From positions 1 to 41,794 of the forward strand of contig CAJCIN010000123.1 of NCBI GenBank assembly GCA_903970385.1: 41,794 nucleotides of DNA, given 5' to 3'. This document shows, one piece after another, positions 1 to 41,794 of this stretch. The translations under genes were made by a program, and so were the position numbers. Position 1 is the first letter of the stretch. Each line of letters opens with the position of its first letter. The notes under the pieces are model-generated. The model did not search any database. It was not told where the DNA came from and worked only from the letters and a program-made list of their open reading frames with translations. This DNA is from Rhodospirillales bacterium (GTDB lineage: Bacteria > Vulcanimicrobiota > Vulcanimicrobiia > Vulcanimicrobiales > Vulcanimicrobiaceae).

Positions 1-1332
<1,332 letters not shown>

Positions 1333-1343
1333 CTCCCGCCGGT

Positions 1344-1718
1344 TCAGTGCACCTTGCCGGCGCACTCGGGTTCGCTCGCGACGGTGCCGCCGGCGGTGGC
1401 GAACGCCGCGCACATCACGGACGTCATGACGGCGTTGAAGCGTACGACCCCGTGGCGCGCGCCGCGCCGCTGCAGGTCTTGGCGGCACAGGTCGTGAGCG
1501 TGTGCACCCTCCCGCGAGATCTCGAGCGAGAGCGGTTGCTTCGAACTCAGATGTCCGTCGGCGGCGATCGCCGCCGTACACGATGGAATCGTCTTGCCGA
1601 TCGTGACGAACGTCTTGACGTCGTCCGTCGAGTAGCCGAGGTTCTTGAACTCTTCGGCTGCCGCGGGTACGGCGTAGACGATCGCTGCGAACATCGCAAC
1701 GGCGGCGAGTCGAATCAC
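1344..1718 (-). CDS. Small secreted protein, unknown function
   Basis: This is a predicted 124-residue protein. A GTG start gives VIRLAAVAMFAAIVYAVPAA, a good signal peptide ending near AAA-EE. The start overlaps the stop of the preceding gene as GTGA, which suggests translational coupling. The mature part of about 100 residues holds four cysteines, so one or two disulfides in the periplasm are possible. I recognise no family. A longer frame extends upstream, but it runs antisense-like through the preceding gene and has arginine-rich shadow composition, so the GTG at 1718 is preferred. It is the last gene of the leftward liv cluster. Confidence 0.6.
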   Translation of the reverse strand: MIRLAAVAMFAAIVYAVPAAAEEFKNLGYSTDDVKTFVTIGKTIPSCTAAIAADGHLSSKQPLSLEISREGAHAHDLCRQDLQRRGARHGVVRFNAVMTSVMCAAFATAGGTVASEPECAGKVH

Positions 1719-2131
1719 GCGCACGCGCTGAACCGGTAGCCTTTCGGCATGCCGACGCGTTCGATCAGCGCGTACGCCGGCGATTGCGTTGCGAGCGTCG
1801 GAGCGACGTGCCGCCAGTCGCTTCGAGCGCGTGCATCGGTGCCGACCGCGATCCACGTGTCGCCTTCGGCGTCGACGTATGCGAAGCCGACGCGCACCGC
1901 GCGCGCCGGCGGCACGTCGCGCAAGATCGAGAGACGTGCTTCGACGTCTTCTTCGCGACGGTGCGAACCGCGCAAATCGGACACCGTGCCGAGCCGCGCG
2001 TACAACGGAAGCGCGCCCGTGCACGGCGCCGGTGCGACGCTCGCGGCCGATGGTGCCGCGAGCGGGACGTCGGCCGTGAGGAGCGCGACGAGCGGGGCCA
2101 CGACGCACGCGACCGCGTGCACGCTAGACAT
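1715..2131 (-). CDS. Small secreted protein, unknown function
   Basis: This is a predicted 138-residue protein with an N-terminal hydrophobic stretch (VACVVAPLVALLTADVPLAA) that looks like a signal peptide, so it is probably periplasmic. The mature region contains the segment VGFAYVDAEGDTWIAVGTD, which looks like beta-hairpin sequence, but I recognise no family. Its ATG lies inside the end of livF (8-base overlap) and its stop overlaps the next GTG start, so it appears to be co-transcribed with the transporter genes. It may be an accessory or unrelated envelope protein; the context gives no firm function. Confidence 0.6.
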   Translation of the reverse strand: MSSVHAVACVVAPLVALLTADVPLAAPSAASVAPAPCTGALPLYARLGTVSDLRGSHRREEDVEARLSILRDVPPARAVRVGFAYVDAEGDTWIAVGTDARARSDWRHVAPTLATQSPAYALIERVGMPKGYRFSACA

Positions 2132-2849
2132 GCAGGTACTTCGAGAGCACCTCGGTGTTGCCGCGCAGTTCGTCCGGCGTGCCCTCGAATTGGATCGCGC
2201 CCTGGTCGATGACGTAACACCGGTCCGCGACGGCGAGCGCGGAGTAGAAGTTCTGCTCGACGAGCAGGATCGTCATGCCCTGCGCTTTGATCTCGCGCAC
2301 GATCGCCTCGACCTCGCGCACGATCAGCGGTGCGAGCCCTTCGGTCGGCTCGTCGAGTAGCAGCAGTTGCGTGTCCTGGACGAGGGCGCGCGCGATCGCG
2401 AGCATCTGTTTCTCGCCGCCCGAGATCTCGTCGCCCTTGTTCGCCGCGCGTTCCTTGAGGCGCGGGAAGCGATCGTACACCTGTGGCAGCGACCAGCCCG
2501 CTTTGCGCGCCGTCACCTGCGCGAGCTTGATGTTTTCGAACACGCTGAGGTTCGTGAAGATGCGGCGCTCCTCGGGCACGAGCGAGATGCCGCGCCGCGC
2601 GTTCGCCATCATGTCGGCGCGGGTGATGTCGGCGCCGGCGAACGAGATCGTACCGTTCCGCGGCGGCACCCATCCGACGATGCTCTTGAGCGTCGTCGTC
2701 TTGCCGACGCCGTTGCGTCCGAGCAATGCGACGGTCTCGCCGCGCCGGATCTCGAGCGAGAGGCCGCGCAGGATGTGGCTATCGCCGTAGTACGTGTCGA
2801 TGCCGTCGACGCGCAGCAGCGTATCGGTTTTCGCGGCGACGGCCGTCAC
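2124..2849 (-). CDS. livF: Branched-chain amino acid-type ABC transporter ATPase LivF
   Basis: A 241-residue cytoplasmic ABC ATPase, the usual LivF size. The Walker A motif GRNGVGKTT is at about residues 44-52, the signature ISGGEKQ at about 142-148, and Walker B with the catalytic glutamate in LLLLDEPTEGLAP near 162-174. The GTG start overlaps the livG stop as GTGA; starts further upstream would run through livG in another frame and are rejected. With LivG it would power uptake through LivH/LivM. The family moves branched-chain amino acids, but paralogues carry urea, amides or aromatic acids, so the substrate is open. Confidence 0.93.
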   Translation of the reverse strand: MTAVAAKTDTLLRVDGIDTYYGDSHILRGLSLEIRRGETVALLGRNGVGKTTTLKSIVGWVPPRNGTISFAGADITRADMMANARRGISLVPEERRIFTNLSVFENIKLAQVTARKAGWSLPQVYDRFPRLKERAANKGDEISGGEKQMLAIARALVQDTQLLLLDEPTEGLAPLIVREVEAIVREIKAQGMTILLVEQNFYSALAVADRCYVIDQGAIQFEGTPDELRGNTEVLSKYLHV

Positions 2850-3613
2850 AGCGTGCCCTCCGTGTGGCCGCCGAGATACGCTTCCTGCACGGTCGTGTTC
2901 GCGCGGATCTCTGCGGGCGTGCCTTCGGCGAGGATCTTTCCCTGATGCAAGACGGTGATGGAATCCGAGATGCCCATGATCATCGTCATGTCGTGTTCGA
3001 TCAGCAGCACGGTCATGCGTTTCGTGAGCCCGCGGATGAGGCGATCGGTCTTGTGCACTTCTTCGATCGACATCCCGGCGACGGGTTCGTCGAGGAGGAG
3101 GATCTGCGGTTTCGTGGCGATCGCGATCGCGATGTCGAGACGCTTCTTGTCGCCGTGCGAGAGATCGCCCGCGCGCGTGTCCGCGAATGCCTGAAGGTCG
3201 GTGAGTTCGAGGGCTTCCTCCGCGATGCGATCGACCGGCGCGAGTCGCGTCGAACGGCGGAACAGCTCGAGCGAGAACAAGCCTTGCGTGTGCGCGAGCG
3301 CCGCGAGACGGCAATTCTGCAGCACCGTCTCGTCGGGGTAGACGTTTGCCGTTTGGAACGCTTTCGCGATGCCGCGCGCGACGCGTCGCGGGCCGGCGAG
3401 GCGCGTGATGCGATCGCCTTTGAAGAAGATGTCGCCTTCCGTCGCTTCCGTGAAGCCGGAGAGCAGATTGAAGAACGTCGTCTTCCCCGCACCGTTCGGC
3501 CCGATGACGGCGCGGAGTTCGCCCGGCTGCACGCTGAAATCGATCGCGCTGTTCGCGGCGAACGCGCCGAAGCGCTTGCCGAGGCCGGTCGTTCGAAGGA
3601 TCGGCTCGTCCAT
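2846..3613 (-). CDS. livG: Branched-chain amino acid-type ABC transporter ATPase LivG
   Basis: A 255-residue ABC ATPase. Walker A GPNGAGKTT is at about residues 38-46, followed by a signature variant LSHGDKK and Walker B in ILLLDEPVAGM. The LSHGxxR/K signature and the C-terminal part ending in the EAYLGG-type segment are characteristic of LivG rather than LivF. Its ATG shares one base with the livM stop (TGATG) and its stop overlaps the livF start, so the four transporter genes are tightly coupled. It acts on the cytoplasmic side with LivF. Confidence 0.93.
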   Translation of the reverse strand: MDEPILRTTGLGKRFGAFAANSAIDFSVQPGELRAVIGPNGAGKTTFFNLLSGFTEATEGDIFFKGDRITRLAGPRRVARGIAKAFQTANVYPDETVLQNCRLAALAHTQGLFSLELFRRSTRLAPVDRIAEEALELTDLQAFADTRAGDLSHGDKKRLDIAIAIATKPQILLLDEPVAGMSIEEVHKTDRLIRGLTKRMTVLLIEHDMTMIMGISDSITVLHQGKILAEGTPAEIRANTTVQEAYLGGHTEGTL

Positions 3614-4653
3614 CAGGGCGTCTCGCTCGTGCGTAAGGCGCTTGCGACGATCGCTCGAGCCGTCCGCTTGGGCTTACGCTTGAGCGTCCCGAGGATGCCG
3701 CCCGGCAAGAACACGATCACCGCGACGAAGAGCACGCCTTCGATGAGCCGCCACGCATCGGTCTTCGCGCTCACGACGTTCTGGAGATACATGATGAGAC
3801 CCGTGCCGAGCAGCGGCCCGAAGAGCGTCTGCACGCCGCCCACCACCGCATAGATGACGAAGTTCCCGCTCGTATCGACGGTGAGCGAGTCGGGCGCGGT
3901 CGACGTTTCGTAGAGTCCGCGCAACGCGCCTGAGAGTCCGGTCAGCGCGCCCGCGATCGCGAACGCCGCGAGCTTGTAGCGCGAGATGTCGAAGCCGACG
4001 AACGTGCTGCGCTCCTCGTTTTCGCGGATCGCGGAGAGGACTTCACCGAATTGCGAGCGCGTGAGCGTCCGGAAAAACGCGATGACGAGCACCATCACGA
4101 TCGCGACGAACGCGTACCAATAGTGCAGGTCGCTCAGGTTGCCGAACGGTCCGAGGTCGACCGCGGGAAACGGTGTGGTGAGGTCGATCGACGTGAAGCC
4201 GAGCGGTACCGTCGGCGCGGTGACGCCTTGGATGCCGTCGTCGCCGCCGGTCAGCCCCGTCCATTTGAAGACGACGAAGAAGACCATCTGCGCGAAAGCG
4301 AGCGTGAGCAACGCGAAGTAGATGCCGTAGAGCCGAACGACGAGCGTGCCGATCGCGAGCGCGACGATCGTAACGAAGGCGATCGAGAGAAGAAGCGCGA
4401 GCCAAAAGTTCGCGTGCTCCGGGAAAAACTTCGAGACGGTCAGGAGCGCGACGTACGCGCCGAGACCGTAGAACATCGCCTGGCCGTAGGACAGAACGCC
4501 CGCGTATCCGAGCAGCAGGTTGAAGCCCATCGTCGCGATGCTCACGATGAGGATCTGCGTCGCGAGACCGGCGTAACCGCCGATCGGATGGATGACGAAC
4601 GGGAAGAGCACGAGTCCGGCGACGGTGAGCGCGTAAAAACGGACGTCTTTCAT
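3613..4653 (-). CDS. livM: Branched-chain amino acid-type ABC permease LivM
   Basis: A 346-residue polytopic inner-membrane protein. It opens with hydrophobic helices around VAGLVLFPFVIHPIGGYAGL and carries the family segment GFNLLLGYAGVLSYGQAMFYGLGAYV at about residues 42-67. A further family segment lies near SAIRENEERSTFVGFDISRYKLAAF, the cytoplasmic coupling region contacting the ATPases. The ATG overlaps the livH stop as ATGA. It is one of the two membrane subunits forming the translocation path. Confidence 0.93.
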   Translation of the reverse strand: MKDVRFYALTVAGLVLFPFVIHPIGGYAGLATQILIVSIATMGFNLLLGYAGVLSYGQAMFYGLGAYVALLTVSKFFPEHANFWLALLLSIAFVTIVALAIGTLVVRLYGIYFALLTLAFAQMVFFVVFKWTGLTGGDDGIQGVTAPTVPLGFTSIDLTTPFPAVDLGPFGNLSDLHYWYAFVAIVMVLVIAFFRTLTRSQFGEVLSAIRENEERSTFVGFDISRYKLAAFAIAGALTGLSGALRGLYETSTAPDSLTVDTSGNFVIYAVVGGVQTLFGPLLGTGLIMYLQNVVSAKTDAWRLIEGVLFVAVIVFLPGGILGTLKRKPKRTARAIVASALRTSETP

Positions 4654-5531
4654 CCGCGAATGATCTCGCTCTCACCGAGTAAGCCCGAGGGTCGCACGAG
4701 CAAGACGAGGGCCATCGCGACGTAGATCACGACGTCGCTCGCCGCGGGGAAGAAGAGCGTGGTCAGGCTCCCGAGCTCGCCGACGATCAGGCCGCCGAGC
4801 ACCGCGCCCCAGAAGCTGCCGAGGCCGCCGATGACGACGACGACGAACGACGGCACGAGGAACGAGAACCCCGTATTCGGATCGACGCTGTAGATCGGGC
4901 TCGCGGCGGCGCCCACGAGACCCGCGAGCGCGGCGCCGAGCGCGAAGACGACGGTGGATGCGAGCTTCACGTTGCCGCCGAGGAGCTGCACCATCGTGCG
5001 ATCGCGTACGCCGGCGCGCACGATGAGGCCGTAGTCGGTACGCTCGATGAAGAGCCAAACCGCGAATACGACGACGATGATGCCGAGCGCGAGCAACAGC
5101 CGGTACGTCGGATACGACGCAAAGCCGAGGTTGAACGACCCGCTCAAGCTCTCGGGAAGCGGAAACGGCCGCGTCGTGCCGCCGAAGATGAAGCGGAGGC
5201 TCTCCTCGACCACGATCGCGACGCCGAAGGTCACGAGGATCTGCGCCGTCGGCTCTTTATCGTAGAACAAACGCAGCAGCACGCGATCGAAAAGCACGGC
5301 GAAAAGCGCGACGGCGATCGGCGCGGCGATCAAACCGGCCGCGAGACCGTACTGCTGCGTGACGATCAAACCGACGTAGGCGCCGATGGCATAGAACGCG
5401 CCGTGCGCGAAATTCACGAGGCGCAGCATGCCGAACACGATCGTCAGCCCGAGAGCGATCGCGACGTAAACGAGGCCTCGAATGAAGCCGTCGAGCAGCT
5501 GCCCGGGAAGCTGAGTGAGGATGACGTCGAT
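4650..5531 (-). CDS. livH: Branched-chain amino acid-type ABC permease LivH, apparent ATC start
   Basis: A polytopic inner-membrane permease with the LivH motif GMLRLVNFAHGAFYAIGAYV. The first NTG apart from CTG in this frame is the GTG at 5438, which would give only 262 residues and cut the first membrane helix. The frame is open further upstream and encodes a normal N-terminus (IDVILTQLPGQLLDGFIRG then VYVAIALGLTIV), reaching an in-frame TAG just before. The best ribosome-binding site is GGAG at 5539-5542, seven bases before an ATC at 5531-5529; that start gives 293 residues, the family's usual size. A CTG lies at the QLL position as another option, and a single-base sequence error turning ATG into ATC cannot be excluded. 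The gene follows a terminator-like hairpin after the binding-protein gene. Confidence 0.88.
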   Translation of the reverse strand: MDVILTQLPGQLLDGFIRGLVYVAIALGLTIVFGMLRLVNFAHGAFYAIGAYVGLIVTQQYGLAAGLIAAPIAVALFAVLFDRVLLRLFYDKEPTAQILVTFGVAIVVEESLRFIFGGTTRPFPLPESLSGSFNLGFASYPTYRLLLALGIIVVVFAVWLFIERTDYGLIVRAGVRDRTMVQLLGGNVKLASTVVFALGAALAGLVGAAASPIYSVDPNTGFSFLVPSFVVVVIGGLGSFWGAVLGGLIVGELGSLTTLFFPAASDVVIYVAMALVLLVRPSGLLGESEIIRG

Positions 5532-5548
5532 GACTGGTCTCCGCTACG

Positions 5549-5583
5549 AAAAAGGCCGGCCCCCGCGCGAGGGAGCCGGCCTT
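5549..5583 (-). terminator. Terminator-like hairpin between binding-protein gene and livH
   Basis: Read leftward, the stem AAGGCCGGC/GCCGGCCTT (arms 5583-5575 and 5560-5552) is followed by five T residues at 5553-5549. This is a good intrinsic terminator placed between the binding-protein gene and the permease genes. Partial termination here would give more binding protein than permease, a common arrangement in ABC operons. It ends 17 bases before the proposed livH start codon at 5531. Confidence 0.8.
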
Positions 5584-5602
5584 CGAAGGACGATCGGCTA
5601 GC

Positions 5603-6850
5603 TCAGGCGCTCTCGATCTTACACTTGGTCGAGGCTTGCGGGATCGCGACGGCATCGCCCTGGTGCTCCTCGAGAACCTTCGCGAATGCGAACGGATTTT
5701 CGCGATCCTTGACCGGGACGCCCTCCATCACGAGCACGCTGTTGATGCCCTGATGGTCGAACGCGCGCCAATACTCCGGCCCCTTGGTGGCGGTGAAATG
5801 GTAGCCTTCCATCTTCGGGATGAACTTGCTCGGATCGAACGAGCCCGCGCGCTCGATGCCGGCCTTCCACTGGTACATGTCGACGTACGCACACTCGGCG
5901 CCGTTGCTCGGCGGCGTGCCGTTCGCTTTCATGAACGCATCGACGAATTTCTTGGCGGCGGGATATTTGTCGCTGTGGTACTTCCAGTAGAACGGCGCCG
6001 TCGTGACGACGCCGTCGATGTTGTCCCCGACGCCCTTCGCCATGTACTCGTCGGCGAGCGGCACGAGAATCTTCGTCGACTTCGTCAGGCCGAAGCTCGC
6101 GGCTTGATTGAGGCAAGCCACCATGTCCTTACCGAACTGCGTGATGACGAGCACGTCCGGCTTCGCGGCCTGCGCTTGCGAGAGCGCGGAGCTGAAGTCG
6201 GTCGTCGTCAGCGGCGTCAGCACGTTCGCGACCGTTTTCGCGCCCTTGGGCTCGACCACGGCGACCAAGTTGTCGTAGACGCTGTGGCCCCACGCGTAGT
6301 CCGCCGTAATGTGGAACCAGCGGCCGGTGCCGTACTTCGTGAGGAGCGTCTTCGCCAACGCCTGCGCGGACATGTGCGCCGTGTTGTAACGCCGGAACGT
6401 GTGATAGTGGCAATTGATGTCGGTCGTCTCGTCGCCGTGCGTCAACGCCGCCATGAAGATCGTTTTCTTCTCCTGGCAGAGGCCGGAAACGGCGATCGCG
6501 GTGCCCGTGCTCGAGCCGCCCGTGATCATCACCGCGCCGTCGCGCTCGATCATGCGGCGCGCGTTTTCGACGGCGACCGGCGCCTTCGTCGTATCGTCGC
6601 CGACGCTCTCCTGGATCTGCATGCCCATCACGCCGCCGTGCGCGTTGATCTCGGAGATCGCGAGACGATACGCGCGCAGCTGGTCCGTGCCCTGATCCGA
6701 GTAGGGCCCGGTCTGCGGGACGTTGAGCCCGACCACGACCGTCTTTTGCGGAGCGGCGATGACGTTGATGCTCGCGAAGGTGGCCGCCGTCGCGGCGAGG
6801 CCGCCGGCGATGAAGCGCCCGCGACCGATGGTTAAATCGTCTTTGTTCAC
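5603..6850 (-). CDS. ABC transporter periplasmic substrate-binding protein (LivK/urea-amide type)
   Basis: A 415-residue type I periplasmic binding protein (leucine-binding family). The N-terminus RGRFIAGGLAATAATFASI is a secretion signal; it resembles a Tat signal in style but lacks a strict twin arginine. The mature protein starts with the family's first strand, VVVGLNVPQTGPYSDQGTDQ, and has the ligand-lobe segment MITGGSSTGTAIAVSGL. The GTG start is preceded by GAGGAG at good spacing. It is the first gene of the leftward operon and is separated from livH by a terminator-like hairpin. The ligand cannot be told from sequence; relatives bind branched-chain amino acids, urea, short amides or aromatic acids. 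Confidence 0.88.
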   Translation of the reverse strand: MNKDDLTIGRGRFIAGGLAATAATFASINVIAAPQKTVVVGLNVPQTGPYSDQGTDQLRAYRLAISEINAHGGVMGMQIQESVGDDTTKAPVAVENARRMIERDGAVMITGGSSTGTAIAVSGLCQEKKTIFMAALTHGDETTDINCHYHTFRRYNTAHMSAQALAKTLLTKYGTGRWFHITADYAWGHSVYDNLVAVVEPKGAKTVANVLTPLTTTDFSSALSQAQAAKPDVLVITQFGKDMVACLNQAASFGLTKSTKILVPLADEYMAKGVGDNIDGVVTTAPFYWKYHSDKYPAAKKFVDAFMKANGTPPSNGAECAYVDMYQWKAGIERAGSFDPSKFIPKMEGYHFTATKGPEYWRAFDHQGINSVLVMEGVPVKDRENPFAFAKVLEEHQGDAVAIPQASTKCKIESA

Positions 6851-6889
6851 CGGAGTCTCCTCAGCAGTAGTCGACGACGAATCTGAATG

Positions 6890-6901
6890 TCGTTCGAACG
6901 A
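6890..6901. promoter_or_regulatory. 12-base perfect palindrome upstream of the liv operon
   Basis: TCGTTCGAACGA is a perfect 12-base palindrome, 40 bases upstream of the start codon of the binding-protein gene and about 110 bases upstream of the divergent secretin gene. Its position and symmetry fit an operator for a dimeric repressor, for example of the TetR or GntR type, controlling the leftward operon. No regulator gene is adjacent, so its partner is unknown. Confidence 0.4.
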
Positions 6902-7010
6902 ACGACGCGAGGAAGTTTCTTACCGTCTTGCTCGCCGTTCCCTGCCGTAGCAAACGCCGATGGCGCGTGGCGAAAGGTTCTGGCAGCGGGGTTCGCGATA
7001 GGCTTGCGTC

Positions 7011-8618
7011 ATGCGCTCCTCTAGCCGGCTGCGTTCGTTCGCCGTTCCTCTCATGCTCGTCGCGGCGCTCGTGTGCGCGTTCGCGACGCCCGCGCTTGCG
7101 TCGCCGACCTTGAACGCCGTGCGCGTCGATGCGAATCCGAGCGGCGGCGCGCTCATATCGGTAACGTTCTCCGGCGGGGCGCCGACCTTCCACGTGATCG
7201 GCGCGGGCACGTCGGAGACGTCGGTCCTTCTCGACAACACGACCCTCGGCAATCAGGCGCCGCCGTCGGTCGCGGGCGCGGGACCCGTCACGAGCGTGTC
7301 GGTCGCGCAGACGGGCACGTCGGCGAGTTTGGCGCTCCATCTGACGTCCGCCGCGCGCGTCAGCGTTCGCACGGGCAACAACTACATCTTCATCGACGTC
7401 GCTCCGCCGGTCGCCGCGGTGCCGCTCAACCCGTTCGCGCCGCCCGCGGCGACGCTCGGCAGCGCCGCCGGGACGGTGACGGTCGTCGTGGAGCTCAAGT
7501 ACGCCGATATCAGCGAGATCGCGGGCGTGCTCGCGGCGAACTCGACCATCGCGACGAACGACACGTTCTCGCCGACGCAGACGAACATCGGTACGTCGTC
7601 GCTGTCCGGCAGCTTCGGCGGCGTGAGCGGCGGCTTCGGCGGTGCGTCCGCAACGACGCCGCAGACGTTCGGGGGCGGCTTCGGGCAATCGACGGGGCTC
7701 GCGCAGCGCGTCAACGACAACATCGCCGTCGACCGGCGCCTGAACGCGATCATCTTGACGGGCACGCCCGACGTGGTCGCCGGCCTGCGCGACACGATCG
7801 AGAAGCTCGACGTGCCGGTCGCGAGCGTCATCCTCGAGACGCAGATCGTCGAGCTCAGCGACAACGCCGCGCGGAATATCGGTTTGGACTTCGCGCCCGA
7901 CGGCAGCAGCATCGTGGCGAATGCATCGGCCGGCGGCGTCGGCTACACGTCGAAAAGTCTGACCACGGCGCAAGGGCAGGTGACGTTTCAAGGCAATCTC
8001 TACGCGGCCGTGACCGAAGGCAGCGCGCGCATCATCGCCAAGCCCCGCATCCTCGCGCAGAGCGGGCAGCCGGCCTCGATCCTCACGGGCGACGCGATTC
8101 CGATCCTGACGTCGATCGTCGCCGCCGGCGCGGGCACGGTCGTGTCGAACCAAGTCAACTACATCAACGTCGGCGTCAATCTCCAGATCCAGCCGCGCGT
8201 GAGTGCCGACGGCTACGTCACCTCGCACATCTATTCGGAAGTCTCGAGCGTCACGCAGATCACGTCCGGGTATCCGCAGATCAGTCAGCGCACGGCGAGC
8301 ACGGTCGCGACGGTAAAAGACGGCGAAGCGTTCGTCATCGGCGGCCTCCTGCAAGACAACGAGATCAAAAATCTCACGAAACTCCCGTTCATCGGCGATC
8401 TGCCCCTGATCGGCGCGTTCTTCCGGCACGTGAACACGACGCACACGCAGGACAATTTGTACATCGTCGTGATTCCGCACATCGTCGGCCGGTCGGGGCT
8501 CAACCCGCCGATCGCGCCGCTGTCGGTCCCGAGCGCGTTGCCGCAAGTTGGTCCGCCGCCGTCGACGATCACGCCGGCGCCGTTCACGCCGCCGCTGACC
8601 GCACCGACGTCTCACTGA
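7011..8618 (+). CDS. AMIN-domain secretin (PilQ/GspD family)
   Basis: A 535-residue outer-membrane secretin. A signal peptide covers about residues 1-30 (cleavage near PALA-SP). An AMIN-like beta domain (about 32-125) usually binds peptidoglycan. A single secretin-N module follows (VVVELKYADISEIAGVL), interrupted by a Gly/Ser/Thr-rich loop of about 50 residues near 180-230, then RLNAIILTGTPDVVAGL. The C-terminal secretin core includes ILETQIVELSDNAARNIGLD and the pore signature VKDGEAFVIGGLLQDNE near 440-457. PilQ-type secretins with AMIN domains export type IV pili or take up DNA. No pilM/N/O/P genes adjoin it, so this copy is an orphan in the window. Confidence 0.9.
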   Translation: MRSSSRLRSFAVPLMLVAALVCAFATPALASPTLNAVRVDANPSGGALISVTFSGGAPTFHVIGAGTSETSVLLDNTTLGNQAPPSVAGAGPVTSVSVAQTGTSASLALHLTSAARVSVRTGNNYIFIDVAPPVAAVPLNPFAPPAATLGSAAGTVTVVVELKYADISEIAGVLAANSTIATNDTFSPTQTNIGTSSLSGSFGGVSGGFGGASATTPQTFGGGFGQSTGLAQRVNDNIAVDRRLNAIILTGTPDVVAGLRDTIEKLDVPVASVILETQIVELSDNAARNIGLDFAPDGSSIVANASAGGVGYTSKSLTTAQGQVTFQGNLYAAVTEGSARIIAKPRILAQSGQPASILTGDAIPILTSIVAAGAGTVVSNQVNYINVGVNLQIQPRVSADGYVTSHIYSEVSSVTQITSGYPQISQRTASTVATVKDGEAFVIGGLLQDNEIKNLTKLPFIGDLPLIGAFFRHVNTTHTQDNLYIVVIPHIVGRSGLNPPIAPLSVPSALPQVGPPPSTITPAPFTPPLTAPTSH

Positions 8619-8622
8619 GCGT

Positions 8623-9090
8623 ATGATCGATGTTTTCCGCGGCCGCGCGCGCGTCGCGCTCGCTGCGTTTGCCATGGTCGCCGCATGCGCGCCCGCGGTT
8701 CCGCCGCTCCATTCGCCCGCGAGCATCGAGGCCTATTGCGGTTCGAAGGAAGCGCGCAACACCGGCATCGCGAGCGTCGTGAGTTCGACGGACGATCGGC
8801 TCCTCGACGAGCATCCGACGGAACTCGACGTGCGCCGTGCGGTGCGTTCGGGCGACGGCGTCGTCGCGCACTGGAAGGATCAGCCGCTCGCGCTCAAACG
8901 CGTGGCGGAGGATCTCGGCGAAACGGACGGCTACGTCCGCATGTCGCAGGCCGCGATCCCGCCCGCACTCGAAGGCGCGCAAGTACGCCACATCTATCTC
9001 TTCGTCCGCGACCACGGTCGCGAACGCTGGATCACGCTGTCTGCGTACGACCTGCAGAACGTCTGCGTGGAAGGCAAGCGCGAGAGTTAG
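8623..9090 (+). CDS. Small lipoprotein, unknown function
   Basis: A predicted 155-residue protein. The N-terminus VALAAFAMVAACAPAVPPL is a lipoprotein signal with the lipid-modified cysteine in MVAAC, so the protein should be membrane-anchored on the periplasmic side. The mature part contains three further cysteines overall and the segment ALEGAQVRHIYLFVRDHGRERW. I recognise no family. It starts four bases after the secretin stop and is probably co-transcribed; small lipoproteins often pilot secretins to the outer membrane, but nothing in the sequence shows that role here. Its TAG overlaps the stop of the convergent gene. Confidence 0.65.
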   Translation: MIDVFRGRARVALAAFAMVAACAPAVPPLHSPASIEAYCGSKEARNTGIASVVSSTDDRLLDEHPTELDVRRAVRSGDGVVAHWKDQPLALKRVAEDLGETDGYVRMSQAAIPPALEGAQVRHIYLFVRDHGRERWITLSAYDLQNVCVEGKRES

Positions 9091-9425
9091 TCGCCGCGCC
9101 CCGCGAGCGCGCGCAGATCGCGGCCAATCAATTGATCGAGGCCGAGCGCGATCAGGAACGTTGCGAGTTCGACCGGCAGCGCCTCGCGCTCGCGATCGGG
9201 CAGCGCGGGCTGTAAGAGAATGGTCGCCGCCGCGACGAACACGATTCCGACGAGGAGCGCGACGATGCCCGCGAAGATGCCGCGGCGTTCTCGTAGCGCG
9301 CGCAGGGCATCGCGCGCGACGCCGATCGGCGAGCGCGCGCCGACGTTCCACACGGCGAACGCGAGCGTTTCGAGAACGATCGCTCCGGCGATGCGCAGCC
9401 CCGCGTCGACGAACAACGCGAGCAT
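9087..9425 (-). CDS. Small integral membrane protein, unknown function
   Basis: A predicted 112-residue protein with two clear membrane helices (GLRIAGAIVLETLAFAVWNV and GIFAGIVALLVGIVFVAAAT) and a weaker third hydrophobic stretch near the C-terminus (ATFLIALGLDQLIG). The ATG at 9425 lies two bases after the sufU stop. An upstream extension runs into sufU antisense and is rejected. It is the last gene of the leftward suf operon, but no known suf gene looks like this and it may simply share the transcript. Confidence 0.6.
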   Translation of the reverse strand: MLALFVDAGLRIAGAIVLETLAFAVWNVGARSPIGVARDALRALRERRGIFAGIVALLVGIVFVAAATILLQPALPDREREALPVELATFLIALGLDQLIGRDLRALAGRGD

Positions 9426-9427
9426 CT

Positions 9428-9829
9428 CTACCCGGCGGGAGCCTCGTCGGGCCAGTGCGCGATCTCGCCGAGCGCGGCCGACTTCGCGACCTTGAGACCG
9501 AGCATCGCGCACTTCATGCGCGCGGGGCTGATGCCGATGCCGACGTTCTCGAGCACGCGCTCCTGCGAGAAGCGTGCGACGTCCTCGAGCATCTCGCCCT
9601 TGAGCGATTCCGAGAGCATCGACGCTGAGGCCTGACTGATCGCGCAGCCCTTGCCGGAAAAGCGCACGTCGGTCACGCGCCCGTCGCCGTCGACCTGCAG
9701 TTCGAAGCGGATCTTGTCGCCGCAGAGCGGGTTGAGATCCTCGGCAGTCGCGGTCGGCGCGTCGAGATGACCGAAGTTCCGCGGGTTGCGGTAGTGATCG
9801 AGAATGTACTCTTTGTAGAAATCGTCCAT
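9428..9829 (-). CDS. sufU: SufU-type Fe-S assembly protein (zinc-dependent sulfur acceptor)
   Basis: A 133-residue protein of the NifU-N/SufU family. The conserved ligands are visible: Cys36 and Asp38 in NPLCGDKI, Cys62 in GKGCAISQASASM and Cys107 in RMKCAMLGLK. In SufU proteins these residues bind zinc, and the protein accepts persulfide sulfur from SufS by ligand swapping. It follows sufS by two bases, the usual order. It is a little shorter than the roughly 145-residue Firmicutes SufU. Confidence 0.92.
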   Translation of the reverse strand: MDDFYKEYILDHYRNPRNFGHLDAPTATAEDLNPLCGDKIRFELQVDGDGRVTDVRFSGKGCAISQASASMLSESLKGEMLEDVARFSQERVLENVGIGISPARMKCAMLGLKVAKSAALGEIAHWPDEAPAG

Positions 9830-9831
9830 CG

Positions 9832-11082
9832 TTACGCGACCTTGAACACGTCTGCGGCCTTGTCGAGCGCGACGATCAGCTGATCGACGTCGCGCTCGGT
9901 GTTATAGAGATAGAACGAGGCGCGCGCGGTTGCGGGCCAGCCCATCTTGTCCATCAGCGGCATCGTGCAGTGATGGCCGGCGCGGACGCATACGCCGTCG
10001 AGATCGAGGATCGACGCGAGATCGTGCGCGTGGATGTCGGCGAAATTGAACGAGATCACGCCCGAACGTTTCGTCACGTCCTTCGGCCCGTAGATGTCGA
10101 GACCGCGCGCGACGAACGGTTGGAGGCGTTCGAGGGCGTAGACGGTCAACGCGCGCTCGTGAGCCGCGACCCAGTCCATGCCGATGTGCTCGAGATACTC
10201 GACCGCGGCGCCGAGCGCGATCGCGTCCGCGATGTTGCTCGTGCCGGCTTCGAATTTCCATGGAAGCTCGTTGAACGTCGTCCGTTCGTACCCGACCTCG
10301 CGGATCATGTCGCCGCCCGTGAGAAACGGCGGCATCGCGTCGAGGAGCGCACGCTTCCCGTACAGGAACCCGATGCCCGTCGGCCCGCACATCTTGTGGC
10401 CGCTCGCGACGAAGAAGTCGACGTCGAGCGCGCGCACGTCGACGGCAAAGTGCGGCGTCGACTGCGCGCCGTCGATGAGGACGACCGCTCCCACCGCGTG
10501 CGCGCGCGGGATGATCTCCGCAAGCGGTGCGATCGTGCCGAGCGTGTTCGAGACGTGCGACATCGCGACGAGCTTCACGCCGCGCAGCTTCTCATCGAGA
10601 TCGTCGAGCACGTGGAGGCCTTCGGCATCGACCTCGATGTAGCGCAATTCGGCGCCGGTCTTCGCCGCGAGCAACTGCCACGGCACGAGGTTCGAATGAT
10701 GCTCGAGCTGCGTCGTGAGGATGACGTCGCCGGGCTCGAGGTTCGCGAGACCCCACGAGAACGACACGAGGTTGATCGCTTCGGTCGTGTTGCGCGTCCA
10801 GACGATCTCGGCCGGTTCCGCGGCGTTGACGAAACGCGCGACTTTCGCGCGCGCGCCCTCGAAGGCATCGGTCGCGCGTTCGGCGAGCTCGTAGACGCCG
10901 CGATGGATGTTCGCGTTGTCGTGCGTGTAGTAGTGCACGAGCGAATCGATGACGGCTTGCGGTTTCTGGGATGTCGCCGCGGAATCGAGATAGGCGAGCC
11001 GCTTACCGCGCGACGTCGGTTGCGCGAGCAAGGGAAAGTCGGCGGCGATACGGGCGGCGCGTGCGTCGGGTTCGGCGATCAT
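9832..11082 (-). CDS. sufS: Cysteine desulfurase SufS
   Basis: A 416-residue PLP enzyme that removes sulfur from cysteine, giving alanine and an enzyme persulfide for Fe-S cluster assembly. The PLP lysine is Lys230 in ASGHKMCGPTGIGFLYGK and the persulfide cysteine is Cys372 in RAGHHCTMPLMDKMG. The LEHHSNLVPWQLLA segment is also typical. The short RAGHHC loop marks a group II (SufS-type) desulfurase, which needs a partner such as SufU; that gene follows directly. The ATG overlaps the sufD stop by four bases. Confidence 0.95.
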   Translation of the reverse strand: MIAEPDARAARIAADFPLLAQPTSRGKRLAYLDSAATSQKPQAVIDSLVHYYTHDNANIHRGVYELAERATDAFEGARAKVARFVNAAEPAEIVWTRNTTEAINLVSFSWGLANLEPGDVILTTQLEHHSNLVPWQLLAAKTGAELRYIEVDAEGLHVLDDLDEKLRGVKLVAMSHVSNTLGTIAPLAEIIPRAHAVGAVVLIDGAQSTPHFAVDVRALDVDFFVASGHKMCGPTGIGFLYGKRALLDAMPPFLTGGDMIREVGYERTTFNELPWKFEAGTSNIADAIALGAAVEYLEHIGMDWVAAHERALTVYALERLQPFVARGLDIYGPKDVTKRSGVISFNFADIHAHDLASILDLDGVCVRAGHHCTMPLMDKMGWPATARASFYLYNTERDVDQLIVALDKAADVFKVA

Positions 11083-12335
11083 GCGACGTCGAGCGTCTCG
11101 GCGGGCGCGATCTTCGCTTCGAGTGCCGTTCGGATCTCCGCGCGCAGCGTTTCCGTCGGGAAACGTGAGACGGCGGGCTCGAAGAAGCCGAGCGCGATCA
11201 TGCGTTCGGCCTGCGAGCGTTCGATGCCGCGACTCTCGGCGTAGAAGATCTCTTCATCGGAAATTGCACCGACGGTCGCGCCGTGGAACGCCTTTACGTC
11301 GTTCGCGGCGATCTCGAGCGCCGGCACCGAATCGATGTGCGCCGTGGCGGAGAGTAACAGAGCGTCGTCGCGTAACGACGCATCGGCGCCGTGAGCCTCC
11401 GGTAGGATCTTGATGTTGCCGAGATAGCGGCCCTGGCCGCGGCCGTTGCCGGCGCTGCGGACGACCGTATTCGACGTCGTGTTGGCGGCGGCGTGCACCG
11501 TTTCGGTTTCGATGTCGACGTGCTGATCGCCGTCGGAGAAGAACACGGCGACGACGCCCGTATGCGCGCCGGGCGACGCTTCGAGCGAGCGGAAGCGCGA
11601 CACCGTGTGTTTCGCACCGAGCTCCGCGAAACCGATCTCGAGCCGCGCGTTGGCGGCGAGCTTGGCGCGACGCGTCGCGATGACGCGGGCGGCCGGCGAG
11701 GTGCGCTGTTCGACGGCGTACGAAAGCTGGGCGTTCTCGCCGAGGACGATCTCGGTCGCCGCGCAGACGAACGCGTCGCCGGCGATCGACGCGTAGCGCT
11801 CGACGATGGTCGCCCGCGCGCCGGCACCGACGGAGACGAGCGTGTACGGGAAGAGCGCCTCGTGTCGCGCTTCGTAGCCGACGAGGATCGGTTCGTCGAT
11901 CGACGTGCCCGCGGGAACGTCGATGAACGTCCCGTGGTTTTGGAAGGCGAGCGCGAGCGATGCGAACTTGTCGTCCCGCGTGTCGAGCGCCGTGCCGAAC
12001 GCGCGATCGAACGCCTCGCGATGTTTCTCACGAGCGCGCGAGAAGCGCTCGATCGTCACGCCGGCGCGCCGAGCGGCCGGTGAGAGCGACTCGAGATCGA
12101 CCTCCGCATCCGTCTCGACGGAGAACGGCGTCACGTTCGACAGATCGAGTTTCGCGAGATCGTGCTTCCAGCCGCGGCCGCCGCGGACCGACGCACGTAC
12201 CGGCAACTCTTGAAAGCGTGCGAGTGCGTCGTAGCGCAGCGACGGCTCGATCGAGCCCGGGCCTGCGTGCGCGAGCAGCGCTTCGAGCGATTCCTTCGTA
12301 AGGCCGCGGATCGCGATGCCGGAGCTAGACGGCAC
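11079..12335 (-). CDS. sufD: Fe-S assembly scaffold component SufD
   Basis: A 418-residue member of the SufB/SufD family with the right-handed beta-helix core. The segment DVKAFHGATVGAISDEEIFYAESRGI carries the SufD-type histidine (HGATVG); SufB proteins have a cysteine-containing EHEA-type segment here, so this is SufD by motif. It also has the conserved QHVDIETETVH and GRYLGNIKI segments. SufD normally pairs with SufB on SufC2, but no sufB lies in this window. It overlaps sufC by 11 bases and sufS by four. Confidence 0.92.
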   Translation of the reverse strand: MPSSSGIAIRGLTKESLEALLAHAGPGSIEPSLRYDALARFQELPVRASVRGGRGWKHDLAKLDLSNVTPFSVETDAEVDLESLSPAARRAGVTIERFSRAREKHREAFDRAFGTALDTRDDKFASLALAFQNHGTFIDVPAGTSIDEPILVGYEARHEALFPYTLVSVGAGARATIVERYASIAGDAFVCAATEIVLGENAQLSYAVEQRTSPAARVIATRRAKLAANARLEIGFAELGAKHTVSRFRSLEASPGAHTGVVAVFFSDGDQHVDIETETVHAAANTTSNTVVRSAGNGRGQGRYLGNIKILPEAHGADASLRDDALLLSATAHIDSVPALEIAANDVKAFHGATVGAISDEEIFYAESRGIERSQAERMIALGFFEPAVSRFPTETLRAEIRTALEAKIAPAETLDVA

Positions 12336-13098
12336 CGGCGGCGACCTCTTCGCGGATCTTGTCGTACCCGTCGCGCTCGATCAGGTTCGCGAGCTCCGGG
12401 CCGCCGGATTTCACGATGCGCCCGTCCATCATGATGTGGACGTGATCGGCCGCGATGTACTGCAGGATGCGTGGGTAGTGCGTGATGATCAGGAAGCCGA
12501 TGTCCTTCCCGCCGTCGCTCTCGCGCAGCGCGTTGACCGACTTGCCGACCGCCTTGAGCGCGTCGACGTCGAGCCCGGAGTCCGTCTCGTCGAGCACGGC
12601 GTATTTCGGCGAGAGCATCGCGAGCTGCAACATCTCGAGCCGCTTCTTTTCGCCGCCCGAGAACCCGTCGTTCACGTACCGCGAGAGGAACGCCGCGTCC
12701 ATGTCGAGCGTGTCGAGCTTCTCGAAGATCATCGCGCGAAATTTCGCGGGGGTCAGATCGTCCGGCTTCACGGCTTGGCGCGCCGTGCGGATGAAGTTTG
12801 CGACCGACACGCCCGGGATCGCGGCGGGATACTGAAAGGAGAGGAAGAGGCCGGACTTCGCGCGCTTGTCGGGCGCGAGACCGATCAGCTCTTCGCCGTC
12901 GAGCGTCACGGAGCCGGACGCGACGTCGTAGCTCGGATGCCCGGCCATGGAAAACGCGAGCGTGGATTTGCCGCTGCCGTTCGGTCCCATCAGCGCGTGC
13001 ACGCTGCCCGGTGCCACCGCCAGATCGATGCCCTTGAGGATCTGCGTCCCCGCGACACTGGCATGAAGGTGAGAAATCCGAAGTCCGCGCTCGCTCAT
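12325..13098 (-). CDS. sufC: Fe-S assembly ATPase SufC
   Basis: A 257-residue ABC-type ATPase of the SufC family. Walker A GPNGSGKST is at about residues 38-46, the signature FSGGEKKR near 145-152 and Walker B LDETDSGLDVDALK near 169-182; the LDExDSGLD form separates SufC from transporter ATPases. SufC drives conformational change in the SufB/SufD scaffold during cluster assembly in the cytoplasm. It is the first gene of the leftward operon, divergent from sufR with an 82-base shared upstream region. Confidence 0.95.
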   Translation of the reverse strand: MSERGLRISHLHASVAGTQILKGIDLAVAPGSVHALMGPNGSGKSTLAFSMAGHPSYDVASGSVTLDGEELIGLAPDKRAKSGLFLSFQYPAAIPGVSVANFIRTARQAVKPDDLTPAKFRAMIFEKLDTLDMDAAFLSRYVNDGFSGGEKKRLEMLQLAMLSPKYAVLDETDSGLDVDALKAVGKSVNALRESDGGKDIGFLIITHYPRILQYIAADHVHIMMDGRIVKSGGPELANLIERDGYDKIREEVAAGAV

Positions 13099-13150
13099 AT
13101 CGAACCCATGGTACGGTCCGGGCCGGAGAAAGTCAAGGAAACTCTGGACT

Positions 13151-13221
13151 ATCTTACCTATTCGTGGTAGCCTGCGATCGATGCACGATGCGCGCTTCTT
13201 TCAATCGACGAGAGGTAAGAT
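13151..13221. promoter_or_regulatory. Pair of inverted 9-base sites around the sufR start
   Basis: ATCTTACCT at 13151-13159 and its exact reverse complement AGGTAAGAT at 13213-13221 face each other, 53 bases apart. The first lies in the 82-base region between the divergent sufC and sufR genes and the second just inside sufR. This could be a two-site operator for autoregulation by SufR. A shorter imperfect symmetry (TACC, seven bases, GGTA) also overlaps the first site. The pairing may be chance; it does not match the operator sequences I know for cyanobacterial or mycobacterial SufR. Confidence 0.35.
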
Positions 13222-13831
13222 CGTGACGGAGCTCCGCCGCCGTCGCTCGGCTTCGGCCGTGGATCTGGCGGGCGAATTCGGGCTTTCGACCAACGCGGTG
13301 CGGCAGCAACTGGTAACGCTCGAGCGCGACGGCTACGTCGCCGAGCGCTCCGTGCGCCGCGGACCGACGAAGCCGACGCTCGAATATTCTCTGACCGACA
13401 GCGCCGAGTCGCTCTTCCCGCAGCGGTACGACAAGATGCTCGGCGCCGTGCTGCGTGAAGTGAAAACGTCGTTCGGCCAGGACGGCCTCGAGTCGGTGCT
13501 CGGCAAGCTCGGCGAACGCGCTTCCGAGAAGTACCGTGAGAAGATCGTCGCGACGGACCCGCGCGGCCGAGCGCTGGAGCTCGCCGAACTGCTGCGCGAG
13601 AACGGCGTCGAGGCCGACGTCGTCGAGACGGCATCGGGATCGATCGAGCTACGCGAGCACAACTGCCCGTACTCGAAGACGGTCGGCGAGCATCCCGAAG
13701 TCTGCTCCATCATTCACACCGTCTTGCACGACGTCGTGTCGGACCGGACGGTGCAGCTCGAGTCCATCGCAACCGGTGGAGCCGCATGCCGGTTCGAAGT
13801 TGCTGCGGCACCCGAAGCCGTCATCTCCTAA
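13181..13831 (+). CDS. sufR: Fe-S cluster-sensing transcriptional repressor SufR
   Basis: A 216-residue regulator with an N-terminal winged helix-turn-helix (about residues 8-70; SASAVDLAGEFGLSTNAVRQ) and a C-terminal sensor region. Three cysteines, Cys162, Cys175 and Cys203, are spaced C-X12-C-X27-C, which as I recall matches the three-cysteine cluster ligands of actinobacterial SufR; cyanobacterial SufR has a fourth cysteine. Holo-SufR represses the suf genes and loses its cluster under iron or oxidative stress. It is divergent from sufC, which fits this role. The NifU-like gene starts 11 bases after its stop. Confidence 0.88.
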   Translation: MHDARFFQSTRGKIVTELRRRRSASAVDLAGEFGLSTNAVRQQLVTLERDGYVAERSVRRGPTKPTLEYSLTDSAESLFPQRYDKMLGAVLREVKTSFGQDGLESVLGKLGERASEKYREKIVATDPRGRALELAELLRENGVEADVVETASGSIELREHNCPYSKTVGEHPEVCSIIHTVLHDVVSDRTVQLESIATGGAACRFEVAAAPEAVIS

Positions 13832-13842
13832 GGGGTCGTGTT

Positions 13843-14370
13843 TTGAATTTTGCCAAGTTCCAGAAGCTCGTCGAAGAGCGCACCGGATTCCGTACGATGG
13901 ACAATCCGATGGCGTCCGGTGAGTATTTCAGCGACTCGTGCGGCGACATGTACACGTATTATCTGAAGGTCGGCCCGGGCGACGTGATCGAGGACGTCTC
14001 CTACTTCACGACCGGCTGCGGCTTCGGCACGGCGACTTGTTCGCTGCTCGTCGATCTCGCGCTCGGAAAGACGCTCGATGCGGCGTACGCGATCACCGAA
14101 GCGCAGATCGAAGCCGAGCTCGACGGATATCCCGAGAAGAAGAAAGATTACCCGGAGCGCTCGCTGATCGCGCTCCGCACGGCGATCGACGATTTTCGCG
14201 CCAAGCGCGCGGCGGGCACGATCTCCGACGAGGCGCTCGTGCGCGCTCATGCCGAGGCCGTGGCCTCGCGCGCGGCGACGGCGCCCGGCAACGGCACGAC
14301 CTCGCAAGACGACGCCCAAGCGCCGAGCGTCGAGGCCGGCGAAGGCAAAGTCCTCATCAAGCTCCGCTGA
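13843..14370 (+). CDS. NifU-like Fe-S scaffold protein, variant lacking the third family cysteine
   Basis: A 175-residue protein related to the NifU N-terminal/IscU scaffold fold. It keeps Cys33-Gly-Asp35 in SDSCGDMYTYYLKV and a glycine-rich cysteine loop with Cys59 and Cys66 (TTGCGFGTATCSLLVD). At the place of the third IscU ligand, usually in a KxxCS segment, it has DYPERS with no cysteine. The C-terminal 50 residues are an Ala-rich, probably disordered tail. The TTG start is chosen because AAGGGG lies seven bases upstream; the longer frame would overlap sufR. Its place directly after sufR suggests control by Fe-S status. It may be a scaffold or carrier working beside SufU. Confidence 0.75.
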   Translation: MNFAKFQKLVEERTGFRTMDNPMASGEYFSDSCGDMYTYYLKVGPGDVIEDVSYFTTGCGFGTATCSLLVDLALGKTLDAAYAITEAQIEAELDGYPEKKKDYPERSLIALRTAIDDFRAKRAAGTISDEALVRAHAEAVASRAATAPGNGTTSQDDAQAPSVEAGEGKVLIKLR

Positions 14371-15683
14371 GCCTTCGTCTGCAGCGCTCGTGCGCGTTCT
14401 CCGTCGCGCTCGCGATCGGAGCCGTCGCGTGTTCCGGCGGGTCGAGCGGCTCGTCGTCGCTCGGTAGCGTCGCCTCGGTCGCGCCGAGCACGGCTCCCAC
14501 CGCTGCGGCTTCGCCGACGGCGACGCCGGTTTCCACGGGTGCGGTCACCACGCCGCCGCCGATCGACGCGCGTCTCACGCTCGCGAGCGGCTTTTACGGC
14601 AACGTGGTTGCGAACGTCGGCTCGGCGCGCGAACTCGCGATGCTGCCGAACGGCGATCTGCTCGTCGGCACGGGCGGCAGAACGATCGACATCGTGCCGA
14701 ATGCCGACGCACCCGGGCTCGCCGGAACACCGCGAACGTTCATCACGCTTTCGGAAGGGCCGGCCACGAGCATCACGGTCGCGCCCGACGGGACGCTGTA
14801 TGCCGGCACGAACTCGACGATTTGGAAGATCGCGTACGCGACGGGCGACCGCTCGGAATCGACGGCGACCGTCTTTCAGCGCGTGCGGACCGGACCCGTC
14901 TCACCGGGCACCGACGGCGACGTGCACACGTCGACGAGCGTCGTCGCGACGGCCGGCACGCTCTACGCCGGCGTCGGATCGTCGTGCAATCGCTGCGTGG
15001 AAACCGACTCGACGCGGGCGACCGTGTTGCGCATGTCGACGAGCGGCGGCGCGATGCCGCGGGTGACGAATCTCACGACGCGTACACGCAATCCGATCGC
15101 GCTCGCGATCAACCCCGCGACGGGATCGCTTTGGATCGGCGGCGCCGGTCAGGATTCGTTACCGCAGGGGCATCCGTACGAGTACTTCGATTCGCCGACC
15201 GTTCACGGCAGCACGGACGTCGACTACGGCTGGCCGCAGTGCGAAGAAAATCAGGTCGCATACGATGCGCTCGGCACGAGTCCGGCGCCCGACTGCTCGA
15301 AGACGGTCGCTCCGGCGATCGAGTTTCCCGCCTACGCCACGTTGATCGGTGCGGCGTTCTACCCGGCGACGCAGACCGGCACGTACGCGTTCCCGGCCGC
15401 ATATCGCGGCGGCGTCTTCGTCACGGCCCACGGGTCGTGGCACTGTTGCCCGTCGACGCCGCCGCGTCTCTTCTACGTCGCGATGTCGGGCGATCGACCC
15501 GCGACCGCGGTAGACTGGAGCGACCCGACCGTACAGAGCCGGGAGATCATCGGCGGCTACGGCGTGACGAGCAGTTCGTCCGGGTACATCGGGCGCCCGA
15601 CCGGCGTCGCGATCGGTCCGAACGGCAGTCTCTTCGTCGCGGACGATGCGACGGGAAACATCATCCGCCTCCGCCACCGCTGA
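14367..15683 (+). CDS. Glucose/sorbosone dehydrogenase-like beta-propeller lipoprotein
   Basis: A predicted 438-residue secreted protein with six-bladed beta-propeller repeats of the glucose/sorbosone dehydrogenase (GSDH, often PQQ-dependent) family. Blade-like segments include LAMLPNGDLLVGTGG, ITVAPDGTLYAGTN, LAINPATGSLWIGGAG and VAIGPNGSLFVADDATG; the last is the family's usual end. The N-terminus SLRLQRSCAFSVALAIGAVAC reads as a lipoprotein signal followed by a Ser/Thr/Ala/Pro linker. No ATG, GTG or TTG fits it; the CTG at 14367 overlaps the preceding TGA (CTGA) and is the best start. Two HSWHCC-type cysteines and a CNRC pair are present. Substrate and cofactor cannot be confirmed. Confidence 0.75.
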   Translation: MSLRLQRSCAFSVALAIGAVACSGGSSGSSSLGSVASVAPSTAPTAAASPTATPVSTGAVTTPPPIDARLTLASGFYGNVVANVGSARELAMLPNGDLLVGTGGRTIDIVPNADAPGLAGTPRTFITLSEGPATSITVAPDGTLYAGTNSTIWKIAYATGDRSESTATVFQRVRTGPVSPGTDGDVHTSTSVVATAGTLYAGVGSSCNRCVETDSTRATVLRMSTSGGAMPRVTNLTTRTRNPIALAINPATGSLWIGGAGQDSLPQGHPYEYFDSPTVHGSTDVDYGWPQCEENQVAYDALGTSPAPDCSKTVAPAIEFPAYATLIGAAFYPATQTGTYAFPAAYRGGVFVTAHGSWHCCPSTPPRLFYVAMSGDRPATAVDWSDPTVQSREIIGGYGVTSSSSGYIGRPTGVAIGPNGSLFVADDATGNIIRLRHR

Positions 15684-15688
15684 GCGAT

Positions 15689-16336
15689 CTACAAGCCGAC
15701 GTACGGGTTCTCGCGCTTCTCGTAGCCGATCGTCGTCGCGGGGCCGTGGCCCGGAATGACGATCGTGTCGTCGGGAAACGCGAAGAGCTTCGTGTGGATG
15801 CTGCGTGCGATGTCGGCGAGCGACGTGCCGCCGAGATCCCAGCGCCCGACGGCGCCGCGGAAGAGCGTGTCGCCGGTGAGGAGGAGCGTCGCCGCGCCCT
15901 GCGCGAGCGCGAACGAAACGCTGCCCGGCGTGTGTCCCGGCGTGTGTAGCACGTCGAGCTTCGCCGCGCCCGCGCGGACCGTGTCGCCGTCCGCGAGATC
16001 GCCGTCGAGCGCGACGATCTCGGGCGGCGCCACGCCGAGCCAGCGTGCCTGTTCCGCGAGCGTGGCGTAGAGCGGCCGATCCGCGGGGTGCAGGAGGCCG
16101 CTCGCACCGGTCCGCTCGCGCAATTCGCCGAGCGCGCCGATGTGATCGATGTGCGCGTGCGTGTGCACGAGATGCGTCGCGCGGACGCCGAGCGCATCGA
16201 GTCGCGCGACGATCGCGTCGACGTCGTCGCCGCCGTCGACGACGATCGCTTCGCCCGCGGCGACGTCGGCGACGATCGTGCACGTGCACGCGAGCGGTCC
16301 CACGGAGAGATGTTCGACCGTTACGTCGTGCTGCAT
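15689..16336 (-). CDS. Metallo-beta-lactamase-fold hydrolase (glyoxalase II-like)
   Basis: A 215-residue cytoplasmic protein. The metal motif THAHIDHIG gives His60, His62, Asp64 and His65, followed by HTPGHTPGS, TGDTLFRG and PGHGPATT, the standard order for the family. The length and TLFRGAVGRWDLGG segment resemble the short glyoxalase II-like (YcbL/GloC) group, which hydrolyse thioesters such as S-lactoylglutathione; the actual substrate is unknown. Start at ATG 16336, inside the end of the flavin reductase gene (16-base overlap), implying co-transcription. Confidence 0.85.
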   Translation of the reverse strand: MQHDVTVEHLSVGPLACTCTIVADVAAGEAIVVDGGDDVDAIVARLDALGVRATHLVHTHAHIDHIGALGELRERTGASGLLHPADRPLYATLAEQARWLGVAPPEIVALDGDLADGDTVRAGAAKLDVLHTPGHTPGSVSFALAQGAATLLLTGDTLFRGAVGRWDLGGTSLADIARSIHTKLFAFPDDTIVIPGHGPATTIGYEKRENPYVGL

Positions 16337-16806
16337 CCGAAATCCCGATAGCCGGCATCGAAGTAGCCGAGCGGCGCGCCGTCGTGCGCCTCGCATGCGA
16401 GCACGTTGCCGATGAAGATCGTGTGCGTGGCGGCCGAGTGTTCCTCTGCGAGTTCGCAATCGAAGTAGCTGAGCACGCCGTCGAGCACGGGAGCGCCCGT
16501 GCGAGCGAACGTGTAGGGAAGCGACGCGAACGGATCGGCGTCGTCTTTCTTCGAGAACCGCTCGGCGATCGGCCGCTGGTCGAGCCGCAGCACGTTCACG
16601 CAGAACCGCCCCGCCTGCGAGATGAGCGCGTGGGTGCGCGCGGTGCGATTCACGCAGATGAGGATGGTCGGCGGTTCGGCCGAGACGCTCGCGAAGGCGT
16701 TCGCGGTGAAACCCTTGAGCTTGCCGTTGAGGACCGTCGTCACGACGGTGACGCCCGTCGGGTAGCGTCGCATGGCCTTACGGAACTCCAGTGCGACGGC
16801 CATCAC
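16321..16806 (-). CDS. Flavin reductase-like FMN-binding protein
   Basis: A 161-residue protein of the flavin reductase family (split beta-barrel). The opening FRKAMRRYPTGVTVVTT, the segment GFTANAFASVSAEPPTILICV and the region around RFCVNVLR are typical; the C-terminal SYFDCELAEEHSAATHTIFIG is also conserved. Such enzymes reduce FMN or FAD with NAD(P)H, often for a partner monooxygenase, but none is nearby. GTG 16806 and ATG 16803 are adjacent start choices. Confidence 0.88.
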   Translation of the reverse strand: MMAVALEFRKAMRRYPTGVTVVTTVLNGKLKGFTANAFASVSAEPPTILICVNRTARTHALISQAGRFCVNVLRLDQRPIAERFSKKDDADPFASLPYTFARTGAPVLDGVLSYFDCELAEEHSAATHTIFIGNVLACEAHDGAPLGYFDAGYRDFGCSTT

Positions 16807-16813
16807 GCGCGCG

Positions 16814-17440
16814 TCATTCGATGCGCGATCCGATCCCGACCCCGTCCCCGATCGGCACGATCGTCGCGTCGAGTTGCGGGTGGTTGAGAAACGTTCGATT
16901 GAAGTCCCGGATGGCGCGCGTCGCGGCCGAATCGTGCGACGTCGGTTCGGCCGCGGACTTGCCGTCCCACAGCAAGTTGTCGACGACGACGAGGCCGGAC
17001 CGCTTGAGCAGCGGCACCGTGAGCTCGAGGTACTCCTCGTATTCCGTCTTGATCGCGTCGATGAACACGATGTCGAGGTTGCGCACCGGAAACGTCGGCA
17101 GTACTTCGAGCGCCGGCTGGTTCATCACGTTCACGGAATCGGCTTTGTTCGCACGCTCGAGGAATTCGAGCGCGATGCTCGTGCGCTCCGTATCGGGATC
17201 GATCGTCCACAGCTTGCCGGCCGGCGGCATCGCGAGTGCCATCCAGAGCGTCGAGTAGCCGTACGCGGTGCCGATCTCGAGGATGCGATTCGCCTGCATC
17301 GCGTGCACGAGCGTCGAGAGTAGACGGCCCGTGTCGCGCGCGACGATCGGCACGTCGTCGGCGTGCCCCATCTGCTCGAGTTCGAGGAGGAGCGGCGACG
17401 GATTGCGGTGGAGCCGTCTGAGATAGTCCGAGTCGCGCAC
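16814..17440 (-). CDS. Class I SAM-dependent O-methyltransferase (catechol/caffeoyl-CoA type)
   Basis: A 208-residue protein from the chosen GTG. The SAM-binding motif ILEIGTAYGYSTLWMA, the acidic segment LDIVFIDAIKTEYEEYLEL and VVVDNLLWDG match the cation-dependent O-methyltransferase family (COMT/CCoAOMT), in which the aspartates bind a divalent metal. The target hydroxyl compound is unknown. An ATG 102 bases upstream would add an Arg-rich N-terminus and leave little room for a promoter, so GTG 17440 is preferred. Divergent from the superoxide dismutase gene. Confidence 0.85.
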   Translation of the reverse strand: MRDSDYLRRLHRNPSPLLLELEQMGHADDVPIVARDTGRLLSTLVHAMQANRILEIGTAYGYSTLWMALAMPPAGKLWTIDPDTERTSIALEFLERANKADSVNVMNQPALEVLPTFPVRNLDIVFIDAIKTEYEEYLELTVPLLKRSGLVVVDNLLWDGKSAAEPTSHDSAATRAIRDFNRTFLNHPQLDATIVPIGDGVGIGSRIE

Positions 17441-17458
17441 TGCCGTACGTTTGTCGCG

Positions 17459-17473
17459 TTCTCCCCGGGGGAA
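17459..17473. promoter_or_regulatory. Imperfect palindrome upstream of superoxide dismutase
   Basis: TTCTCCCCGGGGGAA is a near-perfect 15-base palindrome (one T:G mismatch) in the 143-base region between the divergent methyltransferase and superoxide dismutase genes. It could be an operator for either gene. It is short and GC-rich, so chance is a real possibility. Confidence 0.3.
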
Positions 17474-17583
17474 CCTTTCGTATGCCGCGTGGGACAAGGT
17501 TCGCCTCGCGGCCGTCGAACGACGCGTAGCCGCTCGAGGCACGACCCACGTCGGCCGGCTCGGCTTTTTGAGGAGAAACGTTC

Positions 17584-18201
17584 ATGGCCACTTTGGTTAC
17601 CGAATCCTACACGCCCAAGAAGTGGGACCTCGCCGGTCTCCAAGGCATCTCGGACAATACGCTGCAGGTTCACTTCGGTCTGTACGAAGGCTACGTGAAG
17701 AACACGAACCTGCTCAACGAGCAGCTGCAAGAGAAGATCAAAGCGGGCCAGACGACCGGCGCAGATCCGCACTTCGCGGAGCTCACGCGCCGCCTCGGCT
17801 TCGAGTACAACGGCATGGTGCTGCACGAATACTATTTCGACAACATGACGGCGAACGCGGCGGGCACGCCGACGTCCGGTAAGCTGCACGATGCGCTCGC
17901 GGCGAGCTTCGGCGACTTCGACACCTGGAAGAAAGACTTCGCGGGCGTCGGCGGCATGCGCGGCGTCGGCTGGGCGATCGCATTCCAGGATCCCAAGAGC
18001 GGCCGCATCTCCAATCACTGGATCACGCTGCACGAAGACGGCAACGTGGCCGGCTACAAGCCGATCGTGGTGATGGACGTGTGGGAGCACGCGTTCTTGC
18101 TCGACTACAAGCCGGCGGAACGCTCGAAGTACATCGAATCGTTCTTCGCAAACGTGAATTGGCAGGCCGCGGAATCGCGCCTCGTTACGCCGGGCACGTA
18201 G
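17584..18201 (+). CDS. Superoxide dismutase, Fe/Mn family
   Basis: A 205-residue enzyme that turns superoxide into oxygen and hydrogen peroxide. All four metal ligands are visible: His30 (LQVHFGLYEGYV), His81 (MVLHEYYFDN), Asp165 and His169 (MDVWEHAFLLDY). Length and domain order are normal for the Fe/Mn family; iron versus manganese cannot be decided from these residues. No signal peptide, so it is cytoplasmic. The ATG has GAGGAG eight bases upstream. Confidence 0.95.
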   Translation: MATLVTESYTPKKWDLAGLQGISDNTLQVHFGLYEGYVKNTNLLNEQLQEKIKAGQTTGADPHFAELTRRLGFEYNGMVLHEYYFDNMTANAAGTPTSGKLHDALAASFGDFDTWKKDFAGVGGMRGVGWAIAFQDPKSGRISNHWITLHEDGNVAGYKPIVVMDVWEHAFLLDYKPAERSKYIESFFANVNWQAAESRLVTPGT

Positions 18202-18220
18202 TCTCCGGCAGCTGACGCAG

Positions 18221-18934
18221 GTGGATCGTCTCCGGCTCTTCCCGCTCAATACGGTGCTCTTCCCGGGGGCGTCTCTCAACCTGCACGTGTTCGAACCGCG
18301 CTACAAGCAGATGATCTCGGAATGCCTCGAGGGCGGCGAGGCATTCGGGGTCTGCTTGATTCGAGACGGCGACGAAGCCGGCGATCCCGAGGTCATGCCG
18401 TACGAGATCGGCACGACGGCCGAAATCGGCGATGTGACGCCGCTCGAGAACGGCCGCTACTACATCAGCACGACCGGCCGCAAACGGTTTCGCGTCGAGC
18501 GCGTCGTCGCGCGCGAACCGTTCCTCACGGTCGAGGTCGCGTATCTGCCGGAAGAACCGCTCGAGGACGGGACGGCGATCGACGGGCTCGTCCGCGAAAT
18601 TCGCGCGGTGTTCCGCGACTATCTCCGGCTGCTCGTCGAGTTTTCCGGCATGCATGCCGACATCGATCTGCCCGAGGATCCGGTCGACGCGTCGTTCCTG
18701 ATCGGCGACGCGTTGCAAGTCGCGGATTCGATGAAGCAACGGCTTCTCGAACTCTCGAGCACGGAACAGCGCTTGACGGTCGAGCTCGGATTCCTGCGCC
18801 GCCTGCTACCGCAGTTACGTTCGCTGCTCGAGCGCAAACGCGAGTCGCCGCAGCAGCCGGCCGCGGCGGCTCCCGGCGGCACGTTTCGCGCCACGCAAGA
18901 AAAGTTTTTCGGCAAACACTTCAGCTTGAATTGA
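18221..18934 (+). CDS. Lon N-terminal (substrate-binding) domain protein
   Basis: A 237-residue protein with only the Lon substrate-binding domain. It opens with the hallmark RLFPLNTVLFPGASLNLHVFEPRY and continues through FGVCLI, DGDVTP-like and GRKRFRV segments; there is no AAA+ ATPase and no protease domain. Stand-alone LonN proteins are common and poorly understood, possibly acting as substrate adaptors or chaperones. The GTG start is 20 bases after the superoxide dismutase stop, so the two may be co-transcribed. The C-terminal 30 residues are Pro/Ala-rich. Its end overlaps convergent folD by 14 bases. Confidence 0.88.
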   Translation: MDRLRLFPLNTVLFPGASLNLHVFEPRYKQMISECLEGGEAFGVCLIRDGDEAGDPEVMPYEIGTTAEIGDVTPLENGRYYISTTGRKRFRVERVVAREPFLTVEVAYLPEEPLEDGTAIDGLVREIRAVFRDYLRLLVEFSGMHADIDLPEDPVDASFLIGDALQVADSMKQRLLELSSTEQRLTVELGFLRRLLPQLRSLLERKRESPQQPAAAAPGGTFRATQEKFFGKHFSLN

Positions 18935-19778
18935 GGTCTTCCGCGGCGGCGACGACGTTGCGCATGAGCGCGACGTTCGTAACGGGTCCGACGCCGCCCG
19001 GAACGGGCGTGATCTCGCCCGCGACGGTCGCCGCGCTCTCGAAGTCGACGTCGCCGAGCAGTTTTCCGTCGACGACCGTCGTGCCGACGTCGATCACGGT
19101 CGCGCCCGCTCGCAGCCACGATGCGTCGACGAGACGCGGCGCGCCAGCCGCGACGACGACGACCTCCGCGCGACGCACGTGTTCGCGAATGTCGCGCGTC
19201 TCTTTGTGCGTGACCGTCACGGTCGCGTTCTGCGCCATCATGAGCAGGCTGACCGGGAGACCGACGACGTTCGAGCGGCCGATCACGGTGACGTCGCGAC
19301 CCGCGAGCGGCCATGCGGCGCTGCGTTCGAGCAGCAACATCACGGCGGCCGGCGTCGCTGGGATGAAGCGCGCACCCGTGGCGAACGCGAGCCGGCCCTG
19401 GTTGACCGGATTCATCGCGTCGACGTCCTTGCGTTCGGGCATCGCGTCCGCGATCGCGCGCACGTGCAGATGCGCGGGCAACGGTTGCTGCAGGATGATG
19501 CCGTGGACGCTCGCGTTCCCCGCGTGGCGCATCAGGGCCGTGCGAACGCCCGCGTCGTCGATGTCGAGCGGCAGCACGTCTACGACGACGTCGACGCCGA
19601 CCTTCGCGCCGAGCGCGCGCATACCGCGCACGTACGCCAAACTCGATTCGTCTTCGCCGACCATGATGACGAGTAATGTGGGAACGACGCCCGCGGCGCC
19701 GAGCGCCGCGACGCGCCGAGCGAGACCGTCGCGCAGCTCGCTCGCGAGCGCGCGACCGTCGAGGATGCGTGCGGCCAT
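18921..19778 (-). CDS. folD: FolD-like methylenetetrahydrofolate dehydrogenase/cyclohydrolase, catalytic Lys replaced
   Basis: A 285-residue protein of the FolD family, which interconverts methylene-, methenyl- and formyl-tetrahydrofolate with NADP. Conserved parts include GIILQQPLPAHL, RKDVDAMNPVNQGRL, the dinucleotide-binding VTVIGRSNVVGLPVS and the C-terminal ITPVPGGVGPVT. The substrate-site segment reads AYVRGMRALGAKVG. Aligned by eye to E. coli FolD, Tyr50 is kept (Tyr49 here), but the catalytic Lys54 is methionine (Met53). That lysine is needed for cyclohydrolase chemistry, so the protein may be a dehydrogenase only or have changed function. The start at ATG 19778 gives the normal N-terminus AARILDGRALASEL. 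Confidence 0.88.
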   Translation of the reverse strand: MAARILDGRALASELRDGLARRVAALGAAGVVPTLLVIMVGEDESSLAYVRGMRALGAKVGVDVVVDVLPLDIDDAGVRTALMRHAGNASVHGIILQQPLPAHLHVRAIADAMPERKDVDAMNPVNQGRLAFATGARFIPATPAAVMLLLERSAAWPLAGRDVTVIGRSNVVGLPVSLLMMAQNATVTVTHKETRDIREHVRRAEVVVVAAGAPRLVDASWLRAGATVIDVGTTVVDGKLLGDVDFESAATVAGEITPVPGGVGPVTNVALMRNVVAAAEDLNSS

Positions 19779-19812
19779 CGCCCAAAGGATACGGGGCGAG
19801 GAGGTTGCGGCC

Positions 19813-20103
19813 CTGGAGATCGTGCGGCGCGAGTTCGACATCGGCGTTTCTTTCAGCGCTGAAGCGTTCGGCGACGCATTCGCGGCCTTCAACCGCACGT
19901 ACAACGCGATGCCGCTCCGCGTGCTGTGCGCGCCCGACGTCTACGCACGCTACTGCTCGCTGTTCGAACGCGATCCGGCGGCCGCGCATCTGCATTCGAC
20001 CAAACCGTCGTTCGACGGCGTGCCGCTGCAGGCGGCGATCCTGCGACCCGGCGTCGTCGCGTTCGAGGGCGAGGTCGACGAAGAACGCATGGGCGACTGG
20101 TAG
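19813..20103 (+). CDS. Short conserved-looking hypothetical protein
   Basis: A short protein of about 96 residues. Composition is balanced and unlike an antisense shadow; the frame contains FDIGVSFSAEAFGDAFAAFN and CAPDVYARYCSLFERD. I recognise no family. The start is uncertain: CTG 19813 has GAGGAGG eight bases upstream, GTG 19822 is too far from it, and ATG 19765 lies inside the divergent folD 5' end. Its stop is one base before the stop of the convergent hydrolase gene. Confidence 0.5.
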   Translation: MEIVRREFDIGVSFSAEAFGDAFAAFNRTYNAMPLRVLCAPDVYARYCSLFERDPAAAHLHSTKPSFDGVPLQAAILRPGVVAFEGEVDEERMGDW

Positions 20104-20104
20104 G

Positions 20105-20992
20105 TTACGCCCCGGACGCGCGCATGCTCGCGACGACCTCATCGGGATATTCGATCGACGGAATGTGACCGCAGCGATCGAGTTCGAGCACGGCCGCACT
20201 CGGATAGACGGAGCGCGCCGTCGCGAGCGCGCGCACGGGAACGAAGCGATCCTGTCGTCCCCACACGAGGAGCGTCGGCTCGCGCCGGCGTGCGAAGCGC
20301 GCGTGGAGTTCGCGCATGTGCAACATCTCGTGCATGGCGCCCGCATAGACGCGGAGGAAGGCGCGGGTCGCGGCGGGATCGAGCGCGAGCGCGATCGCGC
20401 GCTCCACGTCGTCCTGCGGCATCGACGCCGCGTCGAAGACGGCGTTGCGTGCGGTGCGCCGCGCGAAGGCCGCACTCGGTTTGAACGCGCCTGCCAGCCG
20501 CATCACGGGGCCGCTCCCGAGAACGCGGAGCACGACCTTCGGCGAGCGGAGAAATCCGGCCGGCGCGATCAGCGTGAGGTGGCGAACGGCGTCCGGTTCG
20601 CGGCCCGCAAACTCGGCCGCGATCAAGCCGCCGAGCGAATGTCCGGCGAGAGCGAAGCGGGTCGCTCCGGCGTTTCGGACGACCGCGCCGAGCACGTCGA
20701 CGAAGAAGTCGAGCGTGTACGGCCGATCCGGCTTGTCCGATGCGCCGAAGCCGGGCAAATCGAAGGCGACGATTCGGTGCGTCGCCTCGAAGCCGGCTGC
20801 GACGAAGCTCCATGCCGCGGGCGTGCCGTGACCCATGCCGTGCACGAGAACGAGGACGGGCGCTTCCGGATCGGTTGTCCCCGCCGCGTACGTCGCGATG
20901 TCGAAGCCGGCCACGGCGAGTCGTTCGACCCGCCAAGCGGCACGTCTGCGACCGTCGGCCGCGGGGGTGGTCGGGAAGATCTGCGAACTCAC
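20105..20992 (-). CDS. Alpha/beta-fold hydrolase
   Basis: An alpha/beta hydrolase of up to 295 residues. It has the oxyanion segment LVLVHGMGHGTPAAW, the nucleophile elbow AGHSLGGLIAA, a likely acid in LLVWGRQDRFVP and the final histidine in DRCGHIPSIEYPDEV. Substrate is unknown; relatives include esterases, haloalkane dehalogenases and C-C hydrolases. GTG 20992 is only six bases from the start of the divergent gene, leaving no promoter room, so GTG 20914 (269 residues, starting at the AGFDIATY segment) may be the real start. Confidence 0.85.
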   Translation of the reverse strand: MSSQIFPTTPAADGRRRAAWRVERLAVAGFDIATYAAGTTDPEAPVLVLVHGMGHGTPAAWSFVAAGFEATHRIVAFDLPGFGASDKPDRPYTLDFFVDVLGAVVRNAGATRFALAGHSLGGLIAAEFAGREPDAVRHLTLIAPAGFLRSPKVVLRVLGSGPVMRLAGAFKPSAAFARRTARNAVFDAASMPQDDVERAIALALDPAATRAFLRVYAGAMHEMLHMRELHARFARRREPTLLVWGRQDRFVPVRALATARSVYPSAAVLELDRCGHIPSIEYPDEVVASMRASGA

Positions 20993-20998
20993 GCGGTG

Positions 20999-21553
20999 AT
21001 GCCTCGTTACTTGGGTCTCGTCGCTGCGCTCGTCGCGCTGGTCGCGATCGTGTTCACGGTCAAGCTCTACTTTGGCGCGAGCGGTCCGCCTGCTTCGCGG
21101 CTCGCCGGCGGTGGCGGCCCGGCGATGCTCGCGGGTGCTCCCGCGCAAAGCTATCCCGTGAAGACGCTCGACGGCGCCACCGCAGGATTGGACCGTTACC
21201 GGGGCTCCGTCGTGCTCGTCAATCTGTGGGCTTCGTGGTGCGCCCCCTGTCGCAGCGAGACGCCCGCGCTCGAGCGCCTGTATCGCGACGAGCGCGGTAA
21301 GGGGTTCACGGTGCTCGGCATCGACCAAGGCGAGTCGACCGAAGCCGCCGGCGCGTTCGCGAAGCAGATGAACCTCAGCTACCCGATTCTCGTCGACGAG
21401 GATCAGCGGTACGGTCGCGCCTACGCGGCGATCGGTTTGCCGACGTCGCTCGTTGTCGATCGCACGGGGCACATCGTGCGGGGCATCGACGGCGAGCTGA
21501 CGCTCGCACAGATGCACGAGGCGGTCGATCCGCTGCTGCGAGCGCGCGAATGA
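20999..21553 (+). CDS. Membrane-anchored thioredoxin-like protein (TlpA/ResA type)
   Basis: A 184-residue protein with an N-terminal membrane anchor (LGLVAALVALVAIVFTV) and a periplasmic thioredoxin fold. The active site WASWCAPCRSE has Cys81 and Cys84, and the cis-proline loop is GLPTSLVVDRTG. TlpA/ResA proteins reduce disulfides in the periplasm, often apocytochrome c or copper-site proteins. The stop overlaps the next ATG as ATGA, so it is coupled to the unknown membrane protein that follows. Confidence 0.9.
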   Translation: MPRYLGLVAALVALVAIVFTVKLYFGASGPPASRLAGGGGPAMLAGAPAQSYPVKTLDGATAGLDRYRGSVVLVNLWASWCAPCRSETPALERLYRDERGKGFTVLGIDQGESTEAAGAFAKQMNLSYPILVDEDQRYGRAYAAIGLPTSLVVDRTGHIVRGIDGELTLAQMHEAVDPLLRARE

Positions 21554-22503
21554 CGTTCGATATGACGACGAATCGCGCCGTCGCGCTCGCGAGCGCCGTC
21601 GGCGGTATGCTGCTCGTCTTCGCGCAGGACGTCTATCCGGCGTGGTCCGGATTCCATGCGTGGCAGTACACGGCCGCGCTCACGCTCGCCGCGATCGCCG
21701 TCGTCGGCTACGCGCTCGGCGCGCGGAAAGGCACGGACGGCGACGTCGGCACGCGCATCGTGATCGCCGCGATCGGCGCGACGGTCGTGATCGTTGCCGG
21801 CATCGCATCCGGGTTACTCGGACCGGATACGGAAACGGTTGCGCGCACGCCGGGAACGGTGGCCCCGCTTCCCGACGTCGGCGCTGCGGGATTCTTTCCG
21901 GTCGCCGACCCCGCGACGATCGAACGCGGCGACGCGCACGTCGAGATCCGGCGGCGTGACGGCTCGTCGGTCGACATCCCGCCCGGCGCGCGGCGGTTCG
22001 TCGGAACGACGGCGATCGAGACGACGCCCGAGGTCGCGGCGTACGTCGAAGCGCGGCAGCCGAACGGTAGCCGGCTCACGATCACGCAACCGCAGAACAC
22101 GTCGTTTCTCTCGCCCGTGCTGCTTTTTCCGGAGCGCGTGCCGATCGGCGGCGTCGTCTTCCCGGCGGACGGCTTCGCGACGCCGGCGATCCAGCGGCAG
22201 ATCAAGGCGTTCTACTTTTCCAAGGCCGAGGTCGCGAAATCGACGCACGGCACGCCCGGAAAAGAAGCGGTGCTGCTCGCCGTCGACGACGAGAACGGGA
22301 AGCTCATCCAGAGCGGCATCGGTATCGTTCCGAGCGGCGCCGACGCGACGATCGGCGGGATCCGCTTTCGCGTCGCCGCGGGAACGTATCCCGCGCTGTT
22401 GATTTCCGCCGTGCCGTATCCGCCCGCACTGTGGATCGGCGGCCTCTTGTTCGTCGGCGGTTTGGCGTACGCATACTCGTACGCGAGGCCGGTGGCCGCG
22501 TAA
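21550..22503 (+). CDS. Membrane protein with large extracytoplasmic domain, unknown function
   Basis: A 317-residue protein with three N-terminal membrane helices (around LASAVGGMLLVFA, YTAALTLAAIAVVGYAL and IVIAAIGATVVIVAGIASG). A region of about 190 residues rich in beta-type sequence follows, then a final helix (PALWIGGLLFVGGLAYAYSY). The topology loosely recalls ResB-like cytochrome c biogenesis proteins, but I see no family motif, so this is not claimed. Four-base overlap with the TlpA-like gene suggests a shared role in envelope redox or assembly. The LuxR-family regulator gene begins 12 bases after its stop. Confidence 0.75.
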   Translation: MTFDMTTNRAVALASAVGGMLLVFAQDVYPAWSGFHAWQYTAALTLAAIAVVGYALGARKGTDGDVGTRIVIAAIGATVVIVAGIASGLLGPDTETVARTPGTVAPLPDVGAAGFFPVADPATIERGDAHVEIRRRDGSSVDIPPGARRFVGTTAIETTPEVAAYVEARQPNGSRLTITQPQNTSFLSPVLLFPERVPIGGVVFPADGFATPAIQRQIKAFYFSKAEVAKSTHGTPGKEAVLLAVDDENGKLIQSGIGIVPSGADATIGGIRFRVAAGTYPALLISAVPYPPALWIGGLLFVGGLAYAYSYARPVAA

Positions 22504-22515
22504 CGACGTGCCGCG

Positions 22516-25158
22516 GTGAGACGCAACCTTTCCGCAGCCGGCTCCACGCGGTCGAATCGGCCGTTCGAACCGGTCGTGCGCGAACGGGTGCTTGCACGTT
22601 TCGACGACGCCGCGGCATATCGCGTCATTCTCGTGACGGCGCCGGCCGGATTCGGCAAGTCGGTCGCGGTCCGGCACTACCTCGAGCGGCGTAAGATCGA
22701 TCACGTACGCTGCGGGCTCAGGCGCGGCGACGGATCGCTTCTAACGTTCCTCGGTGCCCTCGCCGCATCGCTCGAGCGCGTCGCACCGAATATGGTGCAC
22801 GCGTACTCGAACTTCTACGCGAACGTCGAGGAGTCGCCGACGATCGTGCTCGGCATCGCGCAGTGGATGGCGGCGATGCTGAAGTCGTTTCGCGGGACGA
22901 TCTTCGTCGACGACGTGCACCTCGCGCGCGAAGACCCGCGCGTGGGCGAGCTCCTCTTGGAACTCGTCGAACGAACGGAACCTGACGTTCGTTGGATCTT
23001 CGCGGCGCGCGATCCGCAGGTTCTGCCCGTCGCGACGTGGCTCGCGTACGGCGTCTGCGACGTGCCGATCGACGAAGCCGACCTGCGCCTCACGAACGAC
23101 GAGGCGGCCGCCACGGCACGAGCCTGCGATGTTTCGCTCGCTCCGCCCGTTCTCGAACACGTCCTCTCGTTGACGGACGGTTGGGCCACGGCGTTCGCAT
23201 TCGCGCTGCGAGCCTTCGAACGGACGAGCGAACTCGGCCGCGTGACGCACGGCACGCGGGAGATGGTGTACGCTTTCCTCGCAGAGCAAGTGTTTCGCTC
23301 CCTGGATGCGTCCGACCGCGAATTCCTGATGCGGACGGCGCCGCTTCCGGCGCTCGATCTACGTATCCTCGCTGAATCCCATTTCCACGACCCGCAGGCA
23401 ACGATCGAACGGTTGCGCGGCACGACGTCGTTCATCGTCGAAGAGTCCGACGGCGTCTACCGCTATCACGATCTGTTTCGCGATTTCCTCGACCACGAAC
23501 TCAGGCGGGACAACGCAGCGTTTGCCGACGCCTATAACGATGCGGCGACGTGGTTGCATCGCGCCAAGGGGACGGGCGAAGCACTGAAACTCTTCCGAGA
23601 GGTGCAAAATCAGAACGCAATCGTCGCGATCCTTGAAGCGCAAGGCGCGGATCTCTTCGATCGCGGCGAGGTGCAATCGCTAGAGAACATCATCGACGAT
23701 TTACCAAACGAGCGAGTAGAGTCGTCACCACTCGTCCTGACGCTACGTGCAATGATCAAGGCATTCCGCGGTCAATATGGTCTAGCCGACATGTTGTTCT
23801 CGAATGCCTTAAGTGATCGCCATAATAGTGGTCTGAAAGCTCATGTAGCTATGAGATACGCGATTACACTTGCTAGACGATGGAGGATGCAAGATGCGGC
23901 CGCGGTAGTGCGTGACATCAATGCGGACACGGTCGAGCCGATCTCCCTAAGGGCAAGGTTTCTTGCATTCAAAGCGTATGCAATGTCTACTATTCATGAT
24001 TCCACGGCATCGGCGTTAGCGCGTCGCGCTGTTAACGAAATAGTTTGGCTTCAGGATTCCTCACTTGAGGCGACTGTTTTGCAATATGTCGCATTAGTGG
24101 CGATGAATGAACGAAAGATCGAGGATGCGAGGCGTTTTGCCGAGCAAGCTATGGCGGTTGCAGAGCGCGACAAATTATTTGGGCTTGCAGCGCGGCTCTC
24201 TATGCTTCTTGCTACAATCGCCACTGAGAATGGCGACGATGACGCAGCGTTATGGCATTCGATGCTGATGCGACGGAGTGCTGAACAAATTGGTGACCGC
24301 ATTGCAATTGAATCGTCGATGCTAATTGCCCATGAGATATACGTTCGGCGCGGTGATGTTAGTAAGATAGCGGCGATTGAAGCTTCGCTGAGCGACGCAT
24401 GGTCTACTCAGAATCTTGGCGAGCGCTGGCCAGTGTTGCAATCATCAATTGCAATGCAACACGGTTGGGCTGGCGAATTTCTTACAGCATACCAGTCAAT
24501 TGAGTCATCCGATGGGTATGCTGCGCAATTGCCAGATGCTGCTTGGCGAAACATCTTACGTTCGTCGGAAATTGCACTCTATGCGGCAGGAGCAAGCAAA
24601 CCGGAAATCGCCAAAGCGCAACTGCGAAAGTTCACTGAGCACATCTCGGCGCTTCCAGAAAGCGCGGAGTCATCACACTTTGTCTTGCAAGCACAAATTT
24701 ACGCAGCGATCACATTGCTGTTACTCGGGCAGATGTCGAAGGCAAATGAACTTATTCGTTCTGTTGAGCTCAATATCAACATTGCCAATAGTTCTCTGAT
24801 TGCTTTGGCGAAGACGGTACGCGCACTTTATCTTCAGATCGAGACGAGCGGCGCATACGGTGGGCTAGGGCCTGCATTGGAGAACTTGCGATCGAGAAAT
24901 TTAGCGGGATTAGCTAAACTTATCGAGGCGCTGCCTTTGCAAACGACTTCTTCGACTCCCACTTTCTCCGCGCTAACCGTAACAGAAGTGAGAGTTTTGT
25001 TAGGCATTGCTCGCGGCGCCACAAGTAAAGAGTTAGCGAAGGAAATGGGCCGCAGTGCTCTCACGATTGACTCGCACGTAAAATCGATTGTCAGAAAATT
25101 GGGTTGTGATGGAAGGCGAGCTGCAGTTGCCTTTGCGCGCCTCAAGGGTTTCGTATAA
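22516..25158 (+). CDS. MalT-like LuxR-family transcriptional regulator, compositionally mosaic
   Basis: An 880-residue regulator of the STAND/MalT class. A P-loop NTPase occupies the N-terminus (Walker A APAGFGKS at about 42-49; Walker B TIFVDDVHLA near 132-141), followed by a winged-helix part. The middle is a long helical, probably TPR-like repeat region (about 350-800). The C-terminal LuxR helix-turn-helix (LTVTEVRVLLGIARGATSKE, then SALTIDSHVKSIVRKLG) covers about the last 65 residues. Such proteins bind DNA after ATP- and ligand-driven assembly. Up to about base 23690 (residue 390) codon use is like the rest of the window; beyond it the gene is much AT-richer. The frame is intact across the change. 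Confidence 0.9.
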   Translation: MRRNLSAAGSTRSNRPFEPVVRERVLARFDDAAAYRVILVTAPAGFGKSVAVRHYLERRKIDHVRCGLRRGDGSLLTFLGALAASLERVAPNMVHAYSNFYANVEESPTIVLGIAQWMAAMLKSFRGTIFVDDVHLAREDPRVGELLLELVERTEPDVRWIFAARDPQVLPVATWLAYGVCDVPIDEADLRLTNDEAAATARACDVSLAPPVLEHVLSLTDGWATAFAFALRAFERTSELGRVTHGTREMVYAFLAEQVFRSLDASDREFLMRTAPLPALDLRILAESHFHDPQATIERLRGTTSFIVEESDGVYRYHDLFRDFLDHELRRDNAAFADAYNDAATWLHRAKGTGEALKLFREVQNQNAIVAILEAQGADLFDRGEVQSLENIIDDLPNERVESSPLVLTLRAMIKAFRGQYGLADMLFSNALSDRHNSGLKAHVAMRYAITLARRWRMQDAAAVVRDINADTVEPISLRARFLAFKAYAMSTIHDSTASALARRAVNEIVWLQDSSLEATVLQYVALVAMNERKIEDARRFAEQAMAVAERDKLFGLAARLSMLLATIATENGDDDAALWHSMLMRRSAEQIGDRIAIESSMLIAHEIYVRRGDVSKIAAIEASLSDAWSTQNLGERWPVLQSSIAMQHGWAGEFLTAYQSIESSDGYAAQLPDAAWRNILRSSEIALYAAGASKPEIAKAQLRKFTEHISALPESAESSHFVLQAQIYAAITLLLLGQMSKANELIRSVELNINIANSSLIALAKTVRALYLQIETSGAYGGLGPALENLRSRNLAGLAKLIEALPLQTTSSTPTFSALTVTEVRVLLGIARGATSKELAKEMGRSALTIDSHVKSIVRKLGCDGRRAAVAFARLKGFV
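23675..23683 (+). repeat. Left arm of a 9-base inverted repeat at the composition boundary
   Basis: AATCGCTAG here is the exact reverse complement of CTAGCGATT at 25168-25176. The left copy sits within the regulator gene where composition changes, and the right copy just after its stop. The repeat is short and could be chance. Confidence 0.35.
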
Positions 25159-25162
25159 CGCT

Positions 25163-25183
25163 TCTCCCTAGCGATTAGGGAGA
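25163..25183 (+). terminator. Hairpin after the LuxR-family regulator gene
   Basis: TCTCCCTA and TAGGGAGA form a perfect 8-base stem with a five-base loop (GCGAT), starting four bases after the regulator's stop. Position fits a terminator, but the run that follows (GACAGCCAATTCTTTAT) is only weakly T-rich, so termination may be partial. The loop side carries the right arm of the 9-base inverted repeat. Confidence 0.55.
25168..25176 (-). repeat. Right arm of the 9-base inverted repeat
   Basis: CTAGCGATT is the exact reverse complement of the copy at 23675-23683 inside the regulator gene. It lies within the hairpin that follows the regulator's stop. Confidence 0.35.
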
Positions 25184-25230
25184 GACAGCCAATTCTTTAT
25201 CAGCTATCGTCGACATGGGGAGAATTAAAA

Positions 25231-25359
25231 ATGGGTCTGTTTGAAACGGCGCTTGGCTTTATAAGTTGCTCATTTGCAATCGACGTCACATCTTCGATCG
25301 CTGTCGACTTTGTGAGAGGCCTCTTCGCGATACGGCACTTCCCAATATTCCCGTGGTAA
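25231..25359 (+). CDS. Candidate 42-residue peptide gene
   Basis: An ATG preceded by GGGGAG at eight bases opens a frame of 42 codons ending in TAA. The peptide starts MGLFETALGFISCSFAIDV and ends RHFPIFPW; it is rich in hydrophobic and aromatic residues, has one cysteine and could associate with membrane or be a small effector or signal. It lies between the MalT-like regulator and the HD-GYP gene, inside the AT-richer patch. No family is recognised. The ribosome-binding site and position support it, but a frame this short may be chance. Confidence 0.4.
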   Translation: MGLFETALGFISCSFAIDVTSSIAVDFVRGLFAIRHFPIFPW

Positions 25360-25404
25360 ACAGGGCTTAAGACCCATTGTAGGCGAATTGCACTGGAGGA
25401 CCGT

Positions 25405-26493
25405 ATGGTCGAACCGGGAGAGCCACGCCCCTCGGTCGGGCTCTCACTGGCAAGCGTCGCCCGCTCGCGGGCGCATCGGAAGTGGAGAGAAATGGGCGGA
25501 TCGACGATCTCGCGTGGCGAGGCGAGTCGGCTGGCCTCGTACATCGAGGGTCGCCGGCGGGACCTCGTCGCGTCCATCGTTCGTTCTTCCGTCTTGCCGC
25601 GGCCCGCCTCCATCGCCGCAAATACGTTTGCCGGTGTCTTCCTCGACCGCATCTCCGAGGAGCTCGAGGGCGGAGAGCGTGACGTCCTCGACATTTGGGC
25701 GGATGGCGCCGCTCAGCCCGACGAGGCGTTCGAACGCGGCCGTATCGTCGTCATCGCCTGTGCGGTGATCTCCGCAGAGTTCGTTGCCGACTGCGGGCAC
25801 TCGGACGAGGTCATCTCGTATCTAGCGCTGCGCTCCGGCGAACTCGAGAAGCGATTCCAAGCGGATCGCAATGCGGTCGTCGCACCGGCCGGCTCGGCGC
25901 TCGTGAGTCGCGACGACGTCGTTGCCTCTCTGCTCTCCGCGATCGACGCCCGCGACGCGGCGACGTGCGAGCACTCCCGCGCGGTCGGCATGTGGTGCGG
26001 GCGCATCGCGAAGATGCTCGGCATGAATCCAGAGATGCAGGCCTTCGCGGCGCTCGGCGGCACGCTGCACGACGTCGGTAAGATCGCAACGCCGACGGAA
26101 ATTCTTCTCAAGCCCGGTCCGCTCGATCCGGACGAGTGGGAGTCGATGCGCTCGCATGCGAGCATCGGCGCGAAAATGCTCGAGCGGATCCCCTCGCTCA
26201 AAGATCTCGCGCCGATCGTTCGCGCGCATCACGAGCGTATGGACGGCAAAGGTTATCCGGACGGCCTCAGCGGCCAGCAGATTCCGATGGTCGCGCGCAT
26301 CGTCTCGGTCGCGGACTCATTTCACGCGATGATCAGCAAGCGGCCGTACCGCACGGCGCTTCCCGTGCCGGCCGCGCTCGAAGAGCTCCGTGCGGGCACC
26401 GGCACGCAATGGGACCCGGTCGTTTCCGAGGCGATGTTCGACATCGTGCAGCCGCTCGCGGTGCAACGTACGCTGCGCGTCGCCCGCGGCTAG
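25405..26493 (+). CDS. HD-GYP domain protein (cyclic-di-GMP phosphodiesterase family)
   Basis: A 362-residue protein. The N-terminal 165 residues are helical with no recognised domain. The HD-GYP domain follows: His190 (EHSRAVGMW), His222-Asp223 (LHDVGKI), His275-His276-Glu277 (RAHHERMDGKGYPDGLSG) and Asp304 (VADSFHAM). All expected metal ligands and the GYP loop are present, so phosphodiesterase activity on cyclic-di-GMP or a related dinucleotide is likely. No signal peptide or membrane helix is seen, so it is cytoplasmic. ATG 25405 has GGAGGA upstream; ATG 25492 is another choice. Composition is GC-rich again. Confidence 0.9.
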   Translation: MVEPGEPRPSVGLSLASVARSRAHRKWREMGGSTISRGEASRLASYIEGRRRDLVASIVRSSVLPRPASIAANTFAGVFLDRISEELEGGERDVLDIWADGAAQPDEAFERGRIVVIACAVISAEFVADCGHSDEVISYLALRSGELEKRFQADRNAVVAPAGSALVSRDDVVASLLSAIDARDAATCEHSRAVGMWCGRIAKMLGMNPEMQAFAALGGTLHDVGKIATPTEILLKPGPLDPDEWESMRSHASIGAKMLERIPSLKDLAPIVRAHHERMDGKGYPDGLSGQQIPMVARIVSVADSFHAMISKRPYRTALPVPAALEELRAGTGTQWDPVVSEAMFDIVQPLAVQRTLRVARG

Positions 26494-26505
26494 CTCGACG
26501 CCGAT

Positions 26506-27837
26506 CTAGAAGTCGGTTCCGCTCGAGAAGCGGAAGTTCTCGATCTTGACGGTGGGCACGATCGACGCGTACGAGTAGCCTCCGGTGCGCGCGATCTCGC
26601 TCGAGAACGTCGCCGCCCCCAGCGCTTCGAGGATGCTCTGATTGAAGCGCATGTTCCGCACGCCGCCGACGATCTCGCCGTTTTCGATCAGGAACGTCCC
26701 GTCGCGCGTCATGCCCGTGACGATCGTCTTGATGTGATCGACCGGCCGGATGTACCAAAAGCGCGTGACGAGCAAACCGCGTTTCGTGCCGCGCACGAGG
26801 TCAGCCGCGCTCTGCGTGCCGCCGGCAACGACGAGATGCTGGACCGCCGGTCCGTACGCGCTCGGCGCCGGTAAGCCGTGACCCGTGTTCGAGCGATGGA
26901 GACGCTTCGCCCACGCGGAGTCGGTGACGAGTTCGTGCGCGACGCCGCGCTCGAGGAGCGAGAGGCGTCGCGTCGGATAGCCCTCGTAATCGAACGGTTG
27001 GCCCGCGAAGAGCGGATGCGCGTAATCGTCGGAGAGCGTCACATCGTCGCCGGCGTAGGCGCGATCCAGCCCGTTCGCGAGAAACGACGAGCCCTCGTCG
27101 TAGCTCTGCGCGGAGAAGTGGCCCGTGAGGTACGAGAGCAATTCGCCGAACGCCGGCGGCTCCAAAATCACCGTCCACTCGCCGGGCTCGACCGTGACGG
27201 GCGCTTTCGAGGCGAGCGTTTTTTCCGTCGCGATCGTCCCGGCCGACGTGCCGTCGAGATCGTCGAATCGAATGGAATTGCGTTCGGCGAATCCCGTCGA
27301 GTCGTCGCCGTTGGCCTTCACGTTGAGACCGCACGACGTCGTGTCGTACGACGAGCGCGTGCCCGATGAATTCGCGATCGTGATCCCGGAACGTTCGTTC
27401 GTGACGTAGCCTGCGGCCCACAGCCCGGCCCCCTCGACGACGCGAACGATGTCGGCGACGACGCGCGCGCGTTCGGCCGGCGACGCGGTCGCCGTCGCCG
27501 TATCGAATGCGCCGTCCGGAGCCGCGACCGGCGCGTTCGCGACGAGCCCGGCTGCGTCGTCGTCACGCGGAGCGAGCGCACCGATCGCGCGTGCGTTCGC
27601 GACCGCAGCTCGCAGCGATGCGTCGTCGAGCGCGTTCGTCATCACCACGCCGGTACGGCCGTCGACGATCGTGCGCACGCGGACCGACGTGTCGACGTGC
27701 GCGACGTTCTGATGGATCGCGTTCTGCGTGAAGCGCGTCAGTCCGGAGTCGACGTCGAACACCAGCACTTCGGTTTCGCCGTCGGGCGCGAACGAAAGCA
27801 CGCGTTCCGCGAGCGCTTCCCGTGCGGCGCTATCCAT
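26506..27837 (-). CDS. tldE: TldE/PmbA family metalloprotease subunit
   Basis: A 443-residue protein of the TldE (PmbA) half of the TldD/TldE heterodimer, which degrades unfolded peptides and can mature peptide natural products. Typical segments are the N-terminal beta region (VLVFDVDSGLTRFTQNAIHQN), the mid segment PGEWTVILEPPAFGELL and the C-terminal TRDGTFLIENGEIVGGVRNM. It lacks the HExxxH zinc motif, as expected for TldE. It overlaps the tldD stop by eight bases. Confidence 0.9.
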   Translation of the reverse strand: MDSAAREALAERVLSFAPDGETEVLVFDVDSGLTRFTQNAIHQNVAHVDTSVRVRTIVDGRTGVVMTNALDDASLRAAVANARAIGALAPRDDDAAGLVANAPVAAPDGAFDTATATASPAERARVVADIVRVVEGAGLWAAGYVTNERSGITIANSSGTRSSYDTTSCGLNVKANGDDSTGFAERNSIRFDDLDGTSAGTIATEKTLASKAPVTVEPGEWTVILEPPAFGELLSYLTGHFSAQSYDEGSSFLANGLDRAYAGDDVTLSDDYAHPLFAGQPFDYEGYPTRRLSLLERGVAHELVTDSAWAKRLHRSNTGHGLPAPSAYGPAVQHLVVAGGTQSAADLVRGTKRGLLVTRFWYIRPVDHIKTIVTGMTRDGTFLIENGEIVGGVRNMRFNQSILEALGAATFSSEIARTGGYSYASIVPTVKIENFRFSSGTDF

Positions 27838-29284
27838 CGTAGCCGACCCCGACGCGCACCTTGCGGAACCGCGCGGGCGATGCGGCCTGCGCCGTGCGGC
27901 CCGTCTGCATCGGCTCGCCCTTGCCGCAGTTCGGCGTGCCCCAGGCTAGCCACGACCGTTCGTCCGCGATCGCGTCGCAACTGTTCCAGAACTGCGGCGT
28001 CACGCCGGCATACGTCGGGTTCTTGAGCATGCGACCGCGTTTGCCGTTGCGGATCTCCCACGCGATCTGACAGCCGAACTGAAAATTCAGACGGTGATCG
28101 TCGATCGACCACGAGCGGTTCGATTCCATGTAGATCCCGTAATCGACGCCGTCGAAAAGCGCGTCGAACGGTACGTCGCCGGGCAGCAAGCTGAGATTGC
28201 ACATGCGGATCATCGGCACGTGCTCCCAGCCGCCGGCGCGTACGCACGCGTTCGTCTCGCGCCCGAGCGTACGCGCGGTGTCGCGCGACATCTCGAAGCC
28301 GACGAGCATGCCGCTGCGGATGATGTCGGAGCGGCCGCTCTTCGCGCCCTCGTCGTCGTAGCCGACGGTCGCGAAGCCGCGCGGCATCGTATTGTCGATC
28401 TCGATCGTGACGCGGTCGGACCCGTAGCGCAGCGTGCCGAGTTGCGCCGGGTCGAGGAAGCTCGTGCCGGAGAAGTTCGCCTCCCAGCCCATGATGCGAT
28501 CGAGCTCCGCCGCATGACCGCACGATTCGTGAATCTGCAGCGAGACTTGCGAACCGCCGAGCACGATGTCGAACTCGCCCGACGGACATTGCGGCGCGAC
28601 GAGCAACGCGGCCGCCTCCTCACCGATGCGTTGCGCGTTCTCGCGCAACTGCGCCGCCTCGACGATCTCCCAGCCACCGCCCTGGTACAAGCCGACGTCG
28701 CCCGGATACGAGCGATCCTGCGCCTCGCCGTCCGCCGCAGCGAGCGCGGACATGCCGCTGCCCGTCTGAAGCAACGACTGTTCGATGCGCGAACCCGTCG
28801 TGCTGTAGAAGACCTTGCCCGTATGCCAGAGATCGATCCACGCGCGCCCGGCGCGGATCGAAGGAGCCGCGTGCAACGCTCGCTCCGCATCGAGCAACAG
28901 CGCGACGCGTTCGCCGAGCGGAACGCTCGCGGCATCGCGTTCGTACGGCGTCGCGAACGTATCGACGTAGCGATCCTGCGGCGCTTCACCGAACCGGCGC
29001 GATGCGATCGCCGCACCCGCACGTGCGATCTCGACGGCGCGCGCCGCCGTTCGATCGATGCCCGCGTCGCTCGTGTCCGCGCTCGCCGCGAAGCCCCACG
29101 CGCCGTCGAAGAGCGCTCGCACGCCGTAGCCCGCACTGGTTCGATCGGTGAGCGTCGCAACCGAGCCGTTCCGCACCTCGATGCGTTCCGCGCGATCTTC
29201 CTCGAAGCGAACGTCCGCGTATGCGGCGCCGCGAGCGCTCGCCGTATCGAGAGCGCGTGCGGCGCACGCATCGAAATCCGTCAT
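27830..29284 (-). CDS. tldD: TldD family zinc metalloprotease subunit
   Basis: A 484-residue protein with the TldD zinc site HESCGHAAELD (HExxxH) near residue 258, and the conserved N-terminal region AYADVRFEEDRAERIEVRNG. The C-terminal CxIAWEIRNGKRGRMLKNPT segment is also typical. Together with the adjacent TldE it forms a cytoplasmic heterodimer whose barrel encloses the active site. The ATG at 29284 gives the family's normal N-terminus; frames extending further upstream enter the nitrilase gene region antisense-like and are rejected. Confidence 0.92.
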   Translation of the reverse strand: MTDFDACAARALDTASARGAAYADVRFEEDRAERIEVRNGSVATLTDRTSAGYGVRALFDGAWGFAASADTSDAGIDRTAARAVEIARAGAAIASRRFGEAPQDRYVDTFATPYERDAASVPLGERVALLLDAERALHAAPSIRAGRAWIDLWHTGKVFYSTTGSRIEQSLLQTGSGMSALAAADGEAQDRSYPGDVGLYQGGGWEIVEAAQLRENAQRIGEEAAALLVAPQCPSGEFDIVLGGSQVSLQIHESCGHAAELDRIMGWEANFSGTSFLDPAQLGTLRYGSDRVTIEIDNTMPRGFATVGYDDEGAKSGRSDIIRSGMLVGFEMSRDTARTLGRETNACVRAGGWEHVPMIRMCNLSLLPGDVPFDALFDGVDYGIYMESNRSWSIDDHRLNFQFGCQIAWEIRNGKRGRMLKNPTYAGVTPQFWNSCDAIADERSWLAWGTPNCGKGEPMQTGRTAQAASPARFRKVRVGVGYDG

Positions 29285-29324
29285 CGAGCACTCATGTCCG
29301 CAGTCGCGTTCGACGGTTCCTCCG

Positions 29325-30665
29325 TTACGCGCGCGTGCGGATCGCTTCGGCGACGCGCAAGCCGGCGAGCACGTCGGTCGTCGGTGCGACGGTCGTCGCT
29401 CGTGCTCGCGCGCGATCGTAGACGAACGACGCCATGCGAAACGAATCGAATGTTCCGGCCACGACGACGCCGTCGGGATCGACGGCGAACGAGCGCGTGT
29501 CGCTCTCGAACACGATGACGAACGCGCGCAATTCGGCGGCGCGCGTGCGCGCGATCCGCACCGTCCACGGATCGTCCGCCGCCGTCGTCCAGACGAAGAG
29601 ATCGACGCCGTCCATGCGTGCTCCGGTGAGCCCGGCGGGATCGCGCATCGTCTCGTCCGAGACGGCGGCGAATCGCACGCCGGCGCGCTCGAGCATCGTC
29701 TCGGCTCGTCCTTCGACGTCGGCGCGCGAGAGAAGAAGATCGCAATCGGCAACGTCCGCGGCGGCGGCGAAACGAGCGGTGTCCGCCGGCTTCGTCGCCG
29801 GCGTGAACGCGATGCGAGCGCGCGCCGCCCCGGTATCCGGCGCCGCGGCCGCCGCTGCCGACAGACGCTCGCGAGATCGTTTTCGCGCCGCATCCGGTCC
29901 TCGAGGCGCGGCGAGCTCGACCTCACCGAAGACGATCTCCTCGCCGCGTTCGGTGCCGCGCGCGACGAACGCACCGCCGGCGTCGATGACGGCACTCTTG
30001 CCGCAATAGGCGACGCTCTCGAGTTCGATGCCGCTCTTGTTCGCGACGACGAACGGGACGCGGTTCTCGTACGCGCGCACGTTCGCCATCAAGTCGGCCT
30101 GCATGTTCTCGAGTGCGGCGGGGTCGCGTCCGCTCGTGACCCACGCCGTCGGCATGACGAGCATGCCGGCGCCGCGCTCCACGAGCGTCCCCGCGATCGT
30201 CGGGATGCGGCCGTCGGCACACACGAGCACGCCGAGCGTGCCGAGCGGCGTCTCGATCGGCTGCAGCGTGTCGCCCGCCGCGAACCAGCGGCGATCGAAG
30301 TGCCAGAGAAACTGTTTGGCGGCATAACCGAGTTCGTCGCCGCTCGGCCCGACGCAAATCGCGGCATTGAAGGTTCTGCCCGCGACGACCTTCGCGCCGC
30401 CGTAGACGATCACGGCGTCGTACCGGCGCGCGAGCGTCCGAACGTCGTCGGCCGCACGCGCGAGCTGTTCGCTCGGCACGGGCTGCATGCCGAGAACGTA
30501 ACCCGGCACGGTGCCTTCGGGCAACACGATCAACCGAGCGCCGCGCTTCCCCGCCTCGTTCGTCAACGTGACGATACGGGGCCAGGCCGTCTCGAAATCG
30601 TCCCGATTATGTGCGCCGGGTTGCACGCAGGCGACGGGTATTTTGGGTAAGGACACGAATTGCAA
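29325..30665 (-). CDS. Nitrilase/amidase-family protein with a degenerate second domain
   Basis: A 446-residue protein, well above the usual 260-330 for the family. The N-terminal carbon-nitrogen hydrolase domain keeps the Glu-Lys-Cys triad: Glu50 (LIVLPEGTVPG), Lys117 (YAAKQFLWHFDRR) and Cys149 (GVLVCADGRIP). The C-terminal half (about residues 275-446) resembles a second, degenerate nitrilase lobe: it has RAAELRAFVIVFESDTRSF, like the ARAxENxxFVVxAN segment, and ends DVLAGLRVAEAIRT, but no catalytic triad. It may form a fixed internal dimer. Substrate is unknown. TTG 30665 and GTG 30656 are possible starts. Confidence 0.82.
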   Translation of the reverse strand: MQFVSLPKIPVACVQPGAHNRDDFETAWPRIVTLTNEAGKRGARLIVLPEGTVPGYVLGMQPVPSEQLARAADDVRTLARRYDAVIVYGGAKVVAGRTFNAAICVGPSGDELGYAAKQFLWHFDRRWFAAGDTLQPIETPLGTLGVLVCADGRIPTIAGTLVERGAGMLVMPTAWVTSGRDPAALENMQADLMANVRAYENRVPFVVANKSGIELESVAYCGKSAVIDAGGAFVARGTERGEEIVFGEVELAAPRGPDAARKRSRERLSAAAAAAPDTGAARARIAFTPATKPADTARFAAAADVADCDLLLSRADVEGRAETMLERAGVRFAAVSDETMRDPAGLTGARMDGVDLFVWTTAADDPWTVRIARTRAAELRAFVIVFESDTRSFAVDPDGVVVAGTFDSFRMASFVYDRARARATTVAPTTDVLAGLRVAEAIRTRA

Positions 30666-30709
30666 TCACCTAACGACGGCTATCACGCTTCGATCGAGGG
30701 TTATTTTAC

Positions 30710-31366
30710 GTGAAGCGAGTCATTGGGCTTGTTTTTATTCTTGGGGCGGCTTCCTGTGTGTCCGCTTCCGCTTCGAGCGCGCATCATGCTGCGGCATCTT
30801 CGCCGCGCCCGTCGGCGAAAACCATCGCGGCCCGTCAAGCGGCCGCGATCGCGTTGCTCGCCCCGGCGGACGAATATTTCGGTCCGCTCAAGCTGAGCAT
30901 CCTCGGCATTCGCAACACGATCCACGATCTCGGCGCGCGCTACGACGTCAATCATGCGATCTGGCATCAGACGTATTCGTCGGCGCAGCTCACGGAGCGC
31001 GCGATCCACGATTGGGAGAAGCGCTATCCGCACGACGGCCAGGTGCCGAAGGCGATCTATCTGATCCAGCGCCTGTACACCAAGGTGTTGTCGCAAGAAG
31101 CGCGCGACCGTGCGAACTACACCGCGAAGTGGATGTTTGCTGATTACGCGCAGTCGCCGCAAGGCCGGCAACTGAAGAAGACGCTCGCCGTCGAACACCT
31201 CGCCCCGCTGCCAGCGCTCCAGGATGCCGCACCGGCGAGTGCCGCTCCCGCTTATCCGTCGGAGTTCGGCCCGAACTACAAGTCCGACTTCGGTACGCCC
31301 GCAACGTCGCCGTCGGCCGCGCCCGCCGGGCCGGCGACGTCGCCCGCGCCGGCATCGGGCTCGTAA
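30710..31366 (+). CDS. Secreted protein with helical core and Pro/Ala tail, unknown function
   Basis: A 218-residue protein. The GTG start gives a signal peptide (VIGLVFILGAASCVSASASSA); a Cys in GAASCVS could be a weak lipobox. The mature core of about 130 residues is helical and aromatic-rich (SILGIRNTIHDLGARYDVNH, YLIQRLYTKVL). The tail of about 50 residues is Pro/Ala/Ser-rich. No family is recognised. It is a single-gene unit: divergent from the nitrilase and followed by a strong terminator. Confidence 0.7.
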   Translation: MKRVIGLVFILGAASCVSASASSAHHAAASSPRPSAKTIAARQAAAIALLAPADEYFGPLKLSILGIRNTIHDLGARYDVNHAIWHQTYSSAQLTERAIHDWEKRYPHDGQVPKAIYLIQRLYTKVLSQEARDRANYTAKWMFADYAQSPQGRQLKKTLAVEHLAPLPALQDAAPASAAPAYPSEFGPNYKSDFGTPATSPSAAPAGPATSPAPASGS

Positions 31367-31395
31367 CCGCCGCTTCGCTCTATACGGCCGATCTC

Positions 31396-31430
31396 GAGCC
31401 GGAACGCTTACGCCGTTCCGGCTCTTTCTT
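31396..31430 (+). terminator. Intrinsic terminator after the secreted-protein gene
   Basis: A perfect 10-base stem (GAGCCGGAAC/GTTCCGGCTC), a nine-base loop and the tail TTTCTT lie 29 bases after the stop codon. This is a textbook intrinsic terminator on the plus strand. Confidence 0.9.
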
Positions 31431-31453
31431 CATGTCGGCAATGGTCGGATAGA

Positions 31454-31483
31454 AAAAGCCCCCCGCCGAAGCGAGGGGCTTTT
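31454..31483 (-). terminator. Bidirectional intrinsic terminator
   Basis: AAAAGCCCC and GGGGCTTTT form a 9-base stem with T runs on both strands. Read leftward the stem is followed by TTTTT, so it terminates the stalk/beta-barrel gene; it can also back up the plus-strand terminator just before it. Confidence 0.88.
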
Positions 31484-31519
31484 CTTCGAACCTAACCTGT
31501 TCGGTGGTTCGGCTTCCGC

Positions 31520-32884
31520 TTAGAAGTGGAGGCCGAGTCCGCCGTAGAGGCTGTTCTCCGTGAAGTTGGTCGGCGCGTTCTGCTTCGCGATACCGCGGTT
31601 ACCGAGGTAACCGAAGTCTAGGAAGATCGGCGTCTTCGGCAGGTTCAGCGTGATACCGGCCTGGTACTTGAGGTACCGGTACTGCAGCTTCTGGTCGTTT
31701 CCGAAGATGTCGACGTAGTCGCCACTGATCTGCGGGTAGTACAGGATGCTGCCGTAGATGTCGATCGGCTGCTCGAAGTTCGAGAGCTTCTCGAGACCGC
31801 CACCGATGCCCGTGAGGCGCGGGTAGCCGTAGTTGCCATAGCGATCCTCATAGCTTCCGACGAGGAAGATCTTCGGATTCGCGATGCCGATGCCGACGCG
31901 ACCATCGAGGTCGGTGTCGCGGGCATCGAACGAGTTCACGAACGACGAACCGGACGCCGGTCCGAGGGTCGTGACGCAGCCCGGATCGCCGGTTCCGGCG
32001 AGTTGACCGCCGACGCCGCACACGGGCGCTCCGTTGAGGCCGGTGTTGGCGTTGGAGCCGAGCGCCGGGCTACCGTCGAAGGCGGGATTGCCGCGATGCG
32101 GGTAGCGGAAGTACGCGTAGTTCGCTTCAGCCATCAACGCGACGTTGGCGAAGCTGAAGGTCGCTCCGGCGCGAGCCGCACCGGAGACGGCGCCCTTGTT
32201 ACCAGGGCTGAACTCGTTGTACGTCTTCGGGTCGAACAGCGCGTCGCCGGCGACGAAGAACTGCGCACCCTGGGTCTTGACGGGGGTCGGCGTCGGCGTT
32301 GCCGTCGGCGCGGGCGTCGGGGTCGGGGTCGGCGGGACGGGGGTCGCCGTCGCCGGAGCAGCGGTCGGCGGGGGCAAGTAACGCACCACGACGACGCGCT
32401 TGTCGGGAACCCACTGAACGTAGGCGCCGAGCGCTTCGGAGATCACGCGGACCGGGACGACGACCGAACCCTTGTAGATTTCGGGAGGGACGTCGAGCGG
32501 GCGCGTTTCGCCGTTGAGGATGACCTCGGGCTTACCGACCGTTACTTGAACGTCGGCGCCGGGCTTGGAAACGTCGACGGTCTTCGTCGACGCGTTGTAC
32601 GAGACCGTGGCTCCGCCCATTTGCTCGAACATCGAACGCAACGGAACAAGGATCGTCTTCCCGCGTACCAAAGCGGCCAGGACACGACCTTTTTTCAAGC
32701 GATCGGGTTTCGAGTAGACGTGCTGGTCATTGAAAAGGATCGGGACTTCACCGGACGGCGGGGCGCCGAAATTGGGGCCTGCCATCTGAGCGGACGCCGG
32801 CGCGAACGCCGCGGCCGCAAAGCCGACGATCCCGAACGCGATTGTCGCCATTATGACGAACGCCCGCGAAACGAGTCGTTTCAC
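31520..32884 (-). CDS. Stalk-domain (copper amine oxidase N-type) / outer-membrane beta-barrel fusion protein
   Basis: A 454-residue envelope protein. A signal peptide covers about residues 1-33. Residues about 45-165 form a copper-amine-oxidase-N-like stalk domain (GKTILVPLRSMFEQMGGATV; GSVVVPVRVISEALGAYVQW), a fold usually found in surface proteins. A Pro/Thr linker with repeated TPTP units (about 172-200) follows. The C-terminal 245 residues look like an outer-membrane beta-barrel with alternating strands, ending in SLYGGLGLHF, the aromatic end used for barrel insertion. The stalk may bind peptidoglycan or other wall material and tether the outer membrane; this is inference. The GTG start has AGGAGG eight bases upstream. 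Confidence 0.78.
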   Translation of the reverse strand: MKRLVSRAFVIMATIAFGIVGFAAAAFAPASAQMAGPNFGAPPSGEVPILFNDQHVYSKPDRLKKGRVLAALVRGKTILVPLRSMFEQMGGATVSYNASTKTVDVSKPGADVQVTVGKPEVILNGETRPLDVPPEIYKGSVVVPVRVISEALGAYVQWVPDKRVVVVRYLPPPTAAPATATPVPPTPTPTPAPTATPTPTPVKTQGAQFFVAGDALFDPKTYNEFSPGNKGAVSGAARAGATFSFANVALMAEANYAYFRYPHRGNPAFDGSPALGSNANTGLNGAPVCGVGGQLAGTGDPGCVTTLGPASGSSFVNSFDARDTDLDGRVGIGIANPKIFLVGSYEDRYGNYGYPRLTGIGGGLEKLSNFEQPIDIYGSILYYPQISGDYVDIFGNDQKLQYRYLKYQAGITLNLPKTPIFLDFGYLGNRGIAKQNAPTNFTENSLYGGLGLHF

Positions 32885-33002
32885 TAAGAGTGCCTCCTAA
32901 AGATGTGGTTTGGAGCCTTCTGGGACTTCCCCGGTAACTCAGAACGGGCCTTACCCGTTCCCTTCGGGACCGAAACCGGCCCAAAGTGCTTCTAATCGAA
33001 GT
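32885..33002. promoter_or_regulatory. Structured divergent region between barrel gene and desaturase gene
   Basis: This 118-base region holds several inverted repeats. AACGGG and CCCGTT pair around a five-base loop, CCC/GGG pairs around TT, and GGGCC pairs with GGCCC around both. Read leftward it forms a folded 5' leader for the barrel gene ending in AGGAGG. At the other end CTAATC (32992-32997) and GATTAG (33005-33010) flank the desaturase GTG start. It matches no riboswitch consensus I know. Operator, RNA regulator or both are possible. Confidence 0.45.
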
Positions 33003-34472
33003 GTGATTAGCAGCAAGTCCAGCGAACGTTTCGACGCGGTCGTGATCGGTGCCGGGATCGCCGGGTTGACGGCGGCGGCAGCGCTCGAGGCGCGCGGCGT
33101 ACGGACGTGCGTCGTGGAACGCCACAACGTACCGGGTGGGTGTGCGTCGTTCTTCCAGCGCGACGGTTACCGTTTCGACGTGGGTGCGACCCTCGTCGGG
33201 GGTTTCGGAACCCGCGGCGTGCACCGTCTGCTCAACGAACGACTCGGTCTCGAGGTTTCATCCGTCGCCATCGAACCGTCGATGGTCGTGCACATGCCGG
33301 ACCTGACGATCGTTCGTTATGGAGACGATCGCTGGCTGCAAGAGCGGAAACGCGCCTTCGGCCCGGGGGCCGAGACGTTCTGGCGCGCGCAGGAATACAT
33401 CGCGGACCTTACCTGGGACTTCTCGACGCGCTTTCCTGCCGTTCCTGTCGACCGAGCGAGTCTCATCGCGTTCGCGCGCGCCGTGCGGCCGCGACACATC
33501 GCGCTGCTGGGCGCCGTCGGCAAGAACGTCGCGAGCATCATGCCGGCCGACGCCTCCACGCGCTTACGGGCGTTCGTCGACGCTCAATTACTGATCACCG
33601 CGCAGACGGACGCGCACGGCGCCGATCTCGCCTATGGGTCGACCGCCCTCGATCTCGCGCGGGAGGGCACGTTCCATCTGGAAGACGGCGTCTCGACGAT
33701 CGCCGTCGCGCTCGCGCGGGCGGTCCGGCGGTCCGGCGGATCCATCCTTTATAAGCAAACCGTTCGTGCGATCGAGACGGCACGCGGCCGGATCGCTGGC
33801 GTGCTCCTCGCCGACGGCCGGCGCATCGCGTGCGATCGCATCGTCTCGGCGCTGCCCGTCCACGATACGGCCGCTCTCTGCGCGCCGCTCGCCGCCGCCT
33901 TTCGCACGCGCCTCGCCGCGTTGCCCGAACGCTGGGGCGCCTTCATGCTGTACGTCGCGCTTCCGCCGAACCTCGTGCCCGACGACTTCCCATCGCACCA
34001 TCAGCTCGTGGCGGATTGCGCGGCGCCGCTCGGCGAGGGCAACACGACCTTCCTCTCGTTCTCCGGCGTGGACGAACGGCGGCGCGCGCCGGCGGGTGCG
34101 CGCGCCGTCACGATCAGCACGCATACCGACGTCGCCCGTTGGGAGCGCGCGTACAAGGACGGGTCCGACGAGCGCCTCCGAACCGCGTACACGAGCGTGC
34201 TCCTCGCGTCGCTCGACCGCGTGCTCCCCGGCGCCGCGCGACGGGCGCTCTTCGTCGAACCCGCGACTCCGCACACGTTCGCGCGCTACACGTCGCGCCG
34301 GCGCGGCCTCGTCGGCGGGCTTCCCCAAACTCCGGCTCTCCATCGCGTCTTCACGCAACGGACCCCGATTCACGGGCTCTACCTCTGCGGAGACACGACC
34401 TTCCCGGGCCAGAGCACGGTCGGGGCGACGCTCGGCGGCCTCAACGCCGCACGCAGCGCGGCCGCCCAGTAG
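33003..34472 (+). CDS. FAD-dependent phytoene desaturase/carotenoid isomerase-like oxidoreductase
   Basis: A 489-residue flavoprotein. The Rossmann motif DAVVIGAGIAGLTAAAALEARG is at the N-terminus, followed by CVVERHNVPGGCASFFQRDGY and FDVGATLVGG. The C-terminus has the family flavin-binding segment GLYLCGDTTFPGQSTVGATL. This matches the CrtI/CrtISO group that desaturates or isomerises carotenoids. No other carotenoid gene lies nearby, so the substrate is uncertain. The start is GTG 33003; a longer frame from 32910 would translate the divergent leader and is rejected. The start codon lies in the loop of an inverted repeat. Confidence 0.85.
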   Translation: MISSKSSERFDAVVIGAGIAGLTAAAALEARGVRTCVVERHNVPGGCASFFQRDGYRFDVGATLVGGFGTRGVHRLLNERLGLEVSSVAIEPSMVVHMPDLTIVRYGDDRWLQERKRAFGPGAETFWRAQEYIADLTWDFSTRFPAVPVDRASLIAFARAVRPRHIALLGAVGKNVASIMPADASTRLRAFVDAQLLITAQTDAHGADLAYGSTALDLAREGTFHLEDGVSTIAVALARAVRRSGGSILYKQTVRAIETARGRIAGVLLADGRRIACDRIVSALPVHDTAALCAPLAAAFRTRLAALPERWGAFMLYVALPPNLVPDDFPSHHQLVADCAAPLGEGNTTFLSFSGVDERRRAPAGARAVTISTHTDVARWERAYKDGSDERLRTAYTSVLLASLDRVLPGAARRALFVEPATPHTFARYTSRRRGLVGGLPQTPALHRVFTQRTPIHGLYLCGDTTFPGQSTVGATLGGLNAARSAAAQ

Positions 34473-34478
34473 GTCCGA

Positions 34479-34874
34479 CTAGGTCAGCTTCTCTTCGAGG
34501 TTGGCGATGAAGCGCGACTTCTCGATCACGTATCGCTCGTGCGTCCCCTCGGCAACTTTCTCGCGCTCGTCGAAGGCCGCGACCGCGAAGTTCACGCGTC
34601 GACCGTCGACGCCGATCACTTCGACTTCGGTGCGGACGATGAAGCCGACGGGGGTCGGTGCCAGATGCGTCAACTCGACGTATGAACCGAGCGTCACTTC
34701 GTCGGCGCCGAGAACCGGTGCGAGGCACGCGACCGCGGCGTCCTCGATCAATTGCAGCAACATCGGCGTCGAGAGAACGTCGACGCCTTTGTTCCCGGCT
34801 TTCTCCGCGGTCATCCATTCTTCGACGCGAGTTTGGCTCTGATAGGTTCGACCGATGTCGACTTTGGCGGCCAT
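34479..34874 (-). CDS. Hotdog-fold thioesterase (fluoroacetyl-CoA thioesterase-like)
   Basis: A 131-residue single hotdog domain. The segment STPMLLQLIEDAAVACLAPVL and the following TLGSYVELTHLAPTPVG are typical of the FlK-like thioesterase group, with Glu and His in the usual active positions. Such enzymes hydrolyse acyl-CoA; the acyl group here is unknown. It converges on the desaturase gene, with seven bases between the stops. Confidence 0.82.
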   Translation of the reverse strand: MAAKVDIGRTYQSQTRVEEWMTAEKAGNKGVDVLSTPMLLQLIEDAAVACLAPVLGADEVTLGSYVELTHLAPTPVGFIVRTEVEVIGVDGRRVNFAVAAFDEREKVAEGTHERYVIEKSRFIANLEEKLT

Positions 34875-34963
34875 GAAGAGACCTCTTATCTCGGAGGTCG
34901 CGCCGCTCCCTGTGAAGCGCGTGAATCATTTTCGCAGCGGAGGGCGTATGTAGCACGGCAACC

Positions 34964-34978
34964 ACTCTTGCGAAGAGT
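34964..34978. promoter_or_regulatory. Short hairpin upstream of the efflux adaptor gene
   Basis: ACTCTT and AAGAGT form a perfect 6-base stem around GCG, 22 bases before the adaptor's ATG. It may be an operator half-site pair or leader hairpin. A second symmetry, GACCTC and GAGGTC (34880-34885 and 34894-34899), lies at the other end of this 126-base intergenic region. Confidence 0.3.
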
Positions 34979-35000
34979 TCGAGGGAGTTCGAGGAGATCT

Positions 35001-36341
35001 ATGAAGGTTCGTGCGTTCGCTATTATCGCGATCGTGACGCTCGGTACGGCCGCGTGCGGCGGCGGCGCGAAGAAGCAGCAGGGGCCTCCTCCGCTCGCGG
35101 TCGACGTCACCAAGGCGCATCGTCAGGACATCTCGACGTCGATAACGCTCGACGGACAGGTCGTCCCGCTGTACCAGTCGACGCTCAGCACGCCGGAATC
35201 CGGCACCGTCTCGCAAGTCCTCGTCAACGAAGGCGATCGCGTGACGAAGGGGCAGTTGCTCGCGCAACTCGACGCGTCGCAACTCGTCGCGCAACTCGCC
35301 GCGAACCAGGCGACGGCCGATCAATCCGAAGCGAAGCTGCGCGGATCGAACGTGCAGGCGCCGATCTCGTCGCAGCAATACAGTTCGGCCGTCTATCAGG
35401 CGCGTCAGACCCTTCAAGCCGCGCAGAACACCGTTCGAGTCGACGAAGCCGCACTGCGCAACGCACAGCTCGTGTACGACAGCAATCAGCAGCTCGTGAA
35501 GCAGGGGTACGTTTCCAAGACCGCCGCGGAACAGGCGAATGCGTCGTACGTGTCGGCCCAACAGGCGCTCGCGAGCGCGCGACAGGCGGTTCCCGCGGCA
35601 CAAGCCGCGCTGAACACCGCGCTGAAGAACACGCAACAGACGCAAGTGGATCAGACGACGATCCAACAGAACAAGGCCGAACTCGAGCAGGCGCGGGCGA
35701 ACGTGAAGCTGCTGCAAGTGCAGATCGCGCAGTCGTCGATCTACGCGCCGTTCGACGGGACCGTCACGCAGCGGCTGCTCGATCCGGGCGCGTACGCCGG
35801 GCCGAATCAGGCGATCGTGCAAGTGTCGCACATCGATCAGGTCTACATCAACGCGAACGTGCCGGACGAGAGCCTCGCCTACGTGCAAGCGAATACGCCC
35901 GTGCGCTTCACCTCGCAGAGCGTGCCCGGTCACGTGTTCACGGGACGGATCTTCGACGTGAACGCGACGCCGACGAGCGGAACGCTCTCGTACCGCGCGC
36001 GCGTCCGCTACGAAAACGGCGGCGACGTGCTGCGCGGCGGGATGCTGGTCTCGTTGATCGTACAGAAAGAACGCCATCCGGACGCGATCGTCGTGCCGCG
36101 GACGGCGGTCTTCCAAAGCGATCAAGGAGCGAACGTGTATACCGTCGGCGACGATAACAAAGCGAAGATGATCCCCGTGCAGATCGGGCTCGAAACCGAC
36201 ACGCTCGCGGAAGTGAAGAGTGCCGACGTGCATCCCGGCACCGTCGTGATCACGACGCGGCCGGACGCGTTGCAAGACGGCAGCGTCGTCGCCGTGAGCG
36301 GCTCGGCGCCGCACGGCGCGGCCCCCGGAGCCTCGCACTAG
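35001..36341 (+). CDS. Periplasmic adaptor (membrane fusion) lipoprotein, RND/MacA type
   Basis: A 446-residue lipoprotein; the lipobox is LGTAAC, with the signal MKVRAFAIIAIVTLG. A lipoyl half-domain (GTVSQVLVNEGDRVTKGQLL) is followed by a long coiled-coil hairpin of Gln/Ala/Asn-rich heptads (about residues 100-235). The second lipoyl half is SIYAPFDGTVTQRLLDPGAY, then beta-barrel and membrane-proximal domains. It would link an inner-membrane pump to a TolC-like channel. Start at ATG 35001, with GAGGAG upstream. The stop shares one base with the next start. Confidence 0.9.
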   Translation: MKVRAFAIIAIVTLGTAACGGGAKKQQGPPPLAVDVTKAHRQDISTSITLDGQVVPLYQSTLSTPESGTVSQVLVNEGDRVTKGQLLAQLDASQLVAQLAANQATADQSEAKLRGSNVQAPISSQQYSSAVYQARQTLQAAQNTVRVDEAALRNAQLVYDSNQQLVKQGYVSKTAAEQANASYVSAQQALASARQAVPAAQAALNTALKNTQQTQVDQTTIQQNKAELEQARANVKLLQVQIAQSSIYAPFDGTVTQRLLDPGAYAGPNQAIVQVSHIDQVYINANVPDESLAYVQANTPVRFTSQSVPGHVFTGRIFDVNATPTSGTLSYRARVRYENGGDVLRGGMLVSLIVQKERHPDAIVVPRTAVFQSDQGANVYTVGDDNKAKMIPVQIGLETDTLAEVKSADVHPGTVVITTRPDALQDGSVVAVSGSAPHGAAPGASH

Positions 36342-38164
36342 TGCGCCTCGTTTTCGGCGCGGGAACGTTCGCGCTCGCGTCGATGGTGGCGCTCGCCGCC
36401 GTGCCGATCGGAAGCGTGTCGGCTCGCGCGACGGCGACCGCCTCCCCGAGTACGGCGACGAGCGCCGTTCCGGCGATCGCCTCGCCGTCGTCGGGTCTCA
36501 ACAATGCGTCGGCGGCTCCCGCCGCGGGTCCGTCGGCCGTGCCGTCCGCCGGCAGTTCCGGCGCTTCGCAGACGGCGCCGACGGTCATCGGCATTCCCAA
36601 CAACGGTGCCGCAGCGGGGAAGGCTCTCAACGCCGGTCAGCCGACGCCGTATCCGCTCAACACCCTCGCGCCGCTCGGCTCAGGCACGCCGCTCCCGTTC
36701 CCGGCATACGGCACCCCCGTGCCGGGCGTCGGCATCGGCGTCGTGCGTTCCGACGTCCCGGCGACGATCAACTTGCAGCAAGCCATCGCCATCGGGTTCG
36801 CGCGCAGTCCCCTGCTCGCGATCGCGCGCGGCGACGTCGCCGTTCAAGCGGCCGCGGTGCGCCTCGAGCGCGCCGGCCTGCTGCCGTCGTTCTCCGGCTC
36901 CGCGTCCCTGACGTACACGCACGATCAGAACGGCGGCGGCGGTTCCCTCGTCGATACGGGCACCGGTACGACCGGGACGACGGGCACGACGACCACGACG
37001 GCGATCGCGGGCGGCGGTCCGTACAGCAGCACGAACGCGAGCTTCGCACTCTCACTCGCGCAACTGATCTACGACGGCGGGAAGATCGCGGCGTCCGTGG
37101 ACGCGGCGAAGAGCACGGAATCGGCGACGGTCGACAACTACAAGCGCGAATTGCAGACGGTCGCGTACAACGTCGCGAACTCGTACTACGCGTATCTCGG
37201 CGCGCAACGCCTCACGCAGGTCGATCTCGAGATCGTGCGCGAGGACGTCGTGCAAGAGAATCTCGTGCGCGCGCAGGTGCGCGCCGGCACGTCGGCTCAG
37301 GCGGACATCGCGACGACGCAGCTTCCCACGGCGCAGGCGCGCCTCGCCGTGGTCCGCGCGCAGGGTGCACAGTATTCGGCCGAAGCCGCCTTCGTGAACG
37401 CCATGGGCCTCGAAGCGAACTCGAACGTGCAGCCGGTCGACGACGCTCCGGTCTTCACGACCGCTGCGGTTTCGGGCATTCCGATTCCGTCATATGACAC
37501 GGCGCTGCAGCGTGCGCTCGCGCTCCGGCCCGATTACGACGCACAGGTCCAGACGGTCTCGGCATCACGTTACTCGCTGCGGGCCGCTCAGCTCGGTCTC
37601 TTCCCGACGCTCTCCGCAAGTGCGTCGGCGACCAATGCCTCGACGGCTCAGAATCTCAACGCGTTCCGGAACGACCAGTCGATCGGGCTCTCGTTGTCCC
37701 TGCCGATCTACGATCAAGGCATCACCGCCGCGAATACCGCATCGGCTCGCGCGCAACTCGACATCTCGAATTCGAACCTGCAGAACACGGCGCTCGGCGT
37801 ACAACTCAACGTCAAACAGGCGCTCACGAATCTCGTCGCCGCACGCGCCGCCGTCGACGAGACGCAGCAAGAGTACGCGACGGCCGTCGTCAACGTTCAA
37901 TCGACGCAGGCGCAGTATCGCGCCGGCGTCACGACCCTGCCGCTGCTGCTGAACGCGCAGGTGCAATTGACGCAGGCGCTCGTCGATCAGGTCTCGTCGG
38001 TGTATACGCTCCGGGAGAACGAGCAGGCGTATCTCTACGCCGAGGGCTCGAATTACGACGCCACGCAATTCACGCTTCCCAGAGTGTCGAAACGCGCGAC
38101 CGGCACCACGACGGCGCACGCTCCGCGAACGCTCCTGCAGCGTTTGCAATCGGCGATCCACTAA
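36341..38164 (+). CDS. TolC-family outer-membrane factor with long N-terminal extension
   Basis: A 607-residue outer-membrane efflux protein, longer than the usual 430-500. A signal peptide is followed by about 110 residues of Ala/Ser/Pro-rich sequence, then the first OEP repeat (INLQQAIAIGFARSPLLAIA ... AGLLPSFSGSASLTYTH). A Gly/Thr-rich loop (GTGTTGTTGTTTTT) and FALSLAQLIYDGGKIAASV follow. The second repeat has ALQRALALRPDYDAQ and IGLSLSLPIYDQGI, each with the long helices that form the periplasmic tunnel. GTG start overlaps the adaptor stop (TAGTG). No inner-membrane pump gene is next to it. Confidence 0.88.
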   Translation: MRLVFGAGTFALASMVALAAVPIGSVSARATATASPSTATSAVPAIASPSSGLNNASAAPAAGPSAVPSAGSSGASQTAPTVIGIPNNGAAAGKALNAGQPTPYPLNTLAPLGSGTPLPFPAYGTPVPGVGIGVVRSDVPATINLQQAIAIGFARSPLLAIARGDVAVQAAAVRLERAGLLPSFSGSASLTYTHDQNGGGGSLVDTGTGTTGTTGTTTTTAIAGGGPYSSTNASFALSLAQLIYDGGKIAASVDAAKSTESATVDNYKRELQTVAYNVANSYYAYLGAQRLTQVDLEIVREDVVQENLVRAQVRAGTSAQADIATTQLPTAQARLAVVRAQGAQYSAEAAFVNAMGLEANSNVQPVDDAPVFTTAAVSGIPIPSYDTALQRALALRPDYDAQVQTVSASRYSLRAAQLGLFPTLSASASATNASTAQNLNAFRNDQSIGLSLSLPIYDQGITAANTASARAQLDISNSNLQNTALGVQLNVKQALTNLVAARAAVDETQQEYATAVVNVQSTQAQYRAGVTTLPLLLNAQVQLTQALVDQVSSVYTLRENEQAYLYAEGSNYDATQFTLPRVSKRATGTTTAHAPRTLLQRLQSAIH

Positions 38165-38225
38165 GCAGCCTGCTAGCGCCGTTCCCGCACCGGGGTTTCG
38201 GCGGAGCCGCAGCGTAGAGGCGGGC

Positions 38226-39356
38226 ATGGCCCTTCTCGAACATCCCGTCTCCGTCGAAGATCCCGTCAACGCGGCGATCCTACGCGTATCCGAAGATCGT
38301 ATCTCGGGGTTCATGCGCGATCCGCTCGACGAGATCTCGCGCCAATCGGGCGTCGATCTCGACACGACGATCGCGCGGATCCGTGCGATGCTCGTGTCGG
38401 GAACGATCCGTCGCGTGCGTCAGACGTTGCTCGCGACGAATCTCGCGAACGGCGCGCTCGTCGCGTGGCAGATCCCGTCCGAGCGTCTCGACGCGGCGTT
38501 CGACTACATGTCGAAGGTCGATCCGTTTTCGGGCCACGTGGTGATCCGCACGACCGATAGCGCCACGCCCGGTTCGAATTACCGGCTGTGGACGACGCTC
38601 AAGGTGCCGCAGGGCTACGCGATCGAGAAGCACGCGGAGTTCTTGCGCGATCACGTCGGCGCCGAAGCGTACCGGCTGATGCCCGCCAAGCGTCTCTTCG
38701 CGCTCGGCGTCGGCCACATCCGTCGCCGCGGGATGGAACCGGGTTCGCGCGCGGACGTACTCGCCGACGTCATCGATACGAACATCGTCGAACTCTCCGC
38801 GCTCGACTGGCAAGTTCTCGTGGCGCTCAAGAGGGAGTTCGAGCCGCACGAGCTCGTGGCCGACATTTGGACGGCGCGGGCTGCGGAAGCCGGCGTCGAC
38901 CTCGATACGTTTTACGCCGTTGCGGAATCGCTCGCGTCGCGCGCCGTCATCGGGCGCTTCTCCACGTTCCTCGAGCACGTGAAGGCGACGCCCGGAAACG
39001 AACGCGTGACGCGATACAACGCGCTCTTCCACTGGCAGGTTCCGGTCGGTCGCGAGATCGACGCCGGGCGCGAGCTCGGCCGCCATCACATCATGACGCA
39101 CGCGTATTGGCGCGAGGGCGGTCCGGAATTCAAGAACGTCAACGTGATGGGCGTCGCGCACGGCCTCGACAAGGACGTGCTGCTCGCGCACAAGGCGGCG
39201 ATCGACGATCATCTGCGCGAGGCCGGCATCGAGCTCGGCTACACGAACGTGTTCTGGGGCGGTCGCAGCGAGATCAAGCCGTCGGAGATCTCGCCGTTCG
39301 CGTACGCCGAGTTCCATCGCGCTCGCGGGATCGATCCGGAAACGCTGCGTGCGTAG
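38226..39356 (+). CDS. Tandem AsnC/Lrp-like protein, siroheme decarboxylase (AhbA/AhbB)-like
   Basis: A 376-residue protein made of two similar halves, each with an AsnC/Lrp-type winged helix and a ferredoxin-like domain (first about 12-165; second about 190-350). The second half has RYNALFHWQVPVG and THAYWREGGPEFKNVNVMGVAHG, which resemble the SHCYxRPxxxxWPYNxxxMIHG region of siroheme decarboxylases. These enzymes act in heme d1 synthesis and in the siroheme route to heme. A fused regulator is the main alternative. The next gene begins inside its end and a cytochrome c gene lies two genes on, which mildly supports a heme link. Confidence 0.6.
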   Translation: MALLEHPVSVEDPVNAAILRVSEDRISGFMRDPLDEISRQSGVDLDTTIARIRAMLVSGTIRRVRQTLLATNLANGALVAWQIPSERLDAAFDYMSKVDPFSGHVVIRTTDSATPGSNYRLWTTLKVPQGYAIEKHAEFLRDHVGAEAYRLMPAKRLFALGVGHIRRRGMEPGSRADVLADVIDTNIVELSALDWQVLVALKREFEPHELVADIWTARAAEAGVDLDTFYAVAESLASRAVIGRFSTFLEHVKATPGNERVTRYNALFHWQVPVGREIDAGRELGRHHIMTHAYWREGGPEFKNVNVMGVAHGLDKDVLLAHKAAIDDHLREAGIELGYTNVFWGGRSEIKPSEISPFAYAEFHRARGIDPETLRA

Positions 39357-41025
39357 CGTGCGTCTCGCATCGTTCGTTCGTGCGGCGAGCTTCGTGCTCG
39401 CCGCGAGCGTGTTCGCGCCCGGGTGCACGAAAGTCGATACGTCGACGCGCACCGGTGCCACGAACGGCGGTAATCCGTTCACGCATCACGGCGAATTCAT
39501 CTATGCGGAGCCGCAAGATGCGAAATCGCTGAACCCGATCCTGGCGGCGAACGCCGTGACGGGCGATCTTTCGACGTTTCTCTTCTCCTACGCGGTCGTC
39601 TACGACGACAAGGCGCACCCGGTTCCGATCGCCGTTCGCGAAATCCCGACGATCGCGAACGGCGACGTTAGCCGGGACGGCCTGACGCTCAAATACAAGC
39701 TGCGCACGAACATTCTGTGGCACGACGGCGCGAAGCTCACGTGCCGCGACCTCGCGTTCACGTGGAAAGTCGTGATGAACCCGGCGAACAACGACATCAC
39801 GCACGACGGGTACCGCGATATCGCGAGCATCGACTGCAGCGATCCGTACGTCGCGGTCGTGCACATGAAGCGCGTGTATGCCCCGTTCCTCCAACAGCTT
39901 TGGGGCGTCAACGGCAACGCGCCGATCATGCCCGAGCACATCCTCGCGAAGTACAACGACCCGAAAGGCTCATTCAACACCGCGCCGTTTCAAGGCGCGC
40001 CGATCGGTAGCGGGCCGTTCAAATTCGTGCGCTGGGATCGCGGTCAGCAAGTCGTCATGGAAGCCTTCGACAAGTATTTCTTGGGCAAGCCGAAGCTTCG
40101 CCGCGTGACGTTTCGCGTGATGCCGGACGATTCGACCCTCGCGAACGAACTCAAGACGCACGAGGTCGACATGGCGGCGCGCATCGGCGCGAACGTCTTT
40201 CCGGAAGTCGCGAACGTGCCCGGAACGATCGCCGACCGCGTTCCGTCGTTCGAGTTCGATCACATCGACTTCAACGAGAAGCGCCCGCTGTTCGCCGACG
40301 TGCGCATGCGCCGCGCGCTCGCGATGGGCGTCGACCGGCGAGCGATCCTCGCGAAGATCGCCCACGGTCTCGGCGATCTCTCGCCGGTGCCCGACTCACC
40401 GCTGATTTCGCCCGACTACAATCCGAACGTGAAGGCGATTCCCTTCGATCCCGCGGGCGCGCGCGCCGCGCTCGATGCGCTCGGATGGAAAGTCGGCGCC
40501 GACGGCATCCGCGTGAAGGACGGTCAGCGGCTCGCGTTTTCGTACGCGACGCAGACGGAAACCGTGACCGGCCGCGCGATCGAAAGTTTCGTGCAGCGCG
40601 AATGGCACGATCTCGGCGCCGACGTGTCGGTCAAGAATCAGCCGACGGCGCAATTCTTCGACAACACGACGAACGGGACGCTGCAGGGCGGCAAGTACGA
40701 CGTTGCGGGTTTCGCCTGGGTCGGCGCCGCGGATCCCGACGATAGCCCGATCTATAGCGGCGTCAATCAAGCCCCGACCGGCCAGAACGCACTGTTCTGG
40801 AACGATCCGGTGGCGAACAAGGCCATGGCCGACGGGCTGCTCACGGTCGACGAGGCGAAGCGCAAAGCCGCTTCGTTCGTCGAACAAGAGCGCTTCGCGC
40901 TCGACGAACCGTCCATCGTGCTCTACTTCCGGCGCGAGCCGTTCGTCTACAACTCCGACCTCAAGAACTTCAAACCGTCGCCCGTCCTCGGGCCGTTCTG
41001 GGATCCGCAAGACTACAGCATATGA
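39349..41025 (+). CDS. Oligopeptide/nickel-type ABC substrate-binding lipoprotein
   Basis: A 558-residue extracytoplasmic binding protein of the SBP_bac_5 (DppA/OppA/NikA) family. Lipobox VFAPGC follows the signal VRAASFVLAASVF. Family segments include SLNPILAANAVTGDLSTFLF, YKLRTNILWHDGAKLTCRDLAFTW, PIGSGPFKFVRWDRG and FADVRMRRALAMGVDRRAIL. No permease or ATPase genes adjoin, so it relies on a transporter elsewhere or acts as an orphan receptor. GTG 39349 overlaps the preceding stop; GTG 39358 is another start choice. Its stop overlaps the cytochrome ATG (ATGA). Confidence 0.88.
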   Translation: MRSVRLASFVRAASFVLAASVFAPGCTKVDTSTRTGATNGGNPFTHHGEFIYAEPQDAKSLNPILAANAVTGDLSTFLFSYAVVYDDKAHPVPIAVREIPTIANGDVSRDGLTLKYKLRTNILWHDGAKLTCRDLAFTWKVVMNPANNDITHDGYRDIASIDCSDPYVAVVHMKRVYAPFLQQLWGVNGNAPIMPEHILAKYNDPKGSFNTAPFQGAPIGSGPFKFVRWDRGQQVVMEAFDKYFLGKPKLRRVTFRVMPDDSTLANELKTHEVDMAARIGANVFPEVANVPGTIADRVPSFEFDHIDFNEKRPLFADVRMRRALAMGVDRRAILAKIAHGLGDLSPVPDSPLISPDYNPNVKAIPFDPAGARAALDALGWKVGADGIRVKDGQRLAFSYATQTETVTGRAIESFVQREWHDLGADVSVKNQPTAQFFDNTTNGTLQGGKYDVAGFAWVGAADPDDSPIYSGVNQAPTGQNALFWNDPVANKAMADGLLTVDEAKRKAASFVEQERFALDEPSIVLYFRREPFVYNSDLKNFKPSPVLGPFWDPQDYSI

Positions 41026-41555
41026 TCCGCTTTCTCTACGGCATCATCTTCACGCTCGCGTTCGCTCTCGCGGCGATCGTCGCGGGCGTCTACCTCGGCG
41101 CGCTGCCCGCCGGCGCCGACGCGAAGGCACCGGGCCTCGAGCGCTGGGCCGCGCGCACGTCGCTCCACGCGGCGATCGATCGCGAGGACGTCGCGTACAA
41201 GAATCCCTTGCAGCCGACGGACGACAATCTCGTCGCGGGCGCGAACCTGTACGGCGCGCATTGCGCGGTGTGTCACGGCACGTCGGACGGCAAGGCGTCG
41301 ACGCTCGCGAAGGGCTTCTACATCAAAGCGCCGTTGCTCGCGACGGACGGCGTCGAAGACGACCCGGAAAACGAAACGTACTGGAAGCTCGATCACGGGA
41401 TACGTTTCAGCGCGATGCCGGCGTTCGGCAAGACGCTGACGAGCGAGCAGCTCTGGCAGCTCACGATGTTTCTCGGTCACATGGACGAGTTGCCGCCCGC
41501 GGCCGACGCCGCGTGGAAGAAGCTGCCGAGCGCTACGGTGACGCCGGCTCCGTAG
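41022..41555 (+). CDS. Membrane-anchored monoheme cytochrome c
   Basis: A 177-residue protein. The N-terminal helix (FLYGIIFTLAFALAAIVAGVYLG) is an uncleaved anchor or signal. Heme c is bound at Cys81-Ala-Val-Cys84-His85 (NLYGAHCAVCHGTSDG), and the likely distal ligand is Met132 (GIRFSAMPAFG). The fold is class I cytochrome c. It would carry electrons in the periplasm. The ATG overlaps the stop of the binding lipoprotein. Its 3' end overlaps the convergent membrane-protein gene by 23 bases. Confidence 0.9.
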   Translation: MIRFLYGIIFTLAFALAAIVAGVYLGALPAGADAKAPGLERWAARTSLHAAIDREDVAYKNPLQPTDDNLVAGANLYGAHCAVCHGTSDGKASTLAKGFYIKAPLLATDGVEDDPENETYWKLDHGIRFSAMPAFGKTLTSEQLWQLTMFLGHMDELPPAADAAWKKLPSATVTPAP

Positions 41556-41794
41556 GGACGCGAAGGACGCGGCTCGCGACGGCCCAGAGCAACGCACACG
41601 AGAGTAGCGACGCGAGCCTGAGCGCGCCCCACACGGGATCGAGCGTCGCGATGCCGCTGCGCACCTGTTCTTCGTGCCACACCGTCGGTGCCGGCACGTC
41701 GAACCTCTCGTGAAAGTTCGCGCCGAGCGCGTCCGGCCACGTCGGGAGCGGCGCGTGCGCGGCCGCACCGCTCGTCTTCCCGTTCGCGCACGAG
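41533..41794 (-). CDS. 3' end of a membrane protein gene, unknown function
   Basis: An open frame enters from the right edge of the window and ends at a TAG at 41535-41533; 86 codons are visible. The sequence has normal composition (APLPTWPDALGANFHERF; VWHEEQVRSG) and ends with a membrane helix, LRLASLLSCALLWAVASRVL, plus a short tail. Other leftward frames here are Arg-rich shadows. The gene's identity needs its missing 5' part; I do not assign a family. Confidence 0.6.
   Translation of the reverse strand, partial: SCANGKTSGAAAHAPLPTWPDALGANFHERFDVPAPTVWHEEQVRSGIATLDPVWGALRLASLLSCALLWAVASRVLRVPTEPASP

Follow-up and report, generated by a model that had tools for sequence, protein, structure and literature searches.

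The regulator gene found at positions 22516-25158 of the + strand raises a simple question: Why does a single reading frame have two base compositions? We have analyzed this gene in its window, which is the whole stretch of 41,794 nucleotides, and compared it with its counterparts in related genomes. The host is a fragmented draft genome (3.26 Mb in 312 contigs), and those of its relatives which have names belong to Candidatus Eremiobacterota; several are labelled as palsa or bog isolates. The initial annotation of this DNA described a regulator which keeps one open frame. The frame is indeed intact: It starts with GTG and codes for 880 amino acids.

Base composition and domains of the regulator

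When the gene is cut near codon 394, the GC content is 0.641 before this point and 0.503 after it, while GC3 goes from 0.779 to 0.478. The step described in the initial annotation is real, although its hand counts of about 68% and 42% G+C exaggerate the difference. GC3 changes at codon 394 (2-lnL interval 351–399), with a log-likelihood gain of 43; the maximum gain in 300 codon shuffles is 10.7. The step sits near the start of a predicted superhelix.

The part with native composition (codons 1–394, positions 22516-23697 of the + strand) contains a STAND-type NTPase and a winged-helix region. Its Walker A motif, APAGFGKS, corresponds to residues 42–49, and the NTPase residues G45, G47, K48, and D132-D133 are invariant. 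Pfam AAA matches are weak. In a PDB profile search the family profile matches Escherichia coli MalT (8bob) at profile positions 17–407, with E 7e-34. In an AlphaFold model based on 28 sequences (mean pLDDT 86.8) we find an NTPase, a winged helix, a long helical superhelix which begins near residue 350, and a helix-turn-helix at the end. The top Foldseek matches of this model are the STAND-TPR protein 6mfv and MalT 8bob, the latter with a TMt of 0.80.

The AT-rich part begins with a putative sensor (approximately codons 395–814, positions 23698-24957 of the + strand), which is all-helical in the model. No Pfam TPR domain is found above cut-off in the receptor, the superhelix appears to be TPR-like by its predicted structure. 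Profile and Foldseek searches give weak matches of this superhelix to RapH/RapJ and other TPR proteins. A LuxR/GerE helix-turn-helix follows at residues 819–874 (24970-25137, + strand; Pfam PF00196, 39.3 bits against a cut-off of 23.5). The protein has the features of MalT-like STAND/LAL regulators: an NTPase with Walker A and B motifs, a winged helix, and a C-terminal LuxR helix-turn-helix. It does not reach the NCBIfam MalT equivalog cut-off (150.7 bits against 537, E 4.5e-44).

The low GC content is not limited to the gene. A two-change-point fit using all bases defines an AT-rich tract at positions 23579-25414 (intervals 23357-23681 and 25360-25426), which outruns the regulator stop by about 250 bp, an extension absent from the initial annotation. 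The 3' edge practically coincides with the start of the next gene, which codes for an HD-GYP protein. Sliding GC values are about 0.66 upstream, fall to about 0.50 by 23.6–23.9 kb, and regain 0.67 only at about 25.4 kb. The tract has the lowest GC content of any 1.5 kb in the 0.66 Mb of its own genome that were sampled by region, window included and three all-N contigs left out. Three other AT-rich islands are found in this sample (L085 8901-10700, L099 2201-4900, and L104 1-1900), with minimum GC values of 0.511–0.529. In the remaining large LuxR/MalT-type genes of this genome, both halves have a similar composition.

The step could have appeared without any recombination, if the C-terminal half is a fast-evolving sensor under weak constraint which has drifted in composition. 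In all relatives the sensor regions do evolve faster than the NTPase regions, and some relatives have mild splits, which reach −0.175. Nevertheless, the window gene has the most extreme GC3 split among 103 full-length relatives. Its value, −0.30, is far beyond the rest of the family (mean −0.026, standard deviation 0.058). Besides, low GC continues through noncoding DNA and ends near the start of the HD-GYP gene, and rapid protein evolution alone does not lower GC3 by 0.3. We consider drift improbable. The initial annotation had named a split shared by close relatives as the finding that would speak against a chimera: None of the first 29 relatives equals the split of the window gene. The idea that the whole family has this split was rejected, as there are relatives without a comparable one.

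An assembly artefact, which would have joined unrelated sequence near 23.6 and 25.4 kb, is the least credible explanation. The fragmentation of the draft genome speaks for it, but two joins would be needed, each of them keeping the frame. The protein also shows homology from end to end: It is 41% identical to its counterpart in the related genome G030 over residues 3–879. Furthermore, the gene order TlpA, a 317 amino acid gene, receptor, HD-GYP, PmbA, TldD is common to the window and G030. Misassembly is disfavoured because the genes which flank the tract, left and right, are arranged as in G030.

A small peptide gene after the receptor

The DNA between the receptor and the HD-GYP gene contains several features. 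An operator-like dyad of 21 bp, TCTCCCTA-GCGAT-TAGGGAGA, is found at positions 25163-25183, and all eight arm positions match (8/8). Its core, CTCCCTANNNNNTAGGGAG, has no other exact occurrence in the whole genome. It is followed on the + strand by a −10-like TATCGT (25205-25210, TAYNNT type) and a Shine-Dalgarno-like GGGGAG (25217-25222), placed 8 nt before an ATG in the sequence. This ATG opens a small reading frame (25231-25359, + strand) which would code for a hydrophobic peptide of 42 amino acids, MGLFETALGFISCSFAIDVTSSIAVDFVRGLFAIRHFPIFPW. The frame starts 72 nt past the receptor stop, where the family range is 63–130 nt. The −10-like element lies 20 nt before the peptide start, at the limit of the 20–48 nt range of relatives and closer than usual. 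We have found no recognizable homologue of the peptide sequence itself, which has neither the lipoprotein signal, nor the repeats, nor the PP ending of its relatives. It does have the features by which the peptides of relatives were recognized.

The same layout is found in relatives: 3' of the receptor stop they have a dyad (about 20 bp), then a TAYNNT of −10 type, a Shine-Dalgarno sequence and a small hydrophobic reading frame. We searched for frames which start 55–140 nt past the stop and have a Shine-Dalgarno sequence and a hydrophobic stretch. Such a gene, either hydrophobic, lipoprotein-type or tandem-repeat, follows 51 of 114 related MalT-like regulators. Among 382 control genes only 2 qualify, while shuffles give 0.7 in 114 and the antisense strand gives 1 in 114 (Fisher 6e-35); these numbers should be read with the search features chosen post hoc from the first examples, and applied identically to controls, and with relatives which are not independent. 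A dyad is present in 24 of 47 peptide-bearing relatives, where 1.5 are expected. It goes together with the peptide, as only 6 of the 65 other loci have it. A TAYNNT is found 20–48 nt before the peptide start in 28 of these 47 relatives, against 7.6 in shuffles.

The peptide frames of relatives are very probably translated, because sequence differences concentrate at third codon positions: 199, 98, and 382 differences are found at positions 1, 2, and 3, with a pN/pS of 0.35 for equal-length peptides inside close groups. In the 51 loci the peptides have 20–86 amino acids, most of them 20–26. A lipobox pattern is present in seven of them; the rest are hydrophobic, with no obvious basic start. The receptors closest to that of the window have precursors with lipoprotein signals, and most of these precursors contain tandem repeats, up to six of them. 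The repeat unit varies between species: QMAIPSS and MTAIPSS (L011), SAIPVS (L043), QPFPVSI (L010), and SAGAYPAS (L044). Neither the window peptide nor the repeat precursors fall into a Pfam or NCBIfam family, and the other peptides give only weak sub-threshold matches. There is also a second receptor subgroup (L014, L018, L023, and L024) with no small peptide: By eye, longer lipoprotein-like frames seem to adjoin the stop, with starts such as MGRTLALLLAGALLAGC.

The HD-GYP gene (25405-26493, + strand) matches PF13487 with E 4e-38, and its HDVGK and HHERMDGKGYP motifs are intact. Of the 111 family loci that could be tested, 57 have an HD-GYP gene downstream of the receptor. Its presence is associated with that of the peptide gene (odds ratio 24, p about 1e-12): 46 loci have both, 46 have neither, 11 have only HD-GYP, and 8 have only the peptide. 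The HD-GYP protein is a conserved partner of the receptor and is likely to be its output. In the clade of the window, PmbA and TldD come after the HD-GYP gene. They occupy positions 26506-29995 of the − strand and adjoin the HD-GYP gene in the window, G030, and G121; in G022 they are near the receptor. TldD/E proteases mature some secreted peptides, and a role of PmbA/TldD in the processing of this peptide is conceivable.

The position of the small frame, immediately 5' of the HD-GYP gene, is what would be expected for a leader peptide which controls translation of HD-GYP, perhaps through ribosomes that stall at Pro-Pro, and is never released. In fact, 39 of the 51 peptides have Pro-Pro inside their last nine residues, against 3 in shuffles. 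However, precursors with lipoprotein signals, variable units and up to six repeats do not fit this explanation, the distance to the HD-GYP gene varies, and a number of loci, mostly from genus g36, have the peptide with no HD-GYP gene within reach. We find a leader peptide very improbable, slightly more so than drift.

A segment exchanged among relatives

Two loci of related genomes, L298 (G003:C32) and L299 (G111:C3), lie in collinear, nearly identical contigs, with a 4.2 kb block at 99.8% identity. Outside this block, the similarity is broken by an indel and by a divergent island. The island extends from codon 400 to 169 nt past the receptor stop, just beyond the peptide stop. It holds approximately codons 400–872, the operator and the peptide; nothing else in the locus is divergent. 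In the fitted stretch, identity is 79% in the island, 99.3% in the left flank, and 97.7% in the right flank. Fourfold-site identity is 1.00 in the N-terminal half, 0.50 in the C-terminal half, and 0.99 in HD-GYP. Because fourfold sites drop to about 0.5, the island is not due to selection or acceleration at the amino acid level. Comparable but older islands are found in the pairs L182/L177, L206/L205, and L163/L158. Exchange of this cassette in the receptor family is well supported by these comparisons.

The L298 and L299 bins are assigned to different genera, despite blocks with up to 99.8% identity: Either a recent transfer has taken place or a public genome is misbinned. Since the flanks are nearly identical and the genera are not the same, one of the contigs may be misbinned. 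The island stands regardless, being a contig-to-contig comparison. A diverged repeat pair of about 1.9 kb is found near the exchanged locus, at positions 9354-11231 and 12020-13909 of L299, with about 70% identity. In the related genome G030, a disrupted second receptor copy is found upstream of the intact one (L089, G030:C45, 42783-45319 of the record); residues 13–627 and 676–879 of this copy lie in separate frames. Tandem receptor copies in G030 could be a source for gene conversion.

The tract in the window has practically the same edges as this island. It spans from about codon 394 to 202–268 nt past the stop, and the peptide ends at 201 nt. Since no close relative of the window gene is found in the data compared, we infer its own exchange from composition and matching edges. 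The natural chimera proposed in the initial annotation, with a replaced sensing and DNA-binding half, fits well: The equivalent segment has been exchanged in otherwise nearly identical contigs of relatives, with nearly equal edges. The unit of exchange is not half a protein, as had been supposed, because the operator-like dyad and the downstream peptide gene are included. With these two elements inside the exchanged unit, the chimera would stand for a swapped signal-receptor specificity rather than for a rewired regulator.

The foreign source suggested at first is another matter, it cannot be demonstrated by taxonomy. Receptor matches are found in 54 of the 60 relatives searched, many of them full length. 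When both halves are searched separately, the top three genomes are the same (G030, G022, and G014), and trees for each half place both, along with L010, L011, and L044, in a single small clade of receptors. Their affinities are alike, where different ones had been expected for a chimera. A distant foreign donor was rejected, as the nearest relatives of both halves are identical. The donor was probably a receptor of this clade with a lower GC content, and would not be a distant one because both halves belong to the clade. A GC3 near 0.5 in one half is known in other family members, such as L016 and L160. AT-richness as a general property of cassettes was also rejected: The mean GC3 difference of HD-GYP-linked receptors is merely 0.012.

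A candidate signalling system and its known counterparts

We consider it rather probable, on sequence grounds, that the window gene codes for a peptide-signalling receptor whose specificity cassette is exchanged as a unit, in this case with a lower-GC receptor of its own clade as the source. The locus would be formed by the receptor (STAND NTPase, TPR-like sensor, and LuxR helix-turn-helix), the operator dyad, a small secreted peptide, and the HD-GYP protein. The peptide would be exported, cut, and taken back into the cell, where it would bind the TPR-like superhelix. The activated receptor would then bind the dyad and raise transcription of the peptide and HD-GYP genes, so that group signalling would tune cyclic-di-GMP through the HD-GYP protein. 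The cassette would extend from about codon 395 to just past the peptide gene, and alleles would swap it by homologous recombination, anchored in the conserved NTPase half on one side and in the HD-GYP gene on the other. A cassette from a lower-GC member of the clade would give rise to two compositions inside one frame. The secretion of the peptide, its uptake and its role as receptor ligand are suggested by the sequence, and it is the anatomy of the locus that points to a pheromone. Eleven oligopeptide-binding proteins (PF00496) are found in the host genome.

The peptide could also be regulated by the receptor and yet not be sensed by it. The exchanged cassette would then include an effector under receptor control, such as a secreted lipopeptide or a bacteriocin-like or membrane-active peptide, and the receptor would sense something else. 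Hydrophobic peptides of 20–25 amino acids are indeed similar to type I toxins, both in their size and in their character. The helix-turn-helix and the operator, both of which lie within the exchanged segment, would travel together because they must match. On the other hand, the dyad of genus g9 is invariant, though sensor and peptide differ, so operator matching alone is insufficient to account for the divergence. Precursors which carry several repeat copies and a lipoprotein signal are typical of short peptides that are released. Besides, the exact dyad is almost confined to the locus itself, as a feedback loop predicts: A regulon search with the g9 dyad in five genomes gave one exact copy outside the locus, and near-matches were overall about as frequent as those of a reversed control. 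An effector seems unlikely, although less so than drift or a leader peptide.

A pheromone system in Eremiobacterota is a broader proposal, and we regard it as evenly balanced. A STAND/LuxR-type receptor, in place of an RRNPP protein or a histidine kinase, would sense a short peptide and drive HD-GYP, cassette swaps would create communication groups, and the step in the window would be the scar of such a swap. As part of the same balanced reading, the candidate system would be widespread in the family of the window and in a sister family within its order, with precursors which are sometimes multi-copy or lipoproteins. We have found no such signalling system described for Eremiobacterota among the open papers searched. 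If the proposal is true, this would be another peptide-signalling receptor architecture, found outside Firmicutes and with a plausible cyclic-di-GMP output. It would also be a direct sequence record of a joint change in signal and receptor specificity, which may be read from sequence because alleles differing mainly in the cassette exist in public genomes.

The receptor is similar to E. coli MalT and other LAL STAND regulators in its NTPase, winged helix, superhelix, and LuxR helix-turn-helix. MalT senses maltotriose. In this family, unlike MalT, the receptor is adjoined by a peptide gene and a dyad, and its sensor half is hypervariable. The HD-GYP protein resembles known cyclic-di-GMP phosphodiesterases in its PF13487 domain and intact HD and GYP motifs, a likeness based on motifs; in contrast to other members, gene order couples it to a receptor-peptide pair.

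A second comparison is with the RRNPP systems of Firmicutes (Rap, Rgg, NprR, PlcR, and PrgX), where a small propeptide gene adjoins a receptor with TPR-like repeats (PMC10075063, PMC9765709); the superhelix predicted here may be their counterpart. Many of the family peptides are hydrophobic frames of 20–25 amino acids, which may be compared to SHPs, and the weak RapH/RapJ matches of the superhelix go in the same direction. A survey of TPR-type receptors used a signature of five criteria, which limits receptors to 250–500 amino acids (PMC10075063). The window locus agrees with this signature in its propeptide (42 amino acids, in the range of 10–100) and in the adjacency of receptor and propeptide, but not in receptor size, 880 amino acids. 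The receptor family would escape such a survey because of this size limit. There are other differences: The receptor has a STAND NTPase and a C-terminal LuxR helix-turn-helix, the host lies outside Firmicutes, an operator dyad and an HD-GYP gene follow, and some precursors are tandemly repeated.

The exchange of signal and sensor may be compared with that of pherotype loci such as comQXPA of Bacillus. In comQXPA the signal gene and the sensor part of the receptor co-vary inside conserved flanks. A literature search for comQXPA mosaicism judged by composition gave nothing useful. The polymorphic signal and receptor genes of this system set the communication groups apart (PMC4008528; see also PMC4408185 for pherotype loci). 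Nevertheless, comQXPA uses a membrane histidine kinase and an isoprenylated peptide, whereas the receptor described here would be a STAND regulator in the cytoplasm, and the cassette would include both its DNA-binding domain and the operator. The likeness to pherotype exchange is found in the joint swap of signal and sensor in L298/L299, and in the window itself it is suggested by the composition and the matching edges of the tract.

Follow-up and report, generated by a model that had tools for sequence, protein, structure and literature searches.

The window, the whole stretch of DNA analysed here, is a complete contig (C123) of 41,794 nucleotides from a genome of 3.26 Mb in 312 contigs. On its minus strand, at 31520..32884, lies a gene with a GTG start that encodes a protein of 454 amino acids and has its closest kin in Candidatus Eremiobacterota, the group in which the organism is placed. 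The open reading frame is genuine at these coordinates, judging from an AGGAGG ribosome-binding site on the same strand (32893..32898), 8 nt upstream of the GTG, and from 39 homologous loci found among the genome contigs, the majority of them full length. A terminator-like hairpin with a T run lies 3' of the gene (31458..31472, minus strand); the signal is weak, with 3 such hairpins found against 2.3 expected by shuffling. The NNC share at two-fold codons was 0.86 in this gene versus 0.89 in the short FlK gene, with lower values in the others, a comparison that we left unused because some of the comparison genes have doubtful starts. The first 33 or so residues (32786..32884, minus strand) read as a signal peptide of the Sec type with an AxA-like end. 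It has no lipobox cysteine, the sole two cysteines of the protein being residues 289 and 303.

An earlier note on this DNA had read the chain as a copper-amine-oxidase-N-like stalk, a Pro/Thr linker and a barrel with an aromatic end, and all three parts were recovered (all on the minus strand). The stalk module spans residues 36-170 (32375..32779) and includes an FGxPPSGxxPILxND extension ahead of a PF07833 Cu_amine_oxidN1 domain at residues 70-166 (32387..32677). This domain was matched both by Pfam (E 9.6e-26; 90.3 bits, with the cut-off at 24.2) and by structure: compared with domain 1 of the E. coli copper amine oxidase in VIA-align, the stalk gave a Z of 9.2 over 76 residues, with an rmsd of 2.0 and 25% identity. 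The Pro/Thr-rich linker covers about residues 171-203 (32276..32374), and residues 204-454 (31523..32275) form a predicted outer-membrane beta-barrel of 10 strands that ends in Phe454. The absence of a barrel from the C-terminal 245 residues had been named as evidence that would speak against the note; structure prediction placed one there.

The prediction was made with AlphaFold2 on a 25-row alignment, and the full model has a mean pLDDT of 71.5 and a pTM of 0.52. It contains 10 long strands, at residues 208-222, 234-245, 248-263, 319-335, 339-350, 357-366, 374-391, 397-414, 420-433 and 441-453. Confidence within the barrel is mostly 85-95 and lower across the long loop that joins strand 3 to strand 4; it is mostly near 80 in the stalk, and mostly below 60 in the linker, which is predicted to be disordered. 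The top PDB matches in Foldseek were OpcA, OmpT and Pla, and VIA-align compared the barrel with OpcA (2vdf) at a Z of 19.1 over 202 residues (rmsd 3.8) and with the omptins OmpT and Pla at Z 16-17.5. Searches of the 454-residue protein against Pfam at E<=1 gave no match to the SLH domain (PF00395), the amine oxidase catalytic domain or the Omptin family, and the OmpA domain (PF00691) was likewise not found by Pfam. Omptin proteases have catalytic Asp and His residues; in a comparison made by alignment column only, no Asp-x-His pair was seen among the near-invariant columns of our barrel model. The VIA-align fold list for the stalk held no OmpA_C or SLH relation, which excludes neither.

In bacterial barrels, an even number of strands leaves both ends on the periplasmic side. 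The ten strands predicted here would therefore place the stalk, joined to the barrel by its flexible Pro/Thr linker, within the periplasm. From the same strand number and a periplasmic N-terminus, the long loop (residues 264-318, 31931..32095, minus strand), which contains both cysteines, would face outward. The presumed outer-face loops of the barrel keep the motifs NEFSPGN, NYGYP and NAP; given this conservation, the barrel may bind a surface ligand of its own.

The surroundings of the gene were compared across the 39 homologous loci. A gene for an FlK-type thioesterase lies nearby in 19 of them, most of which also have HlyD/OEP and AsnC-like genes close at hand, and a CN-hydrolase gene occupies the opposite side in 13. 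In 15 loci, not one of the 12 tested window neighbours is present; these loci make up at least one second site. An adjoining FAD oxidoreductase, phytoene-desaturase-like by our reading of the Pfam result, was seen in two loci only (L017 and L049). The second of these is on a contig labelled Rhodospirillales, with a gene 71% identical to ours and with window neighbours; it is probably mislabelled or part of a mixed bin. Two further observations concern the plus strand of the window. A secreted protein of 218 amino acids (30710-31366) has no Pfam match and stands beside the gene in many relatives. At 34752-36341, the start of the open reading frame overlaps the FlK gene, and the HlyD gene probably begins near 35000.

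To follow the protein through the phylum, all counts were made on one drawn set of 118 genomes, 86 of them from the class (families f1-f3) and 32 from elsewhere, using three models: A1 for the whole protein, A2 for the barrel and A3 for the stalk (134 columns). The barrel model matched 89 of the 118 genomes, comprising all 86 of the class and, weakly, 3 of the 32 others. By figures tallied by eye from the search tables, the stalk model matched 80 of the 86 class genomes at E<=1e-60 and 84 at E<=1e-30 (the two that scored worse being G038 and G105), and the best whole-protein match was below 1e-140 in 78. Of the remaining eight, G056 and G074 have full-length proteins, and in G068, G081, G101 and G038 the matches are either interrupted by the end of a contig or a gap, or divided between proteins; the A1 matches examined in G065 and G105 did not show the fusion. 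Outside the class, none of the 32 genomes reached E<=1e-30 with the stalk model; the best value was 5e-27, and eight genomes had no match at 1e-5. In the non-class matches inspected (L210, L212, L214 and L215), the general part of PF07833 belongs to other proteins, in which we saw no barrel.

Within the family, the two halves of the protein have diverged to very different degrees. Mean pairwise identity is 81% for the stalk versus 51% for the barrel, the stalk being the higher in 300 of 300 pairs, and the mean column identity of the stalk alignment is 85%. The stalk is thus, by alignment, far better conserved than the barrel, and the extension ahead of PF07833 serves as the mark of the stalk type. 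The earlier note had also called for a count of paralogues. The genome of the window has nine PF07833 matches, of which two are of the stalk type: the window gene itself and a copy cut by a contig end (C248).

The stalk and the barrel also occur apart from one another. The A2 barrel is found without a stalk at L150 and in the window's own genome, where one such copy has its own signal peptide (contig C72, L003:1384-2259). Conversely, among 104 distinct proteins with a full stalk, taken from loci recruited mostly through the stalk-barrel family so that the proportions are not a survey, 92 have the A2 barrel and 4 have something else; the remaining 8 are interrupted by the end of a contig or locus or by N. 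In three of these loci the stalk precedes a different barrel-like C-terminus: L277, where OMP_b-brl scored 2.6e-5, below the Pfam cut-off; L252, with no second Pfam match; and L206, which ends in Phe and also has no second match. In L277 and L206, as in the OprD-like L264 described below, a Pro linker accompanies the stalk. A further protein (L266:673-2025) combines a full stalk and a Pro linker with a C-terminal part in which neither a barrel nor a Pfam family is recognisable.

The clearest case is that of a porin. At L263 and L264 the contig starts inside the stalk, and a long porin follows; L264 matched OprD (PF03573) above the Pfam cut-off (E 8.5e-8), and L263 gave OprD at only 0.027. A search with this porin found OprD-like proteins of the L264 type in 52 of the 118 genomes. 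Thirty OprD-like loci were taken, of which 8 were stalked (L280 with the last part of the stalk only), 2 were cut at a contig start and 20 were stalkless. A tree built from 33 rows grouped the 8 stalked sequences with the 2 cut ones in one clade (100/99), all ten from genus g4, and left the 23 stalkless rows outside. One stalked clade among stalkless rows is most simply read as a single graft of the stalk onto a pre-existing porin. The stalk is therefore a portable module, set on several types of barrel including the unrelated OprD-like porin. The grafted porins of g4 include L281-L283, L285, L286, L288 and L294; the porins of the other genera are stalkless.

The stalk-barrel protein is not the sole candidate for a tether in this lineage, in which an SLH-barrel protein and OmpA-domain lipoproteins are also present. 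The former is encoded in the window's own genome (contig C137, L122:1313-3943) and consists of 877 residues with an SLH domain, an N-terminal helical part and a large predicted barrel. VIA-align related it to FimD and OprD-type barrels at Z of about 14-18 and to Veillonella OmpM1 at Z 14.7 (250 residues, rmsd 6.3, 16% identity), and its predicted structure is OmpM/SlpA-like. Full-length OmpM-like proteins were found in 24 of the 86 class genomes, that of the window included, together with one cut by a contig end; many other class genomes match only the final part of the OmpM-like barrel model. Ten loci (L136-L141, L143-L145 and L155) have short OmpM-like frames, 386-472 residues long, in which a separate signal peptide is present but SLH gave no match, and these ten class genomes with a shortened barrel have apparently lost the wall-binding part. 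Outside the class, SLH domains occur in 29 of 32 genomes, and at L059 and L061 they are combined with coiled-coil-like and barrel-like parts. An SLH lipoprotein of about 290 amino acids (L130:912-1781 and relatives), another possible wall binder, was seen in 21 of the 118 genomes.

OmpA domains are present in 53 of the 86 class genomes. We considered the domain as proof of a Pal or OmpA protein and rejected it: among 16 regions read, at least six were MotB (L156, L157, L166, L167, L168 and L171, named from sequence motifs rather than by Pfam) and at least three were lipoproteins. The lipoproteins, also named from motifs, are large and have the OmpA domain at the C-terminus (L158, L160 and L165). 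By genome lists transcribed by hand, 11 of the 86 class genomes have no match to SLH, the OmpA domain, a full OmpM-like protein or the SLH lipoprotein. All 11 have the barrel family and a stalk at E<=1e-60, and 6 of them belong to g4, the genus of the stalked OprD-like porins. Strict complementarity with the SLH-OmpM protein was also rejected, as the barrel family is present in all 24 genomes with a full-length OmpM-like protein. Copy number of the barrel family, again from hand-transcribed lists, did not rise where the full OmpM-like protein is absent (mean 3.17 with it versus 2.81 without, p 0.57). Copy number therefore speaks against simple compensation and lends no support to a simple swap.

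We propose that the stalk is a periplasmic anchor that turns barrels into tethers between the outer membrane and the wall, a reading with, in our estimate, a little better than an even chance of being right. Starting from the computed anatomy, we infer the periplasmic side, the binding to the wall and the tether function. After export by Sec, the C-terminal barrel with its Phe-ending strand would fold into the outer membrane, and the stalk would grip peptidoglycan or something fixed to peptidoglycan, so that the protein would tie the outer membrane to the wall, a task for which OmpM uses its SLH domain. By moving onto several barrel types, the OprD-like porin among them, the stalk would make tethers of transport barrels. 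A near-invariant stalk in the periplasm, attached to a diverging barrel and found on several barrels, argues for a common fixed partner. The wall would be the likeliest such partner, considering also that PF07833 is described in surface proteins, often together with wall-hydrolase domains (PMC4137172), and that a report on the Veillonella outer-membrane proteome includes a copper amine oxidase domain protein, Vpar_0136, of unclear localisation (PMC5491611). The group to which the organism belongs is described as diderm, with LPS and BamA (PMC6664022), and Vulcanimicrobium as having thin peptidoglycan beneath an LPS outer membrane (PMC9758169). In the literature searched, we found no description of peptidoglycan binding by a PF07833 domain. 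Several observations count against a tether: the 24 class genomes that already have a full-length SLH-barrel protein, the lack of any rise in barrel-family copy number in the genomes without one, the dimerisation of PaSOD through a domain assigned to PF07833 (PMC10432803), the stalk at L266 with no recognisable barrel, and the OmpA-domain lipoproteins, which could serve as tethers in some genomes. The same holds for the E. coli amine oxidase, in which a PF07833 domain is carried by a soluble enzyme.

The conservation of the stalk would also follow if the stalk bound itself or a protein. Stalk identity of 81% is as readily explained by a protein partner as by a polymer, and a conserved periplasmic or inner-membrane protein (a chaperone, an assembly factor, or an energy-transducing or wall-synthesis protein) could be bound in place of the wall itself. 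The HlyD/OEP efflux and thioesterase genes that often adjoin the gene would fit such a partner, but the neighbourhood differs at the second site, and no candidate partner was found; we regard this explanation as unlikely. Contact between stalks would equally preserve their sequence, with the stalk pairing or trimerising barrels and having no ligand in the wall, and the corresponding domain of the E. coli amine oxidase is part of a homodimer. Crystal structure likewise shows homodimerisation through the N-terminal domain of PaSOD that is assigned to PF07833; that domain, however, is described as only partly similar in fold to E. coli domain 1 (PMC10432803), which is the domain that our stalk matches. 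Moreover, the stalk hardly varies between barrels whose predicted sizes differ greatly, and a disordered Pro linker of 30-40 residues is ill-suited to fix the geometry between barrels, so that oligomerisation appears improbable to much the same degree.

Two other explanations fare considerably worse. An autotransporter has its passenger at the N-terminus and its barrel at the C-terminus, an order that the stalk-barrel protein shares, and the stalk might accordingly pass through the barrel for display at the cell surface. The autotransporter barrel, however, has 12 strands and a helix in its lumen, whereas 10 strands and no lumen helix are predicted here, and the linker is Pro-rich and disordered. 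Since the nearest solved barrels are also of the OpcA and OmpT types, and the stalk occurs on an OprD-like porin, a barrel outside the autotransporter types, we hold surface display to be very improbable. It would be just as surprising if the stalk bound no ligand and served only as a passive spacer or for stability, since such a part would need neither conservation far above that of the barrel nor a class-specific N-terminal extension. In the E. coli amine oxidase, domain 1 does lie outside the catalytic core, as a mere spacer might. PaSOD, too, is reported to be less stable to heat when it lacks the domain assigned to PF07833 (PMC10432803).

The mode of outer-membrane attachment is described as splitting the bacteria, with Pal in Gracilicutes and OmpM in most diderm Terrabacteria (PMC10628300). 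A lineage that has an outer membrane, an OmpM-like protein that is often without SLH, and an unrelated stalk on several barrels would show how one tether can give way to another, a matter relevant to the retention or loss of outer membranes. PF07833 is moreover a common domain of unsettled function, and the stalk offers a concrete test of its ligand. More specifically, a separate tether built on the copper-amine-oxidase-N stalk may exist nearly class-wide, accompanying or replacing an OmpM that is often SLH-less and shortened, with grafts making tethers of transport barrels such as the OprD-like porins of g4; we consider this fuller scenario possible, at somewhat less than an even chance.

OmpA, OmpM and SlpA already provide examples of a barrel combined with a periplasmic domain that binds the wall. 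The earlier note had likened the protein in function to an OmpA-type tether, and its reading of the domains stands. OmpA, too, has a barrel joined to a periplasmic domain by a linker, but in our protein the order of the domains is reversed, the barrel is a different one and PF00691 is missing. The nearer analogue is OmpM, which in Veillonella and the diderm Terrabacteria is described as tether and nutrient channel in one protein, with an N-terminal periplasmic binding domain, a linker, a C-terminal barrel and multiple paralogues (PMC10628300), as in our protein. Unlike OmpM, which has SLH and a coiled coil, the stalk-barrel protein has PF07833 and a disordered Pro/Thr linker, and its 10-strand OpcA/OmpT-type barrel differs from the OmpM porin, the OmpM-like protein being encoded by a separate gene of the same genome. 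Deinococcus SlpA is built of an SLH domain, a long coiled coil and a C-terminal barrel. It resembles the stalk-barrel protein in its C-terminal barrel and differs from it in the SLH domain and long coiled coil; the SLH protein of the window's own genome is nearer to this architecture. SlpA is reported to connect the outer membrane and the cell wall (PMC9388160). Of the two parts of the chain, the stalk shares its fold with domain 1 of copper amine oxidases but comes without their catalytic domain, and the barrel has the 10-strand fold common to OpcA and the omptins OmpT and Pla (Z 16-19, about 10% identity) but bears a periplasmic stalk and has no Omptin match in Pfam. Without SLH, coiled coil or PF00691, the protein would work like OmpM or OmpA, if at all, without belonging to either family. 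We found no description of a PF07833 barrel tether in the literature searched, and the presence of one stalk on unrelated barrels suggests that the outer membrane is secured to the wall in a manner not described so far.
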